Positions 1-64,000 of a DNA stretch of 64,000 bases are shown in pieces; the first letter of the stretch is position 1, and each line of letters begins with the position of its first letter. A program made the translations under genes and the position numbers. This stretch comes from Phycisphaeraceae bacterium. Lineage in GTDB: Bacteria > Planctomycetota > Phycisphaerae > Phycisphaerales > SM1A02. The DNA is taken from NCBI GenBank assembly GCA_015709595.1, contig CP054178.1, positions 3,477,205 to 3,541,204 of the forward strand, read 5' to 3'. Below the pieces are notes generated by a model that saw only the letters and a list, made by a program, of their open reading frames with translations, did not search any database and was not told the DNA's origin.

Positions 1-389
1 TTCGGCCCCACCGTCGCCGCCCCGTGCCAGAGCGTCGGGGGAATGACCAACACACCTGGTCTCTTTTCGCCCATGACCACCACCCACGCTCGTGACCGAT
101 CCGCGGCGCAGATGCCCGCCTTCAGGTGGCCTGACACGCACACCCAAAAGTCGGTCTGGTGCTGATGACGATGCCAGGCCTTGACCACCCCGGGGTACTG
201 CACGGAGAAGTTGATCTGCCCCTCCGACGAAAGCACCCCGCCCAGCAGATTCATCAGCGAATAGCCGCGGTCGTCGCAGTAGTGCCGCTGGGGCACGAAG
301 ACCGGTTCTCCCACCTTCACAGCCGCCTCGTACGCCTCCTTCCATCCAACACTCAGTTCTCGGACAGATTGTACGGGGACATGGCTCAT
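1..389 (-). CDS. RmlC/WxcM-like dTDP-sugar epimerase or cupin (partial)
   Basis: Minus-strand reading frame starting at ATG 389 and still open at the left window edge, so the C-terminus is missing. The visible ~129 residues read MSHVPVQSVRELSV..., then a DDRGYSLMNLL stretch, INFSVQYPGVVKAWHRH and a QTDFWVCVSGHLKAGI stretch. This jelly-roll pattern with a WHRH/HQTDFWVCV core is typical of dTDP-4-dehydrorhamnose 3,5-epimerase (RmlC) and related sugar cupins. The ATG overlaps the stop of the preceding PssE-like gene by four bases (ATGA), the junction used throughout this operon. Expected role is epimerisation or isomerisation of a nucleotide sugar for the polysaccharide. Exact substrate unknown; family call is by recognition of the motif only. 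Confidence 0.72.
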   Translation of the reverse strand, partial: MSHVPVQSVRELSVGWKEAYEAAVKVGEPVFVPQRHYCDDRGYSLMNLLGGVLSSEGQINFSVQYPGVVKAWHRHQHQTDFWVCVSGHLKAGICAADRSRAWVVVMGEKRPGVLVIPPTLWHGAATVGP

Positions 390-958
390 GGTGTTTCGAT
401 TCCGTGATGCGGGTGGTCTGATAAAGTGGGGGAATCAGACCGATTCGCCTCGTCCGCAAGGGTTTGTCCAACAGGACGTGTGCCAGACCAGATGAAGCTC
501 CTGATCCGGTTGATCAGGTCATCGCTGGCCCAGGGCTGGATCGGCGTGGGCGTCGCGGTCGCGGTCAGGCGATCCAGTTCCGTCAGCAGTTCCGCCTCGT
601 CCAGGGCTACTTTCACGCCGGGTCGGCCTCGCATCTGCCTCGCCGTGGCCACCTGGTGGTCGTTGCGTGTCTCTCGCAGGTCGCCTCGCCGCGGAAAGAT
701 CAGGATCGGCTTGCCGGCCCGCAGGGCGCTCAGGATGCTTCCCATTCCCGCGTGCGCCACGATGACGCGACATCGCTGAACGGTCTCGGCGAACTCCCGC
801 GGCTCCAGCGATGCCCGATACGCCATGTGGCTGGGCCTGAAGTCGGTGTCGCCGATCTGGGCGAAGACCTCCCGGCCCGGACCGGCGCCGGCCCAGCGAT
901 CCACCGCCTGCACCAGCCGATCGAACGGCATCTGTGCGCCGACTGTCAGAAAGATCAC
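386..958 (-). CDS. PssE/Alg13-like glycosyltransferase subunit
   Basis: 190 residues from GTG 958, whose GTGA overlaps the stop of the PssD-like gene; a longer upstream extension is possible but the overlap and the sequence VIFLTVGAQMPFDRL right at the start support this choice. TVGAQMPFDRL and HAGMGSILSALRAGKPILI match the C-terminal nucleotide-sugar-binding half of GT28 enzymes as found in Alg13, EpsF and PssE. In such systems this soluble subunit binds the UDP-sugar and joins a membrane partner (Alg14/PssD), which is encoded immediately upstream here. Likely adds one sugar of the polysaccharide repeat to the lipid carrier at the inner face of the cytoplasmic membrane. Confidence 0.82.
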   Translation of the reverse strand: MIFLTVGAQMPFDRLVQAVDRWAGAGPGREVFAQIGDTDFRPSHMAYRASLEPREFAETVQRCRVIVAHAGMGSILSALRAGKPILIFPRRGDLRETRNDHQVATARQMRGRPGVKVALDEAELLTELDRLTATATPTPIQPWASDDLINRIRSFIWSGTRPVGQTLADEANRSDSPTLSDHPHHGIETP

Positions 959-1425
959 AGCACGCTCCCGGCATGGTGCGGTCCATCCGGACGGGCCAGA
1001 TGCGCCCATTGCGTCAGCCACAGGTCGGCATGGCGTCCGATCTTCTGGCCCGACATCGACAGCTCCTCGACGTTGGCCATGCTGTCCACCCAGATGGTGC
1101 GGGCCCCCACCAGCCGGGCCAGCCGCAAGGCGAAGTACCCCGGCGCGGCGCCTGTGGAGATGACCACGTGCGGCCTTTCACGCAGGATGATCCACAGCAG
1201 CCGCAGCGCCATCCGCGCCAGTCCGGCCTTGTTCCATCGCGTGGCGTCGTTGACGATCCGCAGCCGAGACCCCGGCTCGAGATCCTGCGCGTATCCGCGA
1301 TCAACGGTGACATAGGTCACCCGCGCGCCTTCGAATGCCGGGCGCAGTCGCAGCAACTGAACCCAGTGCCCTCCGCCCGAGGCGACGGCGAGGATGCGCG
1401 TCGGCTTGGATCGTGTTTCGTTCAC
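955..1425 (-). CDS. PssD/Alg14-like glycosyltransferase membrane subunit
   Basis: 156 residues from GTG 1425 (GTGA overlap with the preceding GT2 stop). The N-terminus has ILAVASGGGHWVQLLRL, the Gly-Gly-His motif of Alg14/PssD proteins, followed by HVVISTGAAPGYFALRLARL and IWVDSMANVEELSMSG, the equivalent of the family's conserved I.E.... patch. Alg14-type proteins anchor and activate the Alg13/PssE catalytic half; the two genes are adjacent and overlap here, as in rhizobial pssDE. A longer in-frame extension up to 1536 exists but lies entirely within the upstream gene and is probably not translated. Confidence 0.82.
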   Translation of the reverse strand: MNETRSKPTRILAVASGGGHWVQLLRLRPAFEGARVTYVTVDRGYAQDLEPGSRLRIVNDATRWNKAGLARMALRLLWIILRERPHVVISTGAAPGYFALRLARLVGARTIWVDSMANVEELSMSGQKIGRHADLWLTQWAHLARPDGPHHAGSVL

Positions 1426-2432
1426 TGCCGGGACCGCTGATCCACTGTCGTCTCCGCGTTCGAAGCAAACCGTCGTCGGATGGCCTCGTGGTACTTGGCC
1501 GTGGTCCGGTTCTTCCCCAGGAACAGCGCCCGCCACTCGTACCCTCGCAGGAACTTGAGATACGCCGGGTCGGACTGCCGCGGCACGCGCCGGACCATCG
1601 CGCGGAAGTAGCCGTACGCCATCGCCAGCGCCCCCACCACCGGAGGCGGATCAACCATGCGGTACACCATCGTCGCCAGCAGGTACCACGGCGATGAGCC
1701 GATCCGCCACTTGCCCTCACCTCCACGCATCCGGCCGTGCAGCACGCCGCGATGACTCGACCCCATCATGCGGCGATGCACGACCTTGATCTCGTCGTCC
1801 ATGATCGACCGGGCCATCCACCCCCTCTGGCGGCACATGTGCCCGTCAATGCCGTCCCACCCCACCATGCGCACGAACCCGCCGATCTCACGAAAACACG
1901 CCACCCGGTAGAACTTACTTGGCCCGGCGGCGTGCTCATCCCCCCGCCTTTCGTGGCTCAGCCGGCCGTGCTCGTCGCGCAGGAACATCTTGCCCGACAC
2001 CGCGCCAAGGCGCGGCTCGCGCTCCATCTCCTCCATGAGCCGCTCGAAGTACCGCGGCGGAAGCTCCAGGTCCGCGTCCATCTTGCAGACATAGTCAAAG
2101 TCGTCAAGATCGACCGTCTCCAGCCCGGCGTAGAAGGCCTCGATCACGCCCGGCCCGACCTTTCGCTCGCCCCGGTCCTGCCGCGTGACCACGCGAATGA
2201 ATGAATGGGCCGCCTCCGCCCGTTCCAGGATCGCCCCCGTTCCATCCGTCGAGCCGTCGTTGACGATCACCCACAGCGTCGGCGGACAGGTCTGCGCCGC
2301 CATCGTTCGGATGGTCGCCTCGAGATGCACCGCCTCGTCACGGCAGGGGCTGATGACGACGTAGCGGCGCATGCACTGAGTCGGAGCGATGGCTCGCGTC
2401 TGATCCGCCCGCATCGAAGCCACAGCACTCAC
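1422..2432 (-). CDS. Glycosyltransferase family 2
   Basis: About 336 residues if started at GTG 2432, which overlaps the galE stop as GTGA; ATG 2414 or a further internal ATG just before RRYVVISPCRDE are alternatives. GT2 (GT-A fold) signs are RYVVISPCRDEAVHLEATI, NDGSTDGTGAIL, and the metal-binding KMDADLELPPRYFERL. Substrate is not predictable. Soluble or peripheral; no convincing membrane segment. Follows galE and precedes pssD in the same operon, so it probably adds a sugar to the lipid-linked repeat unit. Confidence 0.83.
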   Translation of the reverse strand: MSAVASMRADQTRAIAPTQCMRRYVVISPCRDEAVHLEATIRTMAAQTCPPTLWVIVNDGSTDGTGAILERAEAAHSFIRVVTRQDRGERKVGPGVIEAFYAGLETVDLDDFDYVCKMDADLELPPRYFERLMEEMEREPRLGAVSGKMFLRDEHGRLSHERRGDEHAAGPSKFYRVACFREIGGFVRMVGWDGIDGHMCRQRGWMARSIMDDEIKVVHRRMMGSSHRGVLHGRMRGGEGKWRIGSSPWYLLATMVYRMVDPPPVVGALAMAYGYFRAMVRRVPRQSDPAYLKFLRGYEWRALFLGKNRTTAKYHEAIRRRFASNAETTVDQRSRQ

Positions 2433-3409
2433 GCGTACCCCTTCGGATGGCTTTGATGCCACTTCCACGCCGTCTCCACCACCGCGTCCAGCGAACTGAA
2501 CTTCAGCGCCCACCCCAGCACCCGCTGAATCTTTGACGGGTCGGCCACCAGCGCGGGCGGGTCGCCCGGACGGCGCTCGACGACCTTCATGGGAATCGGC
2601 TTGCCGGTCACACGCTCGCAGGCGCGGATGACCTCCAGCACCGAATGGCCCGTGCCCGTGCCGATGTTGAACACCTCCGCCGTGTCGGGCGTGGTGGCTC
2701 GAATCGCCAGCAGGTGCGCCTCGGCCAGGTCGTGAATGTGAACGTAGTCACGGATGCACGTGCCGTCCGGCGTGGGATAGTCATTCCCGTACACCGCGAT
2801 GTGGTTCCGCTTGCCCAGCGGCACCTCCAGCACCAGCGGAATGAGATGGTTTTCCGGGCGGTGATCCTCGCCGTGCGACCCGTCCGGCTCGGCGCCCGCG
2901 GCGTTGAAGTACCGCAGGATCGTGAAACCCAGCCCATACGCATGGGCGAAATCGCGGATCATCCACTCCACCGCCAGCTTGGTGCGGGCGTAAGGGCTGA
3001 AGGGCTCCTGCGCCGAATCCTCGGCCATGGGAACCTTCGGGTTCATGCCGTACGTGGCGCACGTGCTGGAGAAGAGCATCCGCTTCACGCCCGAGCGGCG
3101 CATGGCGTTGAGCAGGGAAAGCGTGCCGCCGATGTTGTTGCGGTAGTGAAACTCGGGATCGGTGACCGACTCGCCCACGTAGGTCGCCGCGGCGAAGTGC
3201 ATCACCGCATCCGCCTTCACCTGCCGCAGAGCGTGCTCGACTGCGGAGGCGTCGGCGATATCGCCCACGATCAGGCGATCCGCCGGAACCGCCTGACGAT
3301 GTCCCTGGCTGAGATTGTCATAAGCAACCGCCTCGACCCCGTGCCGCAGCAGGTGCCGCAGGCACGCGCTTCCGACGAATCCGGCTCCACCCGTGACCAG
3401 CACCCTCAT
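2429..3409 (-). CDS. galE: UDP-glucose 4-epimerase
   Basis: 326 residues from ATG 3409, which gives an ATGA overlap with the upstream stop; a second ATG two codons earlier (3415) is also possible. Extended SDR: Rossmann motif TGGAGFVGSACLRHL at the N-terminus, D..S..H binding region YDNLSQGHRQAV, SSTCATYG with the catalytic Ser/Thr, and the YARTK Tyr-xxx-Lys pair after EPFSPYARTKLAVEW. The FNAAGAEPDGSHGEDH and HLIPLVLE segments and the C-terminal RRPGDPPALVADP are GalE hallmarks. Interconverts UDP-glucose and UDP-galactose to supply the polysaccharide assembly. Confidence 0.92.
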   Translation of the reverse strand: MRVLVTGGAGFVGSACLRHLLRHGVEAVAYDNLSQGHRQAVPADRLIVGDIADASAVEHALRQVKADAVMHFAAATYVGESVTDPEFHYRNNIGGTLSLLNAMRRSGVKRMLFSSTCATYGMNPKVPMAEDSAQEPFSPYARTKLAVEWMIRDFAHAYGLGFTILRYFNAAGAEPDGSHGEDHRPENHLIPLVLEVPLGKRNHIAVYGNDYPTPDGTCIRDYVHIHDLAEAHLLAIRATTPDTAEVFNIGTGTGHSVLEVIRACERVTGKPIPMKVVERRPGDPPALVADPSKIQRVLGWALKFSSLDAVVETAWKWHQSHPKGYA

Positions 3410-4830
3410 GCGCATCGCTCCTCAACAGTTCGGATTGCCGCCGCCATGCCCAACCCGGTTGATTGTCCTGTCGTGGAGCATCCGGGAGTCGGCTCCGCGC
3501 TCAGAATGTGTTTGGCGGCGCTCAGCAGGTCATCAGCCACTGCATCGGCAAGCGGCTGCGCGGCCGCCTCGCCCTCCGCTCCATACCCGGTACGGACGAG
3601 AATGCTCCCGCGGCACCCCGCGTTTCGTCCCGCCAGCAGATCGCTCACCATGTCACCCACCATCCACGATCGTGAAAGGTCCAGATTGAGTTGCCGCGCG
3701 GCTCGAAGCAGCATCCCCGGCCCTGGCTTGCGATCCGGATGATCGATGATGGTGCGATCCGCGCCGCCCTGCCCGTTGGATGAGACGGACAACGGAGCCA
3801 CGGGGCAGCAGTCGAAGCCCTCGATCGACACGCCCGGCTCGCCGAGTTGGCGTTCGACTTCATGCTGCACCGCGTGCGCCTGCTGCTCGGTGATCACGCC
3901 GCGCCCGATGGCGGACTGGTTGGTCACGACCACGCGGGCATAGCCGTGCTCGCCCAGGATTCGCAACGCCTCGGCAGCGCCGGGCAGGAGTTCAACATCC
4001 TTCGGGTCGGCGATGTAGTGAACCTGTCGGATCAGCGTGCCGTCGCGGTCGAGGAACACCGCCGGACGGGGGCGATCGTGCCCAGCCAGTCGAGCCGGCG
4101 CGAGAACCCGACCTGCGGCCACGTCCGCCTCCGCCGCTTCGAGCGATTCGAGCGTACCGATGTCGCGGTGGTAGCCGTCGAAGGTGAAGCCGTGCATCCG
4201 TCCGACGAAGCGCGGCAGCACGTCGAACCCCAGGTCGAAGGCGTCTGCGTCGGCCATTTCGTGATACGCCGCCGCCGAGAGGGCGTAGACCCCGGCGTTG
4301 GCCAGATTGCCGCGGGGGTTCTGGGGCTTCTCCTCGAACTCGACGATTCGTCCCGAACCGTCGAGCTGCGCGATGCCGCACCGCTGCGGCGTGGGCGTAC
4401 GGAAGAGCAGCATGGTCATCTCGGCCCGCCTCGCCCGGTGGAACGCCAGCATGTCGCCCAGATGCACCGCGGAGAGATTGTCGGCGTAGACGATGAGGGC
4501 CTCTCCGCCGGGCGGAACCCAGTCGCGGTTGGCATGCACCGTGCCCGCCGAGCCGAGCAGCGTGGGCTCGTACGTCTCGCGGATCTCGAAGCGGCCAGCG
4601 GCGTTGAGCCGCGCGATGTGCTCGCGCACCATTCCCGGCAGGTGGTGGGTATTGATGAGCACGTGGCGCAGCCCCGCCTCGGCGAATCGGTCGAACCAGA
4701 AGTCGATCAGCGGACGGCCGTTGATCGGCACCAGGCATTTGGGCACGGTGTCGGTCAGCGGCCGCAGGCGCGTGCCCAGACCCGCCGCCATCAGCAGCAC
4801 GCGCACATCGCGGTTGCGATCGTGCCTCAC
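3406..4830 (-). CDS. HddC-GmhB fusion: heptose-1-P guanylyltransferase plus heptose-1,7-bisphosphate phosphatase
   Basis: 474 residues from GTG 4830 (GTGA overlap). Residues ~5-240 are a sugar-phosphate nucleotidyltransferase: LLMAAGLGTRLRPLTDTVPK (GxGTR...PK signature), YADNLSAVHLGD, IVEFEEKP, and G.Y.DIGT near the end. Residues ~255-440 are a HAD phosphatase of the GmhB type: VFLDRDGTLI with the nucleophile Asp, VVTNQSAIGRG, DRKPGPGML and WMVGDMVSDLLAG. Next to hddA and gmhA this identifies the last two reactions of GDP-D-glycero-alpha-D-manno-heptose synthesis joined in one chain. The usual Zn-binding Cys ring before the RKP motif is largely absent (only a CCP is kept). A C-terminal tail of ~40 residues is unassigned. 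Confidence 0.85.
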   Translation of the reverse strand: MRHDRNRDVRVLLMAAGLGTRLRPLTDTVPKCLVPINGRPLIDFWFDRFAEAGLRHVLINTHHLPGMVREHIARLNAAGRFEIRETYEPTLLGSAGTVHANRDWVPPGGEALIVYADNLSAVHLGDMLAFHRARRAEMTMLLFRTPTPQRCGIAQLDGSGRIVEFEEKPQNPRGNLANAGVYALSAAAYHEMADADAFDLGFDVLPRFVGRMHGFTFDGYHRDIGTLESLEAAEADVAAGRVLAPARLAGHDRPRPAVFLDRDGTLIRQVHYIADPKDVELLPGAAEALRILGEHGYARVVVTNQSAIGRGVITEQQAHAVQHEVERQLGEPGVSIEGFDCCPVAPLSVSSNGQGGADRTIIDHPDRKPGPGMLLRAARQLNLDLSRSWMVGDMVSDLLAGRNAGCRGSILVRTGYGAEGEAAAQPLADAVADDLLSAAKHILSAEPTPGCSTTGQSTGLGMAAAIRTVEERCA

Positions 4831-5951
4831 GATGTCACCACCTCGCGCACCACGTTGAGGGCCTGCATCTGCGCCGTGGCCTGCTGCAGAATGGCTCCGG
4901 GGTTCTCCGCCTCGCGCAGCCACGCCCTGTAGCCCTCGACGCTCTCATGCACGGAGCGGCGGGGCGACCAGCCGAGCGCCTTGAGCTTCGAGACATCGGA
5001 GCAGATGTGGCGCGTGTCGCCGAAGCGATACTTGCCGCACGGCTTCGGCTCATACCCGCGGCGGCCGAAGACTTGCGCCACCACGCTGGCGAAATCGGAA
5101 ACTGTCATCGCCCGGTCGCCGCCCACGTGAAACATCTGTCCATCGGCGCGATCGTCGTGCAGTACGAGCAGGTTCGCGTCCACCACATCGTGAATATTGA
5201 CAAAGTCGCGCACCTGACGGCCGTCCTCGTAGATGGGCGGGTCAAGGTTCTGGTGCATAGCCAGGCAGAAGACGCGGCACGCGCCGCTGTAGGCGTTGTG
5301 AAAACTCTGCCGCGGTCCCTGCACGATGGAGTACCGCATCGCCACCGAGGGAATGCCGTAGCGCTTGCCAAGGTGCAGGGCGACCTTTTCCTCGGCGATC
5401 TTGGAAATGCCGTACTGGTTCTGCGGGTTGGCGACGGATTCGTCCGTGGGCTGCCACCGGAGCGGTCCGCGGAATCCCATCGGAGGACGGCACTCCCACT
5501 CCCCTCGGGCCAGCTGCTCATCCGGGCGAATGTCAGGCAGACACGGGCGACCATCGGCATCGAGATACAGTCCCTCGCCCAGCGTCGCCTGGCTGGAGGC
5601 GACGATGACCTTTCGGATCGGGAGCCGCTCACGCACGATCAACTCGTAAATCAGCGCCGTGGATGTGACATTGACATCAAAGAACCGCGAGAAGATCGGC
5701 AGGTAATCCTGAAACGCGGCGAGGTGGTAAACCGCGTCCACGCCGCGCAGGGCGTCGAGCATGACCCGCTCGCTCCGCACGTCGCCCAGGATGAACTCGA
5801 TCCGCGGGTCGAGGTAGGCAGGTGGTCGGCGGACCGGATGCACGGGCGCCTCCAGCGAGTCGAGCACGCGCACGCGGTGACCTTGCGCCAGCAGCGCATC
5901 CGCCGTGTGCGACCCGATGAAGCCCGCACCGCCGGTGATGAGGATGTTCAT
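4827..5951 (-). CDS. NAD-dependent nucleotide-sugar epimerase/dehydratase
   Basis: 374 residues from ATG 5951 (ATGA overlap with gmhA). Extended SDR with MNILITGGAGFIGSHTADAL, VYHLAAFQDYLPIF, ASSQATLGEG and the NQYGISKIAEEKVALHLGK active-site Tyr-xxx-Lys. A long, family-specific segment around LYLDADGRPCLPDIRPDEQ with WQPTDES follows the catalytic Ser region. It lies between gmhA and hddC-gmhB, so a plausible substrate is a GDP-heptose (epimerisation or 4,6-dehydration), but UDP- or dTDP-hexose cannot be excluded; the placement is an inference, the SDR class is seen directly. Confidence 0.82.
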   Translation of the reverse strand: MNILITGGAGFIGSHTADALLAQGHRVRVLDSLEAPVHPVRRPPAYLDPRIEFILGDVRSERVMLDALRGVDAVYHLAAFQDYLPIFSRFFDVNVTSTALIYELIVRERLPIRKVIVASSQATLGEGLYLDADGRPCLPDIRPDEQLARGEWECRPPMGFRGPLRWQPTDESVANPQNQYGISKIAEEKVALHLGKRYGIPSVAMRYSIVQGPRQSFHNAYSGACRVFCLAMHQNLDPPIYEDGRQVRDFVNIHDVVDANLLVLHDDRADGQMFHVGGDRAMTVSDFASVVAQVFGRRGYEPKPCGKYRFGDTRHICSDVSKLKALGWSPRRSVHESVEGYRAWLREAENPGAILQQATAQMQALNVVREVVTS

Positions 5952-6538
5952 CGACCCGCGCCCTCCGCCATCACCCGGTTCTGCAGCATCTGCGCCGCGA
6001 TGTGCCCCACGGACATGTGCAGATCCTCGATGACGCCGTAGTTGTCGCTCGGCACGTGGATGTGGATGTCGGCCAGCGCCTTGACGCGGCCTCCGTCGAA
6101 CCCCGTGAGCGCCACCACGGTGAGTCCATGCGACCTGGCCCATTCGCACGCTCGCAGCAGGTTGGGGGAGTTGCCCGAACACGAAATGCCGACGGCGATG
6201 TCGCCCGGCCTGGCGTATGACGCCAGCGGGAACTCGAAGATCTGGTCATAGGCGAGGTCGTTGCCGATGGCCGTGAGAAGCCCCATGTTGTCGGACAGCG
6301 AGAAGGCCATGAGGCGCTTCTTCCCGGGCACACAGGCGGTCTTGACGTAGTCGGCCACATGATGCGAAGCGTTGTAGGCGCTGCCGCCGTTGCCGAAGAT
6401 GAACACCCGCCGATCCTCGCGCCACGCCTTCACGAGCAGGTCGGCGTAGGCGTCGATCGGACGCGGATCGGTGCGTGCCAGCACGGCCGACATGGCTTCA
6501 AAGTACTGTCTGGCGCTGGTGACGGTGGTTCCCGCCAT
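5948..6538 (-). CDS. gmhA: Sedoheptulose-7-phosphate isomerase (SIS domain)
   Basis: 196 residues, ATG 6538. A single SIS domain: VFIFGNGGSAYNASHHVADY (phosphosugar loop), LSDNMGLLTAIGNDLAYDQIF, ISCSGNSPNLLRACEWA and the C-terminal VIEDLHMSVGHI helix that completes the GmhA active site. Converts sedoheptulose-7-phosphate to D-glycero-D-manno-heptose-7-phosphate, the first step of activated heptose synthesis. Sits 27 bp downstream of hddA and overlaps the epimerase; length matches the family (~190-200). Confidence 0.9.
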   Translation of the reverse strand: MAGTTVTSARQYFEAMSAVLARTDPRPIDAYADLLVKAWREDRRVFIFGNGGSAYNASHHVADYVKTACVPGKKRLMAFSLSDNMGLLTAIGNDLAYDQIFEFPLASYARPGDIAVGISCSGNSPNLLRACEWARSHGLTVVALTGFDGGRVKALADIHIHVPSDNYGVIEDLHMSVGHIAAQMLQNRVMAEGAGR

Positions 6539-6565
6539 GATGGTTCGTCCTTGCTCCCGAGTTTC

Positions 6566-7537
6566 TCAACTGATGAAAATAATCCGGCTTCCCAGCCGGT
6601 CGATGCCGAAGGCCAGGTCGCGCGGATTGCCGAGCGCCTCGCGGATGGCGGCGTGTCGCTCGGGCGGGGCGATCAGCAGCAGGAACCCCCCGCCGCCCGC
6701 GCCGAGCAGTTTGCCGCCCTGCGCCCCCGCGCGGCGTGCCGCTTCGTACGCCTGGTCGATCGAGTCATCCGAAATGCCGAAACCAAGCGAGCGTTTCAGT
6801 TCCCATCCCACGTGGAGCAGTCGCGCGAACTCGTCGAGATTGGCGCGCCCCGCGATGACGCCGCGCATCTCGCTGGCCAGGTCGCGCATGTCACGCAGCA
6901 CGCGCATGCGGTCGGCGGTGCCGTCCGACTGCTTCTGCAGGATCGTGTCGGCGTCGCGCTTCTTCTCGGTGTAGAGCACGATGATCCGTCGCTCCAGTTC
7001 CGCCAGCGTCTCCGCGGCGGTGGGCACCGGCTGGACGTCCACCGACTCGTCGGGATTGAAGCGGATGTAGTTCAGTCCGCCGAAGGCGGCAGCGTACTGG
7101 TCCTGCTTACCAATCGGCTTGCCGAGAACGTCAATCTCGATGCGGCACGCTTCCTCCGCCAGCGACTTGGCCGAGCGGATCTGCCCCTTGAAGGCGTAGA
7201 GGGCGTTGAGCAGCCCGACCGTCAGCGTGCTTGACGAGCCCATGCCCGTACCCGCCGGCACGTCGCCGATCGTCACGATCTCCATGTGCGGACCAAGGTC
7301 CACCAGTTCCAGGGCGGCCTTGACGATGGTGTGCTGCACCTCATCCCGCGTCGACGCGATCTCGGTCTTCGAATACGCCACGCGCACCGATGGCTCGAAC
7401 CGGCGCGAGAGCGCCACGTACATGTGCTTGCGCACCGCCACGGACAACACCGCCCCGGACTCCTGCCGGTAGAACGCAGGCAGATCGGTGCCGCCGCCGG
7501 CGAACGAGACCCGGTAAGGCGTCTGTGAGATGATCAT
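6566..7537 (-). CDS. hddA: D-glycero-alpha-D-manno-heptose-7-phosphate kinase (GHMP family)
   Basis: 323 residues from ATG 7537 (ATGA overlap with the GT4 stop). GHMP kinase with IISQTPYRVSFAGGGTDLPA at the N-terminus, the ATP-binding loop DVPAGTGMGSSSTLTVGLLN, GKPIGKQDQYAAAFGGLNYI, and the C-terminal KLLGAGGGGFLLLI motif 3. This arrangement is that of HddA and related L-fuco/heptokinases. With gmhA, gmhB and hddC domains all present within 4 kb, the alpha-heptose 1-kinase assignment is strong. Makes the 1,7-bisphosphate that the GmhB domain then dephosphorylates. Confidence 0.9.
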   Translation of the reverse strand: MIISQTPYRVSFAGGGTDLPAFYRQESGAVLSVAVRKHMYVALSRRFEPSVRVAYSKTEIASTRDEVQHTIVKAALELVDLGPHMEIVTIGDVPAGTGMGSSSTLTVGLLNALYAFKGQIRSAKSLAEEACRIEIDVLGKPIGKQDQYAAAFGGLNYIRFNPDESVDVQPVPTAAETLAELERRIIVLYTEKKRDADTILQKQSDGTADRMRVLRDMRDLASEMRGVIAGRANLDEFARLLHVGWELKRSLGFGISDDSIDQAYEAARRAGAQGGKLLGAGGGGFLLLIAPPERHAAIREALGNPRDLAFGIDRLGSRIIFIS

Positions 7538-8802
7538 GAAGTCCCTTCCGCTCCCGCCCCCGCCGTCGCCGCGGGGATCGCTTCCTGCGATGCGTCCGCC
7601 AGCACGCGGCGGAACTGCGAAATGAGCGGCTCGAGGCACCGCTCGATGTCGAACCGCTCACGAATCCACTCGCGACCCGCCTTGGCCAGACGTTCGGCGA
7701 GGACGGGATCATCCATCAGGCGTTGGATGGCGTCCGCCAGTTCTTCCGCGTTGCCTGGCGATACGAGCAGCCCAGTCTGTTCGTGAATGACCAGGTCGGG
7801 ATTCCCGACAAGCCGCGTGGTGACGGCTGGCAGCCCGCAGGCCATGGCCTCCATGGTCATCTGGGGCAGCCCATCAACGTCGCCATCCCTGGCCCACACG
7901 CAGGCCAGTACGTAGGCGTCGCCGGTGTGCATGAATGCGGGAATGTCTTCCTGTCGCAGTTCCTCGCCGGTCACCCGTACCCGGTCACTCAGACCTTGGA
8001 GACGGATCCGCTCTTCGAGCGACTCACGCAGCTCGCCGCTGCCCCCGATGGTGCAGCGGAAGTCCCGTCCGCGCCGTGTGAGGATGGCGCAGGCGTCGAT
8101 CAGATGCTCGAATCCCTTCTTCTCGACCAGCCGACCCGTCGAGAGAATATGAAATGGACCATCGCGGCGTGGAGTATTCCGCGGAGCCATGCGATCCACG
8201 TCGATTCCGCAGTAGGCCACGTGGAGCTGCTCCGGCCTGGCGCCCTGCTCCAGGAAGAACCGCCGGTGAAACTCGCTGATGCAGATGATGAACCTGGCTC
8301 GCCGGATCTTGTCACGCAGGGCGCAGCGATCACGGAACAGATCCGTCGCGTGTCCCGTGAAACTGAACGGCACGCCCAGCAGCCACGCCCCGTACATCGC
8401 CACCGTGCCGCCGGAGTGAATCCACTGCGAGTGAATGTGCGTGACGGGATCGCGTCGCAATCCGCGAGCCCAGTGGATCGCCGCCAGCAGGTGGCCCAGC
8501 GAGGCCACGCGCGTTCGGTTGTTCTCCCGCTGCCCGAACAACGCGTTGGCCATCGCGGTCAAAAACCGAGCGCCGAACAGCATCGGGGCGAGGAGCAACG
8601 AGACGACCATCGCCAGCGGGCGGATCGGATAGAGAACACGCGTCGAACGATCCATGTCGGCCGCCCATTCCGATGAGAACAGCCGACGACCGGAACCCCG
8701 CAGAGCGTGCAGTCGAACCGGAATTCCCGCCCTGGTCACGATTCGAAGCTCGTTCGCCACCCAGGCGTTGCCGATCCCCTGCGTGGTCATGTAGTGAATC
8801 AT
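7534..8802 (-). CDS. Glycosyltransferase family 4
   Basis: 422 residues from ATG 8802 (ATGA overlap with the preceding GT2). GT-B fold: an N-terminal acceptor half containing HIHSQWIHSGGTVAMYG and FSFTGHATDLFRD, then the donor half with LSTGRLVEKKGFEHLIDAC, GSGELRESLEERI, and the E-x7-E region DGLPQMTMEAMACGLPAVTT. A hydrophobic stretch near residue 80 (MVVSLLLAPMLFGARFL) suggests membrane association. Retaining transferase for the polysaccharide repeat; sugar specificity not predictable. Confidence 0.87.
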   Translation of the reverse strand: MIHYMTTQGIGNAWVANELRIVTRAGIPVRLHALRGSGRRLFSSEWAADMDRSTRVLYPIRPLAMVVSLLLAPMLFGARFLTAMANALFGQRENNRTRVASLGHLLAAIHWARGLRRDPVTHIHSQWIHSGGTVAMYGAWLLGVPFSFTGHATDLFRDRCALRDKIRRARFIICISEFHRRFFLEQGARPEQLHVAYCGIDVDRMAPRNTPRRDGPFHILSTGRLVEKKGFEHLIDACAILTRRGRDFRCTIGGSGELRESLEERIRLQGLSDRVRVTGEELRQEDIPAFMHTGDAYVLACVWARDGDVDGLPQMTMEAMACGLPAVTTRLVGNPDLVIHEQTGLLVSPGNAEELADAIQRLMDDPVLAERLAKAGREWIRERFDIERCLEPLISQFRRVLADASQEAIPAATAGAGAEGTS

Positions 8803-9869
8803 GAACCAGTCACCTCGTGCGGCCGCGCGGCCGGCAGGTTTGTCGATGCTGTCGCGGATCGAACCGCAGCCCCCTTGTACTCGATCAGCCGCATCCGTCG
8901 CCCGCGCAGCCGATTCCAGGCGAAGCCGACCATGCCCCTCAACTGGGCGAACTTGCCGAGCATCGTGAACGTGGCGTACAGCCGCGACTGAGCGGCCGTC
9001 CGGCCGCGCCGCCGCTGGCCGACGAAGATCCTCCACCACTGCAGCGGATACAGCGACAGCAACAGCAGTCCCCACCCCCCTGCTGGCCAGACCAACGCCG
9101 CCGTGGCCGCCGGAATGAACAGCGCCCACTTCAGGATCGACCGTACTTCGCGCACGTTATGGCGCTGGGGTGATCGGCCGTGCATCCAGGCGCCTTCGGC
9201 ATAGGCGTGCCCCGCCCGGACGGATCGTCGCCACCACTGCCCGAACCGCGTCATGGCGGCGTCGTGAAGAGTCATCTCCGCGTCCAGTCGCAGGATGCGC
9301 CACTCGGCCCGGCGCAGCCGCACGCACAACTCCGGCTCCTCGCCCGCGATCAGCGTCGAGTCATACCCTCCCACTTCATCAAACGCCCCGAGCCGCATCA
9401 TGGCGTCGCCGCCGCAGGAGCGGACCTCGCCGGGCGGGGTATCCCACTCCAGGTCGCACAGCCGGTTGTACTTCGATGCTTCAGGAAAGCGCTCGCGTCG
9501 GCGGCCGCACACCACCGCGACGCGCGGATCGGCTTCCAGGGCGGCCACGCCACGACCGATCCAGTTCTCGTCAACCTCGCAGTCGCCGTCGACAAACTGC
9601 ACGAAGTCCGGCTGCACGCCCATCGACCGCAGTTCCGCCACGCCCCGGTTTCGCGCCCGCGCGGCGGTGAACGGCTGCGACAGATCCAGCGTCACGGTCG
9701 AAACGCCCAGCGACTTCGCCGCCTGCACGCTGTCGTCGGTCGATCCGGAATCGACATACACGACATGCTCCACCCGCCCCACCAGCGAGCACAGGCACCG
9801 GATCAGCCGTTCACCCTCGTTGCGCCCGATGACCACGGCGCCGACCCGATGGGTAAACGCAACGGTCAT
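8799..9869 (-). CDS. Glycosyltransferase family 2 with C-terminal membrane segments
   Basis: 356 residues from ATG 9869 (ATGA overlap). GT2 signature VGAVVIGRNEGERLIRCL, VYVDSGSTDDSVQAA, and FVDGDCEVDENWI (metal-binding acidic motif), with AGEEPELCVRLRRA further on. Around residues 235-275 hydrophobic segments (FIPAATAALVWPAGGWGLLL and a following one) suggest membrane anchoring. Likely transfers one sugar onto the lipid-linked intermediate. Neighbours are a GT4 and a sulfotransferase in the same overlapping operon. Confidence 0.86.
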   Translation of the reverse strand: MTVAFTHRVGAVVIGRNEGERLIRCLCSLVGRVEHVVYVDSGSTDDSVQAAKSLGVSTVTLDLSQPFTAARARNRGVAELRSMGVQPDFVQFVDGDCEVDENWIGRGVAALEADPRVAVVCGRRRERFPEASKYNRLCDLEWDTPPGEVRSCGGDAMMRLGAFDEVGGYDSTLIAGEEPELCVRLRRAEWRILRLDAEMTLHDAAMTRFGQWWRRSVRAGHAYAEGAWMHGRSPQRHNVREVRSILKWALFIPAATAALVWPAGGWGLLLLSLYPLQWWRIFVGQRRRGRTAAQSRLYATFTMLGKFAQLRGMVGFAWNRLRGRRMRLIEYKGAAVRSATASTNLPAARPHEVTGS

Positions 9870-10768
9870 GCCGTCACCCGCTCCCTCACGAGATCGCGTC
9901 TGATCCATTCCGGTGATTCGCCGCGAACGACGTCGCTCCAGGTGGCGCATGTCAGCGTCCGCCCCAGCCAGTGCCCCAATTGCCGCAGCTCCTTGTCGTA
10001 TGCTCGCAGCAGTTGATCATGCACTGTCGGCGACAGGACGGGCTTCTCGCGCAACATCCAACGTCTCTTCAGTCGATCGCGCAGCGACCGGGGAACCAGC
10101 GCTCGCCTGGCCTGCTTGAGAAGCGGCAGGTCGAGGATCGCGTCGCGCAGCGGGCTGCGGCGCATCCGTTCCGATCCGGCGTTGCGCCGCCCCAGGTTCT
10201 CGTCCCACGTCACGACGGCTTGCAGCCCGATGAACCGCGCCACCCGTTCCAGTTCCCGCTGGGGATCGGCGGTGAGACGTTCGAAGAACACCGGCAGTAC
10301 GCGATCGGCGCCGAACTGCTCCAGATACGGAGCCAGTTGCATGGCATATCGGCCGTATTCGACAAGCGGAGGAAACGTCTCCACCGCCTCGTCGATCGAG
10401 CCGGAGACGTTCCGCATCGACCATTCATGAACATACTGCGAAATGAGCCGGTCGATCGGCTGCCGCATGACATAGATGAACCGCGCATGCGGCACGTGCC
10501 GGGCGATCCGATCGACTGCATGTGGGTGCGTGGGAAGTTTCGTGTAATGCGTGCTCGATTCGCCGCATACCGCGCCGCGCGGCGCATCATCGAACAGCTC
10601 CGTGTACCAGTCCATCCCGCGTGCGTAGACCTCGTCATCACTGAAGAAGCAGGGCTCCTTGGGCGTGGACATGAAGACGCCGGGCTGACGCGCCAGTTGG
10701 TCGTGAAGCGTGCTGGTGGCGCACTTCATGGCGCCGATGATGATGAAATCGGGCAGCCGCGCCGTCAT
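9866..10768 (-). CDS. Sulfotransferase (PAPS-dependent), copy 1
   Basis: 300 residues from ATG 10768 (ATGA overlap). 5'-phosphosulfate loop near the start, PDFIIIGAMKCATSTLHDQL, followed by STPKEPCFFSDDE; 3'-phosphate motif ARFIYVMRQPIDRLISQYVH with the Arg...Ser pair. This is the heparan-sulfate N/O-sulfotransferase-like (Sulfotransfer_1) pattern. It would transfer sulfate from PAPS to a sugar hydroxyl or amine. It is closely patterned on the IS-interrupted copy at 18077-19843 (both begin MTxRLPDF). One of five sulfotransferase genes in the operon. Confidence 0.9.
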   Translation of the reverse strand: MTARLPDFIIIGAMKCATSTLHDQLARQPGVFMSTPKEPCFFSDDEVYARGMDWYTELFDDAPRGAVCGESSTHYTKLPTHPHAVDRIARHVPHARFIYVMRQPIDRLISQYVHEWSMRNVSGSIDEAVETFPPLVEYGRYAMQLAPYLEQFGADRVLPVFFERLTADPQRELERVARFIGLQAVVTWDENLGRRNAGSERMRRSPLRDAILDLPLLKQARRALVPRSLRDRLKRRWMLREKPVLSPTVHDQLLRAYDKELRQLGHWLGRTLTCATWSDVVRGESPEWIRRDLVRERVTA

Positions 10769-11736
10769 GCGGCCCCTCCCTCGGAAGCCGCCGGCGAGGC
10801 CAGCGGCCTCCAGGCATGCCGCCAGATGGCCCGCAGCTGTCCCTGTGGAATGTGCGACCCGCGCCGCTCCAGAATCTCCCGGCAGCGCGACACGCAGCGC
10901 CCCAGCAGCCAGCACAGGTTCGCCAGCCACAGCCCCATCCGGCCGTAGAACTTGGCGAAGTATCGCGCCCGCGCCGCGTACCAGTACGCCGGCAGCGGCT
11001 TGCGCTCCGCCGCCAGCGACTTGACGGGCGACGAGCCGCCCCGCAGATGCACGATGCGCGCCTCCGGACAGTAGCGCACCTTCCATCCGGCGCTTCGGAC
11101 GCGCCTGGCGTAGTCGATGTCCTCGAAGTACATGAAGTACCCCTCATCCATCGGACCGACTTGTTCGATCACCGCCCGCGGGATCAGCACCGCCGCGAAA
11201 CTCACCCAGTCCACCTCCGGCGGCACCTGGGCCAGCGGCATCGCGGTGACGTGACGTCTCAGCAGCCGGTCAAAGGCGCCCGTTCCGGCCACTCGCAGAA
11301 ACTCGGTGAGCGGCGTCGGAAAGTTGAAGGCGCTGTTCTGTCGCTTGCCATCGGGCCACTCCAGCCCCGGCCCGATCAATCCCGCGTCGGGGTGCTCACG
11401 CATCTCGCGCACCAGCCGGTCGATGGCGCCGGAACGCACCAGGGTGTCGCTGTTGAGCAGCAGATACGCCTCGGCCTGGACGGCGTGCATCCCCACGTTA
11501 TTGCCCGCGGAGAACCCCCCATTGCGCGGGGATCGAACCACCCGAGCCCACGCCGACCACCCCCTGGCTCGAATGGCCTCCTCGATGCGATCCGCCGAAT
11601 CATCGCCCGAGGCGTTGTCCACCACGACAGCGGAGAACGACGCCCCGGCATCCCGCTCGGCAGCCAGTGATTGAAGGCAGTCGGTCACGTACGCCGGAGT
11701 GCGATAGTTGAGAATGACGATCGCCAGCGACATCAT
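10765..11736 (-). CDS. Glycosyltransferase family 2 (rhamnosyltransferase-like)
   Basis: 323 residues from ATG 11736 (ATGA overlap with the asparagine-synthetase-like gene). MSLAIVILNYRTPAYVTDCL, VVVDNASGDDSADRI, LLLNSDTLVRSGAIDRLV and PMDEGYFMYFEDIDYARRVR with IVHLRGGSS are the hallmarks of the WbbL/rhamnosyltransferase-like branch of GT2, in which the D-E-x-F-F/M motif precedes an E-D catalytic site. Cytoplasmic, acts on the lipid-linked oligosaccharide. Confidence 0.88.
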   Translation of the reverse strand: MMSLAIVILNYRTPAYVTDCLQSLAAERDAGASFSAVVVDNASGDDSADRIEEAIRARGWSAWARVVRSPRNGGFSAGNNVGMHAVQAEAYLLLNSDTLVRSGAIDRLVREMREHPDAGLIGPGLEWPDGKRQNSAFNFPTPLTEFLRVAGTGAFDRLLRRHVTAMPLAQVPPEVDWVSFAAVLIPRAVIEQVGPMDEGYFMYFEDIDYARRVRSAGWKVRYCPEARIVHLRGGSSPVKSLAAERKPLPAYWYAARARYFAKFYGRMGLWLANLCWLLGRCVSRCREILERRGSHIPQGQLRAIWRHAWRPLASPAASEGGAA

Positions 11737-13535
11737 GCGGCCCGAAGCACTTCCGACGAACCCGGCTGTTCAATCCCGGCCAGCCGGGCGTACTCGAAGA
11801 ACGAATACACCCTCAGAATGCCATCCGCCCGCACCGCGAGGCGATCCTGCTCAGCCGGCGACGTGAAACGCTCGAACACGGATCGATCGATCACGTCCCA
11901 CAGTCGTGAGGACGACGCATCCATGCATGTCTCTCGAATATGAGGCATCATCGCCGCGAACCATCCCTGCTGAGGCGATGTGCGGACCTTCTTCTTGCGC
12001 AGCCGATCCCAGTGCAGCAGGCGATTGGCGCGGGACGCGACGTCCTTGAGCGGCCTGTGCCACCACTTCGGCAACTGGCTGTACGGCACACGCCGAACCT
12101 CTGGAGCCACGATGTCCAGCATCCGCTCATGCACCCGGCTCAGGTACCGATCCCACAGCGACGCCTTGAACGACAGGCGCGTATATGACCGCGTGTAGTA
12201 CGGCAGCAGCATGTCGCGGACCGGGTACCCAGGCCGGATGGCCGAGGCGTCACGGGTTCGCTGACGTTCGTAGTGCGCTATACACTCCGCGATGTTGCGC
12301 AAATCCCAACCAGACTGGTGCAGTTCATCGACGGTGCGGCGCACGTACGACCGCGTCCAGTCGACCGCCTCTGACCGAACCAACCCGTCATAGGCGTCAA
12401 TAGCCCGCGAACCAAGCCATTGTCGGATACTGGAGATAGACAACCCCCCGGGCAGGAAGTCAACCACGTTGCCATATGGATATCGAGAGAGTTCACCTCC
12501 ATGTCCGCCGAGTACGATCGCTCTGGGGCCGTCCGCCTCATCCTGTGCGGCGGCGTTGCCGATCTGCCAAACGTTGACGTACCCGTCATTCTGAAGCAGC
12601 AACCGTCTCGACAGTTCACTCCAGCGTTCGACGACTTCCGTGGGACGCGGATGATGCACCCGGTGCCGCACCCCCAGCACGCGGGCGACATCGACCGCCA
12701 CACGCTCCTCCGCCGAGCCCTTCGCAGCCGCGGTGAAGAAATCGCACTCGACACCGGCCTTCGCCACCAGGGCCGCCAATACGCGGGAATCCCGCCCGCC
12801 CGTGATGGGGGCCCGCAGCGGACGCCCAGTGGAGGCGGCCGCGATGATCTGGGCCTGCATCGCGTCGCACACCGCGCCGATTTCGTCGCGCGTCACCCCG
12901 ACGGGACGCACCTTCGCCAGATCATCCATCCCGAAGAAACGCTCCTCACGAGGAGCGGGCTGGTCAGGCGACCATGACCACCGGTGTCCGCAGGGGATGA
13001 TGCGAATCCCTTCGATCAGCGAACGTCCGTGTCCCGTGCTGGCGAATGCCATGAGCAGCCGCACCCCGTCCAGGTTCCACCGGGGCGAGCCGAGAAGGCG
13101 CATCAGAACCAGGGCGTTATTGGCGACAATCCACGATGGCCCGACCTGGGCGGCGAAGGCCATCTTCATTCCCAGGGGATCGGTCACGACCTGTGTCTCG
13201 CCCGAATCCAACACAGCCCGGATGATGAAATGAACACCCTCGACGGGCGAACCCGCTGTTCCAAGCTCCTCATGCACCAGATCAGTCGGTCCGAGCGCTC
13301 GACCGCGTGCGAACGCAAGGCCATCCAGCGCCACCGCAACACCCTCGTGAACCTTGATCGAGCGGCTGACTGCTCCCCGCCCAGCCATACTCACGACAGC
13401 GACCTCCCGCCCGCGATGGAACACAAGTGTTGACTGGTCCAACTGGGGCCAGACATCGGCGCAGGATCGCGTGACGGATTCAACCCGCTGCAGCATCAGG
13501 TCGTTCGGGTGTGTGACTGTCAGGAGAATCTGCAT
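11733..13535 (-). CDS. Asparagine-synthetase-like amidotransferase, copy 1 (no N-terminal Cys)
   Basis: 600 residues, ATG 13535. The N-terminal ~190 residues resemble the class II glutaminase fold of AsnB (VAVALDGLAFARGRAL, VVTDPLGMKMAFAA) but the protein starts MQILLTVTH, so the Cys nucleophile normally at position 2 is missing. The synthetase half has the PP-loop as ITGGRDSRVLAALVAKAG near residue 243 (usually SGGxDS) and VLGGHGGELSRYPYG. Known relatives in O-antigen loci amidate uronic acids; others have no known substrate. Here the partner genes are glycosyltransferases and sulfotransferases, so an amide or acyl modification of the polysaccharide is possible. Function inferred only. Confidence 0.78.
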   Translation of the reverse strand: MQILLTVTHPNDLMLQRVESVTRSCADVWPQLDQSTLVFHRGREVAVVSMAGRGAVSRSIKVHEGVAVALDGLAFARGRALGPTDLVHEELGTAGSPVEGVHFIIRAVLDSGETQVVTDPLGMKMAFAAQVGPSWIVANNALVLMRLLGSPRWNLDGVRLLMAFASTGHGRSLIEGIRIIPCGHRWSWSPDQPAPREERFFGMDDLAKVRPVGVTRDEIGAVCDAMQAQIIAAASTGRPLRAPITGGRDSRVLAALVAKAGVECDFFTAAAKGSAEERVAVDVARVLGVRHRVHHPRPTEVVERWSELSRRLLLQNDGYVNVWQIGNAAAQDEADGPRAIVLGGHGGELSRYPYGNVVDFLPGGLSISSIRQWLGSRAIDAYDGLVRSEAVDWTRSYVRRTVDELHQSGWDLRNIAECIAHYERQRTRDASAIRPGYPVRDMLLPYYTRSYTRLSFKASLWDRYLSRVHERMLDIVAPEVRRVPYSQLPKWWHRPLKDVASRANRLLHWDRLRKKKVRTSPQQGWFAAMMPHIRETCMDASSSRLWDVIDRSVFERFTSPAEQDRLAVRADGILRVYSFFEYARLAGIEQPGSSEVLRAA

Positions 13536-13575
13536 GCTGAAACTCTGGGGCGACAGACCAGACGAGGTACGCCGT

Positions 13576-14565
13576 TCACTTCAGTTGCGCCTGCTTGATT
13601 GCGTTGATGCGCTCCACGCACGCCCGGTGCCATGACGCCGGACCCACTCGACTCGACACGGCATGAGCCAGCGTCAAGCCCACGCCGAACCGTCGAAGAC
13701 GGAACGTCGATCGTGACACCCGATCCTGGACGCGAAGCCCCATCCGGCGCATGACCCCGACAGTCAACGGCGGAAGCCCGCTCGACTCGTACCCTCGTCG
13801 CGTCAACAACTCGCCGATCCGGCTTTCGACCAGGCGAATCTGAAGCCGCGAAAGTTTTCGCTTCCACTGGTAGGCCAGAGTCGGGTCAGGGGGGTCATAA
13901 GTGGTGTGCTGGGGATACGAAAGCATGGCGGGGTCATACGCCGCTCCGAGAAATACGCAGATGCCCGACAGCACTCGCTCAGGATCGGCCAGCAGCTCCT
14001 CGTATCGAACTTCGCACCGTCGCTCCGGCGGCACAACCATGCACAGATGGTCCCAGAGCAACTCCGCTTCCATCCAATTGCGCACGCCCGTCCAGAAGTT
14101 CCCGGCCCAACCCATGGCGATCACGGAACGTGTGACGTCGCGCGGGTCGCGCACCAGATGGATGAACCGCGCCTCCGGCCAGATCCGCAGCACTCGGTCG
14201 AAGTGACGATGCACGGTGGCGCCGACAAAGGGCTTTCCCTCCCTGATGCGCCGCTGTTCCAGGAAGCTGCGCATGAGTCCCGCATAGTCCAGCGTCCGGT
14301 CGATGGTGAAACGCGTGGCGAGGAAGATGCGGTGAGTCGACAGCCACTGGCGATATCGCCCCAGGTCTGGAAGACCTCCATCCGATGAGATGAGATCGAC
14401 CGCGAACTCAAACTCGTTCTGCCACGCCAGCAGCGGATGGTGAGCAAGCATCAGCCGCAGCACCGTGGTGCCGGAACGCTCGGCGCCGACCAGGAAAGCG
14501 GTGTCATCCCGACGCGAGGGAATCATCACTGGCGGCGCATTCTCATGCCCAGGAGGCATCGTCAT
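13576..14565 (-). CDS. Sulfotransferase, copy 2
   Basis: 329 residues from ATG 14565 (ATG 14559 is two codons inside); the start lies 23 bp inside the preceding sulfotransferase gene. 5'-PSB motif AFLVGAERSGTTVLRLML, followed by WQNEFEFAVDL; 3'-PB region ARFIHLVRDPRDVTRSVIAM and an RYEELLADPERVL motif typical of the Sulfotransfer_3 type. PAPS-dependent transfer of sulfate to a glycan acceptor is the family reaction. Forty bases separate its stop from the start of the asparagine-synthetase-like gene downstream. Confidence 0.88.
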   Translation of the reverse strand: MTMPPGHENAPPVMIPSRRDDTAFLVGAERSGTTVLRLMLAHHPLLAWQNEFEFAVDLISSDGGLPDLGRYRQWLSTHRIFLATRFTIDRTLDYAGLMRSFLEQRRIREGKPFVGATVHRHFDRVLRIWPEARFIHLVRDPRDVTRSVIAMGWAGNFWTGVRNWMEAELLWDHLCMVVPPERRCEVRYEELLADPERVLSGICVFLGAAYDPAMLSYPQHTTYDPPDPTLAYQWKRKLSRLQIRLVESRIGELLTRRGYESSGLPPLTVGVMRRMGLRVQDRVSRSTFRLRRFGVGLTLAHAVSSRVGPASWHRACVERINAIKQAQLK

Positions 14566-15511
14566 ACCACTTTCCTGAGATCGGCTCCACCAGACGTCGA
14601 ATCTGACTGATCTGATCACAGGACAGCATGGACTTCCACGTGTCCACGGTTCCGACGCTCTCGCGCTGCCACCACGATCGCGATCGTCCTCCTCCATCAG
14701 ACCCCATGCAGTTCCGATTGACCCGGCGGCGAAGCGCATCCGTCATGGATATGCCGAGCTGACCGAAAAGATTCTCGAACGAAATCATCGCGTTCCTGGC
14801 GAAGTCCTCATGCCGGGGAAAGAACCACTCCGGATGTCTCATCTGATGATCGCACACCCCGAGGTAGATGGCCTTCCAGAGCACCGAGGCCTGAAGCAAC
14901 GGATCGCTCGACCCCTTCGCCTGAAGAATCTCCCCGCGGAGTGGTTCAAGGTATCGCTCCATCAGCCGCGACTGGCTCAGGAAGTTGTCGAAGTCGAACC
15001 GCCAGTCCTTGCGCACGATGCTGGCGACGAAGGCGGCGGGGTGACGAATCATCACGATGACGCTCATGCCGTACCGCGATGCCATCCACGGCGCGGAGAA
15101 CACCGAGAAGGGATCCTTCACCACGACTCGACTACCACGAACACGGGAGATCAGGGATCGGCGAAAATCCCCTGTCCAGGATCGGGCTCCTTGAATGGAT
15201 CGCAGCGACGGAAGCAGCGAGCCGCGAGCGGCGCGGCCGTGAATCACTCGATCAAGGCGGGCCGCCCACTCCGCACCGTTCGTTTCGTCAAGGTGCATGA
15301 ACCAGTACGGAACGCCGATTCGATGGAAGCGCACGCCGTCATCGATGTTCGGGTTCAGCGGTTCATGGCAATACGTCAGGCGCGGCGCGAGGGCCAGGGT
15401 CTTGCCAACCCACGTCGTCCCGCCGCGATGCGAACCGGTCACGAGGATCGGGCCGCCACGGGTTGGCGATACCCCGTGGCCACCGGAGCGGTCGCTCCGC
15501 GGCTCAGCCAT
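14543..15511 (-). CDS. Sulfotransferase, copy 3
   Basis: 322 residues, ATG 15511. N-terminal PILVTGSHRGGTTWVGKTLA is the 5'-phosphosulfate loop; VVVKDPFSVFSAPWMASRYG and VIVMIRHPAAFVASIVRKDW give the 3'-phosphate site. The rest diverges from the other copies, so it probably sulfates a different position or sugar. It follows the Wzy-like gene after a 47-bp gap and its 3' end overlaps the next sulfotransferase by 23 bp. Confidence 0.85.
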   Translation of the reverse strand: MAEPRSDRSGGHGVSPTRGGPILVTGSHRGGTTWVGKTLALAPRLTYCHEPLNPNIDDGVRFHRIGVPYWFMHLDETNGAEWAARLDRVIHGRAARGSLLPSLRSIQGARSWTGDFRRSLISRVRGSRVVVKDPFSVFSAPWMASRYGMSVIVMIRHPAAFVASIVRKDWRFDFDNFLSQSRLMERYLEPLRGEILQAKGSSDPLLQASVLWKAIYLGVCDHQMRHPEWFFPRHEDFARNAMISFENLFGQLGISMTDALRRRVNRNCMGSDGGGRSRSWWQRESVGTVDTWKSMLSCDQISQIRRLVEPISGKWYDDASWA

Positions 15512-15558
15512 CGATGCTTGACGTTGTTCCGTGTTCAGAGCTCAGTCCTCGGATCGGA

Positions 15559-16953
15559 TCAGGCGATCCGTTCAACCTTCGCGATGCGAGGTCGAACCGC
15601 CAAACCCAACGGTGATTCACCGGAAATCCGTGTCGCGACCGCCGCCGCCAGGTCGGAGCCCTTCCACCTGGAAGCCGCGGCCACCGCACCAAGCCCGACG
15701 ATGAAGATCGGACAGGGGAACCCGTTCATCAGGGAGTTGAGGGCGAAGAGCGTCACGATCACGGCGAGCGGCGCTGCCGGATGCATCACCACCTCGCGGG
15801 GGCGGGACAGTCCCATCAGCAGAAGCAGCGGCTGGAGCAGCATGGCGACATACAGCGAGACCACGCCCAACAGCCCGAACTTTCCGAAGTAGATGACCCA
15901 CATGCCGTCCACGGCCAGCAGGTCGCCATCGTCCGCATGGGCGCGGCCGCCGTCGTGACCTCCCCATCCGAACAGGGGCCGCTGGCGCGCCCGTTCCAGC
16001 ACCGCCTCCTCGCCGTCCAGGCGCCCCTGGAGCGAAACCGCCCGCGCCGGGTCAATCGCTTCCGAGATTTGAAGCAACTCCTCGCCATGCCACGCATCCG
16101 AGATGCGCGCCGAAATGTAGAGCGGCGTGAGCAGAACCAGCGCCACCAGCACCATGCGGCCCGCCGGATGAGCCCGGGCGGCCAGCAACCCGGCCACGCC
16201 CAGAGCCAACAGCGCGAGCGAGCCAAGCGAACGGCACATGATCGTGACCACGAGCAATCCCAGCGCCGCCCACTTGATGGGCATGTTGAACACGCGCTTC
16301 ACGTCGCCAGCCAGCCACAGCCACAGACCGGTCAGCGAGGCGGCGGTCATCCACATCCCCAGTTCGATGCCGTGCTTCATGAACACAACAGGGCGGTAGC
16401 CCCCAAGCCGCTGCGTCATGTGGAACTTGCTCGCGTGCTCGCCATACACCCAGCGGTTGAGCTGGGGGCTCATGCGAATCTCCCACAGACAGGGCAGAAT
16501 GTAGACCAACCCCCCCACGAACAGACCGATCGCCAGCACGCGGGCGGAAGCCGGGTCGGCGAATGCCGTTCGGCCGATCAGGTACGGAAACCCCCACAGA
16601 GTCAACTGACCGTAGATGGATGAAAGCCCGTCGTAGACCCCCAATCCGTTGTAGATTGAACTGAAGAACGGCGCCACGCACCACACCACCATGGGTAGGT
16701 CGAACCATCGAGGGCGATACGACAGCAGTACGTTGGGTCGAAACACGATCATCGACAGCAACACCGCGATCGTGACCGCCGCGTGCTTGGTGTAGGGCGG
16801 CAACCCCGGCAGGTTATAACCGCCGATCGGCGGCAGCAGCAGCCAACCCGCCAGGTACGCCGCAATGATCCCGGCGGGCCCCCGCACGCAGGCGACGATG
16901 AGCATCGCTACGGGGATGATGCCGAAGAGCGCAATGGTGATCGTGGCGCTCAC
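15559..16953 (-). CDS. O-antigen polymerase/ligase-like membrane protein (Wzy-like)
   Basis: 464 residues from GTG 16953 (GTGA overlap with the GT4 stop). About ten to twelve hydrophobic helices, beginning with ITIALFGIIPVAMLIVACV, plus a large hydrophilic loop between residues ~270 and 340 containing SLQGRLDGEEAVLERARQRP then LFGWGG. A G-R-x(n)-W/F-G loop before a final helix set is typical of the Wzy_C/O-antigen ligase superfamily. Expected to polymerise the flipped repeat units at the periplasmic face, partnering the Wzx-like protein at 22639-24093. Confidence 0.8.
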   Translation of the reverse strand: MSATITIALFGIIPVAMLIVACVRGPAGIIAAYLAGWLLLPPIGGYNLPGLPPYTKHAAVTIAVLLSMIVFRPNVLLSYRPRWFDLPMVVWCVAPFFSSIYNGLGVYDGLSSIYGQLTLWGFPYLIGRTAFADPASARVLAIGLFVGGLVYILPCLWEIRMSPQLNRWVYGEHASKFHMTQRLGGYRPVVFMKHGIELGMWMTAASLTGLWLWLAGDVKRVFNMPIKWAALGLLVVTIMCRSLGSLALLALGVAGLLAARAHPAGRMVLVALVLLTPLYISARISDAWHGEELLQISEAIDPARAVSLQGRLDGEEAVLERARQRPLFGWGGHDGGRAHADDGDLLAVDGMWVIYFGKFGLLGVVSLYVAMLLQPLLLLMGLSRPREVVMHPAAPLAVIVTLFALNSLMNGFPCPIFIVGLGAVAAASRWKGSDLAAAVATRISGESPLGLAVRPRIAKVERIA

Positions 16954-18080
16954 GCGTGGTCCTTCATCCCATCAGCCAGATGGCCTACTTGACGGAGCAG
17001 CGCCGTCTCCAGAATCTCCGCCGAGCGGTCCCAGTCGAAACGCAGCGACATTTCGTAACTGGCCTGGCTCATGTCGCGCCACGCCTGATCAGACAAGGCC
17101 AGGATGCGCCCGATCGCCTCGGCCATGGCTTCGGGATCCTCCACCGGAACCAGATGACCATTCCACCCTTCTTCCACGAAGTCCTCCGGCCCGCCGCAGC
17201 GCGTCACCACCAGCGGGCAGCGACAGGCGGCCGCCTCAATGCCCGGCATGCCGAACCCCTCGGAGACCGAGGGGACAACCCAGCAGTCGGCCATGGCGTA
17301 CAGACGTGGGATCTCCCGCTGCGAAGGCCGGCGATGCAACTCGTAGTTGGCTGGAGGCCGATGATGCCTCGCCACCGACTCGCGCCCGAAACTGCTGACC
17401 CGGATCGACGGATCGCGCCGCTGGAGGATGCGGATGGCCTCGAACGCCGTCACCGCACCCTTCCATGCCTGCCGCCCATACAGCATTCCCACCGTGGGAA
17501 CGCGCCCCTTGGTTCGCTCCGGCGCATGAAACTGCGATCGATCGACCCCGTTCGGCACGAGCACGGCGTGCGGATCGCCGAACTCCTCGGCCATCAGCCG
17601 CTGCAGCCATCGGGCGATGACGAACTTGGGCCCCGGCAGGCGATAGGTCGCCTTGACGCGCTCCGCGTCCCCGCCATGCACTTCGTAATGGCGGATGCAG
17701 TAGGCCTTGACGCCCTTGGCCGCGGACCACGGCTCGATCCATTCACGGGTTCGCCACCACGTGGCGATCGTCACGTCCGCGTCGGGAACATCCGCCTCAG
17801 TGACGATGTCACCGTCAATGACTCGGATCGCCGCCGTCGATCGCTCGAGGTGATGACGGGACGACTGGTTCGAGCCGGTCACGCCGCGGAGCATCTGCTC
17901 GCCCATGCGGCGCAGACGATACCCCAGGGCGTACCGCTGGCGTTCCTTGCGGGTGGGGTGGATCAACGTCACCTCATGCCCACGGCGCACCATGGCCTCC
18001 GCCAGCAGGCGATTCGACTTGACGCCGCCCGACAGGTTCGGACGTGGGAAAACCCAGTTGATCCTCAGCGACCGGTTCAT
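16950..18080 (-). CDS. Glycosyltransferase family 4
   Basis: 376 residues from ATG 18080 (ATGA overlap with the stop of the interrupted sulfotransferase). GT-B: SLRINWVFPRPNLSGGVKSN at the N-terminus, VTLIHPTRKERQRYA, VPNGVDRSQFH, GMLYGRQAWKGAVTAFEAI, and VSEGFGMPGIEAAACRCPLV as the E-x7-E nucleotide-sugar site. Retaining glycosyltransferase for the repeat unit. It lies directly downstream of the IS insertion, so its expression may be reduced by polarity. Confidence 0.87.
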   Translation of the reverse strand: MNRSLRINWVFPRPNLSGGVKSNRLLAEAMVRRGHEVTLIHPTRKERQRYALGYRLRRMGEQMLRGVTGSNQSSRHHLERSTAAIRVIDGDIVTEADVPDADVTIATWWRTREWIEPWSAAKGVKAYCIRHYEVHGGDAERVKATYRLPGPKFVIARWLQRLMAEEFGDPHAVLVPNGVDRSQFHAPERTKGRVPTVGMLYGRQAWKGAVTAFEAIRILQRRDPSIRVSSFGRESVARHHRPPANYELHRRPSQREIPRLYAMADCWVVPSVSEGFGMPGIEAAACRCPLVVTRCGGPEDFVEEGWNGHLVPVEDPEAMAEAIGRILALSDQAWRDMSQASYEMSLRFDWDRSAEILETALLRQVGHLADGMKDHA

Positions 18081-18672
18081 GTCGACTTTGCCCAGGGAAG
18101 CTCCCGTCCGAGCCACGCCGATAATCTCAAATCATCCTCGTAGAAGAGTTCGCGCAACAGCCCCGCCGCCGATTCTGGAAGGCGCGTGTCCCCAGCCCGG
18201 AGGTTCCGCCTGCACGATGATCGAGCCACCCGCCCGATCACCCTCAGCATGGGGTTGGGCGAGCGTGTCATGGTGGCGATCCGCCGCGTCAACGAATACA
18301 TCGCCACCGACCGCGGCATCACCATCGCGTTACTCTTGGGCGGCGCCTCACGAGTTGCTTCCGCATCGGTCGGCACTCCGAGGTGCCGCCATACACCCTC
18401 CAGTACTCGCGCCGGTTCCTTCACCAACTCTTCGAGGAACAGCACATGCAGCGACTCGCGCCCGAATGCTTCCTCGAATCGTCCCAGGTGCTCGGCATAG
18501 CGACTCCATCCGATGTACGCCCGCACCCAGTCCGATTCTTCCGCCCTTTCAGCACGAATCGCCCGCTCGAACGACCTTGACTCCCGTCCCTGTCGCACCC
18601 GTAGACCGTAATGCGACCAGGCGCGCTTCACCGGATCCCGCAGGATGACCAGCAGTCTGACCCTTGGCATAA

Positions 18673-18689
18673 GAGACTGTTTCAGAACA
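18673..18689. repeat. Left terminal inverted repeat of the IS
   Basis: Begins GAGACTGTTTCAGAAC; 17 bp are the exact reverse complement of 19556-19572. Immediately preceded by the target copy TAA. Confidence 0.93.
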
Positions 18690-18742
18690 TGAGTCTCGAC
18701 CGATGAAGAGCGTCGTCAGCACAAGTGCAGGGAGGCACGATC

Positions 18743-19563
18743 ATGGCGGCGGAACTGCTCCCGGAAGCGTTGTGGGAAGAGATCGAACCATTGCTGCCCC
18801 CGGTGTCGCGGGCCCGGACGGGCCGGCCGCCGGTGGACAACAAGCGGGCGCTGCGGGGCATCATCTTCGTGCTCCGCTACGGCGTGCCGTGGCAGGCGGT
18901 GCCGACCGACGCCTTCGGCGTCAGCGGCTCGTCCTGCTGGCGGCGTTTCAGCGAGTGGACCAGGGCGGGCGTGTGGGCGCAGGTGCATCGGGCGTTGCTC
19001 AATCGCCTGGGGAAACTCGATGGCATCGACCTCCAGCATGTCGTGGTCGATTCGCAGTCGGTGCGGGCCGTCCAAGGGGGGCGCACACCGGCCCCAACCC
19101 GACGGACCGCGGCAAACAGGGCTGCAAACGCCATGTGCTGACCGATGCCCGAGGCACCCCCCTGGTGGTGCAGACCACGCCCGCCAACGTGCCCGACCAG
19201 AGGCAACTGCCCGCGCTGCTGGCGGCGCGTCCTGCGGTGCAGGGTCCGCGTGGGCGCCCGCGGCGCAACCCGGAGGCGATCATCGGCGATCGCGCGTACG
19301 GAACCCGGGAAATGATCGCGCACGTCGAAGGCCAACGCATCCACAGCATGCTCGCCCCGCGCACCGACGACACCCACGGCAGCGGCCTGGGCGTGCTGCG
19401 GTACGTGGTCGAGCGGACGCTGGCGTGCTTCAGCCACTTCCGACGCCTCCGCCTGTGCTACGAACGCTGGAACGAACAATTCCAGGCCTTCCATGACCTC
19501 GCCGCCGCGATGCTCGTCTGCTCGCGGATCAAGTCGATCAAGTCCAGGCATCTACTGTTCTGA
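18743..19563 (+). CDS. IS5-family transposase made by -1 frameshifting (orfA/orfB)
   Basis: ATG 18743 follows an SD-like GGGAGG. The first frame (to 19141) has LWEEIEPLLPPVSRARTGRP, YGVPWQAVPTDAFG and the first catalytic Asp in HVVVDSQSVRA. The second frame carries AHTGPNPTDRGKQGCKRHVL, the second Asp in IIGDRAYGTREM and the Glu in VVERTLACFSHFRRL. The frames meet at a run of six G (19076-19081): a -1 slip there joins QGG to AHTGPNPTDRG and gives ~273 residues, the usual size. Catalyses cut-and-paste or copy transposition of its own element. The shift looks programmed rather than a mutation, since such G or A runs are usual in IS427-type elements. Confidence 0.88.
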
Positions 19564-19572
19564 AACAGTCTC
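19556..19572. repeat. Right terminal inverted repeat of the IS
   Basis: Ends GTTCTGAAACAGTCTC and pairs exactly with 18673-18689. The transposase stop codon (TGA 19561-19563) is inside this repeat. Followed by the second TAA target copy. Confidence 0.93.
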
Positions 19573-19839
19573 TAAGCCGCGCCATGCGATCACACACCCG
19601 CTCACGAGTCAGGTAGCTGGGCGTGCACTCTCCGCACACCTGTCCCGATGCGGCGCCTGCGAAGCACGCGCGATACGAGGCCTCATCGTCGATTCCGTCG
19701 CGACGCCCCTCGCGGTCAAAGTAGTGCAGTTCCTTGGTTTCGGGGAGAAAAATCCCACGATGCCTCCGAAGCATCTCCCAGAGCGTTGTCGAGCCGCAGC
19801 GCATTCCACCGATGCAAACGAAATCCGGAAGGCGCCCTG

Positions 19840-20769
19840 TCATGCCCCGGGTTCCATCGGCTCGTGCATCCACGAATGGTCCGTGACGTACCCCAGCGCG
19901 ATGAGCAACTCGCCCGCCACGCTCACAAACTCCCGACGCTCATCGGGTGAGAGTTCCTTCCGCCACCGACCCACACTTTGGGGAGAGATCCGATTATCGG
20001 CATTAGGATTGTTGAGCACCTGTGCTGTCCGAGCCGAGCTCTTGGGCGTCGCCGATGGCTCCAGCATGGCGGGTTCGTACGGCTCGCCCAGGAAGTCGCA
20101 GACGCGCCGAACACATTGCTCAGGTTCAGCCACCAACTCCTCGTACCGCACCTCCAGGCAGCGCGGATGCGATCTGAGCGCCAAGCCGTCAGACGTGTCG
20201 TCAACCCAGCGCTGAGCACACTTGGCGATCGGGTTGTTGACCTTTACCGGCACAATTCGCCCATTGACCACCTTTTCCTTGGGATGGTGACGAAGAGAGC
20301 ACACGGTGTCCCGCCCGTCACGGATGACATGGATGAACCGCCCACGCGGATACCACGTGAGCAGCTTCATCACCACGCGAACATTGTTGGGGGTCTTGTC
20401 CGCCCAGCGCTTCTTCCCCTCGACACGCAGAAACTCTTCGTAAAACTCGTCCGCGAACGTGATCAAATTGCGGTGAGCCCGGGCCCGGCGCTCCAGTTCC
20501 CTTACCGGTATGTCCCAGTACGGTCCGATGTTCGCGGGGTTGAACGGCAGGCCGTATAACGATGTTTCGGGGCCGCACGCCAGCCGCGAGTGACGGTTCA
20601 ACAGTTGCTTAAAGAGCGTGGTGCCAGAGCGCCCGCACCCGCCGATGAAGATCGCATCCGCCTCGCTTCGCGCATGAGGATCGTACCACCCCCGCGCCAT
20701 GAGTGAGCGCTGATACGCCTCACGCCTCTTGCGCTTGAGCCACCACGCAATGTCCAACCGTCCGGGCAT
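19840..20769 (-). CDS. Sulfotransferase, copy 5
   Basis: 309 residues, ATG 20769. 5'-PSB loop ADAIFIGGCGRSGTTLFKQL, then LACGPETSLYG; RWADKTPNNVRVV precedes the 3'-PB motif GRFIHVIRDGRDTVCSLRHH; RYEELVAEPEQCVRRVCDFL and YEPAMLEPS complete the Sulfotransfer_3 pattern. PAPS-dependent. Only five bases separate it from the asparagine-synthetase-like gene upstream, and its stop overlaps the start of the interrupted sulfotransferase. Confidence 0.9.
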   Translation of the reverse strand: MPGRLDIAWWLKRKRREAYQRSLMARGWYDPHARSEADAIFIGGCGRSGTTLFKQLLNRHSRLACGPETSLYGLPFNPANIGPYWDIPVRELERRARAHRNLITFADEFYEEFLRVEGKKRWADKTPNNVRVVMKLLTWYPRGRFIHVIRDGRDTVCSLRHHPKEKVVNGRIVPVKVNNPIAKCAQRWVDDTSDGLALRSHPRCLEVRYEELVAEPEQCVRRVCDFLGEPYEPAMLEPSATPKSSARTAQVLNNPNADNRISPQSVGRWRKELSPDERREFVSVAGELLIALGYVTDHSWMHEPMEPGA

Positions 20770-20774
20770 GATCG

Positions 20775-22631
20775 CTACGACGCCGCCATACTCGGGCGGC
20801 GAGAGAGCACGCCGTCGATCACCAGCATGAGCTGCATCACCATGTGGTTGACGGTAGGCGGTAAAGTATCATCGTACTTCGACACCATGGCCCTCACATC
20901 GCGTTTGAGCACTGGCCGCAGCACGTCGATTGCGGCCGAATCCACGAGGCGTCCCCGGTATAATCCCCAGCGTCGGCTGAGCTTCTGCAGCTTCTCAGAG
21001 TCCACCCAGCTCCCTTGAACATCGTTCCATGGGGCGTCGGAAGGTTCTAAACGCATGAAAGCGTTCTTGATGGCTTTATTACGTGACCGTGCCGCCCTGG
21101 CCGCACGCACTTGCGCTGGCGTCGCATCCATCGGAAGGCCGGTGTTCGCATTCACAATCGACGCCGATGGGCCATAGAGTCGCGAGAAGACTCGCAAGGC
21201 AAGCTCTCCATCACATCGCAGCCGCGGCGGGATGCGGCATGCCACCTCGATCACCTTGGTGTGCATGAAGAGCACATCCCACGACACGATTCGCGAGTTA
21301 CCAAGTGAATGCGAGCAATCGTCCTGCCGGCTCACAGGCCAGAATCGCTGCCATTCCCTCGCGGAATGGGGCCTGATCTTTGCAACCTCCTCGAGGCGTC
21401 TGGCGCGTCTTGACGCCACTTCGTCCCGCACCTCGTCTTCCAGCACCATCTCCAGCACGTCACGTCCACGCGTGCAGCTTGGCGGCGCTCCCCGCACGGC
21501 GCTTCGGCGCATCATCAACCGTGCCGCCGCCCGTACCCTTTCACCGAAGGTTTTCGGTCTCAGACGCTCATATTCATCAACGGGCATGAAATGATCTTTC
21601 AACAGGGTGTCAGAAAGTTGCCCGCCAACGATCAGATCGTAGTCGTCTGCGATGCCTGCGTTCAAGAGGCACAACCCGTGCGCATTGGCGCGAACCTCCG
21701 TACCAAGGAGCGACGTGCCGGAAACCAGAAGGTCGGCATAGAACTCATCACTTCGACGCACCAGTACTTGGCGCAAGCCGAACGCCTTCGCCACTTGCCT
21801 TGCCACATCGGTTTCCCGGTTTTCTCGCGTGCAATATGTCAGACATGCTGCTACACGATCCTTCGGGATGACTCCTAACACGGCTCGTGAGTCCTGGCCG
21901 CCACTCAGCGTCACGCCGACACGATTCGCGCCTCGTGTAATATCTTCACCGGCGAACCGCAATGCGATCTCCAAATCTTCTTCCACTTGCGAATCATCTC
22001 CAAATCCATCGGGCTCGCACGGCTCCCAGATCGTCCGTGTCCGCCGAATCGCGCCGGACGGCGATACATCCACCACGGAGGCCGGCGGAAGCTCTGTAAT
22101 TCCACGACGAGATGTATACGGGAAGGTAATCACGTTATGAACAACCAGCTCGCCGAGCGAGACGATATCAAACGCATCGGTAAGATCAGAAATCGCAGCA
22201 ACATCCTCCAACCTCGTGCCGATCGCTCTCTGGCAGTAATAGACCGGCCGAAATCCCATGCGATCTGTCAGCAATTGAATGCCGGACGAGTCGGCCTGCG
22301 CTAGCACAAACATGCCAGTTAGCATGTCGTAGAGTGCTTCCGCACCACATGATTGGTTTGTTACTATTGGCATTATTGCTCGAACAAAACCGGATCCCGA
22401 CATTTCGTGGTCACGGCCCATCAATCGTGGTCGCCCCACCACTGCCGTTACACCACTATCGTCCTGAATCGGTTCATACCCTCCGATCTTTGGAGGGCGC
22501 ACTCCGACGACTCCCCACGAGAACCGAAACGTCCGCACTCCCTCTGCCCATACTCCCGGGCCGCGTGACAGGAGTGAATGAACATTCTCTTCGGTCGCCA
22601 TCGGACCAAACGCGATCAGAATATCGCTCAT
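20775..22631 (-). CDS. Asparagine-synthetase-like amidotransferase, copy 2 (no N-terminal Cys)
   Basis: 618 residues, ATG 22631. The N-terminal domain resembles the AsnB glutaminase fold (LLTDRMGFRPVYYCQRA) but starts MSDILIAFG with no Cys2 nucleophile. The synthetase domain has the canonical PP-loop VTLSGGQDSRAVLGVI near residue 242, LTYCTRENRETDVARQVAKA and LIVGGQLSDTLLKDHFMP. Closely similar in layout to copy 1 at 11733-13535 although sequence is diverged. It should activate a carboxylate by adenylation; the nitrogen source and acceptor are unknown. Sits between the flippase and sulfotransferase genes. Base composition in this gene and in 19840-20769 seems somewhat less GC-rich than flanking genes. 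Confidence 0.8.
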   Translation of the reverse strand: MSDILIAFGPMATEENVHSLLSRGPGVWAEGVRTFRFSWGVVGVRPPKIGGYEPIQDDSGVTAVVGRPRLMGRDHEMSGSGFVRAIMPIVTNQSCGAEALYDMLTGMFVLAQADSSGIQLLTDRMGFRPVYYCQRAIGTRLEDVAAISDLTDAFDIVSLGELVVHNVITFPYTSRRGITELPPASVVDVSPSGAIRRTRTIWEPCEPDGFGDDSQVEEDLEIALRFAGEDITRGANRVGVTLSGGQDSRAVLGVIPKDRVAACLTYCTRENRETDVARQVAKAFGLRQVLVRRSDEFYADLLVSGTSLLGTEVRANAHGLCLLNAGIADDYDLIVGGQLSDTLLKDHFMPVDEYERLRPKTFGERVRAAARLMMRRSAVRGAPPSCTRGRDVLEMVLEDEVRDEVASRRARRLEEVAKIRPHSAREWQRFWPVSRQDDCSHSLGNSRIVSWDVLFMHTKVIEVACRIPPRLRCDGELALRVFSRLYGPSASIVNANTGLPMDATPAQVRAARAARSRNKAIKNAFMRLEPSDAPWNDVQGSWVDSEKLQKLSRRWGLYRGRLVDSAAIDVLRPVLKRDVRAMVSKYDDTLPPTVNHMVMQLMLVIDGVLSRRPSMAAS

Positions 22632-22638
22632 ACGTGTT

Positions 22639-24093
22639 TCACCGAAGAGTGTATGCTATCGCTGCAACCACCGTCGAAAACGCGAACACGGCGGCGTCAA
22701 GCCCCGGCAGCCAGACGCCGTGGCGCCGGATGGCCCAGACCAGGAACGGATAGTTCAGCCAGTATGAGGCGCCCATGCCGACCAGCAGCCCGATCGGACC
22801 GCCGAAGGCGAAGCCGATGGCCATGCCGGCAATCATCATCACGCCCCGGCTGACCTGCAGGATCATGTAGCGGAACGAATCACCAGAGGCGAGCACCACC
22901 CCCCCGGCGGAGAGATTGATGGCGGACCCGATGTTCCCTGCCGCCAGAATCTGCAGCATCCACCCGGCATCGTGGTAGGGCTCGGTATAGAGCGCCTTGA
23001 CGATCTGCTGACCCCAGAGCGTCATGACCAAGAGCGGCGTCACGAAGAGAAGCAGCAGAATAATCCGTAGTTTCAGCACCTTGCGCCGCAACGTCGGGGT
23101 GGGGTGGTGAAGCAGCTGGGTGTAGACGGGCAGGAGCACGCGGGGGCCCAGGGTGCGCTGCGCCTCCAGCACCGCCTGAGAGAGCAGGTACGCAACGGCG
23201 TACACGCCGAGCGTAGAGCGATCAACCAGCGCTCCCATGATGAGTTTGTCCCCCTGCTGGAGCAGGAATGCGCACGCGGTGCTGACCGCCACCCAGCGTC
23301 CGAACCGGACCAGTTCCTGCACCGATTCCCGGTGCCAGCAGAAACGGTTACGATCACCGGGGAGTACATAGTGACTGATCCAGAGCTTGCCGATACTGGA
23401 GACGAAGCCGCCGGCGATGAGCGCCCACACGGTGGGACTGTACAGAGCGATGCCGACCATGACCATCAGCCCCGCCGCCTGGGTGAGCGTGTCGAGCAAT
23501 GTCAGACGCCCCAGCGCCAGGCGCCGGTTCAGCGTCGCCAGCTTGGTGGAGTTGAACCCGGCGATGATCGCGGAAAGCGCGGAGATCGGGATGAGGTACA
23601 GCAGTTCCGGGGTGTCGTAGATGAGCGACGCCGGCCACGCCGCCAGAGCCGCCAGCAGCCAGATGACGTTGCCGCGGATGATCTGGATCGTCCACGACGT
23701 GTCCAGGAAGCGCCGGTCATCGCCCCGCTTGTCGCGGATGATGCTCTGGTTGACGCCCAGGTCGGAGAAGAACGACACGGCCCGAATCGAGACCTGCACC
23801 AGCGTCATCAGGCCGAACACATCCGCCGTCAGAAGGCGGGTGAGGATGAGATTCCCACCCAGCCGCAGCACCTGCTGGGCGCCGTGGCCGCCCATGGTCC
23901 AGGCGGTGGCGGCGACGGTCTTGCCGCGCAGATTCGCGATGCGATGCGAATGCTCCAGGCCGGCGTCGGTCACAGGGAGCGCTGGATCAGCCGGCGGCGA
24001 TGGGGCGATCGTGGTGGTCACGCAGTCAGCGGTGGGTTGGAGCGTGTCCGGCGTCGATGGTGCGGATGCCGCATGAAATGCGGCATAACGCAC
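22639..24093 (-). CDS. Wzx-like oligosaccharide flippase
   Basis: Up to 484 residues from GTG 24093; the first ~55 residues are low-complexity and the true start could be internal. From about residue 58 onwards there are 12-14 hydrophobic helices, with LRLGGNLILTRLLTADVFGL and FSDLGVNQSIIRDKR being the conserved N-terminal motif of the MATE/MVF-type polysaccharide transporters (PST). Flips undecaprenyl-linked repeat units to the periplasmic face. Immediately downstream of the beta-helix gene (85-bp gap), seven bases upstream of the second asparagine-synthetase-like gene. Confidence 0.86.
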   Translation of the reverse strand: MRYAAFHAASAPSTPDTLQPTADCVTTTIAPSPPADPALPVTDAGLEHSHRIANLRGKTVAATAWTMGGHGAQQVLRLGGNLILTRLLTADVFGLMTLVQVSIRAVSFFSDLGVNQSIIRDKRGDDRRFLDTSWTIQIIRGNVIWLLAALAAWPASLIYDTPELLYLIPISALSAIIAGFNSTKLATLNRRLALGRLTLLDTLTQAAGLMVMVGIALYSPTVWALIAGGFVSSIGKLWISHYVLPGDRNRFCWHRESVQELVRFGRWVAVSTACAFLLQQGDKLIMGALVDRSTLGVYAVAYLLSQAVLEAQRTLGPRVLLPVYTQLLHHPTPTLRRKVLKLRIILLLLFVTPLLVMTLWGQQIVKALYTEPYHDAGWMLQILAAGNIGSAINLSAGGVVLASGDSFRYMILQVSRGVMMIAGMAIGFAFGGPIGLLVGMGASYWLNYPFLVWAIRRHGVWLPGLDAAVFAFSTVVAAIAYTLR

Positions 24094-24178
24094 GTCATGA
24101 CGTCTCTGGTTTCGTCACACTGCCGCCATTCACGGGGCAATCCGGGACCGGCGAACCGGGTGCTTGCGCCGTAAAACG

Positions 24179-27058
24179 TTACTGAGCGGGCGTGAAACCC
24201 TCGCGCAGGTACGCCGACGCCGCAGCCCCGGTGTAGGCGGGCCGCCAATTAGCTCGGGACTGTTTGCGCGCTTCCGTCAGGAAGCCCTCCAGCGTCGCCT
24301 GGGCCGAAAGCGTGGCGTTGTAGGTTCCCAGCGTGCGGGTCGCGTCAACGAACGTCACCTGCCGCGATTCAGCCGTGGGTTCCGCCGCGTAGGTGCGCCA
24401 CGAGGCGACGCTGAACGTCCCCGATCGATCCTTGATCCAGCCGTTGGTCGAGCCAGGGCGGTAGTAGACGTTGCCTTCGAAATCCAACTCCTCATTCCAA
24501 GGGGCGTCACGAAGCTCAAGCAACAGCGCGTTCGATTGCGAGGCCTGGATCACATTGGAGGTGATTACGATGTTATTGAGGTTTTCGCCGGGAGTACCGG
24601 GAGCCCGCAGGAACTTGTTCCAGCCGCCGAGCAGCGTATTGTCGGCCAGCCGAAGGTTGTGAATTCCGTAGCCATCAAACCCACCGATAATCACGGCGTT
24701 ACCGTTGATTGGCGATGACGCGATCACCAAGTTGTGTTCAACCACAGATGTCGCGACTGCCGAGATGTTGCCGATCGCCATTCCCCACGAACCGAAGCCC
24801 CGGTCCGCCGGTTCCACCACGGCATTCCGTCTGGCGTGGACAACGACGCCGTTGGGATCGGATGTCGGACCGCCTCCGTAGCCAAGGTTGACGGAAGCGC
24901 AGTTATCAACGAACATGTTGTCATCAACGACTCCCCCGGACCTGGCCTGAACCCCGCTGGCAGATGATCGCGCGAAGATGCTACCCCTGATGACCACGTT
25001 GGCATTCTTGGTTGTCGAGTAGATGCCGTGATTGAACGTCGTGGCGTTGGCGCCCATCTCCGGGTTCCATCCGTTGTGGTCAAACACGCATTCCTCCACC
25101 AGAAGTCCGTCGACATACGAAGCGAACAGCCCCTGCGAATGCGCGCCAGTCGCCCAGGAATCGCTCACGATGCTGCGGCGAAGAGAGACCTGAGCGAAGC
25201 GAGTTCCCTGGTAGGAATCGAATGTGATGTTTGTCCCGAAGTTTCGGAAATAACAATCCTCGAAGATCAGATTGTGAAGGTTGCCGAGCCATCGGACGCC
25301 CCTGGCCACATCAGTCGGTCCACGGTTGTGCGGCTCCAGGTGCAGACCGATGAAGGCGAAGTGCTGCCGCAGATCGGTTCCAGCTGCTCCCAGTGCTGTT
25401 CCATTGGCCGGGGTCTCAAGTCGCGGCCGAGCCGTCAATGGACCATATGAGCCGACGATCAGCATTTCCTCCGCGCTTCGACCTGACTTGCGCCAGTTGC
25501 CGGCCAACACCTCATTGACCCACACGTCGCCGCGCTTGAGCAGCATCAGGTCCGGGTATCCGTCCCGCAGCATGTTGTAGGCCGCGGCGATGGTCTTGTA
25601 CGGTCGCACGGATCCAACCGGGTTGAACGGATCGGGGCCCACCGCCGCGTGACCCTTGCCGTAGACGGTGCCCGTGGCGTCGCTGCCCTCGGAACTGGAG
25701 ACGTAGATGATGCGGGCGTCGTTGTAGCGGTCGGGATGCTGGAACATGGCCAGGAAGTCAGTCCAGCCGTCCTGGGTCATGGGCAGCCCGGTGATGTCGT
25801 GAAGGTTGGCCCAGGGATCCCAGCTGCCGCCACCCCCGCCTCCTCCGCCGCTTCCACCCCCACCGGAGCCGCCGCCGCTTCCCCCACCGCTCCCGCCGCT
25901 CCCTCCTCCATCGATTTCCGTCACGCCCACCACCGCCCATGCGGTCGCCACGGGGTCGCGGCGCCAGTCGTAGGTCTTGTACTCGAATCGGTCGACGCCC
26001 GTGAATCCGGGGTTCGGTCGATATGCGAAGGTGCCATCCCACCGCAGGATGATCCGGCCATTCACGGGAGGCGTCACCAGTTCGGCGAAGAGCCGCCGGT
26101 TCTCGCTGTGCAGGTCGTTCGCAAGCACGCCTCGATCGCCCACCTGGAGCAGTTGCCCCTTCGGGGTGCTGTACATGTCGCGCCTGGCGCGAATGGTCAC
26201 GGTCACGCCGGTGGAACTGACGGAGGAGGCCACCGCCGCAGGATCGATGCGCTGTTCGCCATCGGTCATGGCTCCGGCGCTCATTCCGGCGGTCGAAGCT
26301 GTCAGGCCTGACCACGAGCCGTTTCGCTGCACGAAGATGGGGCGGTCACCGGCCATGTTCAGCGTCTCGGGCAGCGCCTCGCGGATGCGCAGATCATCCA
26401 TCGCGTCCGCTCCGGTGAGCAGGAAGGAACGTCCTGAGACGAAGGCGTCCATCCGGTCGATCACGTCCGCATAGCGGGCGTTCACCGCCTGATGGTTGAA
26501 CGAGTAGCCGCCATCGGAATCAAGCGGCAGCCCGAAAACGCTCAGTTTCGCGGCCGGATATCGCTCGCGAAGTCCGTCGAGCGTGCGCACCAGCACGTTG
26601 GCGAAGGACTTTTCATAAATCGCCGCGGCGTCGGCGCCGGCGGGCAACGCCGCCCGGATCACCTGGCGGCTCTGCTCCGTCAGACGGCCATGCGCCAGCG
26701 GAGCGCCCATCACGCGGACGGCGGTGGTCGCCCCGGCCCCATCATCGGGCATCTGCGCGACCGCCTCACTGATCAGGCGGGCGGCCAGAGATGCCCGGCC
26801 GTTCTCGTTCATCATCGCCACCGAGAGCGGGTCATCCACGTTCACGCGGAGGATGCGCAGGTCCGTCGAGGCGCCGGGACGCATCGCGGCGGACGCCGGC
26901 GACCACGCACTCATCGCCACGACCACCGCCGCAGCGGCGCCGGCGAGGCCCAGACGGACCCGGTGAAACTGATCGCGCACGCGGCGCCACGTCGAGCGCG
27001 GCGACACGGGATTCGACGTCAACTGATCGGCAGGTTCTTCCCTGAAACGCGGCGTCAT
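24179..27058 (-). CDS. Secreted parallel beta-helix protein with cadherin-like domain and Gly/Ser linker
   Basis: 959 residues from ATG 27058, which has GGGAG seven bases upstream. Residues ~35-60 form a signal/anchor (LGLAGAAAAVVVAMSAWSPA followed by SAA). The next ~240 residues are unassigned. Residues ~300-370 resemble a cadherin-like VCBS-type domain (VGDRGVLANDL, NGRIILRWDGTFAYRPN, PGFTGVDRFEY). Residues ~381-408 are almost pure Gly/Ser. Residues ~415-950 are a right-handed beta-helix (PbH1-like: FEDCYFRNFGTN, GVQARSGGVVDDNMFVDNCA, NNIVITSNVIQASQSN). Proteins like this in exopolysaccharide loci include lyases, epimerases or matrix anchors. Directly follows the NusG-like gene and heads the structural operon. 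No catalytic residues identified. Confidence 0.75.
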   Translation of the reverse strand: MTPRFREEPADQLTSNPVSPRSTWRRVRDQFHRVRLGLAGAAAAVVVAMSAWSPASAAMRPGASTDLRILRVNVDDPLSVAMMNENGRASLAARLISEAVAQMPDDGAGATTAVRVMGAPLAHGRLTEQSRQVIRAALPAGADAAAIYEKSFANVLVRTLDGLRERYPAAKLSVFGLPLDSDGGYSFNHQAVNARYADVIDRMDAFVSGRSFLLTGADAMDDLRIREALPETLNMAGDRPIFVQRNGSWSGLTASTAGMSAGAMTDGEQRIDPAAVASSVSSTGVTVTIRARRDMYSTPKGQLLQVGDRGVLANDLHSENRRLFAELVTPPVNGRIILRWDGTFAYRPNPGFTGVDRFEYKTYDWRRDPVATAWAVVGVTEIDGGGSGGSGGGSGGGSGGGGSGGGGGGGGSWDPWANLHDITGLPMTQDGWTDFLAMFQHPDRYNDARIIYVSSSEGSDATGTVYGKGHAAVGPDPFNPVGSVRPYKTIAAAYNMLRDGYPDLMLLKRGDVWVNEVLAGNWRKSGRSAEEMLIVGSYGPLTARPRLETPANGTALGAAGTDLRQHFAFIGLHLEPHNRGPTDVARGVRWLGNLHNLIFEDCYFRNFGTNITFDSYQGTRFAQVSLRRSIVSDSWATGAHSQGLFASYVDGLLVEECVFDHNGWNPEMGANATTFNHGIYSTTKNANVVIRGSIFARSSASGVQARSGGVVDDNMFVDNCASVNLGYGGGPTSDPNGVVVHARRNAVVEPADRGFGSWGMAIGNISAVATSVVEHNLVIASSPINGNAVIIGGFDGYGIHNLRLADNTLLGGWNKFLRAPGTPGENLNNIVITSNVIQASQSNALLLELRDAPWNEELDFEGNVYYRPGSTNGWIKDRSGTFSVASWRTYAAEPTAESRQVTFVDATRTLGTYNATLSAQATLEGFLTEARKQSRANWRPAYTGAAASAYLREGFTPAQ

Positions 27059-27409
27059 GACAATGCTCCCGTGTGCAAGCGGATGACGGGCCGGGATCGG
27101 GCCGTCACTGTCAACGGGTCGCATATCTTCAGATGTGTGGCAAACGACGGCGGACATTTCCGAGGCGTCAGAGGTTCGCCAGATTCTCTCATCCGTCACT
27201 GATTACCCAGGCCTTACAGGTGCGAATGCTGTTGGCTGCTCGATCACGGCGTCTTCGCCCTGGCCTGCGCGGGCTTCGCCCCTGTCAACTGCGCGAATGT
27301 TCTTCGCACAGCGATTGGCCGCAAGATCCGTGGTCGCCGGGAGCTTGTTTCTCCGCGGCAACCCTGTCGACAATCGTGGTCGTGGGTTCCGACAATCAAG
27401 GTCGGCGTG
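27059..27409 (-). promoter_or_regulatory. 351-bp leader between the NusG-like gene and the polysaccharide operon
   Basis: No convincing gene. It contains GC hairpins, for example GGGC-TTC-GCCC near 27272-27282 and GCGAA-TGTTC-TTCGC near 27292-27306. None is followed by a strong T-run on the minus strand. An SD-like GGGAG lies seven bases from the beta-helix ATG. The position after an antiterminator gene makes it a candidate for an antitermination or promoter region; no known ops/JUMPstart motif was seen. Confidence 0.35.
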
Positions 27410-27961
27410 TCAGTCGATCGGCTCGAGGAAGTCCGCGTCGATTTCAAGCGCGGCGCCTCGGCCAAGGATTCCAATCTGCATCACCAGGCGCATCATGGAT
27501 TTCCGCTGGATCACGACGCCCTCCAGCCCCATGAACGGCCCGCGGATGATGCGGCAGCGCCGTCCTTCGACGGCGAAGGGGTGCAGATCCAGCGGCGCCC
27601 CGGCGTCGAGGGCCTGGACGATCTGGTTCAGTTCGTGCAGGAATGTCGTCTGGTCGGGAACATCAATGATGCGGCACACACGCTTGGTGGTGATGGCGTG
27701 GTATGCATCCTCACGCTGGCCGCACAGGAAGACGTATCCCGGAAACAGCGGTACCTGCGAGGTGAACTTGCGGCCCCGGACCAGGGAAACCCGTGGCACC
27801 AGGGGAAGGACGAAGTCCACGTGACGGGCGGTGAGTTGACGAGCGATCGCCTTTTCCTGACGGGCGCGCGTCTGCAGCACCATCCACATCCCAGGTCGGG
27901 ATTCATCGACAATCTGGTATGGGGCGGCCTCTTCCAGCACCGCCCCGCGGTCCCACAGCAT
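27410..27961 (-). CDS. NusG/RfaH-like transcription antiterminator
   Basis: 183 residues from ATG 27961, with a strong GGGGAG SD seven bases upstream; a TTG two codons earlier is less likely. NGN domain: MWMVLQTRARQEKAIARQL, VDFVLPLVPRVSLVRGRKF, VPLFPGYVFLCGQRE; C-terminal KOW region VEGRRCRIIRGPFMGLEGVV. Specialised NusG paralogs (RfaH, LoaP, UpxY, ActX) ride on RNA polymerase and suppress termination in long polysaccharide or secondary-metabolite operons. It is the first gene of the minus-strand block that contains the 27-kb polysaccharide operon, so this operon is its likely target. Not the housekeeping NusG: small-domain pattern, locus and the VPLFPGYVF motif fit the specialised group. 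Confidence 0.88.
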   Translation of the reverse strand: MLWDRGAVLEEAAPYQIVDESRPGMWMVLQTRARQEKAIARQLTARHVDFVLPLVPRVSLVRGRKFTSQVPLFPGYVFLCGQREDAYHAITTKRVCRIIDVPDQTTFLHELNQIVQALDAGAPLDLHPFAVEGRRCRIIRGPFMGLEGVVIQRKSMMRLVMQIGILGRGAALEIDADFLEPID

Positions 27962-28169
27962 TCCCAATCTCCCCGGCGTCGGTTCCTTTCGGTTGGCGGG
28001 CCTTCCCTTGCGGGTCCCACGGCTCGCGTCCCGACGCGGATGTTCTTCCGTTGATTACTCTACGCAGCCCGGTTCAGGCCGCCACAGGGAATCGGCTCGA
28101 AAGTGGTGCGGGTTTCGTATTGACCATGCCGATTCCGGTCGCCCAACCCACGCCGGGATGCGCGAGTTA

Positions 28170-28820
28170 TCAGACCATCCTTGGAACCTCGTCCTTCAGA
28201 ATCCCCCGCGACATCAGCTCCAATCGCAGCAGTTCCACACAGCTCCGGGCCTGCATCTTGGCGAAGACACGCGAACGGTGGGTTTCCACGGTCTTGGTGG
28301 TGATGCCAAGCCGGTAAGCGATCTCCTTGGTCCGCAGACCGGCCACGAGCAACTCCAGAACTTCCTGCTCGCGTCTGGATAGGAGCGATCGGCGGGTCTG
28401 AAGCGCCTGCCGCATCGCGGCCAATCGCTCAAATGACGCGCGCTCGGCCATCGCTTCCCGGATCAACTCCTTCAGCCAGTCGGATTCCACTGGCGTTTCG
28501 ACGACGCCGAACGCCCCTCGACGCATGGCCAGAACCGCGGTTTCCACCCTGATCGGCTCGGTGACGAGGATCACCGGCAGGCAATGATGCTCACCCACTT
28601 CCAGGATTTCGGCAACTTGATCCCACCCGGCATGGCTTGGATTCACGCACCCAAGCAAGCATCCCACATCGTCGTCAACGTCATCGGCGCCACCGTTCCG
28701 CAGGTTGGTCAGAACCTTGGCGGTGTAGCCCATTGAGGCGACAAGGGGCGCAACCGCACGGGCAATCGATGAGTGCTGATCCCAAACGCCAATGACCTGT
28801 TCACCCGGTTCAAGATGCAT
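28170..28820 (-). CDS. LuxR-family regulator with degenerate receiver domain
   Basis: 216 residues, ATG 28820. The C-terminal GerE/LuxR helix-turn-helix is clear (LLSRREQEVLELLVAGLRTK, then EIAYRLGITTKTVETHRSRV). The N-terminal ~120 residues have receiver-like spacing (VIGVWDQHSSIARAVAPLVA, LPVILVTEPIRVETAVLAMR, GAFGVVETPVE) but the phosphoacceptor Asp position reads LLGCVNP instead of LLDVRMP, the acidic pair is missing, and the Lys before the last strand is Thr (ETPV for EKPF). Phosphorylation-independent control is therefore likely, as in other atypical FixJ-like regulators. Encoded just upstream of the NusG-like gene, so it may control the polysaccharide operon; inference only. Confidence 0.83.
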   Translation of the reverse strand: MHLEPGEQVIGVWDQHSSIARAVAPLVASMGYTAKVLTNLRNGGADDVDDDVGCLLGCVNPSHAGWDQVAEILEVGEHHCLPVILVTEPIRVETAVLAMRRGAFGVVETPVESDWLKELIREAMAERASFERLAAMRQALQTRRSLLSRREQEVLELLVAGLRTKEIAYRLGITTKTVETHRSRVFAKMQARSCVELLRLELMSRGILKDEVPRMV

Positions 28821-28975
28821 GCATCACCCCCGACCCACGGTTCAACAACCGGACCGACCCAAACGCCACCCTGTGCCAGAGCAGCTCCATAAGAGCCCTG
28901 CATCTCTCAACGCGACAAAACCGGCGTCACCCCGCCAGCAACCATGGAAGACATGCACGAGAACGACTCTGCGAG

Positions 28976-29908
28976 TTATCGGTCGAGCAGATGCATCGCA
29001 CCCAGAACCAGTGCCAGGACCAGCCCAATCGCGCAGACCCCCACCACGAGCCACGAGAGGTAGTCGCGATCCGCCCAGGAATCGTCTCTCAGCCCAGATC
29101 GGGACGGGGCGGCGGGCAGAGGTTCCTGAGCGTGATCCGCCCCAGCGACCTGCGTCGGCGAGGTCATCGCCGCGACAAGCGGGTTGGGGGGTGATGTCGG
29201 GATCGACGCGGCCGGCGTCCGTTCATCCCTGCTCCCGCTGGAATCGCCAGCGGTAACCCTCGCATCGCTCGTGTCGGGATCCGAAGCGTTTCTCGGCGTG
29301 GAGCGATCGGCGATGCGCCGTCGAAGCAGCGACTGCTCCCGTTCAAGATGCCGAATCCGCAGCAGGGCTTCCTGCAGCGCTTCCTTCAATGGGTCAATGG
29401 ATTGAGCATCGCCCCCTGCGGGAGAAGGAACCGCGTTCCTGTGATTTCCGGATTGGGCCGGAGCGTCCGAGGGCGCGAACCCGCTCGGAGGCCCAACCGC
29501 TCCACCACCATGAGCGGAGGCCGTCGGCGCAGGTGTGGACGCCTCCCCAACCAGCGACACGATCAGTTCATAGGGTCCGATCCTGATGCGGTCCGAGTCA
29601 CTCAGAAGTCGCATCGCGACACGTTCACCGTTCACCAGCGTTCCGAAGCGTGAACCCAGATCGTTCAGCCGAAAGCCCTCTGGACATGGCTCCACCACGC
29701 AGTGGCGACGACTGACGTCACCATGTCGCAGCACCAGGGCGTTCTCGGAGGATCGCCCGATCGTCAGGGGCATGGCGCCGAGTTCAACCTGCCGGCGTCG
29801 TCTGCCCCCCACGCGCTGGACGTGCAAGATGGCCGCCGATGGACCCACGTCGCCCACTCCGGAGTCGCGCGGCTGTTCACCCTGTTCCCTCACGCCTTCA
29901 CCGAACAT
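28976..29908 (-). CDS. FHA-domain protein with C-terminal membrane anchor
   Basis: About 310 residues if started at ATG 29908; a slightly longer start is possible. Residues ~30-115 form an FHA domain (MPLTIGRSSENALVLRHGDV, SRRHCVVEP, LNDLGSRFGTLVNGERV), with the GR..S..SRRH..N residues that bind phosphothreonine. A disordered Pro/Ser/Ala-rich middle is followed by a coiled region (LKEALQEALLRIRHLERE) and a single C-terminal helix LSWLVVGVCAIGLVLALVLG. A membrane-attached phosphopeptide reader is the expected role; the window's TPR Ser/Thr kinase (34119-37016) is a possible partner. Tail-anchored topology would leave FHA in the cytoplasm. Confidence 0.85.
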   Translation of the reverse strand: MFGEGVREQGEQPRDSGVGDVGPSAAILHVQRVGGRRRRQVELGAMPLTIGRSSENALVLRHGDVSRRHCVVEPCPEGFRLNDLGSRFGTLVNGERVAMRLLSDSDRIRIGPYELIVSLVGEASTPAPTASAHGGGAVGPPSGFAPSDAPAQSGNHRNAVPSPAGGDAQSIDPLKEALQEALLRIRHLEREQSLLRRRIADRSTPRNASDPDTSDARVTAGDSSGSRDERTPAASIPTSPPNPLVAAMTSPTQVAGADHAQEPLPAAPSRSGLRDDSWADRDYLSWLVVGVCAIGLVLALVLGAMHLLDR

Positions 29909-30006
29909 GATCGCTCTGCTCAGGACTGCCGCGACCAAGCACTATACCAAGTCCCTGCGGCAAGGCCCTGAAGCAGCCGTGGGCAGGAGGGCGTCGTCGC
30001 TCCAAC

Positions 30007-30042
30007 GAAAACCGCCCGCACGTCCCCTGCGCGTGCGGGCGG
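30007..30042 (-). terminator. Intrinsic terminator of the repeat-protein gene
   Basis: Perfect 11-bp inverted repeat CCGCCCGCACG (30012-30022) and CGTGCGGGCGG (30032-30042) with a nine-base loop. Read on the minus strand, the stem is followed by a TTTT tract. It lies 40 bp beyond the stop of the 1102-residue gene, and upstream of the FHA gene. Confidence 0.8.
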
Positions 30043-30081
30043 GTGGGATGAGCCGGGCGGCCGTCGGGTCGGCGGCCCAGG

Positions 30082-33000
30082 TCAATCAACGCAGATCCTC
30101 ACCACGTCGAAGAACGAGTCGAAGCGGAAGGCGAACACCGGAACGATCACGACGTGACGAACGGAGAGGCGGATAGCGCCGGTGGAGCTCACGTACTTCG
30201 CCGCGTCTCGATCGAGGAAGTCGTTGGCCTGGTCCACCTGCCCGATGGCGTGGATGCCGATCTGTTCGTACTGGCTGGTGTTCCAGTTCCACAATCTCAC
30301 GCGGGCCGTGCCGCCGGTCGAGTTGATGCGCGACTCGACGTGAACGTCCACGTGCGTCGGCGACTGCTCGGTCGTCTGCGTGTCGAAGACGATCTCCATC
30401 GAGTGCAGGTCCGTGAACGTCTGTCCGAAGCCGGACTTGGTGCGAAGGTATTGATCGTCGGAGAGCCGCAGTTCGGGGATTCCGCCCGTCATCAGGTTCC
30501 CGCGCACCACGGAGAAGCCGGTGATGCTGGTGACGAGGTTGGCCTTCACGACCACGGAGGTCGCCGTGTAGGTCACGTCAAACTCGTAGTCGCACAGCGA
30601 CTCGTCGGCGACGACGGTGAGTTGCCCCGTACGGGAGGCGGCGTTGAGGATGGTAAACTCGGCCCCATTCTTGGGAAGGAAGCCGTTGATGGCGGAAAGC
30701 AGCAGCACGCCGTTGAGGTTGGCCGCCCCGCTCACGGTGAGCACATCGTGCTCCGTGCCCGGTGAGAGGCCGCCCAGTTCAATCTTGAGGGCTCCGTTCT
30801 CACCCTGCGTGTAGGCGCCGTTGATGCGCAGGTTGCCGGCGGAGGCGCCCGGCGAGACCACGCCCCCGCTGTTGTTGACTCCCACGTTGACGTTGCCTGA
30901 ACCGCTGAGAACGCCGCCCTGCAGCGAGAACGGACCGGACGAAACGCCCAGTGAACCGTCCACGTGCGTGGTTCCGGCGGTTTGAACCCAGTCACCCGTC
31001 CGGTTGAGCGTTGACCCCGCCTGGACGAAGGCGTCGCCGGCGACGGTCATCGGCGCTGTCGCGATCGTCATCACGGAGTTGTTGATCACGCGGAGCGTGC
31101 CGTTCTGGGTGAAGCCGCGCGTGTCAATGACCATCCCACCGGGCTGATCCGACTGGATGGTGCCGCGATTGATGATGTTGATCAGATCCACGCCGAACTG
31201 ACCGGTGCCGCGGATCGTGTGACCCGCCTCGTGCTCCAGCACGGTGATGTTGCCGAAGTTGTAGAGAATCCGATTGCCGCCGTTGTCGGACATGCGGAGT
31301 TCGCCCGTACCTGTCAGGATCACGGTTTCGGTGCCGATGCGGATGTCCGCGGCGTTGCCTGCTGATTCAAGCGAGAGAACGCCGTTGTTCGTGACCGTAT
31401 TGGCGAGAACCAGCGACGTTCCGTCCGGCACGGAGACGGTCCCCTGGTTCACAAGCCCATCGATGACCGAAGTCGGTCCCACCATCTGAATCAGCCCGGT
31501 TCCGTCGGTCTCCAGCACACCGCCCTTGATCCCCGAGCTCCACAGTTGCACCACCGAACCGGCTTCCGCCCGAACCACGCCGTCGGTGTTGTCGAGCCCC
31601 GTGTTGACAAGGCGCATCAATCCGCCGCCGATCGCCTGCAGCATGCCGGTGTTGAAGTTGTCGGCGACGCCGCCGCGCAGGTCGATGAAGAGCCCGGTCG
31701 CCTGATCCGCCTGGATCAGCCCGCGATTGGTGAGATGGATCAGGTCCACACCGAACTGGCCCACCCCGCGAATGGTGTGGTCGGTGTCATTCTCGAGTCG
31801 CGTAATGCCGCCGAAGTTGTAGAGCAGCCGGTTGGAGGCATTGTTGCCCATCCTCAGTTCACCGCCGCCCGTGAGAAGGACCGGGCTGGTGTGGATGCGA
31901 ACATCGGTGGCCGTCCCCGTGGACTCAAGCGAAATCAAGCCCTCGTTCTGGATGGTTCCGGCGAGGATCAAGAATGACCCGTTGGGCACGCGGAACAGAC
32001 CCTCGTTCGTCACGTCGGTCAGCGAAGAGGGTGAGCCAGCGGTCTGGAATGCGCCATCCCCCGTGGTGCGGAGCGCTCCGCCGACGATCCCGGAGCTTTC
32101 CAGTTGAATGACCGACCCGGCCTCGGCCAGCAACTGCCCCCCGGAGTTGTCGATGCCGGTGTTGACGATGCGCATCGCCCCGCCGCTCGTCGCCTTCATC
32201 GTTCCCAGGTTGATGTTGTTCGACTGGTCGCCTCGGAGATCCACGACCAGCGCCGTGGGCTGATCGGCCTGAACCAGTCCGCGATTGGTCAGGTGGATGA
32301 GGTCAAGCCCCAACTGACCTGAACCGCGAATCGTGTGATTGACGTCGTTCTCCAGCGTGGTGATGCCGCCAAAGTTGTACAGCAGGCGGTTGTTCGGGTT
32401 GTCCGTCATGTGAATCTGGCCTGAGCCGGTCAGAATCGTGGGAACCGATGCCAGCCGAAGGTCGGTGGCGGCGTTGACGCCCTCCATCGAAATGATCTGG
32501 TTGTTGGTGATCGTGCCGGCAAGCACCAGCATCGCGCCGTTGGGCACTCGGAGTGAGCCGAGGTTCGTCACGTCGGTCAGCGATGAGACGTTTCCTGTTG
32601 CAAAGATGCCGCCGCTGCCGCCCGTGGTCAGCGAGCCGCCGACAATCCCGGCGCCCTCAAGCGACACCGCCGACCCGTTGTTGGCCCGGATCACGCCCCC
32701 GGTATTGTCAAGTGGCGTGTTCAGGATGCGGAGCGTGCCGCCGTTGGAGGCGCGCATCACGCCGGAGTTGGAATTGGCGCTGCCTCGCCAGTCGATCACC
32801 AGCGGATTGACTTGGTCGGCCTGAATGGTTCCACGGTTGTCGACGTTGAGAAGATCGAGCCCGATCGCGCCCGACCCCGCGATGGTGTGCTGCGTGTCGT
32901 TGGTCAGCCGGGCGATCCCGCCGAAGTTGTAGAGGACGCGGTTGTTCGGGTTGTCTGACAGGCGCAGGAGGCCCGAACCGCTCATCGTGAGATCGACGCC

Positions 33001-33390
33001 GAGGCGCAGATCGGTGCTGGCGCCTTCCGAGTTCACGAACAGCGTGCCGTTGTTCACGAGCATCGGGTTGGAGACAAGGGCCAGGAAGCGGTCATTCTGA
33101 ATCTCCACCAGGTCGCCCGCGTTGATGCGCAGCCCGTGAATGGCCACGTTCAGGTCCATCAGCACGCTGGTCGCCTGGCCGCTGCTGCCATCCACGATGA
33201 CGAAGTAGTTCTGCCCGCCATTGCCGTTGTTTGGCACGAACGAGGTGTCCCAGTTCGCCAGGTTGCTCCAGTTCCCCGTGTTGGGACCGATCCAGGTCGC
33301 ATCGACCTGCCCCAGGGCCGAGCCGCCAGTCACCAGCCCTGCCGCCGCCGCCACGCCGAATCCCGTCCATCGCCGATTGAACGCCTTCAT
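30082..33390 (-). CDS. Large secreted repeat protein, autotransporter-like beta-strand repeats
   Basis: 1102 residues, ATG 33390 with GGAGGAGG upstream. N-terminal signal peptide (FGVAAAAGLVTGGSALG) then ATWIGPNTGNWSNLANWDTS, the motif that opens many planctomycete autotransporter-associated repeat proteins. Residues ~90-780 consist of four long repeats (about 186 aa each) built from units such as NNRLLYNFGGITRLENDTDH and GQFGVDLIHLTNRGLIQADQ. The C-terminal ~250 residues have a PEP-CTERM-free beta-rich domain. Probably an exported beta-helix surface protein or adhesin. Transcribed divergently from the ECF sigma factor gene and closed by the terminator at 30007-30042. Confidence 0.8.
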   Translation of the reverse strand: MKAFNRRWTGFGVAAAAGLVTGGSALGQVDATWIGPNTGNWSNLANWDTSFVPNNGNGGQNYFVIVDGSSGQATSVLMDLNVAIHGLRINAGDLVEIQNDRFLALVSNPMLVNNGTLFVNSEGASTDLRLGVDLTMSGSGLLRLSDNPNNRVLYNFGGIARLTNDTQHTIAGSGAIGLDLLNVDNRGTIQADQVNPLVIDWRGSANSNSGVMRASNGGTLRILNTPLDNTGGVIRANNGSAVSLEGAGIVGGSLTTGGSGGIFATGNVSSLTDVTNLGSLRVPNGAMLVLAGTITNNQIISMEGVNAATDLRLASVPTILTGSGQIHMTDNPNNRLLYNFGGITTLENDVNHTIRGSGQLGLDLIHLTNRGLVQADQPTALVVDLRGDQSNNINLGTMKATSGGAMRIVNTGIDNSGGQLLAEAGSVIQLESSGIVGGALRTTGDGAFQTAGSPSSLTDVTNEGLFRVPNGSFLILAGTIQNEGLISLESTGTATDVRIHTSPVLLTGGGELRMGNNASNRLLYNFGGITRLENDTDHTIRGVGQFGVDLIHLTNRGLIQADQATGLFIDLRGGVADNFNTGMLQAIGGGLMRLVNTGLDNTDGVVRAEAGSVVQLWSSGIKGGVLETDGTGLIQMVGPTSVIDGLVNQGTVSVPDGTSLVLANTVTNNGVLSLESAGNAADIRIGTETVILTGTGELRMSDNGGNRILYNFGNITVLEHEAGHTIRGTGQFGVDLINIINRGTIQSDQPGGMVIDTRGFTQNGTLRVINNSVMTIATAPMTVAGDAFVQAGSTLNRTGDWVQTAGTTHVDGSLGVSSGPFSLQGGVLSGSGNVNVGVNNSGGVVSPGASAGNLRINGAYTQGENGALKIELGGLSPGTEHDVLTVSGAANLNGVLLLSAINGFLPKNGAEFTILNAASRTGQLTVVADESLCDYEFDVTYTATSVVVKANLVTSITGFSVVRGNLMTGGIPELRLSDDQYLRTKSGFGQTFTDLHSMEIVFDTQTTEQSPTHVDVHVESRINSTGGTARVRLWNWNTSQYEQIGIHAIGQVDQANDFLDRDAAKYVSSTGAIRLSVRHVVIVPVFAFRFDSFFDVVRICVD
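31250..32965 (-). repeat. Four internal ~560-bp coding repeats
   Basis: The conserved LYNFGG-I-x-LEN-HTI block recurs around 32925, 32370, 31815 and 31260, a spacing of roughly 555-565 bp. Repeats 2 and 3 are the most alike, repeat 1 (RVLYNFGGIARLTNDTQH) and repeat 4 (RILYNFGNITVLEHEAGH) more diverged. This suggests expansion by duplication of a long module. Confidence 0.75.
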
Positions 33391-33517
33391 TTGATCGCCT
33401 CCTCCGGGTGCGAAGTGACCCAGTCAGAAGGACGTAGCGTTCGGCGTGGCGAATCTGAAACCAGCCGCGATGTTTTTCTGGTGTATCCTCTTGGAAGCGT
33501 CGGCCGGAGCCATTCGC
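33391..33517. promoter_or_regulatory. Divergent intergenic region, repeat protein / ECF sigma
   Basis: 127-bp gap between divergently transcribed genes. Must hold the promoters for both directions; SD sequences GGAGGAGG (minus) and GGAG at 33506-33509 (plus) are visible. No clear -35/-10 can be named. Confidence 0.4.
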
Positions 33518-34105
33518 GTGCTGGTTCACTCCACCCATGTCACCCTGCTCGCCCGGCTTGCCGACGTGGAAGACCACGCCGCGTGGACCGAGTTCGCCGC
33601 ACGCTACGGCGACCTGATCCGCAACGTCGCGGAGCGCAAAGGACTGCAACCCTCGGATTGCGATGACGTGGTCCAGGACGTGCTGCTCGCCCTGACCCGT
33701 CGGATGCCCGGATTCGAGTACGACCCGACCAGGGGCAAGTTCCGTTCGTATCTGAAGACCGTGACGCTTCACGCCATTTTCCGGCGATCGCGTCAGAAGG
33801 CGGGCGATGTGGAGCTAGAGGGAATGGGGTCGCGCGCCGAGGCGTTCGGCGCCGAGACGCCATCCGATGAGCAATGGGACTTGGAATGGAGGCAGTACCA
33901 CCTGCGCCTGGCGATGCGAACGATCGAAATCGAGTTCTCCGAGCAGGACCGCCAGGCCTTCTCCCTGTACGCCATTGACGGGCGTGACGCCCGCGACACG
34001 GCGGACGAACTGGGCCTGAGCGTGGATCAGGTGTACCAGGCCAAGTCGCGCATCCTGCGGCGACTGTCCGCTCTGGTCGCCGAACAGGTGGCCGAGGAAG
34101 GTTGA
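33518..34105 (+). CDS. ECF sigma factor (sigma-70 family)
   Basis: 195 residues from GTG 33518, chosen because GGAG stands eight bases upstream and homologous planctomycete factors begin near ..THVTLLARLADVED; an earlier GTG at 33446 would add 24 residues. Region 2 is LIRNVAERKGLQPSDCDDVV with QDVLLALTRRMPGFEYDPTR and GKFRSYLKTVTLHAIFRRSR; region 4 is FSLYAIDGRDARDTADELGL followed by SVDQVYQAKSRILRRL. Lies 13 bp upstream of a TPR Ser/Thr kinase, matching ECF groups that are controlled by a linked kinase instead of a classical anti-sigma. Could direct the divergent repeat-protein promoter. Confidence 0.86.
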   Translation: MLVHSTHVTLLARLADVEDHAAWTEFAARYGDLIRNVAERKGLQPSDCDDVVQDVLLALTRRMPGFEYDPTRGKFRSYLKTVTLHAIFRRSRQKAGDVELEGMGSRAEAFGAETPSDEQWDLEWRQYHLRLAMRTIEIEFSEQDRQAFSLYAIDGRDARDTADELGLSVDQVYQAKSRILRRLSALVAEQVAEEG

Positions 34106-34118
34106 TCCCCGTCACGTC

Positions 34119-37016
34119 ATGTCCGTGCCACCCCGCGCCCACGCCATGAATCACGAGACGACGACATGGTTCAGTGACGAGGAGCGGCTGCTGGGCGAGG
34201 TCCGCGCGGCGCGTCAGCGCGGCGGGAAGCCGCCGGTCATCTCCGGGTATGACGATCTGGCTGAACTGGGTCGCGGCGGACAGGGCGTCGTCTACCGGGC
34301 GGTGCAGCGATCCACCGGACAGCGCGTGGCGATCAAGGTGCTCCTCGATGGCGGCCTGGCGTCTGAGTCGTCTCGCCGACGATTCGAGCGCGAAATCGAC
34401 CTGGCCGCCCGCCTGCGGCATCCCAACATCGTGCGCATCTACGACAGCGGCGAGTCGCAGGACGGACGGCTCTTCTTCGTGATGGAGCATCTCGACGGCG
34501 TCTCCCTTGCCGAGCACCTGCGCGGCCTGGGTGATGCCGCGACGATTCCCATCGATGACATCCTTCGGCTGTTCATCCGCATCGCCTCGGCGGTGAACTT
34601 CGCTCACCAGCGCGGCGTCATTCACCGCGACCTCAAGCCATCCAATGTCCGGATCGACGCCGCCGGAGAGCCCCATGTCCTCGACTTCGGCCTGGCCACG
34701 CTGGCGGACGAATCGCACGGCGGTGCGGTATGGCGAACCATCTCCAGCGACCACTTCGTCGGCTCGCTGCCGTGGACCAGCCCGGAGCAGGCGCGCGGCG
34801 AAGGCACCAACGCCGACACCCGCACCGACGTGTACGCCCTGGGCGTCATGCTCTACCAGGCGCTCACCGGGCGCTTCCCCTATCCGGTCGAGGGGCCGGT
34901 CCGCGAGTCGCTCAATCACATCATCGAATCGACGCCGCTGCGTCCGCGCGCGCTCAACCGGCGTATTCCCGACGAGGTGGAGACGATTCTCCTGAAGGCG
35001 CTCGCCAAGGAGCCGCCCCGCCGATACCAGAGCGCGGGCGAGTTCGCCGAGGATCTGCGCCGCTACCTCGAAGGCCAGACGATTCTGGCCCGCCCGGACA
35101 CGCTTCGATACCGCACGGTCAAGTTCGTCCGCCGCAACCGGCTGGCGGTGACGGCCGGCTCTCTTGTGCTCGCCTCCCTGATCGTGGGGCTGGGCGTGTC
35201 CATCTGGCAGGCCGGCGTGGCCCAGAATCACCGCACCCGCGCCGAGCGCCGCTTCGAAGAGGCCAGGCGATTCGTCCGCACGCTCATTTTCGAGTCGGAT
35301 CAGTTCACGCGCGATCTGCCCGGACGCACGCAGGTGAAGGAGCTCATGGTCTCCCAGGCGCTTCCATACCTGGACCTTCTCACCGCCGAGTCAGGCGGAG
35401 ACCCTTCGCTGGAAGTGGAGCTGGCAAGCGCGTACCTCAAGATCGGCGACCTGCAGGGACGACCCAACACGCCCAACCTCGGCGACACCGCCGGCGCCCT
35501 GGCCAGCTACGGCAAGGCGCTGTCGATCATCCACCCCCACGCCACCGAAGCCAACCCCGAGGCGAGACGGGTGGAAGCGGAGCTTCGAGCCGGTCGCGCC
35601 GATGTGCTGGCGTGGCGCGGCGACCTGACCGAAGCATTGGACGAGGCGCGGGCCGCCAACAGGATTCGCGCCGCGCTGAGCACGCGAGCCAACCCCGATC
35701 TCAACGATCACGTCATGCTGGCCTTCAGCCACGTGCGGCTGGGCGACCTGCTGGGCAACCCGAGCTTTCCCAACCTCGGGCGATCAGATGAGGCGCGGCA
35801 GCAGTACCACCAGGCCGAGTCGATCATTGTTCCGCTGGAGCGGGCGCAGCCGCAGAGCTTCGGCGTGCGCCGCGTCCTCGGCGTTGTTCACGAGCGCCTG
35901 GGAACGCTGCTGGAATCGGCGGGACGGCACGCCGAGGCGGCCTCGCACTTCACGCGGTCCCTCGAGGTTCGCCAGGCCCTCGCCGCGGCCTTTCCCGAGG
36001 ATATCAACGCCGTGCGCGACCTCGCCATCGCCCTGGAGAAGATGGGCAATGTTCAGAGCGCTTCCGGTGAGACCGAGGCGGCGATGACGTCCTACGTGGA
36101 GGCCTCGCGTCACTTCGACGCGCTCGCCGCCAATGACCCCGCCAACATGGACGCCCGCCGCACCAGCGCGGTGCATCACGAAAAAATCGGCAACCTGCGG
36201 CAGTTCGACGGCGACGTGCTCGGCGCGGTGAAGTCGTTCGAGGTTGCGCTTGACGGGTACCGCACCGTCATGGAGCGCGACCCGACCAGTCGGCAGGCGA
36301 GGCAGATGTTCGCCATCGGCTGCATCAAGGTGGGCGACGCGCTGGGTCACCCGGCCTTCCCCAACGCCGGGAAACCGGAAGAAGCCCGCGCCCACTACCT
36401 GCGCGCCCTGGAGACCTTCGAGCGACTCGTGCAGGAGGATCCGGACAACCCCGGTCGTCAGCGCCTCCTGGGGCTTTCGCAGGAGCGCGTGGGCACGATG
36501 CATCTGTTGCTGGGAGAACGCGCCGCGGCGAGAGCCATGTTCGAGCAGTCCTCGCGCCTCCGCGATGAGCTGGCCCGCCGGATGACGGGCGATCCGGAGA
36601 TTCAGCGCGACGCCGCCATCGCTCATCAGAAACTGGGGGAGGTTCTGGACGAGGAAGGCGACCTCTCCGAATCCATTCGACAACTCGCGGAAGCACGGGA
36701 TCGGTTCGAGCTGCTGACGGCGCGGCACCCGGACAACCACCAGTTCCGGCGCGACGTGGCGGTCGTCAGTGGACGGCTCGGCGACGTGCTCGCAAGACAG
36801 GCCGCTCTCATTGCCGACGCCGCCGATCGCACCCTTCACTGGCGCCGCGCCCGCGAGGCCTACGCCCGGGCGCAGGCGCTCTGGCGACGTCTCGAGGAGG
36901 CCGACCGTCTCAGCGACCACGACCTGGCGATGGCGCCGCGGCTGGCGGAGTCGGTGGCGCGGTGCGACGCCGCCCTGGCCGACCTGGTGCGGGCGTCCGT
37001 TGAAGATGATCAATGA
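34119..37016 (+). CDS. Transmembrane Ser/Thr protein kinase with TPR repeats
   Basis: 965 residues from ATG 34119 (ATG 34146 is nine codons further on). Hanks-type kinase at residues ~45-310: LGRGGQGVVYRAV glycine loop, RVAIKVLLDG Lys, VIHRDLKPSNVRID catalytic loop, VLDFGLATL, and WTSPEQARGEGTNADTRTDV in the activation segment. One membrane helix at ~343-366 (VTAGSLVLASLIVGLGVSIW). The remaining ~570 residues are TPR-like helices (LASYGKALSIIHPHATEANP, VHERLGTLLESAGRHAEAAS), probably extracytoplasmic. Follows the ECF gene closely, so likely its phosphorylating partner. Convergent with sdhB; the two genes end only nine bases apart. Confidence 0.92.
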   Translation: MSVPPRAHAMNHETTTWFSDEERLLGEVRAARQRGGKPPVISGYDDLAELGRGGQGVVYRAVQRSTGQRVAIKVLLDGGLASESSRRRFEREIDLAARLRHPNIVRIYDSGESQDGRLFFVMEHLDGVSLAEHLRGLGDAATIPIDDILRLFIRIASAVNFAHQRGVIHRDLKPSNVRIDAAGEPHVLDFGLATLADESHGGAVWRTISSDHFVGSLPWTSPEQARGEGTNADTRTDVYALGVMLYQALTGRFPYPVEGPVRESLNHIIESTPLRPRALNRRIPDEVETILLKALAKEPPRRYQSAGEFAEDLRRYLEGQTILARPDTLRYRTVKFVRRNRLAVTAGSLVLASLIVGLGVSIWQAGVAQNHRTRAERRFEEARRFVRTLIFESDQFTRDLPGRTQVKELMVSQALPYLDLLTAESGGDPSLEVELASAYLKIGDLQGRPNTPNLGDTAGALASYGKALSIIHPHATEANPEARRVEAELRAGRADVLAWRGDLTEALDEARAANRIRAALSTRANPDLNDHVMLAFSHVRLGDLLGNPSFPNLGRSDEARQQYHQAESIIVPLERAQPQSFGVRRVLGVVHERLGTLLESAGRHAEAASHFTRSLEVRQALAAAFPEDINAVRDLAIALEKMGNVQSASGETEAAMTSYVEASRHFDALAANDPANMDARRTSAVHHEKIGNLRQFDGDVLGAVKSFEVALDGYRTVMERDPTSRQARQMFAIGCIKVGDALGHPAFPNAGKPEEARAHYLRALETFERLVQEDPDNPGRQRLLGLSQERVGTMHLLLGERAAARAMFEQSSRLRDELARRMTGDPEIQRDAAIAHQKLGEVLDEEGDLSESIRQLAEARDRFELLTARHPDNHQFRRDVAVVSGRLGDVLARQAALIADAADRTLHWRRAREAYARAQALWRRLEEADRLSDHDLAMAPRLAESVARCDAALADLVRASVEDDQ

Positions 37017-37025
37017 GGCGCCGCG

Positions 37026-37790
37026 TCAGCGGGCGCCGGCCGCCTTCTTGGCCGGCCGGAAGATGCGGAAAAGTTTCTTCACCGGGTCGTAGAACTCGTC
37101 GATCACCCGCTCCTTGAGCGGAATGATGGCGTTGTCCGTGATGGTGATGTGCTCCGGGCACACCTTGGTGCAGCACTTGGTGATGTTGCAGTAGCCGAGG
37201 TTGCCGTCATCCTTCAGATCCTTCAGCCGGTCTTCGGTGTCCAGCGGGTGCATCTCCAGCGCGGCGGCGTAGACGAAGAACCGCGGTCCCCAGAACTCAT
37301 CGTGCTTGTGGTGGTCGCGCAGCACGTGGCAGACGTCCTGGCACAGGAAGCACTCGATGCACTTGCGGAACTCCTGCACCCGGTCCACATCCGCCTGGTC
37401 CATGCGCCAGGTGCCGTCCGGCGCATCGGGCTTGCGGGGGGTGAAGGGCTTGATCCGCTTCTTGACGCGGTAGTTCCACGACACATCGGTGACGAGGTCG
37501 CGGATCGACGGAAAGGCGTGCATCGGCTCGATGGTGACGGGCTGGTCCGTCGGCAGCGTGTCCATGCGCGTCATGCACATGAGTTTGGGCATGCCGTTGA
37601 TCTCGGCGGAGCACGACCCGCACTTGCCGGCCTTGCAGTTCCAGCGGCAGGCCAGGTCCGGCGCGCTTTCCGCCTGGATCTGATGCACGCAATCAAGCAC
37701 CACCATGCCTTCGGTGACGTTGGTGGAGTACTCCTTGAACGAGCCGCCGTTCTTGTCGCCGCGCCAGATTCGGAAAGTGACTTGGGGCAT
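37026..37790 (-). CDS. sdhB: Succinate dehydrogenase iron-sulfur subunit
   Basis: 254 residues, ATG 37790. N-terminal ferredoxin domain with the [2Fe-2S] ligands in CRWNCKAGKCGSC and the fourth Cys after MPKLMC; C-terminal [4Fe-4S]/[3Fe-4S] domain with CIECFLCQDVC and CNITKCCTKVCPEH. Transfers electrons from FAD in SdhA to quinone through three Fe-S clusters at the cytoplasmic membrane. Separated from sdhA by a 62-bp gap that contains one copy of the AGTGCTGAGTGC repeat. Confidence 0.95.
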   Translation of the reverse strand: MPQVTFRIWRGDKNGGSFKEYSTNVTEGMVVLDCVHQIQAESAPDLACRWNCKAGKCGSCSAEINGMPKLMCMTRMDTLPTDQPVTIEPMHAFPSIRDLVTDVSWNYRVKKRIKPFTPRKPDAPDGTWRMDQADVDRVQEFRKCIECFLCQDVCHVLRDHHKHDEFWGPRFFVYAAALEMHPLDTEDRLKDLKDDGNLGYCNITKCCTKVCPEHITITDNAIIPLKERVIDEFYDPVKKLFRIFRPAKKAAGAR

Positions 37791-37852
37791 GGTGGAGTCC
37801 GAAAGTGCTGAGTGCCGATTTCCTGATGCCTGTTACCTGCTGCCTTCCCCAC

Positions 37853-39676
37853 TCACTTCGCCTGCTCCTCGATGATCTGCTTCAGTTCCGGGGGAAGCGG
37901 CGTGAGCGGCTGACGCACCACGTTCATCGACCCGCCCGCGCCGGGCCGCAGCACGATGTTGAAGCCGCCGTACTCCTCGCTCTTGCTCGGGTAGTCCTCG
38001 CGGAACTGAGCGCCGCGGCTTTCCTTGCGCTCGATGGCCGCCTTGGTCACCGCCTCGGCGACGGTGAGCAGGTTGGCCAGATCGACCGCCGTGTGCCAGC
38101 CGGGGTTGTACTCCCGGTTGCCCGGCACGCCCACGTTGGCCGCCCGTTTCTTCAGATGCTCGATCTTGTCGAGCGCTTGCTCCATCTCGCTCTGGATGCG
38201 CACGATGCCCACCAGATCCTGCATGAAGCCCTGCAGTTCACTCTGGATCGCGTAGGGGTTCTCCCCCCGCTCACCCCGCTCGAACGGCTCGAGAGCGCGC
38301 CGCTCCGCCTCTTCCACCTGCGCCGGGTTGATCGACCCCGCCCCATGCTGCCTGGCGAACGCCGCCGCGTACTCGCCCGCCCGCTTGCCGAAGACCACCA
38401 GGTCCGACAGCGAGTTGCCGCCCAGCCGGTTGGCCCCGTGCAGCCCCGCCGCCACCTCGCCCGCCGCGAACAGCCCGGGCACCGTGGACATCTGCGTGTC
38501 GCCATCCACCTTCACGCCGCCCATCACGTAGTGGGTGGTCGGGCCGACCTCCATCGACTCCTGCGTGATATCGACGTTGGCCAGCTGCTTGAACTGGTGA
38601 TACATCGACGGCAGCTTCTTCCTGATGTGCTCCGCCCCGTTGGGAACCTTCTCCTTGATCCACGCGATGTCGAGGAACACCCCGCCGTGCGGCGAGCCGC
38701 GACCCGCCTTCACCTCGCGGTTGATGCAGCGCGCCACATGGTCGCGCGTGAGCAGCTCCGGCGGGCGGTTGGCGGACTTGTCGCCCGTCACGTATCGCCA
38801 GCCCTCCTCGGCGTCCCTGGCCGTCTGGTTGCGGTAGTTCTCGGGAATGTCATTGAACATGAAGCGCTCGCCCTTGTTGTTGAGCAGGCGCCCGCCCTCG
38901 CCGCGCACACCCTCGGTCACGAGAATGCCGCGCACGCTGGGCGGCCAGACCATCCCCGTGGGGTGAAACTGCACGAACTCCATGTCCATCAGGTCCGCCC
39001 CGGCGCGGAAGGCCAGGGCGTGCCCGTCGCCGGTGTACTCCCACGAGTTGCTGGTGATGCGGAAGGCCCGCCCGATGCCGCCCGTCGCCAGCACCACCGC
39101 ACCGGCCTTCCATACGCGGAAGCGACCCAGTTCGCGGTCATACCCGAACACGCCGACGACGCGCCCGCCATCCATCAAAAGCGTGTGGGCCGTCATCTCC
39201 ATGTAGACATCAATGCCCTGGTGAATCCCATGATCCTGCAGCGTGCGGATCATCTCCAGCCCGGTGCGGTCGCCCACGTGGGCCAGCCGCGGGTAGCGGT
39301 GCCCGCCGAAGTTGCGCTGGAGGATGCGGCCGTCCTTCGTGCGGTCGAACACCGCGCCCCATGCTTCCAGTTCGCGCACGCGCTCGGGGGCTTCCTTGGC
39401 GTGCAGTTCCGCCATGCGCCAGTTGTTGAGGTACTGCCCGCCACGCATGGTGTCGGCGAAGTGAACCTTCCACGAGTCGCGGTCATCGACGTTGGCCATC
39501 GCCGCCGCCATGCCCCCCTCGGCCATCACCGTATGGGCCTTGCCCAGCAGCGACTTGCAGATGACCGCGACGCGGCAGCCGCGCGCTGAGGCCTCGATGG
39601 CGGCACGAAGCCCCGCGCCGCCGGCTCCGATGACGATGACGTCGTGTTCGTGAATGATGAAGCGGTCGGAAGACAT
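37853..39676 (-). CDS. sdhA: Succinate dehydrogenase flavoprotein subunit
   Basis: 607 residues from ATG 39676. FAD-binding motif DVIVIGAGGAGLRAAIEASA, covalent-FAD His region KAHTVMAEGGMAAAM, substrate site FVQFHPTGMVWPPS and active-site RGEGGRLLNN, then NRLGGNSLSDLVVFGKRAGE. C-terminal fumarate-reductase helical domain. Oxidises succinate to fumarate at the membrane face. Long open antisense frames over this gene are GC artefacts. Nine bases separate it from the small four-helix-bundle gene upstream, which splits it from sdhC. Confidence 0.96.
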   Translation of the reverse strand: MSSDRFIIHEHDVIVIGAGGAGLRAAIEASARGCRVAVICKSLLGKAHTVMAEGGMAAAMANVDDRDSWKVHFADTMRGGQYLNNWRMAELHAKEAPERVRELEAWGAVFDRTKDGRILQRNFGGHRYPRLAHVGDRTGLEMIRTLQDHGIHQGIDVYMEMTAHTLLMDGGRVVGVFGYDRELGRFRVWKAGAVVLATGGIGRAFRITSNSWEYTGDGHALAFRAGADLMDMEFVQFHPTGMVWPPSVRGILVTEGVRGEGGRLLNNKGERFMFNDIPENYRNQTARDAEEGWRYVTGDKSANRPPELLTRDHVARCINREVKAGRGSPHGGVFLDIAWIKEKVPNGAEHIRKKLPSMYHQFKQLANVDITQESMEVGPTTHYVMGGVKVDGDTQMSTVPGLFAAGEVAAGLHGANRLGGNSLSDLVVFGKRAGEYAAAFARQHGAGSINPAQVEEAERRALEPFERGERGENPYAIQSELQGFMQDLVGIVRIQSEMEQALDKIEHLKKRAANVGVPGNREYNPGWHTAVDLANLLTVAEAVTKAAIERKESRGAQFREDYPSKSEEYGGFNIVLRPGAGGSMNVVRQPLTPLPPELKQIIEEQAK

Positions 39677-39684
39677 GCGGCGAC

Positions 39685-40146
39685 TTACTCCTCGGGTTGA
39701 CGGCGAAGTGCTGAGTGCTGGGTGCTGAGTGCTGAGTTCACCACTCGGTCGCCTGCCGGCCGTTCGGACGGGCGTCGCCGGGCCGGCCCTCCGCGAATTG
39801 ACGCCCGGAGCACGCCGATCAAACGCCCGGTCTCTTCGGCAATCGACATCATCGTGCGGAACTCGCCGTCGGTCAGCAGTGCGGCGTCGTGCGCGGCATA
39901 CAGAACCGACCGCACCTCGGCGCATGACGCTTTGGCGGTCGAAAGAAACTGACGGAACTCGGCGGGCCGCGATCGCTCGAATCCTTCGGCGACATTTGAC
40001 ATGATCGAAATGGATGCACTGCGGATCTGATTCACCATCGCGTACTCGCGCGCGAACTGCGGCTCGCGCGTCACGCGGTACACCTGACGCGTCAACTCCC
40101 GCGCCCTCTGCCACCCGATGATGTCCTCGAACCGCTCAATCGCCAT
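39685..40146 (-). CDS. Four-helix-bundle protein (S23/IVP-like)
   Basis: 153 residues from ATG 40146 (a GTG three codons earlier is possible). AIERFEDIIGWQRARELTRQ, VNQIRSASISIMSNVAEGFE and SCAEVRSVLYAAHDAALLTD match the four-helix-bundle family related to proteins encoded in 23S rRNA intervening sequences and to the Avd accessory proteins of retroelements. The function of free-standing members is unknown. It interrupts the sdhC-sdhA gene pair and its last codons (NSALSTQHSALRRQPEE) are translated from a CAGCACT repeat; inverted copies flank the gene. Looks like an inserted cassette. Confidence 0.84.
   Translation of the reverse strand: MAIERFEDIIGWQRARELTRQVYRVTREPQFAREYAMVNQIRSASISIMSNVAEGFERSRPAEFRQFLSTAKASCAEVRSVLYAAHDAALLTDGEFRTMMSIAEETGRLIGVLRASIRGGPARRRPSERPAGDRVVNSALSTQHSALRRQPEE
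39706..39740. repeat. AGTGCTG tandem repeat, 3' flank of the four-helix gene
   Basis: Imperfect 7-8-bp units (GTGCTGAGTGCTGGGTGCTG...) ending GAGTTCA. Reverse complement of the copy at 40181-40220. Part of it is translated as the C-terminus of the four-helix protein. Confidence 0.75.
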
Positions 40147-40180
40147 GGCACACACCGTTCAATGGGTCCTTCACCTTCCG

Positions 40181-40220
40181 AACTCAGCACTCAGCACTCA
40201 GCACCCAGCACCCAGCACTC
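40181..40220. repeat. CAGCACT tandem repeat, 5' flank of the four-helix gene
   Basis: AACTCAGCACTCAGCACTCA and further CAGCACC units; inverted relative to 39706-39740. A shorter copy (AGTGCTGAGTGCC) lies at 37803-37815 between sdhA and sdhB. Confidence 0.75.
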
Positions 40221-40228
40221 TCCCACCC

Positions 40229-41137
40229 CTACACCAACCGGTAATCCACCCACACCCCCGCCGCCGTCAGCCGCACGTACACGTCCGTGAACCCCACCCA
40301 GAACAGCGACAGCCACGCCCACAGCATGTGCTTGCGATTCAGGCACGAGACGCAGTCGTACGCCTTCTTGCGGCCGGGGTGCTTTGACATCAGGTCGAAC
40401 CGCCCCGCCACCAGGTGACGCAGCGAGTGGCAGCCGAACGTGTAGCCGCCCAGCAGGATGGGGTTGATCGTCAGCACCAGCGACCCCACGCCGATGCCGA
40501 AGGACTTCGACCCCGTCGCCGGGTCGGTGAAGATATACGACACGATCGCGTCGTACGTCAGGATGAAGATGAACAGAATCGCCAGGTACAGGAAGTAGCG
40601 GTGGACGTTCTGCAGCACCAGCGGAAACCACCGCTCGCCCCGGTACTTCGTCCCCCGGAACCCCGGTTCGCCGACGGCGCAGCTCGTCGGATCCTGCCAG
40701 AAGGCCTTGTAGTACGCCCCGCGGTAGTAGTAGCAGGTGAAGCGGAAGCCGCCGGGCATCCACAGGATCAGGAACGCGGGCGTGATGGGCATGAAGGCGA
40801 TGGCCGCGGGAATCCACGAAGGCCACGCGCCGAACCACGAGTGCCCCGTCCGCACCACGTTCCCCGCCCCGTCCACCCAGTGGGGCGAGTCCCACAGCAG
40901 GGGCGAGTACATGGGCGAGAGGTAGTGGGCGATGGAGGCCCCGCCCCCGAATACGCCCACCGACGCCGCTCCCGCGTGCGAGCCGTAGTTGTCCCCCTGC
41001 CACGCCGCCCACGTGCCGTACACGATGAACGCGAACAGCCCGAGAAACGTCAGCAGCGGCTGAAGCCACCAGCGATCCACCCGCGATGTCTGCGTGAACG
41101 CCCGAACCTGGGGCAGCGGAAGATCCGTTCGTGCCAT
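40229..41137 (-). CDS. sdhC: Succinate dehydrogenase membrane anchor/cytochrome b subunit
   Basis: 302 residues, ATG 41137. Five to six hydrophobic helices: LLTFLGLFAFIVYGTWAAW, SWIPAAIAFMPITPAFLILW, NVHRYFLYLAILFIFILTYD, GVGSLVLTINPILLGGYTFG and LWAWLSLFWVGFTDVYVRL. His residues inside or near helices (VHRYFLYL, CHSLRHLVAGRFD) are candidate haem ligands, and CVSCLNRKH is a soluble Cys motif. The long single-chain anchor resembles planctomycete and actinobacterial Sdh rather than the two-protein enterobacterial type. No separate sdhD is seen. Anchors SdhAB and reduces quinone. First gene of the sdh cluster. Confidence 0.83.
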   Translation of the reverse strand: MARTDLPLPQVRAFTQTSRVDRWWLQPLLTFLGLFAFIVYGTWAAWQGDNYGSHAGAASVGVFGGGASIAHYLSPMYSPLLWDSPHWVDGAGNVVRTGHSWFGAWPSWIPAAIAFMPITPAFLILWMPGGFRFTCYYYRGAYYKAFWQDPTSCAVGEPGFRGTKYRGERWFPLVLQNVHRYFLYLAILFIFILTYDAIVSYIFTDPATGSKSFGIGVGSLVLTINPILLGGYTFGCHSLRHLVAGRFDLMSKHPGRKKAYDCVSCLNRKHMLWAWLSLFWVGFTDVYVRLTAAGVWVDYRLV

Positions 41138-41617
41138 GAAGCAGCGCCTCCATCCGACCGTCTGCCCGGTCGCGGGGCACGGGTCCCGGGCCGGGATCGA
41201 ACAGGATATCGGGGGCGTGGGATCATTCCAGCCGCCGCGCGGGATTCAGGGGGAGTTCCCTGATCTTCCGCCACGCCGCAGGCCGACTCGCTCCATGCCC
41301 CGTGTGAAGACGCGGTCGCTTCGACTGGCCTCCCCCTGCCGCCGGATGCCGATGGCCGCGTGCCCGTGCCGCAGCCGGGAGTCGTGAGAGGGCGGGAGTA
41401 TCGACGCACTCGCAGCGTGGGGTGAGGGCTCGAACCACACCATCGCCCGAAGCAGACCGAACAACCGCACATCGAACAGGTGGGATTCCCAAGGCGTCAT
41501 CCCACCCTACTCAACCGGCTCCGCCTCCTCCACGAGCATCCGCTCAAACGCGGGCAGCCGCACGATCACGCACTTGTGCTCCAGCGTCGCGGCGCGATGT
41601 GGCAGCGCGCGGTCTTC

Positions 41618-41924
41618 GCCCCAGCGGGGCGCGGGAATGTAGTCACGGGCGCCAGCCCGTGGGAACGGTAGAGAAAGAATCCCGCCCCGGCAGGGGCGGA
41701 GGCGTTGTCTCGTACTTGATGCGCCTTGCGAGATTGATCGTTCCGACGCATGAGATCAACGCGGATCGGTGCCGATGGTCGAGCCGATGGTCGAGCGATT
41801 CCTTTGCCCCTCCGGGGCAATATGTAAGGGGGGGACTCGACCCACGGGTTCCGCTCGCCCCCCCCCCCCCCACGGGGGGGGGTCGATCCACCCGTTGCTA
41901 CATTCCGCCGCCCCGCTGGGGCGG
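41618..41924. repeat. Array of five GC-rich palindromes (REP-like)
   Basis: Five short perfect hairpins: GCCCC-agc-GGGGC (41618-41630), CACGGGC-gcca-GCCCGTG (41644-41661), CCGCCCC-ggca-GGGGCGG (41682-41699), TTGCCCC-tcc-GGGGCAA (41804-41820), CCGCCCC-gct-GGGGCGG (41908-41924). The first, third, fourth and fifth share a CCCC-loop-GGGG core, suggesting one repeat family. Confidence 0.72.
41858..41882. repeat. C14-AC-G9 homopolymer tract
   Basis: Fourteen C (41858-41871), AC, then nine G (41874-41882), in the middle of the palindrome array. Able to form a hairpin or G-quadruplex-like structure, and prone to slippage. Confidence 0.75.
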
Positions 41925-42024
41925 GTTCCTGGGATGAACCCAGCCGCAATAATACTCGCTGCGCCTTGAAACAAACCCCTGTACATGTGCGAACCGCTAT
42001 CGTTGCCATCGACCCAGCGATAGT

Positions 42025-43209
42025 TCAACCCACGCGAGGATCTGGCCAACGAAACTTCATGTGTCCTCGGTAGAAACGATCCTTGAGCCACGCGAGGTCA
42101 GACGTCCAATCCGCCACAGCAACCGACATGTCTTTGCGAGTCTCAGCGGCGTACTTTCCGACGAGCCATGCAATGTGGTACGCCATTGCTTGGAGGCGTG
42201 GTCCTGATCCTGCGGCCCCCCAATCGGCGCAGTGTGGTGGGATCGACGCTCTCTGAAAGGCGAAATCGAGAATGCCGTGCCTCTGCTCGCGCGTCAAGGT
42301 CGAAGTCTTCCCGACTTCGTAGCCGCATGCTTTGAGCAACGATTCGTTGTGTGCCCATTCCGTGAACGTGCGCTTACCACTCTTTCCGGATCGCGGCTGC
42401 ACCCAGATCTTCACCCAGCCGGGCCATCCCTCCGAGACATACTCGAGTCCTGGATGCGTTGTCCGGAAGCGATCCAAGACACCCAGATGGCTGTCACCAT
42501 CGAACGGATCCTGTCCATTGGCGATCATCGCGACGAGAAGTTCCTGGCTCAACACATGCAGGTTCTTACCCGTCCGCAGTTCAATCTGGCCGTCCACGAA
42601 GTCGCGGCTCCAGTCCTCCCTTCCAATGATGATCACGCCCACATCGTCGGACGCACCCTCGCATGGATCAAGGCCATGGCGCTTGAGGAACGCCACGAAG
42701 TCCAACGCACTAAACGGCTTGCACCCGGTGACCATGATCGGCCCCGATGTCAACCACTCTGGCATCGTGACATCACCACTCGTCAGCCAATCCCGAAGCA
42801 CCGAATCATTGAATGGATTGGACCCGGCAACCGCGGTTTTAGCGATCTGTTGATGGAGCAGGAACTCCTCCTCGATCTCAGGCTTGCACTCGTGAAGTAA
42901 CGATGCATACGGCAATCCCTCAAACCGGTTCTGGGCGACGAGGATCATCAACTCTCGCGCCAGACCCATTGCTCCGACAACTTGGACAGCTCGGGCAAGC
43001 TCCTCTCGCGATTCGCACGATGCGACGAACTCCTCAAGGCAGTGCTCGCCAAACAGTTCATTGAGGCGCTGAATCCGCGAATCTGGTGACTCTACCACCT
43101 CGTACCGATTGTCAACCCACTCCCACGCACGCCCGACATCCTGAATGTCGTCATCGTGCATCCAACGGTACTCACGACGATCAAGGGAGACCGTGAAGGT
43201 GTCCTGCAT
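42025..43209 (-). CDS. Hypothetical protein with BRCT-like central region
   Basis: 394 residues from ATG 43209, which has GAGG seven bases upstream; ATG/GTG 43224 is an alternative. Residues ~145-240 (SGPIMVTGCKPFSALDFVAF, GASDDVGVIIIGREDWSRDF, GKNLHVLSQELLVAMI) follow the strand/helix pattern of BRCT domains, including the VVVG..-S-x-K/D-A and the LSEEEFL-type ending, but this is a similarity of pattern only. The C-terminal ~110 residues (LLKACGYEVGKTSTLTREQR, ILDFAFQRASIPPHCADWGA, GSGPRLQAMAYHIAWLVGKY, VADWTSDLAWLKDRFYRGHM) form a separate conserved module that I recognise from assorted uncharacterised and phage- or defence-associated proteins but cannot name. No catalytic motif. Codon usage is visibly less GC-biased than its neighbours, hinting at acquisition. 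Confidence 0.6.
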   Translation of the reverse strand: MQDTFTVSLDRREYRWMHDDDIQDVGRAWEWVDNRYEVVESPDSRIQRLNELFGEHCLEEFVASCESREELARAVQVVGAMGLARELMILVAQNRFEGLPYASLLHECKPEIEEEFLLHQQIAKTAVAGSNPFNDSVLRDWLTSGDVTMPEWLTSGPIMVTGCKPFSALDFVAFLKRHGLDPCEGASDDVGVIIIGREDWSRDFVDGQIELRTGKNLHVLSQELLVAMIANGQDPFDGDSHLGVLDRFRTTHPGLEYVSEGWPGWVKIWVQPRSGKSGKRTFTEWAHNESLLKACGYEVGKTSTLTREQRHGILDFAFQRASIPPHCADWGAAGSGPRLQAMAYHIAWLVGKYAAETRKDMSVAVADWTSDLAWLKDRFYRGHMKFRWPDPRVG

Positions 43210-43298
43210 GGTGCATCCTCGCACTTCGTGAGGTGTACGCGGTTACGACGTGCCCTGCACACAGGATAATCGACTTCGCCGAACTGGTCCCTTCCGGC

Positions 43299-44312
43299 CT
43301 ACTCCCGCCCCGCAAACATCCGCAGCATGTCCACGCAGCGGGCGGCGTAGCCCCACTCGTTGTCGTACCACGACACCACCTTGAAGAAGCGGTCGTTCAG
43401 TTCAATGCCCGCCTTGGCATCGAAGATGGAGCTGTGCGGGTCGCTGATGAAGTCGCTCGACACCACTTCATCCTCGGTGTACGCCAGCACGCCCTGCATC
43501 GGCCCCTGCGCGGCGGCTTTCATCGCCGCGTTGATCTCGGCCAGCTTCGTCGGACGGCTGGTGCGGAAGGTGAGGTCAACCGCCGACACATCCGCCGTGG
43601 GCACGCGGAAGGACATGCCCGTGAGCTTGCCCTTCAGCGCGGGGATGCACAGGGCCACGGCCTTGGCGGCGCCGGTAGAGGCGGGGATGATGTTGTGATA
43701 GGCGTTGCGCCCGCCGCGCCAGTCCTTCTTGCTGGGGCCATCCTGCGTGGGCTGCGTGGCGGTGACGGCGTGGATCGTCGTCATCAGCCCCTCTTCCAGC
43801 CCGAAGGCGTCGTTGATCACCTTGGCCACCGGCGCGAGGCAGTTGGTGGTGCAGGAGGCGTTGGAGACGATGCGGTGCTTCGCCGGGTCGTAGGTCTCGT
43901 GGTTGACCTTGTAGGCCATGGTCGGAATGTCTTTGTCCGACTTGGTGGGCGCGGAGATCAGCACGCGCTTGGCCCCGGCGGCCAGGTGCTTGGAGGAGCC
44001 CTCCAAGTCGGTGAACAGCCCGGTGGATTCCAGCACGTAATCGACGCCCAGATTCTTCCACGGCAGGGCGGCGGGGTCCTTCTCGGCGAACGTGCGCGTG
44101 AGCCGGCCTTCGCAGGAGAAGCCGCCCTCGGCCACCGTCACCGGCTTGCTGAAGCGGCGGTGCATGGTGTCGTAGGTGAGCAGGTAGGCCAGGTTGTCGG
44201 CGGGCACGAGGTCGTTGACCGCGACCACCTCGAACCCCCCCTGCTGCATGGCGATGCGGTAGACCAGCCGCCCGATGCGCCCGAACCCGTTGATGGCGAT
44301 CCTGATGGCCAT
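43299..44312 (-). CDS. gapA: Glyceraldehyde-3-phosphate dehydrogenase, type I
   Basis: 337 residues, ATG 44312. [20 protein letters not shown] Rossmann start, active-site [20 protein letters not shown] with the catalytic Cys, [20 protein letters not shown] and [20 protein letters not shown]-type phosphate-binding stretch, [18 protein letters not shown] at the end. Full length for the family. Converts glyceraldehyde-3-phosphate to 1,3-bisphosphoglycerate with NAD(P). Monocistronic by context. Confidence 0.97.
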
Positions 44313-44584
44313 GAAGAAAGTCCTCCACCCGTGGGAAAGCGGGAGGATATGGAGGCGTCCCCCGGAAGTGAAACGGGGATGGCCCCACGGATGAACACGG
44401 ATGGAGAGGATGGCGCTGGCGCGAGGGGGTTGCTCAGGGGAAGGTGGAGCGGGTATGCCGCGGATGGGCGAGATGGCGAAGGGTGCGAGTCGTCTGGGCG
44501 ATGCGGGGGCGCTCCCTCACGGTCGCGGCTCGTGGTGAGGTTCCCCCTGCTCACGACCCGCCGCCCCCTCGTATCATCCCCGCC

Positions 44585-46855
44585 ATGTCTGATTCGGATG
44601 ACACATGGCGGCTGGTCGAGCGCGGCTTCTCCGCCGCGACGGCCAAGCACTTCGAGGGGCTGTTCACGCTCGGCTGGGACGGGCTGCACCTGCGCGGGTC
44701 GCTGGAGGAGCCCCTCGCGGAGGCGCCGCAGAATGATACCTACTGGCGTCTGCCCGCCAACGTGACCAGCGAGCGCATGCGCCACGCGCTCTCGAAGTGG
44801 GGCGCCTACGTGCCGGGGGTGTACGGCCAGCATCCGCTGCTCAACAACCAGCTCATTAACCTGCCGTGGATCGCGTGGCTGACGCCGGTCATCGAGGGCG
44901 AGCGGCTGGATGCGTCGCGCGCCATGCTCGTCCATCAGGAGCGCGCCCTCGACCTGCGCACGGCGGTGCTGCGGCGCAAGACCGTGTGGCGCACGACGGG
45001 CGGCATCGAGGCCACGTGGCGCACGGAGCGATTCGTGGTCGCGGGCGACCGGCCGCGCACACTGGTGCAGCGCGGCGTGCTGACCGTGAACCGAACGGGC
45101 GAGGCCGCCGTCGAAGCGGGCATCGATGGAGACGTGCGCACCAACGGCTGGGATCACTTCACGGATGTGGCGTTCAACCCGCCCGGCGACGACCATGCGT
45201 CCACCGTTGCAGCCGAGCCGGCGGAACTCGGCTGTCGCGTGACGCTCGATTCGGGCGAAACTGTTTCGGTGCGGACCATCCTGCTGGCGTCGGGCGACTT
45301 GGAGCGCGTCGTGGATGGCCGCCGCGGCCTGGTGAGGGCTTCACGCCGGCTCCCGCCCGGTGAATCGTGGGTGGTCGAGAAACGAACGACCATCCATCGA
45401 GGCAGCGAGGCGCCGCCCGCCCCGCCGGATGGTCCGTACGAGGAACTGCTGACACGGCATGCCGCCGCGTGGCGCGAGCGATGGAATCGCGCGGACATCC
45501 TGATCGAGGGCGATGCGGATTCGCAGCGGGCGATCCGAGCCGCGATCTTTCACCTGCTGCGGTCGCATCCGGGGGACTCGTCCGGGCTGGCCATCGACGC
45601 CAAGGGCTACGCGGGCGAGGCGTACTGGGGGCGCTTCTTCTGGGACACGGAAATGTTCCTGCTGCCGTTCTTCGCGCACGTCGATCCGGCACGGGCGCGC
45701 ACGCTGGCGGACTTCCGCGTCGCTTCATTGGAAGGCGCGAAACGCAACGCCGCCAAGGCGGGGTACCCGGGGGCGAAGTACGCGTGGGAGTCGGACCCCG
45801 CTGGCGACGAGTGCTGTCCCAACTGGCAGTACGCCGATCACGAGATTCACGTCACGGCGGACGTGGTGTACGGGCTGGCGTATCTCTCGCGTGCCGCGGG
45901 AGACGACGCGTTCCTTCGTCGCCCCGAGGTGTGCCGCGTACTGGCGGAGGCCGCACGGTACTGGATGGCCCGCATGGACCGCCGCCCCGGCGAGGATCAC
46001 CCGTCGATTCTCGGCGTCATGGGACCGGACGAGTACACGCCCCTCTCTCACAACAACGCCTACACCAACCGGCTGGCGGCCTTCGCCTTGTCCCTGGCGG
46101 CGAAGTTCTGCAACGGGCGCGACGGCGTGAGCGACGCGGAGCGCGGGCCGTGGCGGGACGCGGCCCGCTCGCTGCCAATCCCGAGGCATCCCGACAATCC
46201 GCGCCTCGTGCTTCAGTGCGAGGATTTTCATCGTCTGGCCCCGCTCGACTTCGATGCCCTGTGGAAGGACCGCTCACGCACGCTCGGCTCGCAGGTGCCG
46301 CAGGAGCGGCTGTACCGCAGCCGCGCGCTCAAGCAGGCGGATGTGCTGATGCTGATGCACCTGTTTCCGCGGGAGTTCACCGATGAAGAGGTGCGCGCCG
46401 CGTGGGACTTCTATGTACCGCTCACGACGCACGATTCCTCGCTCTCCGCGGCGGTGCATGCCCTGATCGCGCTGCGGCTGGGACTGCATGACGAGGCGTG
46501 GCGGTTCTTCACGCGCTCACGCGGCATCGACCTTGATCCATCGCACGGCGGCGGCGCGGCGGAGGGCGTCCACATCGCCAACGCGGGCGGCTTGTGGCAG
46601 GTGGTCGTTCACGGCTTCGCGGGGCTGGAGTCGGCCATGCATGCGGACGAGATCACGCTCAACCCGCGCCTGCCGGGCAGGTGGACGCGGCTGGCGTTTC
46701 CGCTGGCGTGGCGCGGGTCGCGGGTGTTCGTCGACGCGAGGCCGGGCGAGGTCACGGTTCGCAACGTCGGAGGCACGCCCAGTCCGGTGAACGTGCGGGG
46801 AGATCGTCGCGTGATCGCGCCCGGCGCCGCGCAACAATGGGAGGCGGCGACGTGA
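44585..46855 (+). CDS. Glycoside hydrolase family 65 phosphorylase
   Basis: 756 residues from ATG 44585. GH65 organisation: N-terminal beta-sandwich, then (alpha/alpha)6 barrel with GEAYWGRFFWDTEMFLLPFF (substrate site), YAWESDPAGDECCP, and the general-acid Glu in GVMGPDEYTPLSHNNAYTNR; C-terminal RAxHS-like SHGGGAAEGVHIANAGGLWQ for phosphate binding. Family members cleave maltose, trehalose or kojibiose with phosphate and release beta-glucose-1-phosphate. The next gene is beta-phosphoglucomutase, overlapping by four bases, which supports phosphorolysis. Exact disaccharide not predictable. Confidence 0.9.
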   Translation: MSDSDDTWRLVERGFSAATAKHFEGLFTLGWDGLHLRGSLEEPLAEAPQNDTYWRLPANVTSERMRHALSKWGAYVPGVYGQHPLLNNQLINLPWIAWLTPVIEGERLDASRAMLVHQERALDLRTAVLRRKTVWRTTGGIEATWRTERFVVAGDRPRTLVQRGVLTVNRTGEAAVEAGIDGDVRTNGWDHFTDVAFNPPGDDHASTVAAEPAELGCRVTLDSGETVSVRTILLASGDLERVVDGRRGLVRASRRLPPGESWVVEKRTTIHRGSEAPPAPPDGPYEELLTRHAAAWRERWNRADILIEGDADSQRAIRAAIFHLLRSHPGDSSGLAIDAKGYAGEAYWGRFFWDTEMFLLPFFAHVDPARARTLADFRVASLEGAKRNAAKAGYPGAKYAWESDPAGDECCPNWQYADHEIHVTADVVYGLAYLSRAAGDDAFLRRPEVCRVLAEAARYWMARMDRRPGEDHPSILGVMGPDEYTPLSHNNAYTNRLAAFALSLAAKFCNGRDGVSDAERGPWRDAARSLPIPRHPDNPRLVLQCEDFHRLAPLDFDALWKDRSRTLGSQVPQERLYRSRALKQADVLMLMHLFPREFTDEEVRAAWDFYVPLTTHDSSLSAAVHALIALRLGLHDEAWRFFTRSRGIDLDPSHGGGAAEGVHIANAGGLWQVVVHGFAGLESAMHADEITLNPRLPGRWTRLAFPLAWRGSRVFVDARPGEVTVRNVGGTPSPVNVRGDRRVIAPGAAQQWEAAT

Positions 46856-47511
46856 TCCGCGGCGTCATCTTCGATCTCGACGGCGTGCTGGTGCATACCG
46901 ACGAACTGCACTACCAGTCGTGGAAGCGGATCGCGGACGAGGAAGGTGTCCCGTTCGATCGCACGATCAATGATCGCCTGCGCGGGGTGGACCGGATGAC
47001 CTCGCTGGCGATTCTGCTGGAACGCGCCGGGCGTCCGTACGACGACGTGGAGCGCCGGCGGCTGGCGGAACGCAAGAACGACCTGTACCGCCAGGCGCTG
47101 GCGACTCTCACGCCCCAGGACGCCGCTCCGGGCGCGCACGAGCTGCTGCGTGACCTGCGGGCCCGGGGTGTGAAGACGGCCGTGGCGAGTTCCAGCCGCA
47201 ATGCGCCGCTGCTGCTGGAGCGGCTCAACCTGCGGCCTCTGCTCGACGCGGTAGCCGACGGCAACGACGCGGCGGCCCCCAAGCCCGCGCCGGACCTGTT
47301 CCTGCTGGCGGCCAGGCGCAGCGCCGCGGCGCCGGACGATTGCGTGGTGGTCGAGGATGCCGAATCGGGCGTCGCCGGGGCGCTGGCGGCGGGGATGCGC
47401 GTCATCGGGATCGGACCGGCGGGCCGCGATCCTCGCGCCCACCGGCGCGCGGCGGACCTCGCGTCGCTTCGCGTCGAAGATGTCGTGACCTGGCCGGACG
47501 CGCGAACGTGA
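46852..47511 (+). CDS. pgmB: Beta-phosphoglucomutase (HAD superfamily)
   Basis: 219 residues from GTG 46852 (GTGA overlap with the GH65 stop; GGGAGG SD nearby). HAD motif I GVIFDLDGVLVHTDELHY, cap with RLRGVDRMTSLAILLERAGR, motif II VASSSRNAPLLLERL, motif III KPAPDLFLLAARR and motif IV VVVEDAESGVAGALAAGMR. The LRGVDR cap motif is specific to beta-PGM. Converts beta-glucose-1-phosphate to glucose-6-phosphate, feeding the product of the GH65 enzyme into glycolysis, near gapA. Confidence 0.92.
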   Translation: MIRGVIFDLDGVLVHTDELHYQSWKRIADEEGVPFDRTINDRLRGVDRMTSLAILLERAGRPYDDVERRRLAERKNDLYRQALATLTPQDAAPGAHELLRDLRARGVKTAVASSSRNAPLLLERLNLRPLLDAVADGNDAAAPKPAPDLFLLAARRSAAAPDDCVVVEDAESGVAGALAAGMRVIGIGPAGRDPRAHRRAADLASLRVEDVVTWPDART

Positions 47512-47567
47512 CGGGTCGGATGGCTCACGCAGCCGCACTATGATTGCCCCACGCCAGGAGGGCTCGC

Positions 47568-50576
<3,009 letters not shown>

Positions 50577-50732
50577 CGATTCCGCGCGTTTTCAGCCGGT
50601 TTCTCTGGCACGACGAGTCAGAATGTGGGACAATCGTTGATAGCCGAGGGCGCCGAGGGGGCGCAGGATCGTGGCTCGCGCTCGCCGACGGCGTTCCAGA
50701 CATCCATTCTTCAGCCACGCCGGAGGTGCGCC

Positions 50733-52157
50733 ATGCGCATGCTCGCCAATCGTCGTGAGGCGGCGTTGGAACTCGCCGAGGCGCTCGCCTTCCTGGAAGG
50801 CGAGGAGGTGGTGGTGATGGCCCTGCCGACGGGGGGCGTGCCCATCGCCATCGAGATCTGCAAGCGGCTTCGAGCGCCGCTGGATGTTCTCCTGCTGGCC
50901 AAGCTCCACGCGCCGCGCATGCCCGACCAGGTGGCCGGCGCCGTGGACGAGCATGGCCGCATCTCGCTGATCGAGTCGGCGGCTCGGTGGCATCACCTGA
51001 CCACGCAGAAGATGATCGCGCCGGCCCGCGCCGCCTTCCGCGACCTGCAGCGTCGCCGGTCGCTGTACCGCGCGCTGGCCCCGGAGCAGGAAGTGCGCGG
51101 CCGAACCGTCATCATCGTGGATGAGGGCATCGACGACGAGGCCGCCACCATGCTCGCCGCCGTGGCGTCGGTGCGCGATCGCGGCGCGAAGAAGGTGGTC
51201 GTCGCCGCCCCGGCCGGCTCCGAGAAGGGCATCTGGCAGCTGCATGAGACGGCCCACATGGCCGTCATTCCCCACAAGCCGTCGAAGTTCCGAGGCATCG
51301 ACAAGTTTTACGCGGATTACACCCCGCTCTCTGATTCAGCGGTGCTCGCCATGCTCCGCAGCCACGCGCTGGAGCAGGGCGTCTCGCCCACGCAGGTGCG
51401 CTCCGTGGCCATGCGCGTCCTGGCCGACGGCGAGCGATTCATCTACTGCGAGATGGACATTCCCCCTGGCGAGGGACCGTTCCCGGCGGTGGTGTTCGCC
51501 CACGGGTTTGAAAGCGACTGCCGCAGCCCCCGCTCCGTTCCCACCAGCATGCGGCTGGCCAAGCGCGGCGTGCTGGGTGTCCGCATGGATTTCATGGGCC
51601 ACGGCCGCTCGGAAGGCGACCGCGATGCCTGCACCCGCGAGGTGATGCTGCGCGACCTGCAGACCGTCTATGAGAGCGTGCGATGCGACGAGCGCGTTGA
51701 CCCCGATCACATCGGGCTGTGCGGTTCGGGCGTTGGCGGACTGGTGGCGCTCGAGTTCGCCTCCCGCGAGCCGCGCCTGGGCGCGCTGGTCATCCGCGGA
51801 CCGATCTGCGGCGGCGAGGTGGACGCGGCGTCGGCCATCAAGGCGCCCACCCTGCTGATTCACGGCGAATCGGACAAGTCGCTCTATCCCGACGTGGCCC
51901 GGATCAACGAACTGCTGGGCGCGCGGCACCGGCTGCTTCAGATCCCCGAATCCAACCGGCTGTTCAGCGACCCCATCAGTTTTGAACTCATGGTCAACGC
52001 CTCGGTGGACTGGCTGGTGGACTACCTCAAGTACTTCCGACCCGTGGAGCCGCCGAGTGAGATCGTGACCGACCACGCGGCAACCGCCGCCCCGGTGATG
52101 GCTGAGGAGCCCCGGACGGTCGATACGCCGACAGAAGCCGCCTCGTCAGAGGTCTGA
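50733..52157 (+). CDS. Phosphoribosyltransferase-like / alpha-beta hydrolase-like fusion (active-site residues degenerate)
   Basis: 474 residues from ATG 50733 (GGAGG six bases upstream). Residues 1-215 are PRTase-like (MALPTGGVPIAIEICKRLRA, LDVLLLAKLHAPRMPDQVAG) but the PRPP loop reads VIIVDEGIDDEAATML where active enzymes have VDDGxATGAT. Residues ~225-430 are an alpha/beta hydrolase (FPAVVFAHGFESDCRSPRSV, GVRMDFMGHGRSEGDR); the nucleophile elbow is GLCGSGVGGLVAL, where family members have G-S-S-x-G, so the Ser is Gly; the Asp is kept (HGESDKS) but the final His position reads PESNRLF. Both halves may be non-catalytic. Fusions of these two domains are known in actinobacteria and others. Tail overlaps the convergent yraN gene by 12 bp. 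Confidence 0.8.
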   Translation: MRMLANRREAALELAEALAFLEGEEVVVMALPTGGVPIAIEICKRLRAPLDVLLLAKLHAPRMPDQVAGAVDEHGRISLIESAARWHHLTTQKMIAPARAAFRDLQRRRSLYRALAPEQEVRGRTVIIVDEGIDDEAATMLAAVASVRDRGAKKVVVAAPAGSEKGIWQLHETAHMAVIPHKPSKFRGIDKFYADYTPLSDSAVLAMLRSHALEQGVSPTQVRSVAMRVLADGERFIYCEMDIPPGEGPFPAVVFAHGFESDCRSPRSVPTSMRLAKRGVLGVRMDFMGHGRSEGDRDACTREVMLRDLQTVYESVRCDERVDPDHIGLCGSGVGGLVALEFASREPRLGALVIRGPICGGEVDAASAIKAPTLLIHGESDKSLYPDVARINELLGARHRLLQIPESNRLFSDPISFELMVNASVDWLVDYLKYFRPVEPPSEIVTDHAATAAPVMAEEPRTVDTPTEAASSEV

Positions 52158-52553
52158 CGCGAACGCCCCGAGAAAGTGCGTCACATTCGGCGCCCCGCCC
52201 TCGGGCCAGACGATCGCTATCACGTCGAATCGAAACGGGCGATCGCGATACTCTCTCCGCCGCGCCAGCACCGCCGCCAGCCGGTTCAGACGATGCCGCT
52301 TTCGACCATGCACGTTCTCCTCCGGTCGGACGTCGTCGTCGCGCCGGGTCTTCACTTCGACGATGACGACGGTCCGCCCGTCGGGATCAAGCATGACCAG
52401 GTCGGCTTCATCCTTGCCCACGCGCAGATTGCGATGGAGCACCCGGTAGCCGCGCGCCGCCAGCCAGCGGGCGGCCTCGTGCTCGCCGCAGTCGCCCAGC
52501 GGGTTTCCACCCCTTCGCCAGGCGCCCACCCACCGCCTCAGGAGATCGATCAT
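52146..52553 (-). CDS. YraN/UPF0102 family putative endonuclease
   Basis: 135 residues, ATG 52553 (ATGA overlap with the lipoprotein gene). CGEHEAARWLAARGYRVLHR, then NLRVGKDEADLVMLDPDGRT and VVIVEVKTRRDD: the E-x(n)-D-x(n)-E-V-K pattern of the restriction-endonuclease-like UPF0102 family. Size is normal. The family is Holliday-junction-resolvase-like in fold, but cellular role is unsettled. Converges on and slightly overlaps the PRTase/hydrolase fusion gene. Confidence 0.88.
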   Translation of the reverse strand: MIDLLRRWVGAWRRGGNPLGDCGEHEAARWLAARGYRVLHRNLRVGKDEADLVMLDPDGRTVVIVEVKTRRDDDVRPEENVHGRKRHRLNRLAAVLARRREYRDRPFRFDVIAIVWPEGGAPNVTHFLGAFASDL

Positions 52554-53845
52554 CGGGCGTATCGCACTTCACCGATGCTGATGAGCCGGCGCCGCATGGC
52601 GTCAAGATCAACGTAGATGCTCTCGGCGATGAGTTCGTTGAAGTACCGCTCCTGTTCCACGGCGCGGCGCGATTGCAGCACATGGTTCTGCAGGGCGAGC
52701 TGCACCTCGGGGTCGTACAGACTGCGCGAGGTCGCGGGCGTGATCTCCACCACGTGCAGCCAGACCGTTCGCGGGCTGCCGTCGGTCATGGCGATGTCGA
52801 ACGGACCGACCGTCGTCCCGGGCGTCGCGGAGGCGAGCCGCTCACGAAAGACCGGTGGATTGAGTTCGGCGGCGTCGGCCAATCCGTTGGGACCGAGCGG
52901 AATGGGCTTGTCGGCGTAGAGGCCGCCGCGGATCATGCCGATGGACTGGGCCACCTCCATGAACTTCTCGCCGCGCTCCAGGCGCTCCTTCACTTGCTCG
53001 ATGCGTGCCGCGTCCGACCGGGGGTCGAGCCGGATGATGCCGATGACCGCGCTGGCCGGGGTGTTGAACTCGCTGAAACGGCGTTCGTACTCGCGCTCCA
53101 CGTCCTTCCACGACACGATGACGCGCGGCGCAATCTCCTGTTGATAGATCATCTGGATCAGCGCCAGGTCGCGTCGCTCGGCGATGGCCTGCTCCATGGT
53201 TCGCCCCTGTTCTTCCTGAATGGAGCGTCGGGCGGTTTCCACCGCCCCGCCGCGCCCCTGCACGAGCTGCTCCTGCTGCTGCCGCAGGAAGGCGAACAGC
53301 CCCTGCTGCTGCTGCTCGGTGAGGCGCGACTGGGCCTGGGCGAGGATCAACTCGTTCTCCACGATTCCCTTCAACCGCAGTCGCACCACTTCGTCCAGCG
53401 CGTTGGCGAACTGACCCGGGGTGAGCCGGCGCTTCTCGGCCCGAAGCCGGTCATCCAGCGGCGCGAAGAAGGCGTCCGCGTAGATCGGACGACCGTTGAT
53501 CTGTCCCACCAGACTGTCCACCACCACCAGGTCGCCCGGGGCCACCGGTCGCGGCGTGACGGGGGGCGCGGGTGAAGGCGACGCGATGGTCGTGCCGCCA
53601 GTTCCCCCCGTGCCACTCGATGTGGGCGAAGGATCAGTCGTCGGCTCGACTGGCGTCGCATCGACTCCCGGCGCCGTGACGCCGGTTGATCCGTCTCCCT
53701 CATCCACGGCTCCGGCCCGGGTCATGACGAAGTCGTCAAGTGCGATCACCGCTCCGCCCGGACGGGAGCCCGCGCCCCCGCCGCACGCGCCGAGCAGCCC
53801 CGCCGACCCCGCTGTCACAATGCTCAACCACCAGGTGCGCCTCAT
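52550..53845 (-). CDS. Lipoprotein with parvulin-like peptidyl-prolyl isomerase/SurA features
   Basis: 431 residues from ATG 53845 with GGGAG seven bases upstream. N-terminal lipoprotein signal MRRTWWLSIVTAGSAGLLGA followed by Cys21 (LGAC lipobox). A Pro/Thr/Ser-rich linker (residues ~60-110) is followed by a SurA_N-like region (VDSLVGQINGRPIYADAFFA, RLTPGQFANALDEVVRLRLK, ELILAQAQSRLTEQQQQGLF) and a PPIC-like domain (ASAVIGIIRLDPRSDAARIE, GEKFMEVAQSIGMIRGG). Probably a periplasmic chaperone or foldase on the outer face of a membrane. The C-terminal part is catalytically uncertain. Confidence 0.8.
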   Translation of the reverse strand: MRRTWWLSIVTAGSAGLLGACGGGAGSRPGGAVIALDDFVMTRAGAVDEGDGSTGVTAPGVDATPVEPTTDPSPTSSGTGGTGGTTIASPSPAPPVTPRPVAPGDLVVVDSLVGQINGRPIYADAFFAPLDDRLRAEKRRLTPGQFANALDEVVRLRLKGIVENELILAQAQSRLTEQQQQGLFAFLRQQQEQLVQGRGGAVETARRSIQEEQGRTMEQAIAERRDLALIQMIYQQEIAPRVIVSWKDVEREYERRFSEFNTPASAVIGIIRLDPRSDAARIEQVKERLERGEKFMEVAQSIGMIRGGLYADKPIPLGPNGLADAAELNPPVFRERLASATPGTTVGPFDIAMTDGSPRTVWLHVVEITPATSRSLYDPEVQLALQNHVLQSRRAVEQERYFNELIAESIYVDLDAMRRRLISIGEVRYAR

Positions 53846-53933
53846 GCCATTGCTCCCGTAGGCCGCGCCATTGTACCGGATGCGCCGCCTATACTGGCTC
53901 TCTTTCAATCGGACTTTTCACTCGGAGCCCAAC

Positions 53934-54386
53934 ATGGCCGCCCAGCAGGACTCAGCGCCGCAACTTCACATCGACTCCGACTGGAAGGCGCAGGCCCAGG
54001 CGGAAAAGGCCCGGCTGGAGGAGAAGCAGAAGAGCAAGGGCCCCGCTCCGGATGAGTCTGAGCATGGCGGACTGCCTCCCGCCACGTTTGATTCGCTCGT
54101 GGACCTGATCGCCTCCCAGGCGGTGATGGGGCTTGGCGCCTACGCCGACCGCAACACCGGACGGGTGATGATCGACCTGCATGGCTCCAAGTTCAGCATC
54201 GATCTGCTCCACGTGCTGGAGGAGAAGACCAAGGGGAATCTCACGCCCGAGGAAACCACTCGGCTGCAGCAGATCCTGGTCGAGCTGCGAGGGCGGTTCG
54301 TCCAGATCGTCCACCTGCTGGCGGAGCAGGGCAAGGCGCCGGTTGAGGAGACCGTCAGCGGCAAACCCGGCATCGTCACCCCGTGA
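53934..54386 (+). CDS. DUF1844 domain protein
   Basis: 150 residues from ATG 53934 (CGGAG upstream). Charged, coiled N-terminus (WKAQAQAEKARLEEKQKSK), then the DUF1844 core: FDSLVDLIASQAVMGLGAYA, DLHGSKFSIDLLHVLEEKTK, GNLTPEETTRLQQILVELRG. The family is widespread in Planctomycetota, Acidobacteriota and Deltaproteobacteria; function unknown. Transcribed divergently from the lipoprotein gene with an 88-bp gap. Confidence 0.85.
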   Translation: MAAQQDSAPQLHIDSDWKAQAQAEKARLEEKQKSKGPAPDESEHGGLPPATFDSLVDLIASQAVMGLGAYADRNTGRVMIDLHGSKFSIDLLHVLEEKTKGNLTPEETTRLQQILVELRGRFVQIVHLLAEQGKAPVEETVSGKPGIVTP

Positions 54387-54415
54387 CGATGTCTCGATGA
54401 CTCAGGAGGCATGAC

Positions 54416-54796
54416 ATGGCACGACTCACGGCGGGCGTCGGCGTCATTCTCATCGCGCTGGGGCTGGTCGGCTACTTTGTGATCGCGCAGCCGGACGCCG
54501 GGGGGCGCAGCATCACGGCGATGATTCCGGCCTTCTTCGGGCTTCCGCTGGTCATCCTCGGCGTGCTGGGACTCAACATCAGGATGCGGAAGCACGCCAT
54601 GCATCTGGCCGCGCTGGTGGCGCTGCTGGGCGTGGTCGGCGCCCTGATGCGACCAGCCATGAAAGCGGCTCGCGGCGAAGCCATCGAGTTCAACGCCCCG
54701 TTGATCATGCAGATCATCATGGCGGCGGTGTGCCTGCTCTACCTGATCAAGTCGGTGGGCTCATTCGTCGCGGCACGGCGGACGAACCGCGCCTGA
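54416..54796 (+). CDS. Small membrane protein, four helices
   Basis: 126 residues, ATG 54416 with AGGAGG nearby. Four hydrophobic segments: VGVILIALGLVGYFVIA, ITAMIPAFFGLPLVILGVLG, MHLAALVALLGVVGALM and IMQIIMAAVCLLYLIKSVGS. No motif recognised; no function can be named. Co-directional with DUF1844 (29-bp gap) and the pseudouridine synthase gene (5-bp gap), so probably one operon. Confidence 0.8.
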   Translation: MARLTAGVGVILIALGLVGYFVIAQPDAGGRSITAMIPAFFGLPLVILGVLGLNIRMRKHAMHLAALVALLGVVGALMRPAMKAARGEAIEFNAPLIMQIIMAAVCLLYLIKSVGSFVAARRTNRA

Positions 54797-54801
54797 ACGG
54801 C

Positions 54802-55566
54802 ATGACCCCGCCACCTCCGCCGAATTCGCCGGTCATTCTGCGCGAGGAGCCGCAATGGCTTGTTCTGTGCAAGCCGCCCGGCTGGCACACCGTGGCGCCG
54901 GGCAAGCGTGCTGCCGCCAAACGAGGCGACGAACCGGGGCCGCCGGACATCGAGACATGGCTGCGCTCGACGTTTCCGTGGGCACGCGACCTGCCCGAGG
55001 GCGGCTTGGTCCACCGGCTCGACTTCGACACCTCCGGCTGCCTGCTGATCGCCCGGGACACCGCCAGTCAGGAGCGTCTCCGTGCCGCCATGCGACGCGA
55101 CGCGATCGAAAAGGACTACCTGGCGCTGGTGCGTCCGGGACTGATCGAGTCAGGCGAATTCACACTCTACTTCTCGTCGCGCCGGACGCGCTCACCCAAG
55201 GTGACGGTTCGTGAGCGGGGAGAGCCGCGGGAACTGGGCCGCTGCGTCTGGCGGACGCTCGAACGAACCGCGGGCTGGCAGTTTCTCGAAGTGCGCCTCA
55301 TCGGCGCCGGTCGCCGACACCAGATTCGCGCCGGCATGGCGCGGCTGGGGCACCCGTTGCTTGGCGATGCCCTGTACGGCGGCGCGCCGTGGGAAGGCGG
55401 CCTGGCGCTTCACGCGGCACGTCTGACGGTGGATGGCGTCGTCGTGACCTGTCCTCCACCGCCCGCGTGGCCGAAGGTGACGCAGTCCCCGCGGAGCACC
55501 GAAGCACGGGGTTCGTCCACGGTCGCTTCCTCGTTTCATCGTCGAGGTACCCCCCATGACCGCTGA
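54802..55566 (+). CDS. RluA-family pseudouridine synthase
   Basis: 254 residues from ATG 54802. EEPQWLVLCKPPGWHTVAPG start, the catalytic Asp in GGLVHRLDFDTSGCLLIARD (normally HRLDxxTSG), DAIEKDYLALVRPG, and RLIGAGRRHQIRAGMARLGH then LLGDALYGG. Isomerises uridine in rRNA or tRNA. A longer N-terminal extension would overlap the membrane protein gene. C-terminal tail of ~45 residues past the domain runs into the cupin gene (11-bp overlap). Confidence 0.9.
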   Translation: MTPPPPPNSPVILREEPQWLVLCKPPGWHTVAPGKRAAAKRGDEPGPPDIETWLRSTFPWARDLPEGGLVHRLDFDTSGCLLIARDTASQERLRAAMRRDAIEKDYLALVRPGLIESGEFTLYFSSRRTRSPKVTVRERGEPRELGRCVWRTLERTAGWQFLEVRLIGAGRRHQIRAGMARLGHPLLGDALYGGAPWEGGLALHAARLTVDGVVVTCPPPPAWPKVTQSPRSTEARGSSTVASSFHRRGTPHDR

Positions 55567-55951
55567 GCCCATCGTCAAGGTCAACCTGGCCGAAGCGTTC
55601 GCCTCATTCAGCGACCACTGGAGCCCGCGAGTCGCCGGCACGGTCAACGACTTTCAGGTCAAGGTCGCCAAGGTCCGGGGATCATTCATCTGGCACCGGC
55701 ACGACGAGGAGGATGAGTTGTTCCTCGTGGTCCGCGGAACTCTTCGCATCCGGCTTCGTGACGGCGAGATCGTGCTTCAGCCGGGCGAGTTCGTCGTCAT
55801 CCCCCGCGGCGTGGAGCACTGCCCCGTGGCGGAGGAGGAGACGCACATCCTGCTCTTCGAGCGGGCTGGAACGGTCAACACGGGCAACATCCGCAACGAA
55901 CGGACCGTGGAAGCGCCCGCCGCGCTCAGGCCGACGCCCGCCGCTCAATGA
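55556..55951 (+). CDS. Cupin domain protein
   Basis: 131 residues, ATG 55556 (GAGG upstream). Single cupin: GSFIWHRHDEEDELFLVVRG with H-x-H...E, and LQPGEFVVIPRGVEHCPVA with the C-terminal His. Binds a metal in a small barrel; substrate not known. 3' end overlaps the convergent Nudix gene by 26 bp. Confidence 0.88.
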   Translation: MTAEPIVKVNLAEAFASFSDHWSPRVAGTVNDFQVKVAKVRGSFIWHRHDEEDELFLVVRGTLRIRLRDGEIVLQPGEFVVIPRGVEHCPVAEEETHILLFERAGTVNTGNIRNERTVEAPAALRPTPAAQ

Positions 55952-56354
55952 CCACCTGCTCATCCAGGGCCATGATGACGCGCTTGATCTCCGGCTCCTT
56001 GACGCGTCGGGCCGCCTCGCGCAGCGAACACCATTCGCGTTCGCGGAAGTCATCCTCCGGCCAGCGGCGTCGAATCCTGGTCACCAGCATCAGGAACACG
56101 TCCACGACGCAGGTGCCCCCCCACTTGCGGTAGGCGTAACGGCACAGGCGGCGCCGCTCGACCTCGCCGCTGAGCCCGGCTTCCTCCTCCGCCTCGCGCA
56201 GGGCGGATTCCGGCGGGCTCTCTCCCGGTTCGACGAGTCCCTTGGGGATGATCCAGCGCGAACCCGACCGATTGGTGATGAGCGCGACCTCCAGCCGCCC
56301 GTCACGAACCCGGTAGGGAAGGACCGCGGACTGGGAGTAGACCGTTTCCCGCAT
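55926..56354 (-). CDS. Nudix hydrolase
   Basis: 142 residues from ATG 56354; a TTG at 56399 would lengthen it by 15. Nudix box within PKGLVEPGESPPESALREAE plus EEAGL (G-x5-E-x7-REAEEEAG). N-terminus QSAVLPYRVRDGRLEVALIT and IPKG resemble the DIPP (diadenosine/diphosphoinositol polyphosphate) branch. Hydrolyses a nucleoside- or inositol-diphosphate-linked substrate; specificity not determined. Convergent with the cupin gene. Confidence 0.9.
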   Translation of the reverse strand: MRETVYSQSAVLPYRVRDGRLEVALITNRSGSRWIIPKGLVEPGESPPESALREAEEEAGLSGEVERRRLCRYAYRKWGGTCVVDVFLMLVTRIRRRWPEDDFREREWCSLREAARRVKEPEIKRVIMALDEQVVIERRASA

Positions 56355-56490
56355 CTGGTGGGCGACTCCTTCCGCCTGGCCGGTCGTTGGAACCGGCAAT
56401 TGCTGCGCCTCATGTCATCGGCACAGCGGATGCAGGTCTTGCAAGTTTCGTCCCCCCTGAAATGAAGAACGGAATCGCCGGACGCCGTGT

Positions 56491-56925
56491 TCAACCCTCA
56501 GCGGCAGGAGCCGACTGCAGCTCCAGCACGTGTCGCGCCGCTGAAGCGATGTCCCGCAGCGATGGCGGCAGCCGATCGTCGGCCTCCACGCCGTGCAAGG
56601 CCCTGATGATCGCGGGACGCGACTGCGTCGTGATCAACTCGCCGTGACGCAGCAGGGCGGCGGCGATCGTCACCGCATACAGGCGGGCGGCCAGTTGCCG
56701 ATCCGCCGGCGTCTCCCCGGCCACGCGCATGGTCTTGAACGCGCTCTTGGCCTGGCGAAGGGTGTCCAGCGACGCCCGGTGATCGGCCAGCAGATCGAAC
56801 ACCCCCGTGCAGCCGGGGTCGATGTCGCGCGCCAGCCAATCCGCGGCGGCCAGCGCGCCGTCTCCGGCGCATTCCATGGCCCAGCGCCAGGCCTCCGCGA
56901 TGGGTTGAAGAGTTCGATCCGTCAT
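56491..56925 (-). CDS. Hypothetical helical protein downstream of a sigma factor
   Basis: 144 residues from ATG 56925 (ATGA overlap with the sigma gene stop). Mostly alpha-helical, no membrane segment or known motif; LAADWLARDIDPGCTGVFDL and SLDTLRQAKSAFKTMRVAGE are typical stretches. Translational coupling to the sigma factor suggests a partner or regulator of it (for example a non-canonical anti-sigma); that is inference. Confidence 0.6.
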   Translation of the reverse strand: MTDRTLQPIAEAWRWAMECAGDGALAAADWLARDIDPGCTGVFDLLADHRASLDTLRQAKSAFKTMRVAGETPADRQLAARLYAVTIAAALLRHGELITTQSRPAIIRALHGVEADDRLPPSLRDIASAARHVLELQSAPAAEG

Positions 56926-57641
56926 CGAGCACGCTCCAGCGACGCGAGCAGGTCTCGAATCTCGTTCTCCATGGACTCGGCGTCGGAGACGGTGCCGGCG
57001 ATCTCGGCCCGAAGCGCCCTGGCGAATCGGCGCTTCACGGTCACCAGCAGGTTGGACACCTGGGCGGCATCGCTCAGGTCGTACCGCGCCACCAGCTCCG
57101 AGGCGGTCGCGGGCGGCTCGCCCGTGAGCATCGGCCGTCCCACCCGCGCCTCGAATACCGACCAGTGAACCTCCAGCCCGTCCGCTCGACACTCCGACGC
57201 CACGCGGTCGAGCACGCGTCGGACAATGGTCACGGCCCAATGGTAGTCGAACGCCTCCTCCGGCGTCCCGAACGTCACGACCGGAGAACTGACCGACGCT
57301 CCCGCCGGCGAATCTGATTCCGCCGCCACGCGCCGTCGTCGTCGAACGTCGGACCGTTGCTTCTCACGCAGGTAGTTGCGCAGGCAGGCGACCAGGTACG
57401 TCCGGAACCTCCCCCGCGAAGGGTCGGCTCGCTCCGCCAAGCGCCGCTCCAGAAGAACCGTCGTGATGAATCCCTGCGTCAGGTCGCCCGCCTCGTGAAC
57501 GTCCCGCCCGGTGCGGCGGATGAAGGCGTAGATGGCGTGCCAATAGCGCCGAACCAGCGAATCGAGCGCGGCATCCCGCTCCTCGCCGCTCCGGTTGACG
57601 TCGTGGATCATCGACCAGTCTGTCTGTGGAAAAGGCGACAT
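56922..57641 (-). CDS. ECF-like sigma factor, second copy
   Basis: 239 residues, ATG 57641. Region 2: LVRRYWHAIYAFIRRTGRDV, EAGDLTQGFITTVLLERRLA, GRFRTYLVACLRNYLREKQR; region 4-like helices lie in the C-terminal half (ELVARYDLSDAAQVSNLLVT). The insert between the two regions is long (~60 residues). Such enlarged ECF factors are common in Planctomycetota. Followed by an overlapping helical gene. Confidence 0.8.
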   Translation of the reverse strand: MSPFPQTDWSMIHDVNRSGEERDAALDSLVRRYWHAIYAFIRRTGRDVHEAGDLTQGFITTVLLERRLAERADPSRGRFRTYLVACLRNYLREKQRSDVRRRRRVAAESDSPAGASVSSPVVTFGTPEEAFDYHWAVTIVRRVLDRVASECRADGLEVHWSVFEARVGRPMLTGEPPATASELVARYDLSDAAQVSNLLVTVKRRFARALRAEIAGTVSDAESMENEIRDLLASLERAR

Positions 57642-57948
57642 GTCAGCGGCGGAAGGGCTCGGCCCTTGTTATACGCCGATCCGCTGGCCGCATTGCGCGG
57701 TCACCATGGAATGCGTCGATCGGCTGAATCTGACGGAACGTGGAGATCTCGATCATCGGGCGCTTGAGGCCACTGTTCATGCGACCCTTGCAGAAAGACC
57801 CCCGGCGCCCGGCAAGCCCGCCCGAGCGATCAGCGCCGGGTCACGCCGACCGGCATGCCGGTCCCCGGCACGGCTCTCTTCCCGCACTGGAAACGGCCCG
57901 CCGCACCGATAGACTTGCCACTCCCCTCCTTTCCGTCGGAGTTCCGTT
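57642..57948. other. 307-bp divergent gap, sigma factor / atpC
   Basis: No convincing gene. A 68-codon frame from ATG 57706 lacks an SD and a family and is probably chance. GGGCTC-GGCCC near the left side could form a weak hairpin. Promoters for both neighbouring genes should be here; GGAG is seven bases before the atpC GTG. Confidence 0.4.
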
Positions 57949-58368
57949 GTGGCCAAGACTTTTCGATGCTCCATCGTCACCCCCACCGGGTCGATTCTGG
58001 ATGAACCGGTGACGTACGCCTCGATTCCGGCGTGGGACGGCCAGATGGGACTTCTGCCCGGCGCCTCTCCCGTGCTGGTTCAACTCGGCGCGGGCTCGCT
58101 GCGTCTGGACTTCCCGGAAGGCGGAAGCCGCTGGTTTCTGCTGGACGGGGGCTTCGCCCAGTTCAACGACGATTCGCTCAGTCTGCTCAGCGAGGCGGCG
58201 ATTCCCGCCGAGACCATCAATCTCGCCGAGGCCCGGGCCGAGCTCGCCGAGGCCAACGCCCGCGTCACCCAGCGTGACGCCGACCAGGCCCTGGTGCAGC
58301 GTCAGCAGGCCCGTGCGATGACCAAGATCGCGCTGGCCCAGGCGCAGGGGTCACGCGGCGGGATCTGA
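57949..58368 (+). CDS. atpC: ATP synthase epsilon subunit (isolated)
   Basis: 139 residues from GTG 57949 (GGAG seven bases upstream). FRCSIVTPTGSILDEPVTYA, IPAWDGQMGLLPGASPVLVQ and LDGGFAQFNDDSLSLLSEAA are the beta-sandwich of the F1 epsilon subunit; the C-terminal helical hairpin (AEARAELAEANARVTQRDAD) follows. Couples F1 rotation to c-ring and can inhibit ATP hydrolysis. No other atp gene is in the window: its neighbours are a sigma factor and a macroglobulin, unlike the usual atpBEFHAGDC order. Confidence 0.9.
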   Translation: MAKTFRCSIVTPTGSILDEPVTYASIPAWDGQMGLLPGASPVLVQLGAGSLRLDFPEGGSRWFLLDGGFAQFNDDSLSLLSEAAIPAETINLAEARAELAEANARVTQRDADQALVQRQQARAMTKIALAQAQGSRGGI

Positions 58369-58440
58369 GCGCTTGAGGAGTTGAAGTGATATGACGCTCC
58401 CATCCGCAACACTCCGGTCTTCCAAGCGACCGGGACCAGT

Positions 58441-61400
58441 TCAGTTCCGCTCGTACACCTTCATGCGGATCTCCGCGCTGTTGGCCCGGATTTCGGGTAC
58501 GTACATCGCATGGCCCATGACCGGAAGGGCGTGGAAGTCGCCGGGCGTCTCGGCCCGCAGTTCGTACTGGATTTCCCAGACGCCCTCGGGCAGCCGGTTG
58601 AAGAACAGCGCCACGTGGCGGTCGCGCAGCTCCTGGTAGACCCACTCGCTGCGGCCCGTGTAGTCGGAGCCGTCGCGGGCGACCATCGTCGGGTCGATCT
58701 CGCCGCCCGCGCCGAAGCGCCGCTCCTGCCCGGCCTTCCTGATCTGGCGGGCGTAGAGCGGCTGGCCGCTCTGCAGCGCCACCGCCTCCAGCCCGGCGGG
58801 CTTGAGGTCCTCGAACACGAGGTATTCGAGGTTGTTCTTGGTCTCGATGGTGAGCACCACTTCCACGCGCTCGCCGCTGACGATCGAGTCGCCGTCCTTC
58901 ATGGGCAGGCGGTCGTACTCGTACCCCTTGAGCAGCGTGGCGTAGGGGACGAGTTTGTAGTAGTCCCGCCGCACGAAGAGTTCGTGACCCGCGGGCTGGA
59001 TCGGTTCCTCGTGGCTGAAGAACGAGGCGTGGGCGAGGAAATAGATCGGCCCCGCGCCCCCCTTGCGCACGATGCGCACGCTGTTGGCGCCGTCGCGCAG
59101 CAGCTGCGGGTCGATGGCGAACGTGCTCGGACCGCTCAGCGCATCCTCCGGCTTCACCGTGCGGGTGGCGACCATCCTGTCGTTCACCAGCACGTCGAAG
59201 GCCACATCCGGCTTCAGTTCGCCGCTGACGCGAAGATAGTCGGTCAGCGCCAGCACCACGATGGCGGTGTCGCGGGTGTTGCTCCACTGCGCACCGCGGC
59301 GGTTCTTCACCAGCCAGTTGGTCACCGGCTCGATGAGTTCATGCCCCGGCTCGATCGCCAGCAGGGCCCGCAACGCGAAGGCGGTGGCCTCGACGCCGCC
59401 ATCGGACCAGCGGTAGTAGACGCCGTCATTGCCCCAGTGCGCGGTGGGAATGACGGCCGGGCTGGACTGTTGTCCAGCGCCGAGCAGGATGGAGGTGTCG
59501 GGCGTGCGGTCCATGATGACGCCGCTTTCCAGGTTGCGAACGAGAGTCGTGGCCCGCTCCGCATCACCGTAGTAGTGCGCGGCCAGCGCCAGCAGGGCCC
59601 GCGTGTAGGCGTTCAGGCGCTCGCGGTTGCTCCACAGGTTGTCGAACGCCTTGTTCTCGAACTCGGATCGGGCGTTGTCATCCTGGGCGTGCTGGTAGGC
59701 CGCCAGGGCGTGGAGCATCCACGCCTGCAGGTCGTGGTTGCGCTCCTGCTCGACGAGTTTCACCCGCAGGAAGTCGGCTCCGCGGGTCAGCAGGCCCGGG
59801 TCGATCTCCATGCCCGCGCCCTTGGCCAGCGACAGCCCCCACACCACGTAGGCGGACATGAAGTGGTCGCTGGGATACTGCTTCCACCAGCCCCAGCCGC
59901 CGTCCGACCCCTGCATGTCGGCGAGCCGGGCCAGCCCCTGCTTGACCATCGCGTCCAGTTCGCTCAGATCGCGCTTGCCGCCCGGGTGTGTGGCGGCCGC
60001 GTGCTGTTGCTCAATGCCGCCGAACAGCCGAGACATGGCCACGGCGGGATCGACGTTGAGATCCTTGAGCGTGCGGGCCACGATCGCCGCGGGCACGAAG
60101 CGGCTCATCGTCTGCTCCACGCAGCCGTAGGGGTAGTCGATGAGATACGGCAGGGCATCGAGCATCGTGACGGCCATGCTGGGCGTCACCTGCACGCTCA
60201 GGGTGGTCGAGCCGCCCTTTCGGGGCGGCAGGTTGATCGCCAGCGTCACATCATCCCCGCGCACTTTGCCGGAGTTGACGAGGTGCTTTTCGATGCCGTG
60301 TTCGAAGACGGGGTAGGTTTTCTCCATGCCGTCGGACTCGGCGCCGGCCCGCGCGGTGACGGTGAGGCGCGCCTCGCCCGCGCTGCGCACGGCGACCAGG
60401 TAATCCACGCGCGAGGAGCCGTTGGCGGGAATCTCCACTTGGCGCGGGGCGGCCGCATCCAGCGCCTTGCCGCCAAGCCGCGTCTCCAGCACCTCCAGCC
60501 CGGCGATGGCCTGATCGAAGCGGGCGGTCACCACCGCGTCGGTGTTGTTGTTGATGACCGCGCTGATGGTGAGTTCGTCGCCCACCACGAAGAATCGCGG
60601 CGCCTGCAGGCGCACGATGAGCGGCTGGCGCGTCTGCACCGAGGCACTGCCGAACCCGAAGTCCGCGCCGGACGACGCCGCCCGCGCGGTGGCCTTCCAG
60701 CGTGACGTGGTGTCGGGGAATGAGACATCCACGGTGGCGACGCCGTTGGCATCGGTCACCACGCTGGGCACCCAGAGCGCGGTGGAGCGGAAGTCGGAGC
60801 GGACGCGCACGGCCGCCTCCGGGTCGCCGCCTTCGGTTCCCGCGTCCATCGGCGCGCCGGCCTTGTCGTCCCTGTTCATCCGACCCAGCGCTTCCATCGG
60901 CATGTTGCCCTGGGCCATCTCCATGCCGGCCGCGTCGCGTGCTTCGCGCGCTCCGCCGCCGAGACCACCCCCGCCGCCGCCCGGCATGGCCGCTGAGGCG
61001 GGCGGCGCGGCTCCACTTCGACGACGCGCGGCGAATGTCACCGCGCCGTCCGCATCCGCCATCTCTTCCAGGCCTTCGCTGACGACCATGCCCTCGTGCT
61101 CGGGGTCCATACCGGCCACCACGATCTCCCCCTTTTCGTTTTTCTTCAGCCGCACGTACGACTTTTCGTTGAACGAGGTGGAGGTGGCGACCGCCTGACC
61201 CTGCCGGTCGCGGTAGAAGAACTGCCGGATGTCGCCCGCCAGCTCCGACTGGATGTAGAACACCGACTCATCCACCAGCGCGACCGACACATCCGCGCTC
61301 ACGGGCTTGCCGTTGTGATCCTTCGTGGTGACTTTGAGCGTGCCCTTGGACCCCGGCTTGTAGGCGGACTGGTCAAGCGCCACGTCCACGTTCAGGAAGT

Positions 61401-64000
61401 GCTCCACGGGCGGCACGATCACCTGCTCCGAGTCGGTGTGCACCTGGCCGTTCTGCACCATGCTGGCGTTGAGCCAGACGTTGGGGATGTGCTGGTCCGT
61501 CACCTCCACGTGGATCAGTTTCACCGTCCCTTCCACGTGCACAACGCGGTGATCGTGCAGGGTGTTGCCCTCCACGGTGAAAAGCACGTAGCGATTGCTC
61601 GTCGGCACCGAGATCATCACCGGCGCGACCTGCCCGGCCTTGAAGGTGTCCTTGTCCACGATGATGTCCACGCCGCCGTGGTAGTAGCCGATGGCGCGCG
61701 AGGCGTCGGCGCACACCCAGACCCAGGTCTGCGCGCCCACGGGGTACACATCCCGCGTTTCGCTCTGCCAGGTGATGCGGTAGTAGCCGTCCTTCTCGGG
61801 CTTGAAGGTCAGTTCGCCCTTGCCTTCGGCGTTGGTCTTCACCTGTTGCGAGAGAATCTTCTCGCTGGTGTATCCACGGTGCTTCAGCCGCCAGCCGATG
61901 CGGCCCGGCTCGGGCAGGGGCGGGAAGTACCTGTGCCGCGCCTGCTCAGCGGCCAGTTCAGCGCCGGTCACTTCGCGCCCGTCGGGCGTGATCCAGATCT
62001 CGCGCCATTCATCGCGGTAGACCTCCACCGCGCCGGTGGCCTCAACCGGCGTGTTGTTGGCGTCGAGCGCGGTGAACTCGATCTTCACGTTCTCGCCCGG
62101 CTTGTACAGGTTGTGCTCGGACCTGGGATAGACGAAATACTTCTGCATGGTGACGCGGATCACGTCCGTGCCGACCACCTCGCGGCGCGAAGAATCCACC
62201 ACGCGGGCCTCGACCTCGTACTCGTAGTTCTGCCCGTCATGGAGCGGCGTGTCGAAGGAGATGGACGCCAGCCCGGCGTCATCAGTCTTGATCTTCTCGC
62301 GGCGGATCTCATTCCCGCGACCGTACCAGTTTCGCCACGGGCGGCCGCCCTGGTCGTCATGGAGCCAGCCGAAGTCGCGCGGCGGCTGCCACGAGTGCCA
62401 GTAAGGCCGCTGGTAGATGACCACCTCCACTTCGGCGTTGGCCACGGGCGCTCCGAAGTAGTACTGCGCGCTGATCTGCGCCTCGACGGTGTCGCCGACT
62501 TGATAGATGAGCCGCTTGCCGTTCACCCTGGGCGTGCTGACCGTGACCTCGTACTCCGGGAGTTTGTACTCCTCGAGCCGGAAGAGCGCGGCGTTTCCGA
62601 TCCACTCGCCCCGGTCCTTCGTCCAGAACTGCACGGTGTACTGACCGAGCGGCATCGAGGTGGTGACCTCCAGCGAATCCCACGCCGCGCCGAAGTTGTT
62701 GAGCGTGAGCGATCCCTCCTTCACCTTGGCGCCCTGCGGATCGTTGATCTCGAACGCCACCACCTGGTTGGCGGGGGTCTGGTAGGTCGATTCACGGTAC
62801 AGCCGCGCGATGGCCTTCCACTCCACTTTCTCGCCAGGTCGATAGGCGGGTCGATCAGTGAAGGCGTAGATGCGGTACGCCCGCCCCGGCGAGGGTTGCT
62901 GATTCGCCCACGAGTTGTTGAACGCCTGTCGGTCATCCTTGCGGGCGGCGAAGAACAGCCCGCCGTAGCCGGTGGGCGTCGAGAGCGCGAAGGCGGCGAT
63001 GCCCGAAGCATCGGTCCTGCCCTCGTGACGCCGGGCGGTCCAGAACCGGTTGTCCGAACGCCGCACCTCCCACACGCTGACCACGGCGTCCGCCACGGGC
63101 GATCCGTCGACGGCGTCGCAGGCGAAGACCACGGTGCGGTCCGCCACCGTCTTGGTGATGAGCGTCACGTCGGAAATGAGCAGCAGATCGCGGACCTTGC
63201 GGTCGCCCGCACGGGCCTCGATCACGTACGCGCCCGGTTCGAGTTTCTCATCCAGCGTGATGGACTCGCCGCCCGGCAGGTGGTCGCCGGCGTCCTTCGT
63301 GTCCTTGACGAAGGAGCGTGCCTGCGGGGCCTTGGACAGGTCGATCGTATCGAGCCACGCCCGCTGATTATCCGACCGCGCGGGGAAGGCGACGTCCTTC
63401 GTCAGGTCCACCTTGTGGATGGAGATGTCAATGGCACGGATGTTCCGCCACCCCAGCTGGAACTGCTGTTCGGACGAGGGCAGAAACGCGTTGGACGCGG
63501 TGAGCGCCAGTTGCGGCTCGGTGATCTCACGGATGCGGTTTCGGGCCTGCTCCACGTAGGCCGAGCGTCCCGCGGGGAACTCCGCGATCAGGCGGCGGTA
63601 CAGCTCAACCGCGCCGCGATAATCGACGCGCGTGGTCCACTGTCCGTCGTCCAGCCGCGCCGGACGGCCCTGCTGGCTGAGCCACTCGGCGTAGAAGAAC
63701 AGGGCGTCGTCGTACCACTCGACGGTCCGGCCCGCGGTGAGCACGGACTGGAACAGTTCCTCCACCCGGTTCTGCAGCCGCACCCCGCCCTGGTGTCGCA
63801 GCGACATCGCCAGCAGGTACTGCGCGTGTGAGCGGTCCTCATCCGTGGCGGCGATCTTCACCGCGTTGTCGAGAATATTCGAGGGAATGTACGTGTTCTG
63901 ACGGTACCAGATGTATTCGTTGAACCACGCCGGCTCGGAGGCGCGGAAGACGATGTCGAGGTATCGTGCACGCGCGAGGTCCAGGTCGCGCTGACCCGCC
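58441..64000 (-). CDS. Bacterial alpha-2-macroglobulin family protein (5' end beyond window)
   Basis: The frame is open to the right edge (residues ...YLDIVFRASEPAWFNEYIWY lead into the part starting at 63861), so at least ~1852 residues are present. Macroglobulin MG2-type domains (RAYRIYAFTDRPAYRPGEKV, YQVGDTVEAQISAQYYFGAP, FVYPRSEHNLYKPGENVKIE) are followed by a Gly-, Met- and Ala-rich bait-like stretch around 60850-61040, then LWVPSVVTDANGVATVDVSF and the intact thioester motif YPYGCVEQTMSRF (CVEQ at 60112-60123), and the alpha-helical thioester domain (SDGGWGWWKQYPSDHFMSAY). The C-terminal receptor-like domain ends at 58441. Traps proteases by covalent capture; likely periplasmic or surface. 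Convergent with atpC. Confidence 0.9.
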   Translation of the reverse strand, partial: AGQRDLDLARARYLDIVFRASEPAWFNEYIWYRQNTYIPSNILDNAVKIAATDEDRSHAQYLLAMSLRHQGGVRLQNRVEELFQSVLTAGRTVEWYDDALFFYAEWLSQQGRPARLDDGQWTTRVDYRGAVELYRRLIAEFPAGRSAYVEQARNRIREITEPQLALTASNAFLPSSEQQFQLGWRNIRAIDISIHKVDLTKDVAFPARSDNQRAWLDTIDLSKAPQARSFVKDTKDAGDHLPGGESITLDEKLEPGAYVIEARAGDRKVRDLLLISDVTLITKTVADRTVVFACDAVDGSPVADAVVSVWEVRRSDNRFWTARRHEGRTDASGIAAFALSTPTGYGGLFFAARKDDRQAFNNSWANQQPSPGRAYRIYAFTDRPAYRPGEKVEWKAIARLYRESTYQTPANQVVAFEINDPQGAKVKEGSLTLNNFGAAWDSLEVTTSMPLGQYTVQFWTKDRGEWIGNAALFRLEEYKLPEYEVTVSTPRVNGKRLIYQVGDTVEAQISAQYYFGAPVANAEVEVVIYQRPYWHSWQPPRDFGWLHDDQGGRPWRNWYGRGNEIRREKIKTDDAGLASISFDTPLHDGQNYEYEVEARVVDSSRREVVGTDVIRVTMQKYFVYPRSEHNLYKPGENVKIEFTALDANNTPVEATGAVEVYRDEWREIWITPDGREVTGAELAAEQARHRYFPPLPEPGRIGWRLKHRGYTSEKILSQQVKTNAEGKGELTFKPEKDGYYRITWQSETRDVYPVGAQTWVWVCADASRAIGYYHGGVDIIVDKDTFKAGQVAPVMISVPTSNRYVLFTVEGNTLHDHRVVHVEGTVKLIHVEVTDQHIPNVWLNASMVQNGQVHTDSEQVIVPPVEHFLNVDVALDQSAYKPGSKGTLKVTTKDHNGKPVSADVSVALVDESVFYIQSELAGDIRQFFYRDRQGQAVATSTSFNEKSYVRLKKNEKGEIVVAGMDPEHEGMVVSEGLEEMADADGAVTFAARRRSGAAPPASAAMPGGGGGGLGGGAREARDAAGMEMAQGNMPMEALGRMNRDDKAGAPMDAGTEGGDPEAAVRVRSDFRSTALWVPSVVTDANGVATVDVSFPDTTSRWKATARAASSGADFGFGSASVQTRQPLIVRLQAPRFFVVGDELTISAVINNNTDAVVTARFDQAIAGLEVLETRLGGKALDAAAPRQVEIPANGSSRVDYLVAVRSAGEARLTVTARAGAESDGMEKTYPVFEHGIEKHLVNSGKVRGDDVTLAINLPPRKGGSTTLSVQVTPSMAVTMLDALPYLIDYPYGCVEQTMSRFVPAAIVARTLKDLNVDPAVAMSRLFGGIEQQHAAATHPGGKRDLSELDAMVKQGLARLADMQGSDGGWGWWKQYPSDHFMSAYVVWGLSLAKGAGMEIDPGLLTRGADFLRVKLVEQERNHDLQAWMLHALAAYQHAQDDNARSEFENKAFDNLWSNRERLNAYTRALLALAAHYYGDAERATTLVRNLESGVIMDRTPDTSILLGAGQQSSPAVIPTAHWGNDGVYYRWSDGGVEATAFALRALLAIEPGHELIEPVTNWLVKNRRGAQWSNTRDTAIVVLALTDYLRVSGELKPDVAFDVLVNDRMVATRTVKPEDALSGPSTFAIDPQLLRDGANSVRIVRKGGAGPIYFLAHASFFSHEEPIQPAGHELFVRRDYYKLVPYATLLKGYEYDRLPMKDGDSIVSGERVEVVLTIETKNNLEYLVFEDLKPAGLEAVALQSGQPLYARQIRKAGQERRFGAGGEIDPTMVARDGSDYTGRSEWVYQELRDRHVALFFNRLPEGVWEIQYELRAETPGDFHALPVMGHAMYVPEIRANSAEIRMKVYERN

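Follow-up and report, generated by a model that had tools for sequence, protein, structure and literature searches.

The fusion gene and its domains

The window (64,000 nucleotides of contig CP054178.1 from a Phycisphaeraceae bacterium) carries, directly downstream of uvrA, a gene in which a phosphoribosyltransferase (PRTase) domain is followed in the same chain by an alpha/beta-hydrolase domain. It is a single open frame, from an ATG at 50733 to a stop codon ending at 52157, behind a good Shine-Dalgarno sequence; a sequence-only reading of this DNA had given these coordinates exactly and had noted the good Shine-Dalgarno sequence. A UPF0102 gene on the opposite strand (window positions 52146-52553) shares 12 bases with the 3' end of the fusion gene. 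The features of the locus are as follows.

47544..50576, + strand: uvrA, directly upstream and on the same strand (Pfam UvrA domains; conserved neighbour)
50722..50726, + strand: Shine-Dalgarno GGAGG, 6-nt spacer to the fusion ATG (sequence)
50733..52157, + strand: putative PRTase-hydrolase pseudoenzyme fusion gene, 474 aa (translation; orthologues align from the same ATG)
50733..51377, + strand: PRTase domain, TT1426-like, about residues 1-215 (1wd5 match, PF00156)
50823..50840, + strand: PPi loop L31-P32-T33-G34-G35-V36, canonical Arg33 lost
50943..50966, + strand: stretch D72-E73-H74-G75-R76-I77-S78 (with V71), invariant in 20 rows
51120..51149, + strand: PRPP loop DEGIDDEAAT, degenerate and with one residue more than in any aligned relative
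51390..52040, + strand: alpha/beta-hydrolase domain, about residues 220-436 (PF12146; 7q4j and 2o2g fold matches)
51723..51737, + strand: nucleophile elbow G331-S332-G333-V334-G335, Ser replaced by Gly (alignment)
51873..51875, + strand: triad acid Asp381, kept (alignment)
51957..51959, + strand: Arg409 in place of the catalytic His (alignment)
52044..52154, + strand: C-terminal tail, residues 438-474, unconserved and of low confidence (pLDDT <50; alignment)

Over residues 5-209 the protein aligns with TT1426, a PRTase-fold protein of Thermus (1wd5; E 2.6e-27), and the domain scores 41.9 bits against PF00156 (Pribosyltran; cut-off 26.3). PRTases of the TT1426 type (1wd5, Thermus thermophilus) go under the name COG1926. 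The hydrolase domain passes the cut-offs of both PF12146 (Hydrolase_4, 55.3 bits; cut-off 27) and PF01738 (dienelactone hydrolase, DLH, 30.5 bits; cut-off 21). An AlphaFold2 model, computed from an alignment of 18 family members, reached a mean pLDDT of 81.2. When compared with experimental structures, its PRTase domain superimposed on 1wd5 with Z 24.9 (rmsd 3.0, 205 aligned residues), and its hydrolase domain on the lipase 7q4j with Z 32.1 (rmsd 1.6) and on the dienelactone hydrolase 2o2g with Z 27.8 (rmsd 1.9). Both domains are thus predicted to keep intact folds. No DNA-binding family occurs among the protein's 11 Pfam rows. PADLOC profiles returned 0 families at E up to 0.01, so the protein matches no catalogued anti-phage defence family.

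Catalytic residues of the PRTase domain

The PRPP loop of the window copy reads D130-E131-G132-I133-D134-D135-E136-A137-A138-T139, the degenerate motif that the sequence-only reading had pointed out. That reading had proposed asking whether homologues lack the same residues. The aligned orthologues do, which is more than chance would give: the PRPP Asp-Asp pair is found in 0 of 19 orthologue rows and in 37 of 37 homologous PRTases, a comparison set that includes the intact paralogue of the window's own genome (L048). The first Asp alone is kept in 12 of the 19 rows and the second alone in 1. Arg33 of the PPi loop (LPRGG) has disappeared from all 20 rows and is present in 34/37 homologues; its column holds Asn in 19 rows and Thr in the window copy. 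Arg56 shows the same pattern (0/20 versus 34/37), and Glu65 survives in 5/20 rows versus 37/37 homologues.

The rows span 13 genera, and some are near copies from one genus. Left out of the tally were L035 (a copy of L031), L032 (a copy of L004), L039 (no PRTase part), G457 and the partial members of genomes G467 and G013; the row of L040 stayed in and accounts for single odd letters. Read by eye, the partial member of G467 has SQG at the PRPP pair and ANGG at the PPi loop, and that of G013 has PNGG at the PPi loop.

The loop as seen in the window is nevertheless more degenerate than in its relatives. The T/S/K-G of the phosphate loop is kept in 18/19 rows and the window copy alone lacks it (reading DDEAA), so that its eye-catching motif is partly private. 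What holds for the family is the missing Asp pair; the lost T-G and the extra residue belong to the window copy. The same counts bear on the idea that this is still a PRTase, of low activity or altered specificity, which tolerates the loss of the Asp pair and of the Arg and goes on using PRPP. The retained T/S/K-G and first Asp would fit such an enzyme, but no aligned row covering these sites has the PPi-loop Arg, Arg56 or the Asp pair, Glu65 is gone from 15/20, and the window copy has lost T-G as well, which makes this explanation improbable.

Catalytic residues of the hydrolase domain

The hydrolase domain presents a similar picture. The Gly at the nucleophile (GSGVG) and the Asn/Arg at the His site are as described in the sequence-only reading, and by alignment the losses extend to all orthologue rows. 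The nucleophile Ser (column 333) is present in 0/18 rows and in 28/28 homologous hydrolases, whose activity is assumed from their residues; the family has Gly in 17 rows and Ala in 1. The catalytic His falls in column 409, occupied in the window by the Arg of N408-R409, and is likewise present in 0/18 rows (Arg 17, Ala 1) versus 23/28 homologues, the other five seeming to be misaligned there or differently laid out. The triad acid persists (column 381: Asp 16, Glu 2). This tally left out L035, L032, L040, L041, L038 and G457; the ends of L040 and L038 resemble contig-edge artefacts.

A structure with an alternative catalytic Ser or Cys, for example the adjacent one, had been named as one observation that would overturn the loss of catalysis. 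Both positions vary among the 18 rows: residue 332 is S in 14, A in 3 and T in 1, and residue 330 is C in 1, N in 10, V in 6 and A in 1. Neither Ser332 nor Cys330 is therefore a family-wide replacement, and we reject both as a feature of the family.

Selection and new invariant residues

Close relatives are under purifying selection. In five close pairs from three genera, dN/dS per domain ranged from 0.05 to 0.19. Whole-length values were higher for L034-L038 and L033-L038 (0.30 and 0.31; per domain 0.08-0.19) because a contig-end tail in L038 inflates them, and the pairs L011-L012 and L008-L036 were saturated and gave no value. These estimates come from pairs of relatives, the nearest relative of the window gene being 57% identical to it.

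A decaying gene or a sequencing artefact would account for the private one-residue insertion and lost T-G of the window copy. However, the frame is open, the insertion is in frame, the Shine-Dalgarno sequence is good, and the genome is a single contig at 99% completeness; identity of 45-57% across genera and the dN/dS of the relatives also argue against it. For the window copy we consider decay or artefact extremely unlikely, and for the family the dN/dS values lead us to reject decay. Residue loss throughout the family together with dN/dS of this order points to a selected family with both sites dead.

New residues have meanwhile become fixed. The family alignment (A1) contains 33 invariant polar residues. 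In the DEHGRIS stretch, D72, H74, R76, I77 and S78 each occur in at most 8% of the 37 homologues, and E73 (16/37) and G75 (26/37) are common there. Residues conserved in the family and present in at most 25% of homologues include D72, H74, R76, I77, S78, H88, T90, R99 and W168 in the PRTase part, and S272, R274, K277, R278, R284, F287, H290, H399, R409, D413 and S416 in the hydrolase part. Judging from strand order, the DEHGR turn would lie at the edge of the sheet, away from the old PRPP site. Selection combined with new invariant residues is what one expects of a protein whose job is no longer the ancestral chemistry.

That job could itself be catalytic, and a new enzyme is the main rival to a binding function. 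Invariant residues offer candidates for a new active or metal site, either D72-E73-H74-R76 with H88, or H257, H290, S293, D308 and H399 of the hydrolase part. The number of invariant polar residues would fit this, and the near absence of D72, H74, R76 and H290 from homologues (at most 3%) is as a new site predicts. Yet H257, D308 and S293 are also common in the control hydrolases (25, 25 and 10 of 28), and the invariant Arg, Lys and Asp could equally be interface residues. We regard a new enzyme as possible, if rather unlikely.

Distribution and origin of the family

Fusion orthologues, counted as matches beyond the level of stand-alone PRTases and including fragments (G457, G460, G467, G480 and G013), occur in 23 of 181 genomes and 15 of 45 genera of the window's planctomycete family, with 45-57% identity to the window protein. 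An even sample of the class yielded 2 matching genomes of 397 at E 1e-40, both from that same family. In a sample of the phylum (392 genomes, E 1e-20) the window's own copy was the only orthologue, and neither sample held orthologues outside the window's family. Two further whole-length matches in the phylum sample (29-32% identity) are L069, an intact PRTase-hydrolase fusion, and L070, where a hydrolase gene lies next to that of the PRTase.

In the tree of the PRTase part the family forms one clade (support 100/100) on a long stem (length 1.36), with the window copy branching first at weak support (83/73) under a midpoint root. The tree of the hydrolase part gives 51/66, which does not confirm one origin for that domain, and singles out no sister group. 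In 20 of 37 homologue loci, several of them near copies, the PRTase has a hydrolase homologue on its own strand no more than about 1.5 kb away (fused to it in L069); intact PRTase and hydrolase thus form a common module. The 17 of these 20 linked hydrolases that were tallied keep the Ser and fall in one tree group apart from the dead family. An ancestral PRTase would have joined an alpha/beta-hydrolase, with fusion preceding the loss of both sites; the simplest course is that this loss happened a single time, ahead of the divergence of the sampled genera.

A stand-alone PRTase relative accompanies the fusion in 16 of 23 genomes, the window's own included. There (L048:1501-2145) it is an intact TT1426-like PRTase with DDG and PRGG, located between thiS/thiG-like genes and an iron-sulphur-assembly-like gene (names by eye). 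The fusion protein could be the partner of this active-looking paralogue, regulating it in mixed oligomers, and the co-occurrence and the intact motifs of L048 would suit such a role (L048 and L043 are the stand-alone copies whose residues were checked). However, 7/23 genomes show no stand-alone copy, and for four of them (G013, G019, G020 and G029) a search scoring all candidates found none. Allowing for incomplete genomes, this argues against a general role, and we consider the partnership very unlikely.

The uvrA neighbourhood

The fusion gene starts 156 bases after uvrA in the window. Twenty-two of the 23 fusion genomes were examined (the fragment G457 was left out); contigs of G003 and G481 end too close, and in 18 of the 20 informative genomes uvrA lies upstream on the same strand, 0.1-2.0 kb away. 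It is not adjacent in G028 and G467. A simple scan, covering sigma-70-like sites only, found no promoter or terminator between the two genes. An ABC-2-type permease precedes uvrA in 10/13 readable fusion loci and in an eleventh, L066, and it also accompanies uvrA in one genome without the fusion (G007).

Eleven of the 18 genomes in which uvrA is adjacent encode a small membrane-type protein, C3, between it and the fusion gene. C3 matches 43 of the 181 family genomes but not the window genome, and 30 of the 43 have no fusion, which weakens C3 as a dedicated partner. In 12 family genomes without the fusion, neither the fusion nor C3 was found within 1.5 kb of uvrA, some flanks ending at contig ends. 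C3 proteins (among them L031:3344-3832, L055:7496-7930 and L060:7375-7806) are about 145-210 aa long, have a hydrophobic stretch at the N terminus and show, by eye, a conserved pattern HLHL...FGA...PW...GPAWCLE; the gene overlaps the uvrA stop codon by 4 bases in 5/9 called frames. No Pfam match was obtained for three C3 proteins and no PADLOC match for one.

Two further observations concern these neighbourhoods. Loci of one genus carry, just downstream of the fusion, a convergent gene for a Macro-domain protein (L057:9429-9968, L056:2399-2995; Pfam match for the L057 copy). In the window's UvrA, a stretch that follows CGQPTC and runs to HACGRPI seems, by eye, to widen a cysteine motif.

For a link between the fusion protein and UvrA or DNA damage, position is the one pointer. 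Because part of the synteny around uvrA is general, adjacency says little about function, and we do not accept it as proof. A specific form of this link would be a two-headed receptor for a nucleotide or alarmone, encoded in the uvrA operon, in which the dead PRTase and the dead hydrolase together tune nucleotide excision repair in these planctomycetes; we hold it to be quite improbable.

A probable binding or adaptor function

The reading we favour, and think probable, is that the fusion genes form a pseudoenzyme family in which a TT1426-type PRTase and a hydrolase, both with lost sites, have been selected as a non-catalytic binding or adaptor protein. Since the relatives share the losses and the protein is kept intact, it probably binds rather than catalyses the old reactions. 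The suggestion of a conserved fold without catalysis is well supported for the ancestral chemistries by residue loss, purifying selection in the relatives and a good model; a nucleotide sensor, which the sequence-only reading had also proposed, is plausible.

Most members retain the 5'-phosphate loop (T/S/K-G-A) but lack the acidic residues by which the ribose of PRPP is held, and such a pocket could still bind a phosphate or nucleotide and not turn it over. In the hydrolase domain, Arg409 at the His position and the invariant R274, K277, R278 and R284 would favour an anionic ligand or partner, and the DEHGRIS hairpin is a candidate surface for either a partner or a ligand. With the phosphate loop also gone from the window copy, its function would have to rest with the hydrolase side or the hairpin.

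Two unrelated enzyme domains thus appear dead in one chain, with both losses seen in a single sequence in 13 genera and, in a fourteenth (G467), across two contigs of one genome. Given the selection on relatives and the new invariant positions, the family is a compact example on which the conversion of two joined enzymes to a binding protein can be tested. Automatic names such as phosphoribosyltransferase or alpha/beta hydrolase would probably mislead about its chemistry; a comparable misannotation has been published for APRT2 (PMC8836349).

Comparison with known systems

With TT1426 (1wd5) the family shares the PRTase fold and homology over residues 5-209. It differs from TT1426-type PRTases in its new DEHGRIS motif and in that no aligned row covering the sites has the PPi-loop Arg, Arg56 or the Asp-Asp pair. 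With 2o2g and 7q4j it shares the alpha/beta-hydrolase fold, without the triad Ser and His.

PurR, a Bacillus transcription factor, keeps its PRPP motif, unlike the dead fusion family. It is the nearest worked precedent found for a dead PRT domain acting as a nucleotide receptor: the domain is reported to bind PRPP and ppGpp and to lack enzymatic activity (PMC8789054). The likeness is one of principle, in that a PRT pocket has gone over from catalysis to binding. PurR binds PRPP and carries a DNA-binding domain, whereas the family has a dead hydrolase as second domain and has lost the PRPP residues. T. brucei APRT2 is described as an inactive PRTase isoform, a kinetically inactive paralogue (PMC8836349); it is a eukaryotic APRT whose abstract mentions no hydrolase domain, and the likeness is by description, not by sequence.

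Among open-licence papers, judged by title and the start of the abstract, we recognised no description of the dead fusion family. Intact counterparts are known. Rv0571c of Mycobacterium tuberculosis is presumably another intact PRTase-hydrolase fusion; two papers on it treat its regulation (PMC12090744, PMC2275270). L069 carries both domains in one chain and in the order seen here, passes the Pribosyltran and DLH cut-offs, and keeps DDG, GxSxG and the His, whereas the dead family keeps none of the three. An intact PRTase-hydrolase fusion already exists, and it is the apparently doubly dead branch that is new.
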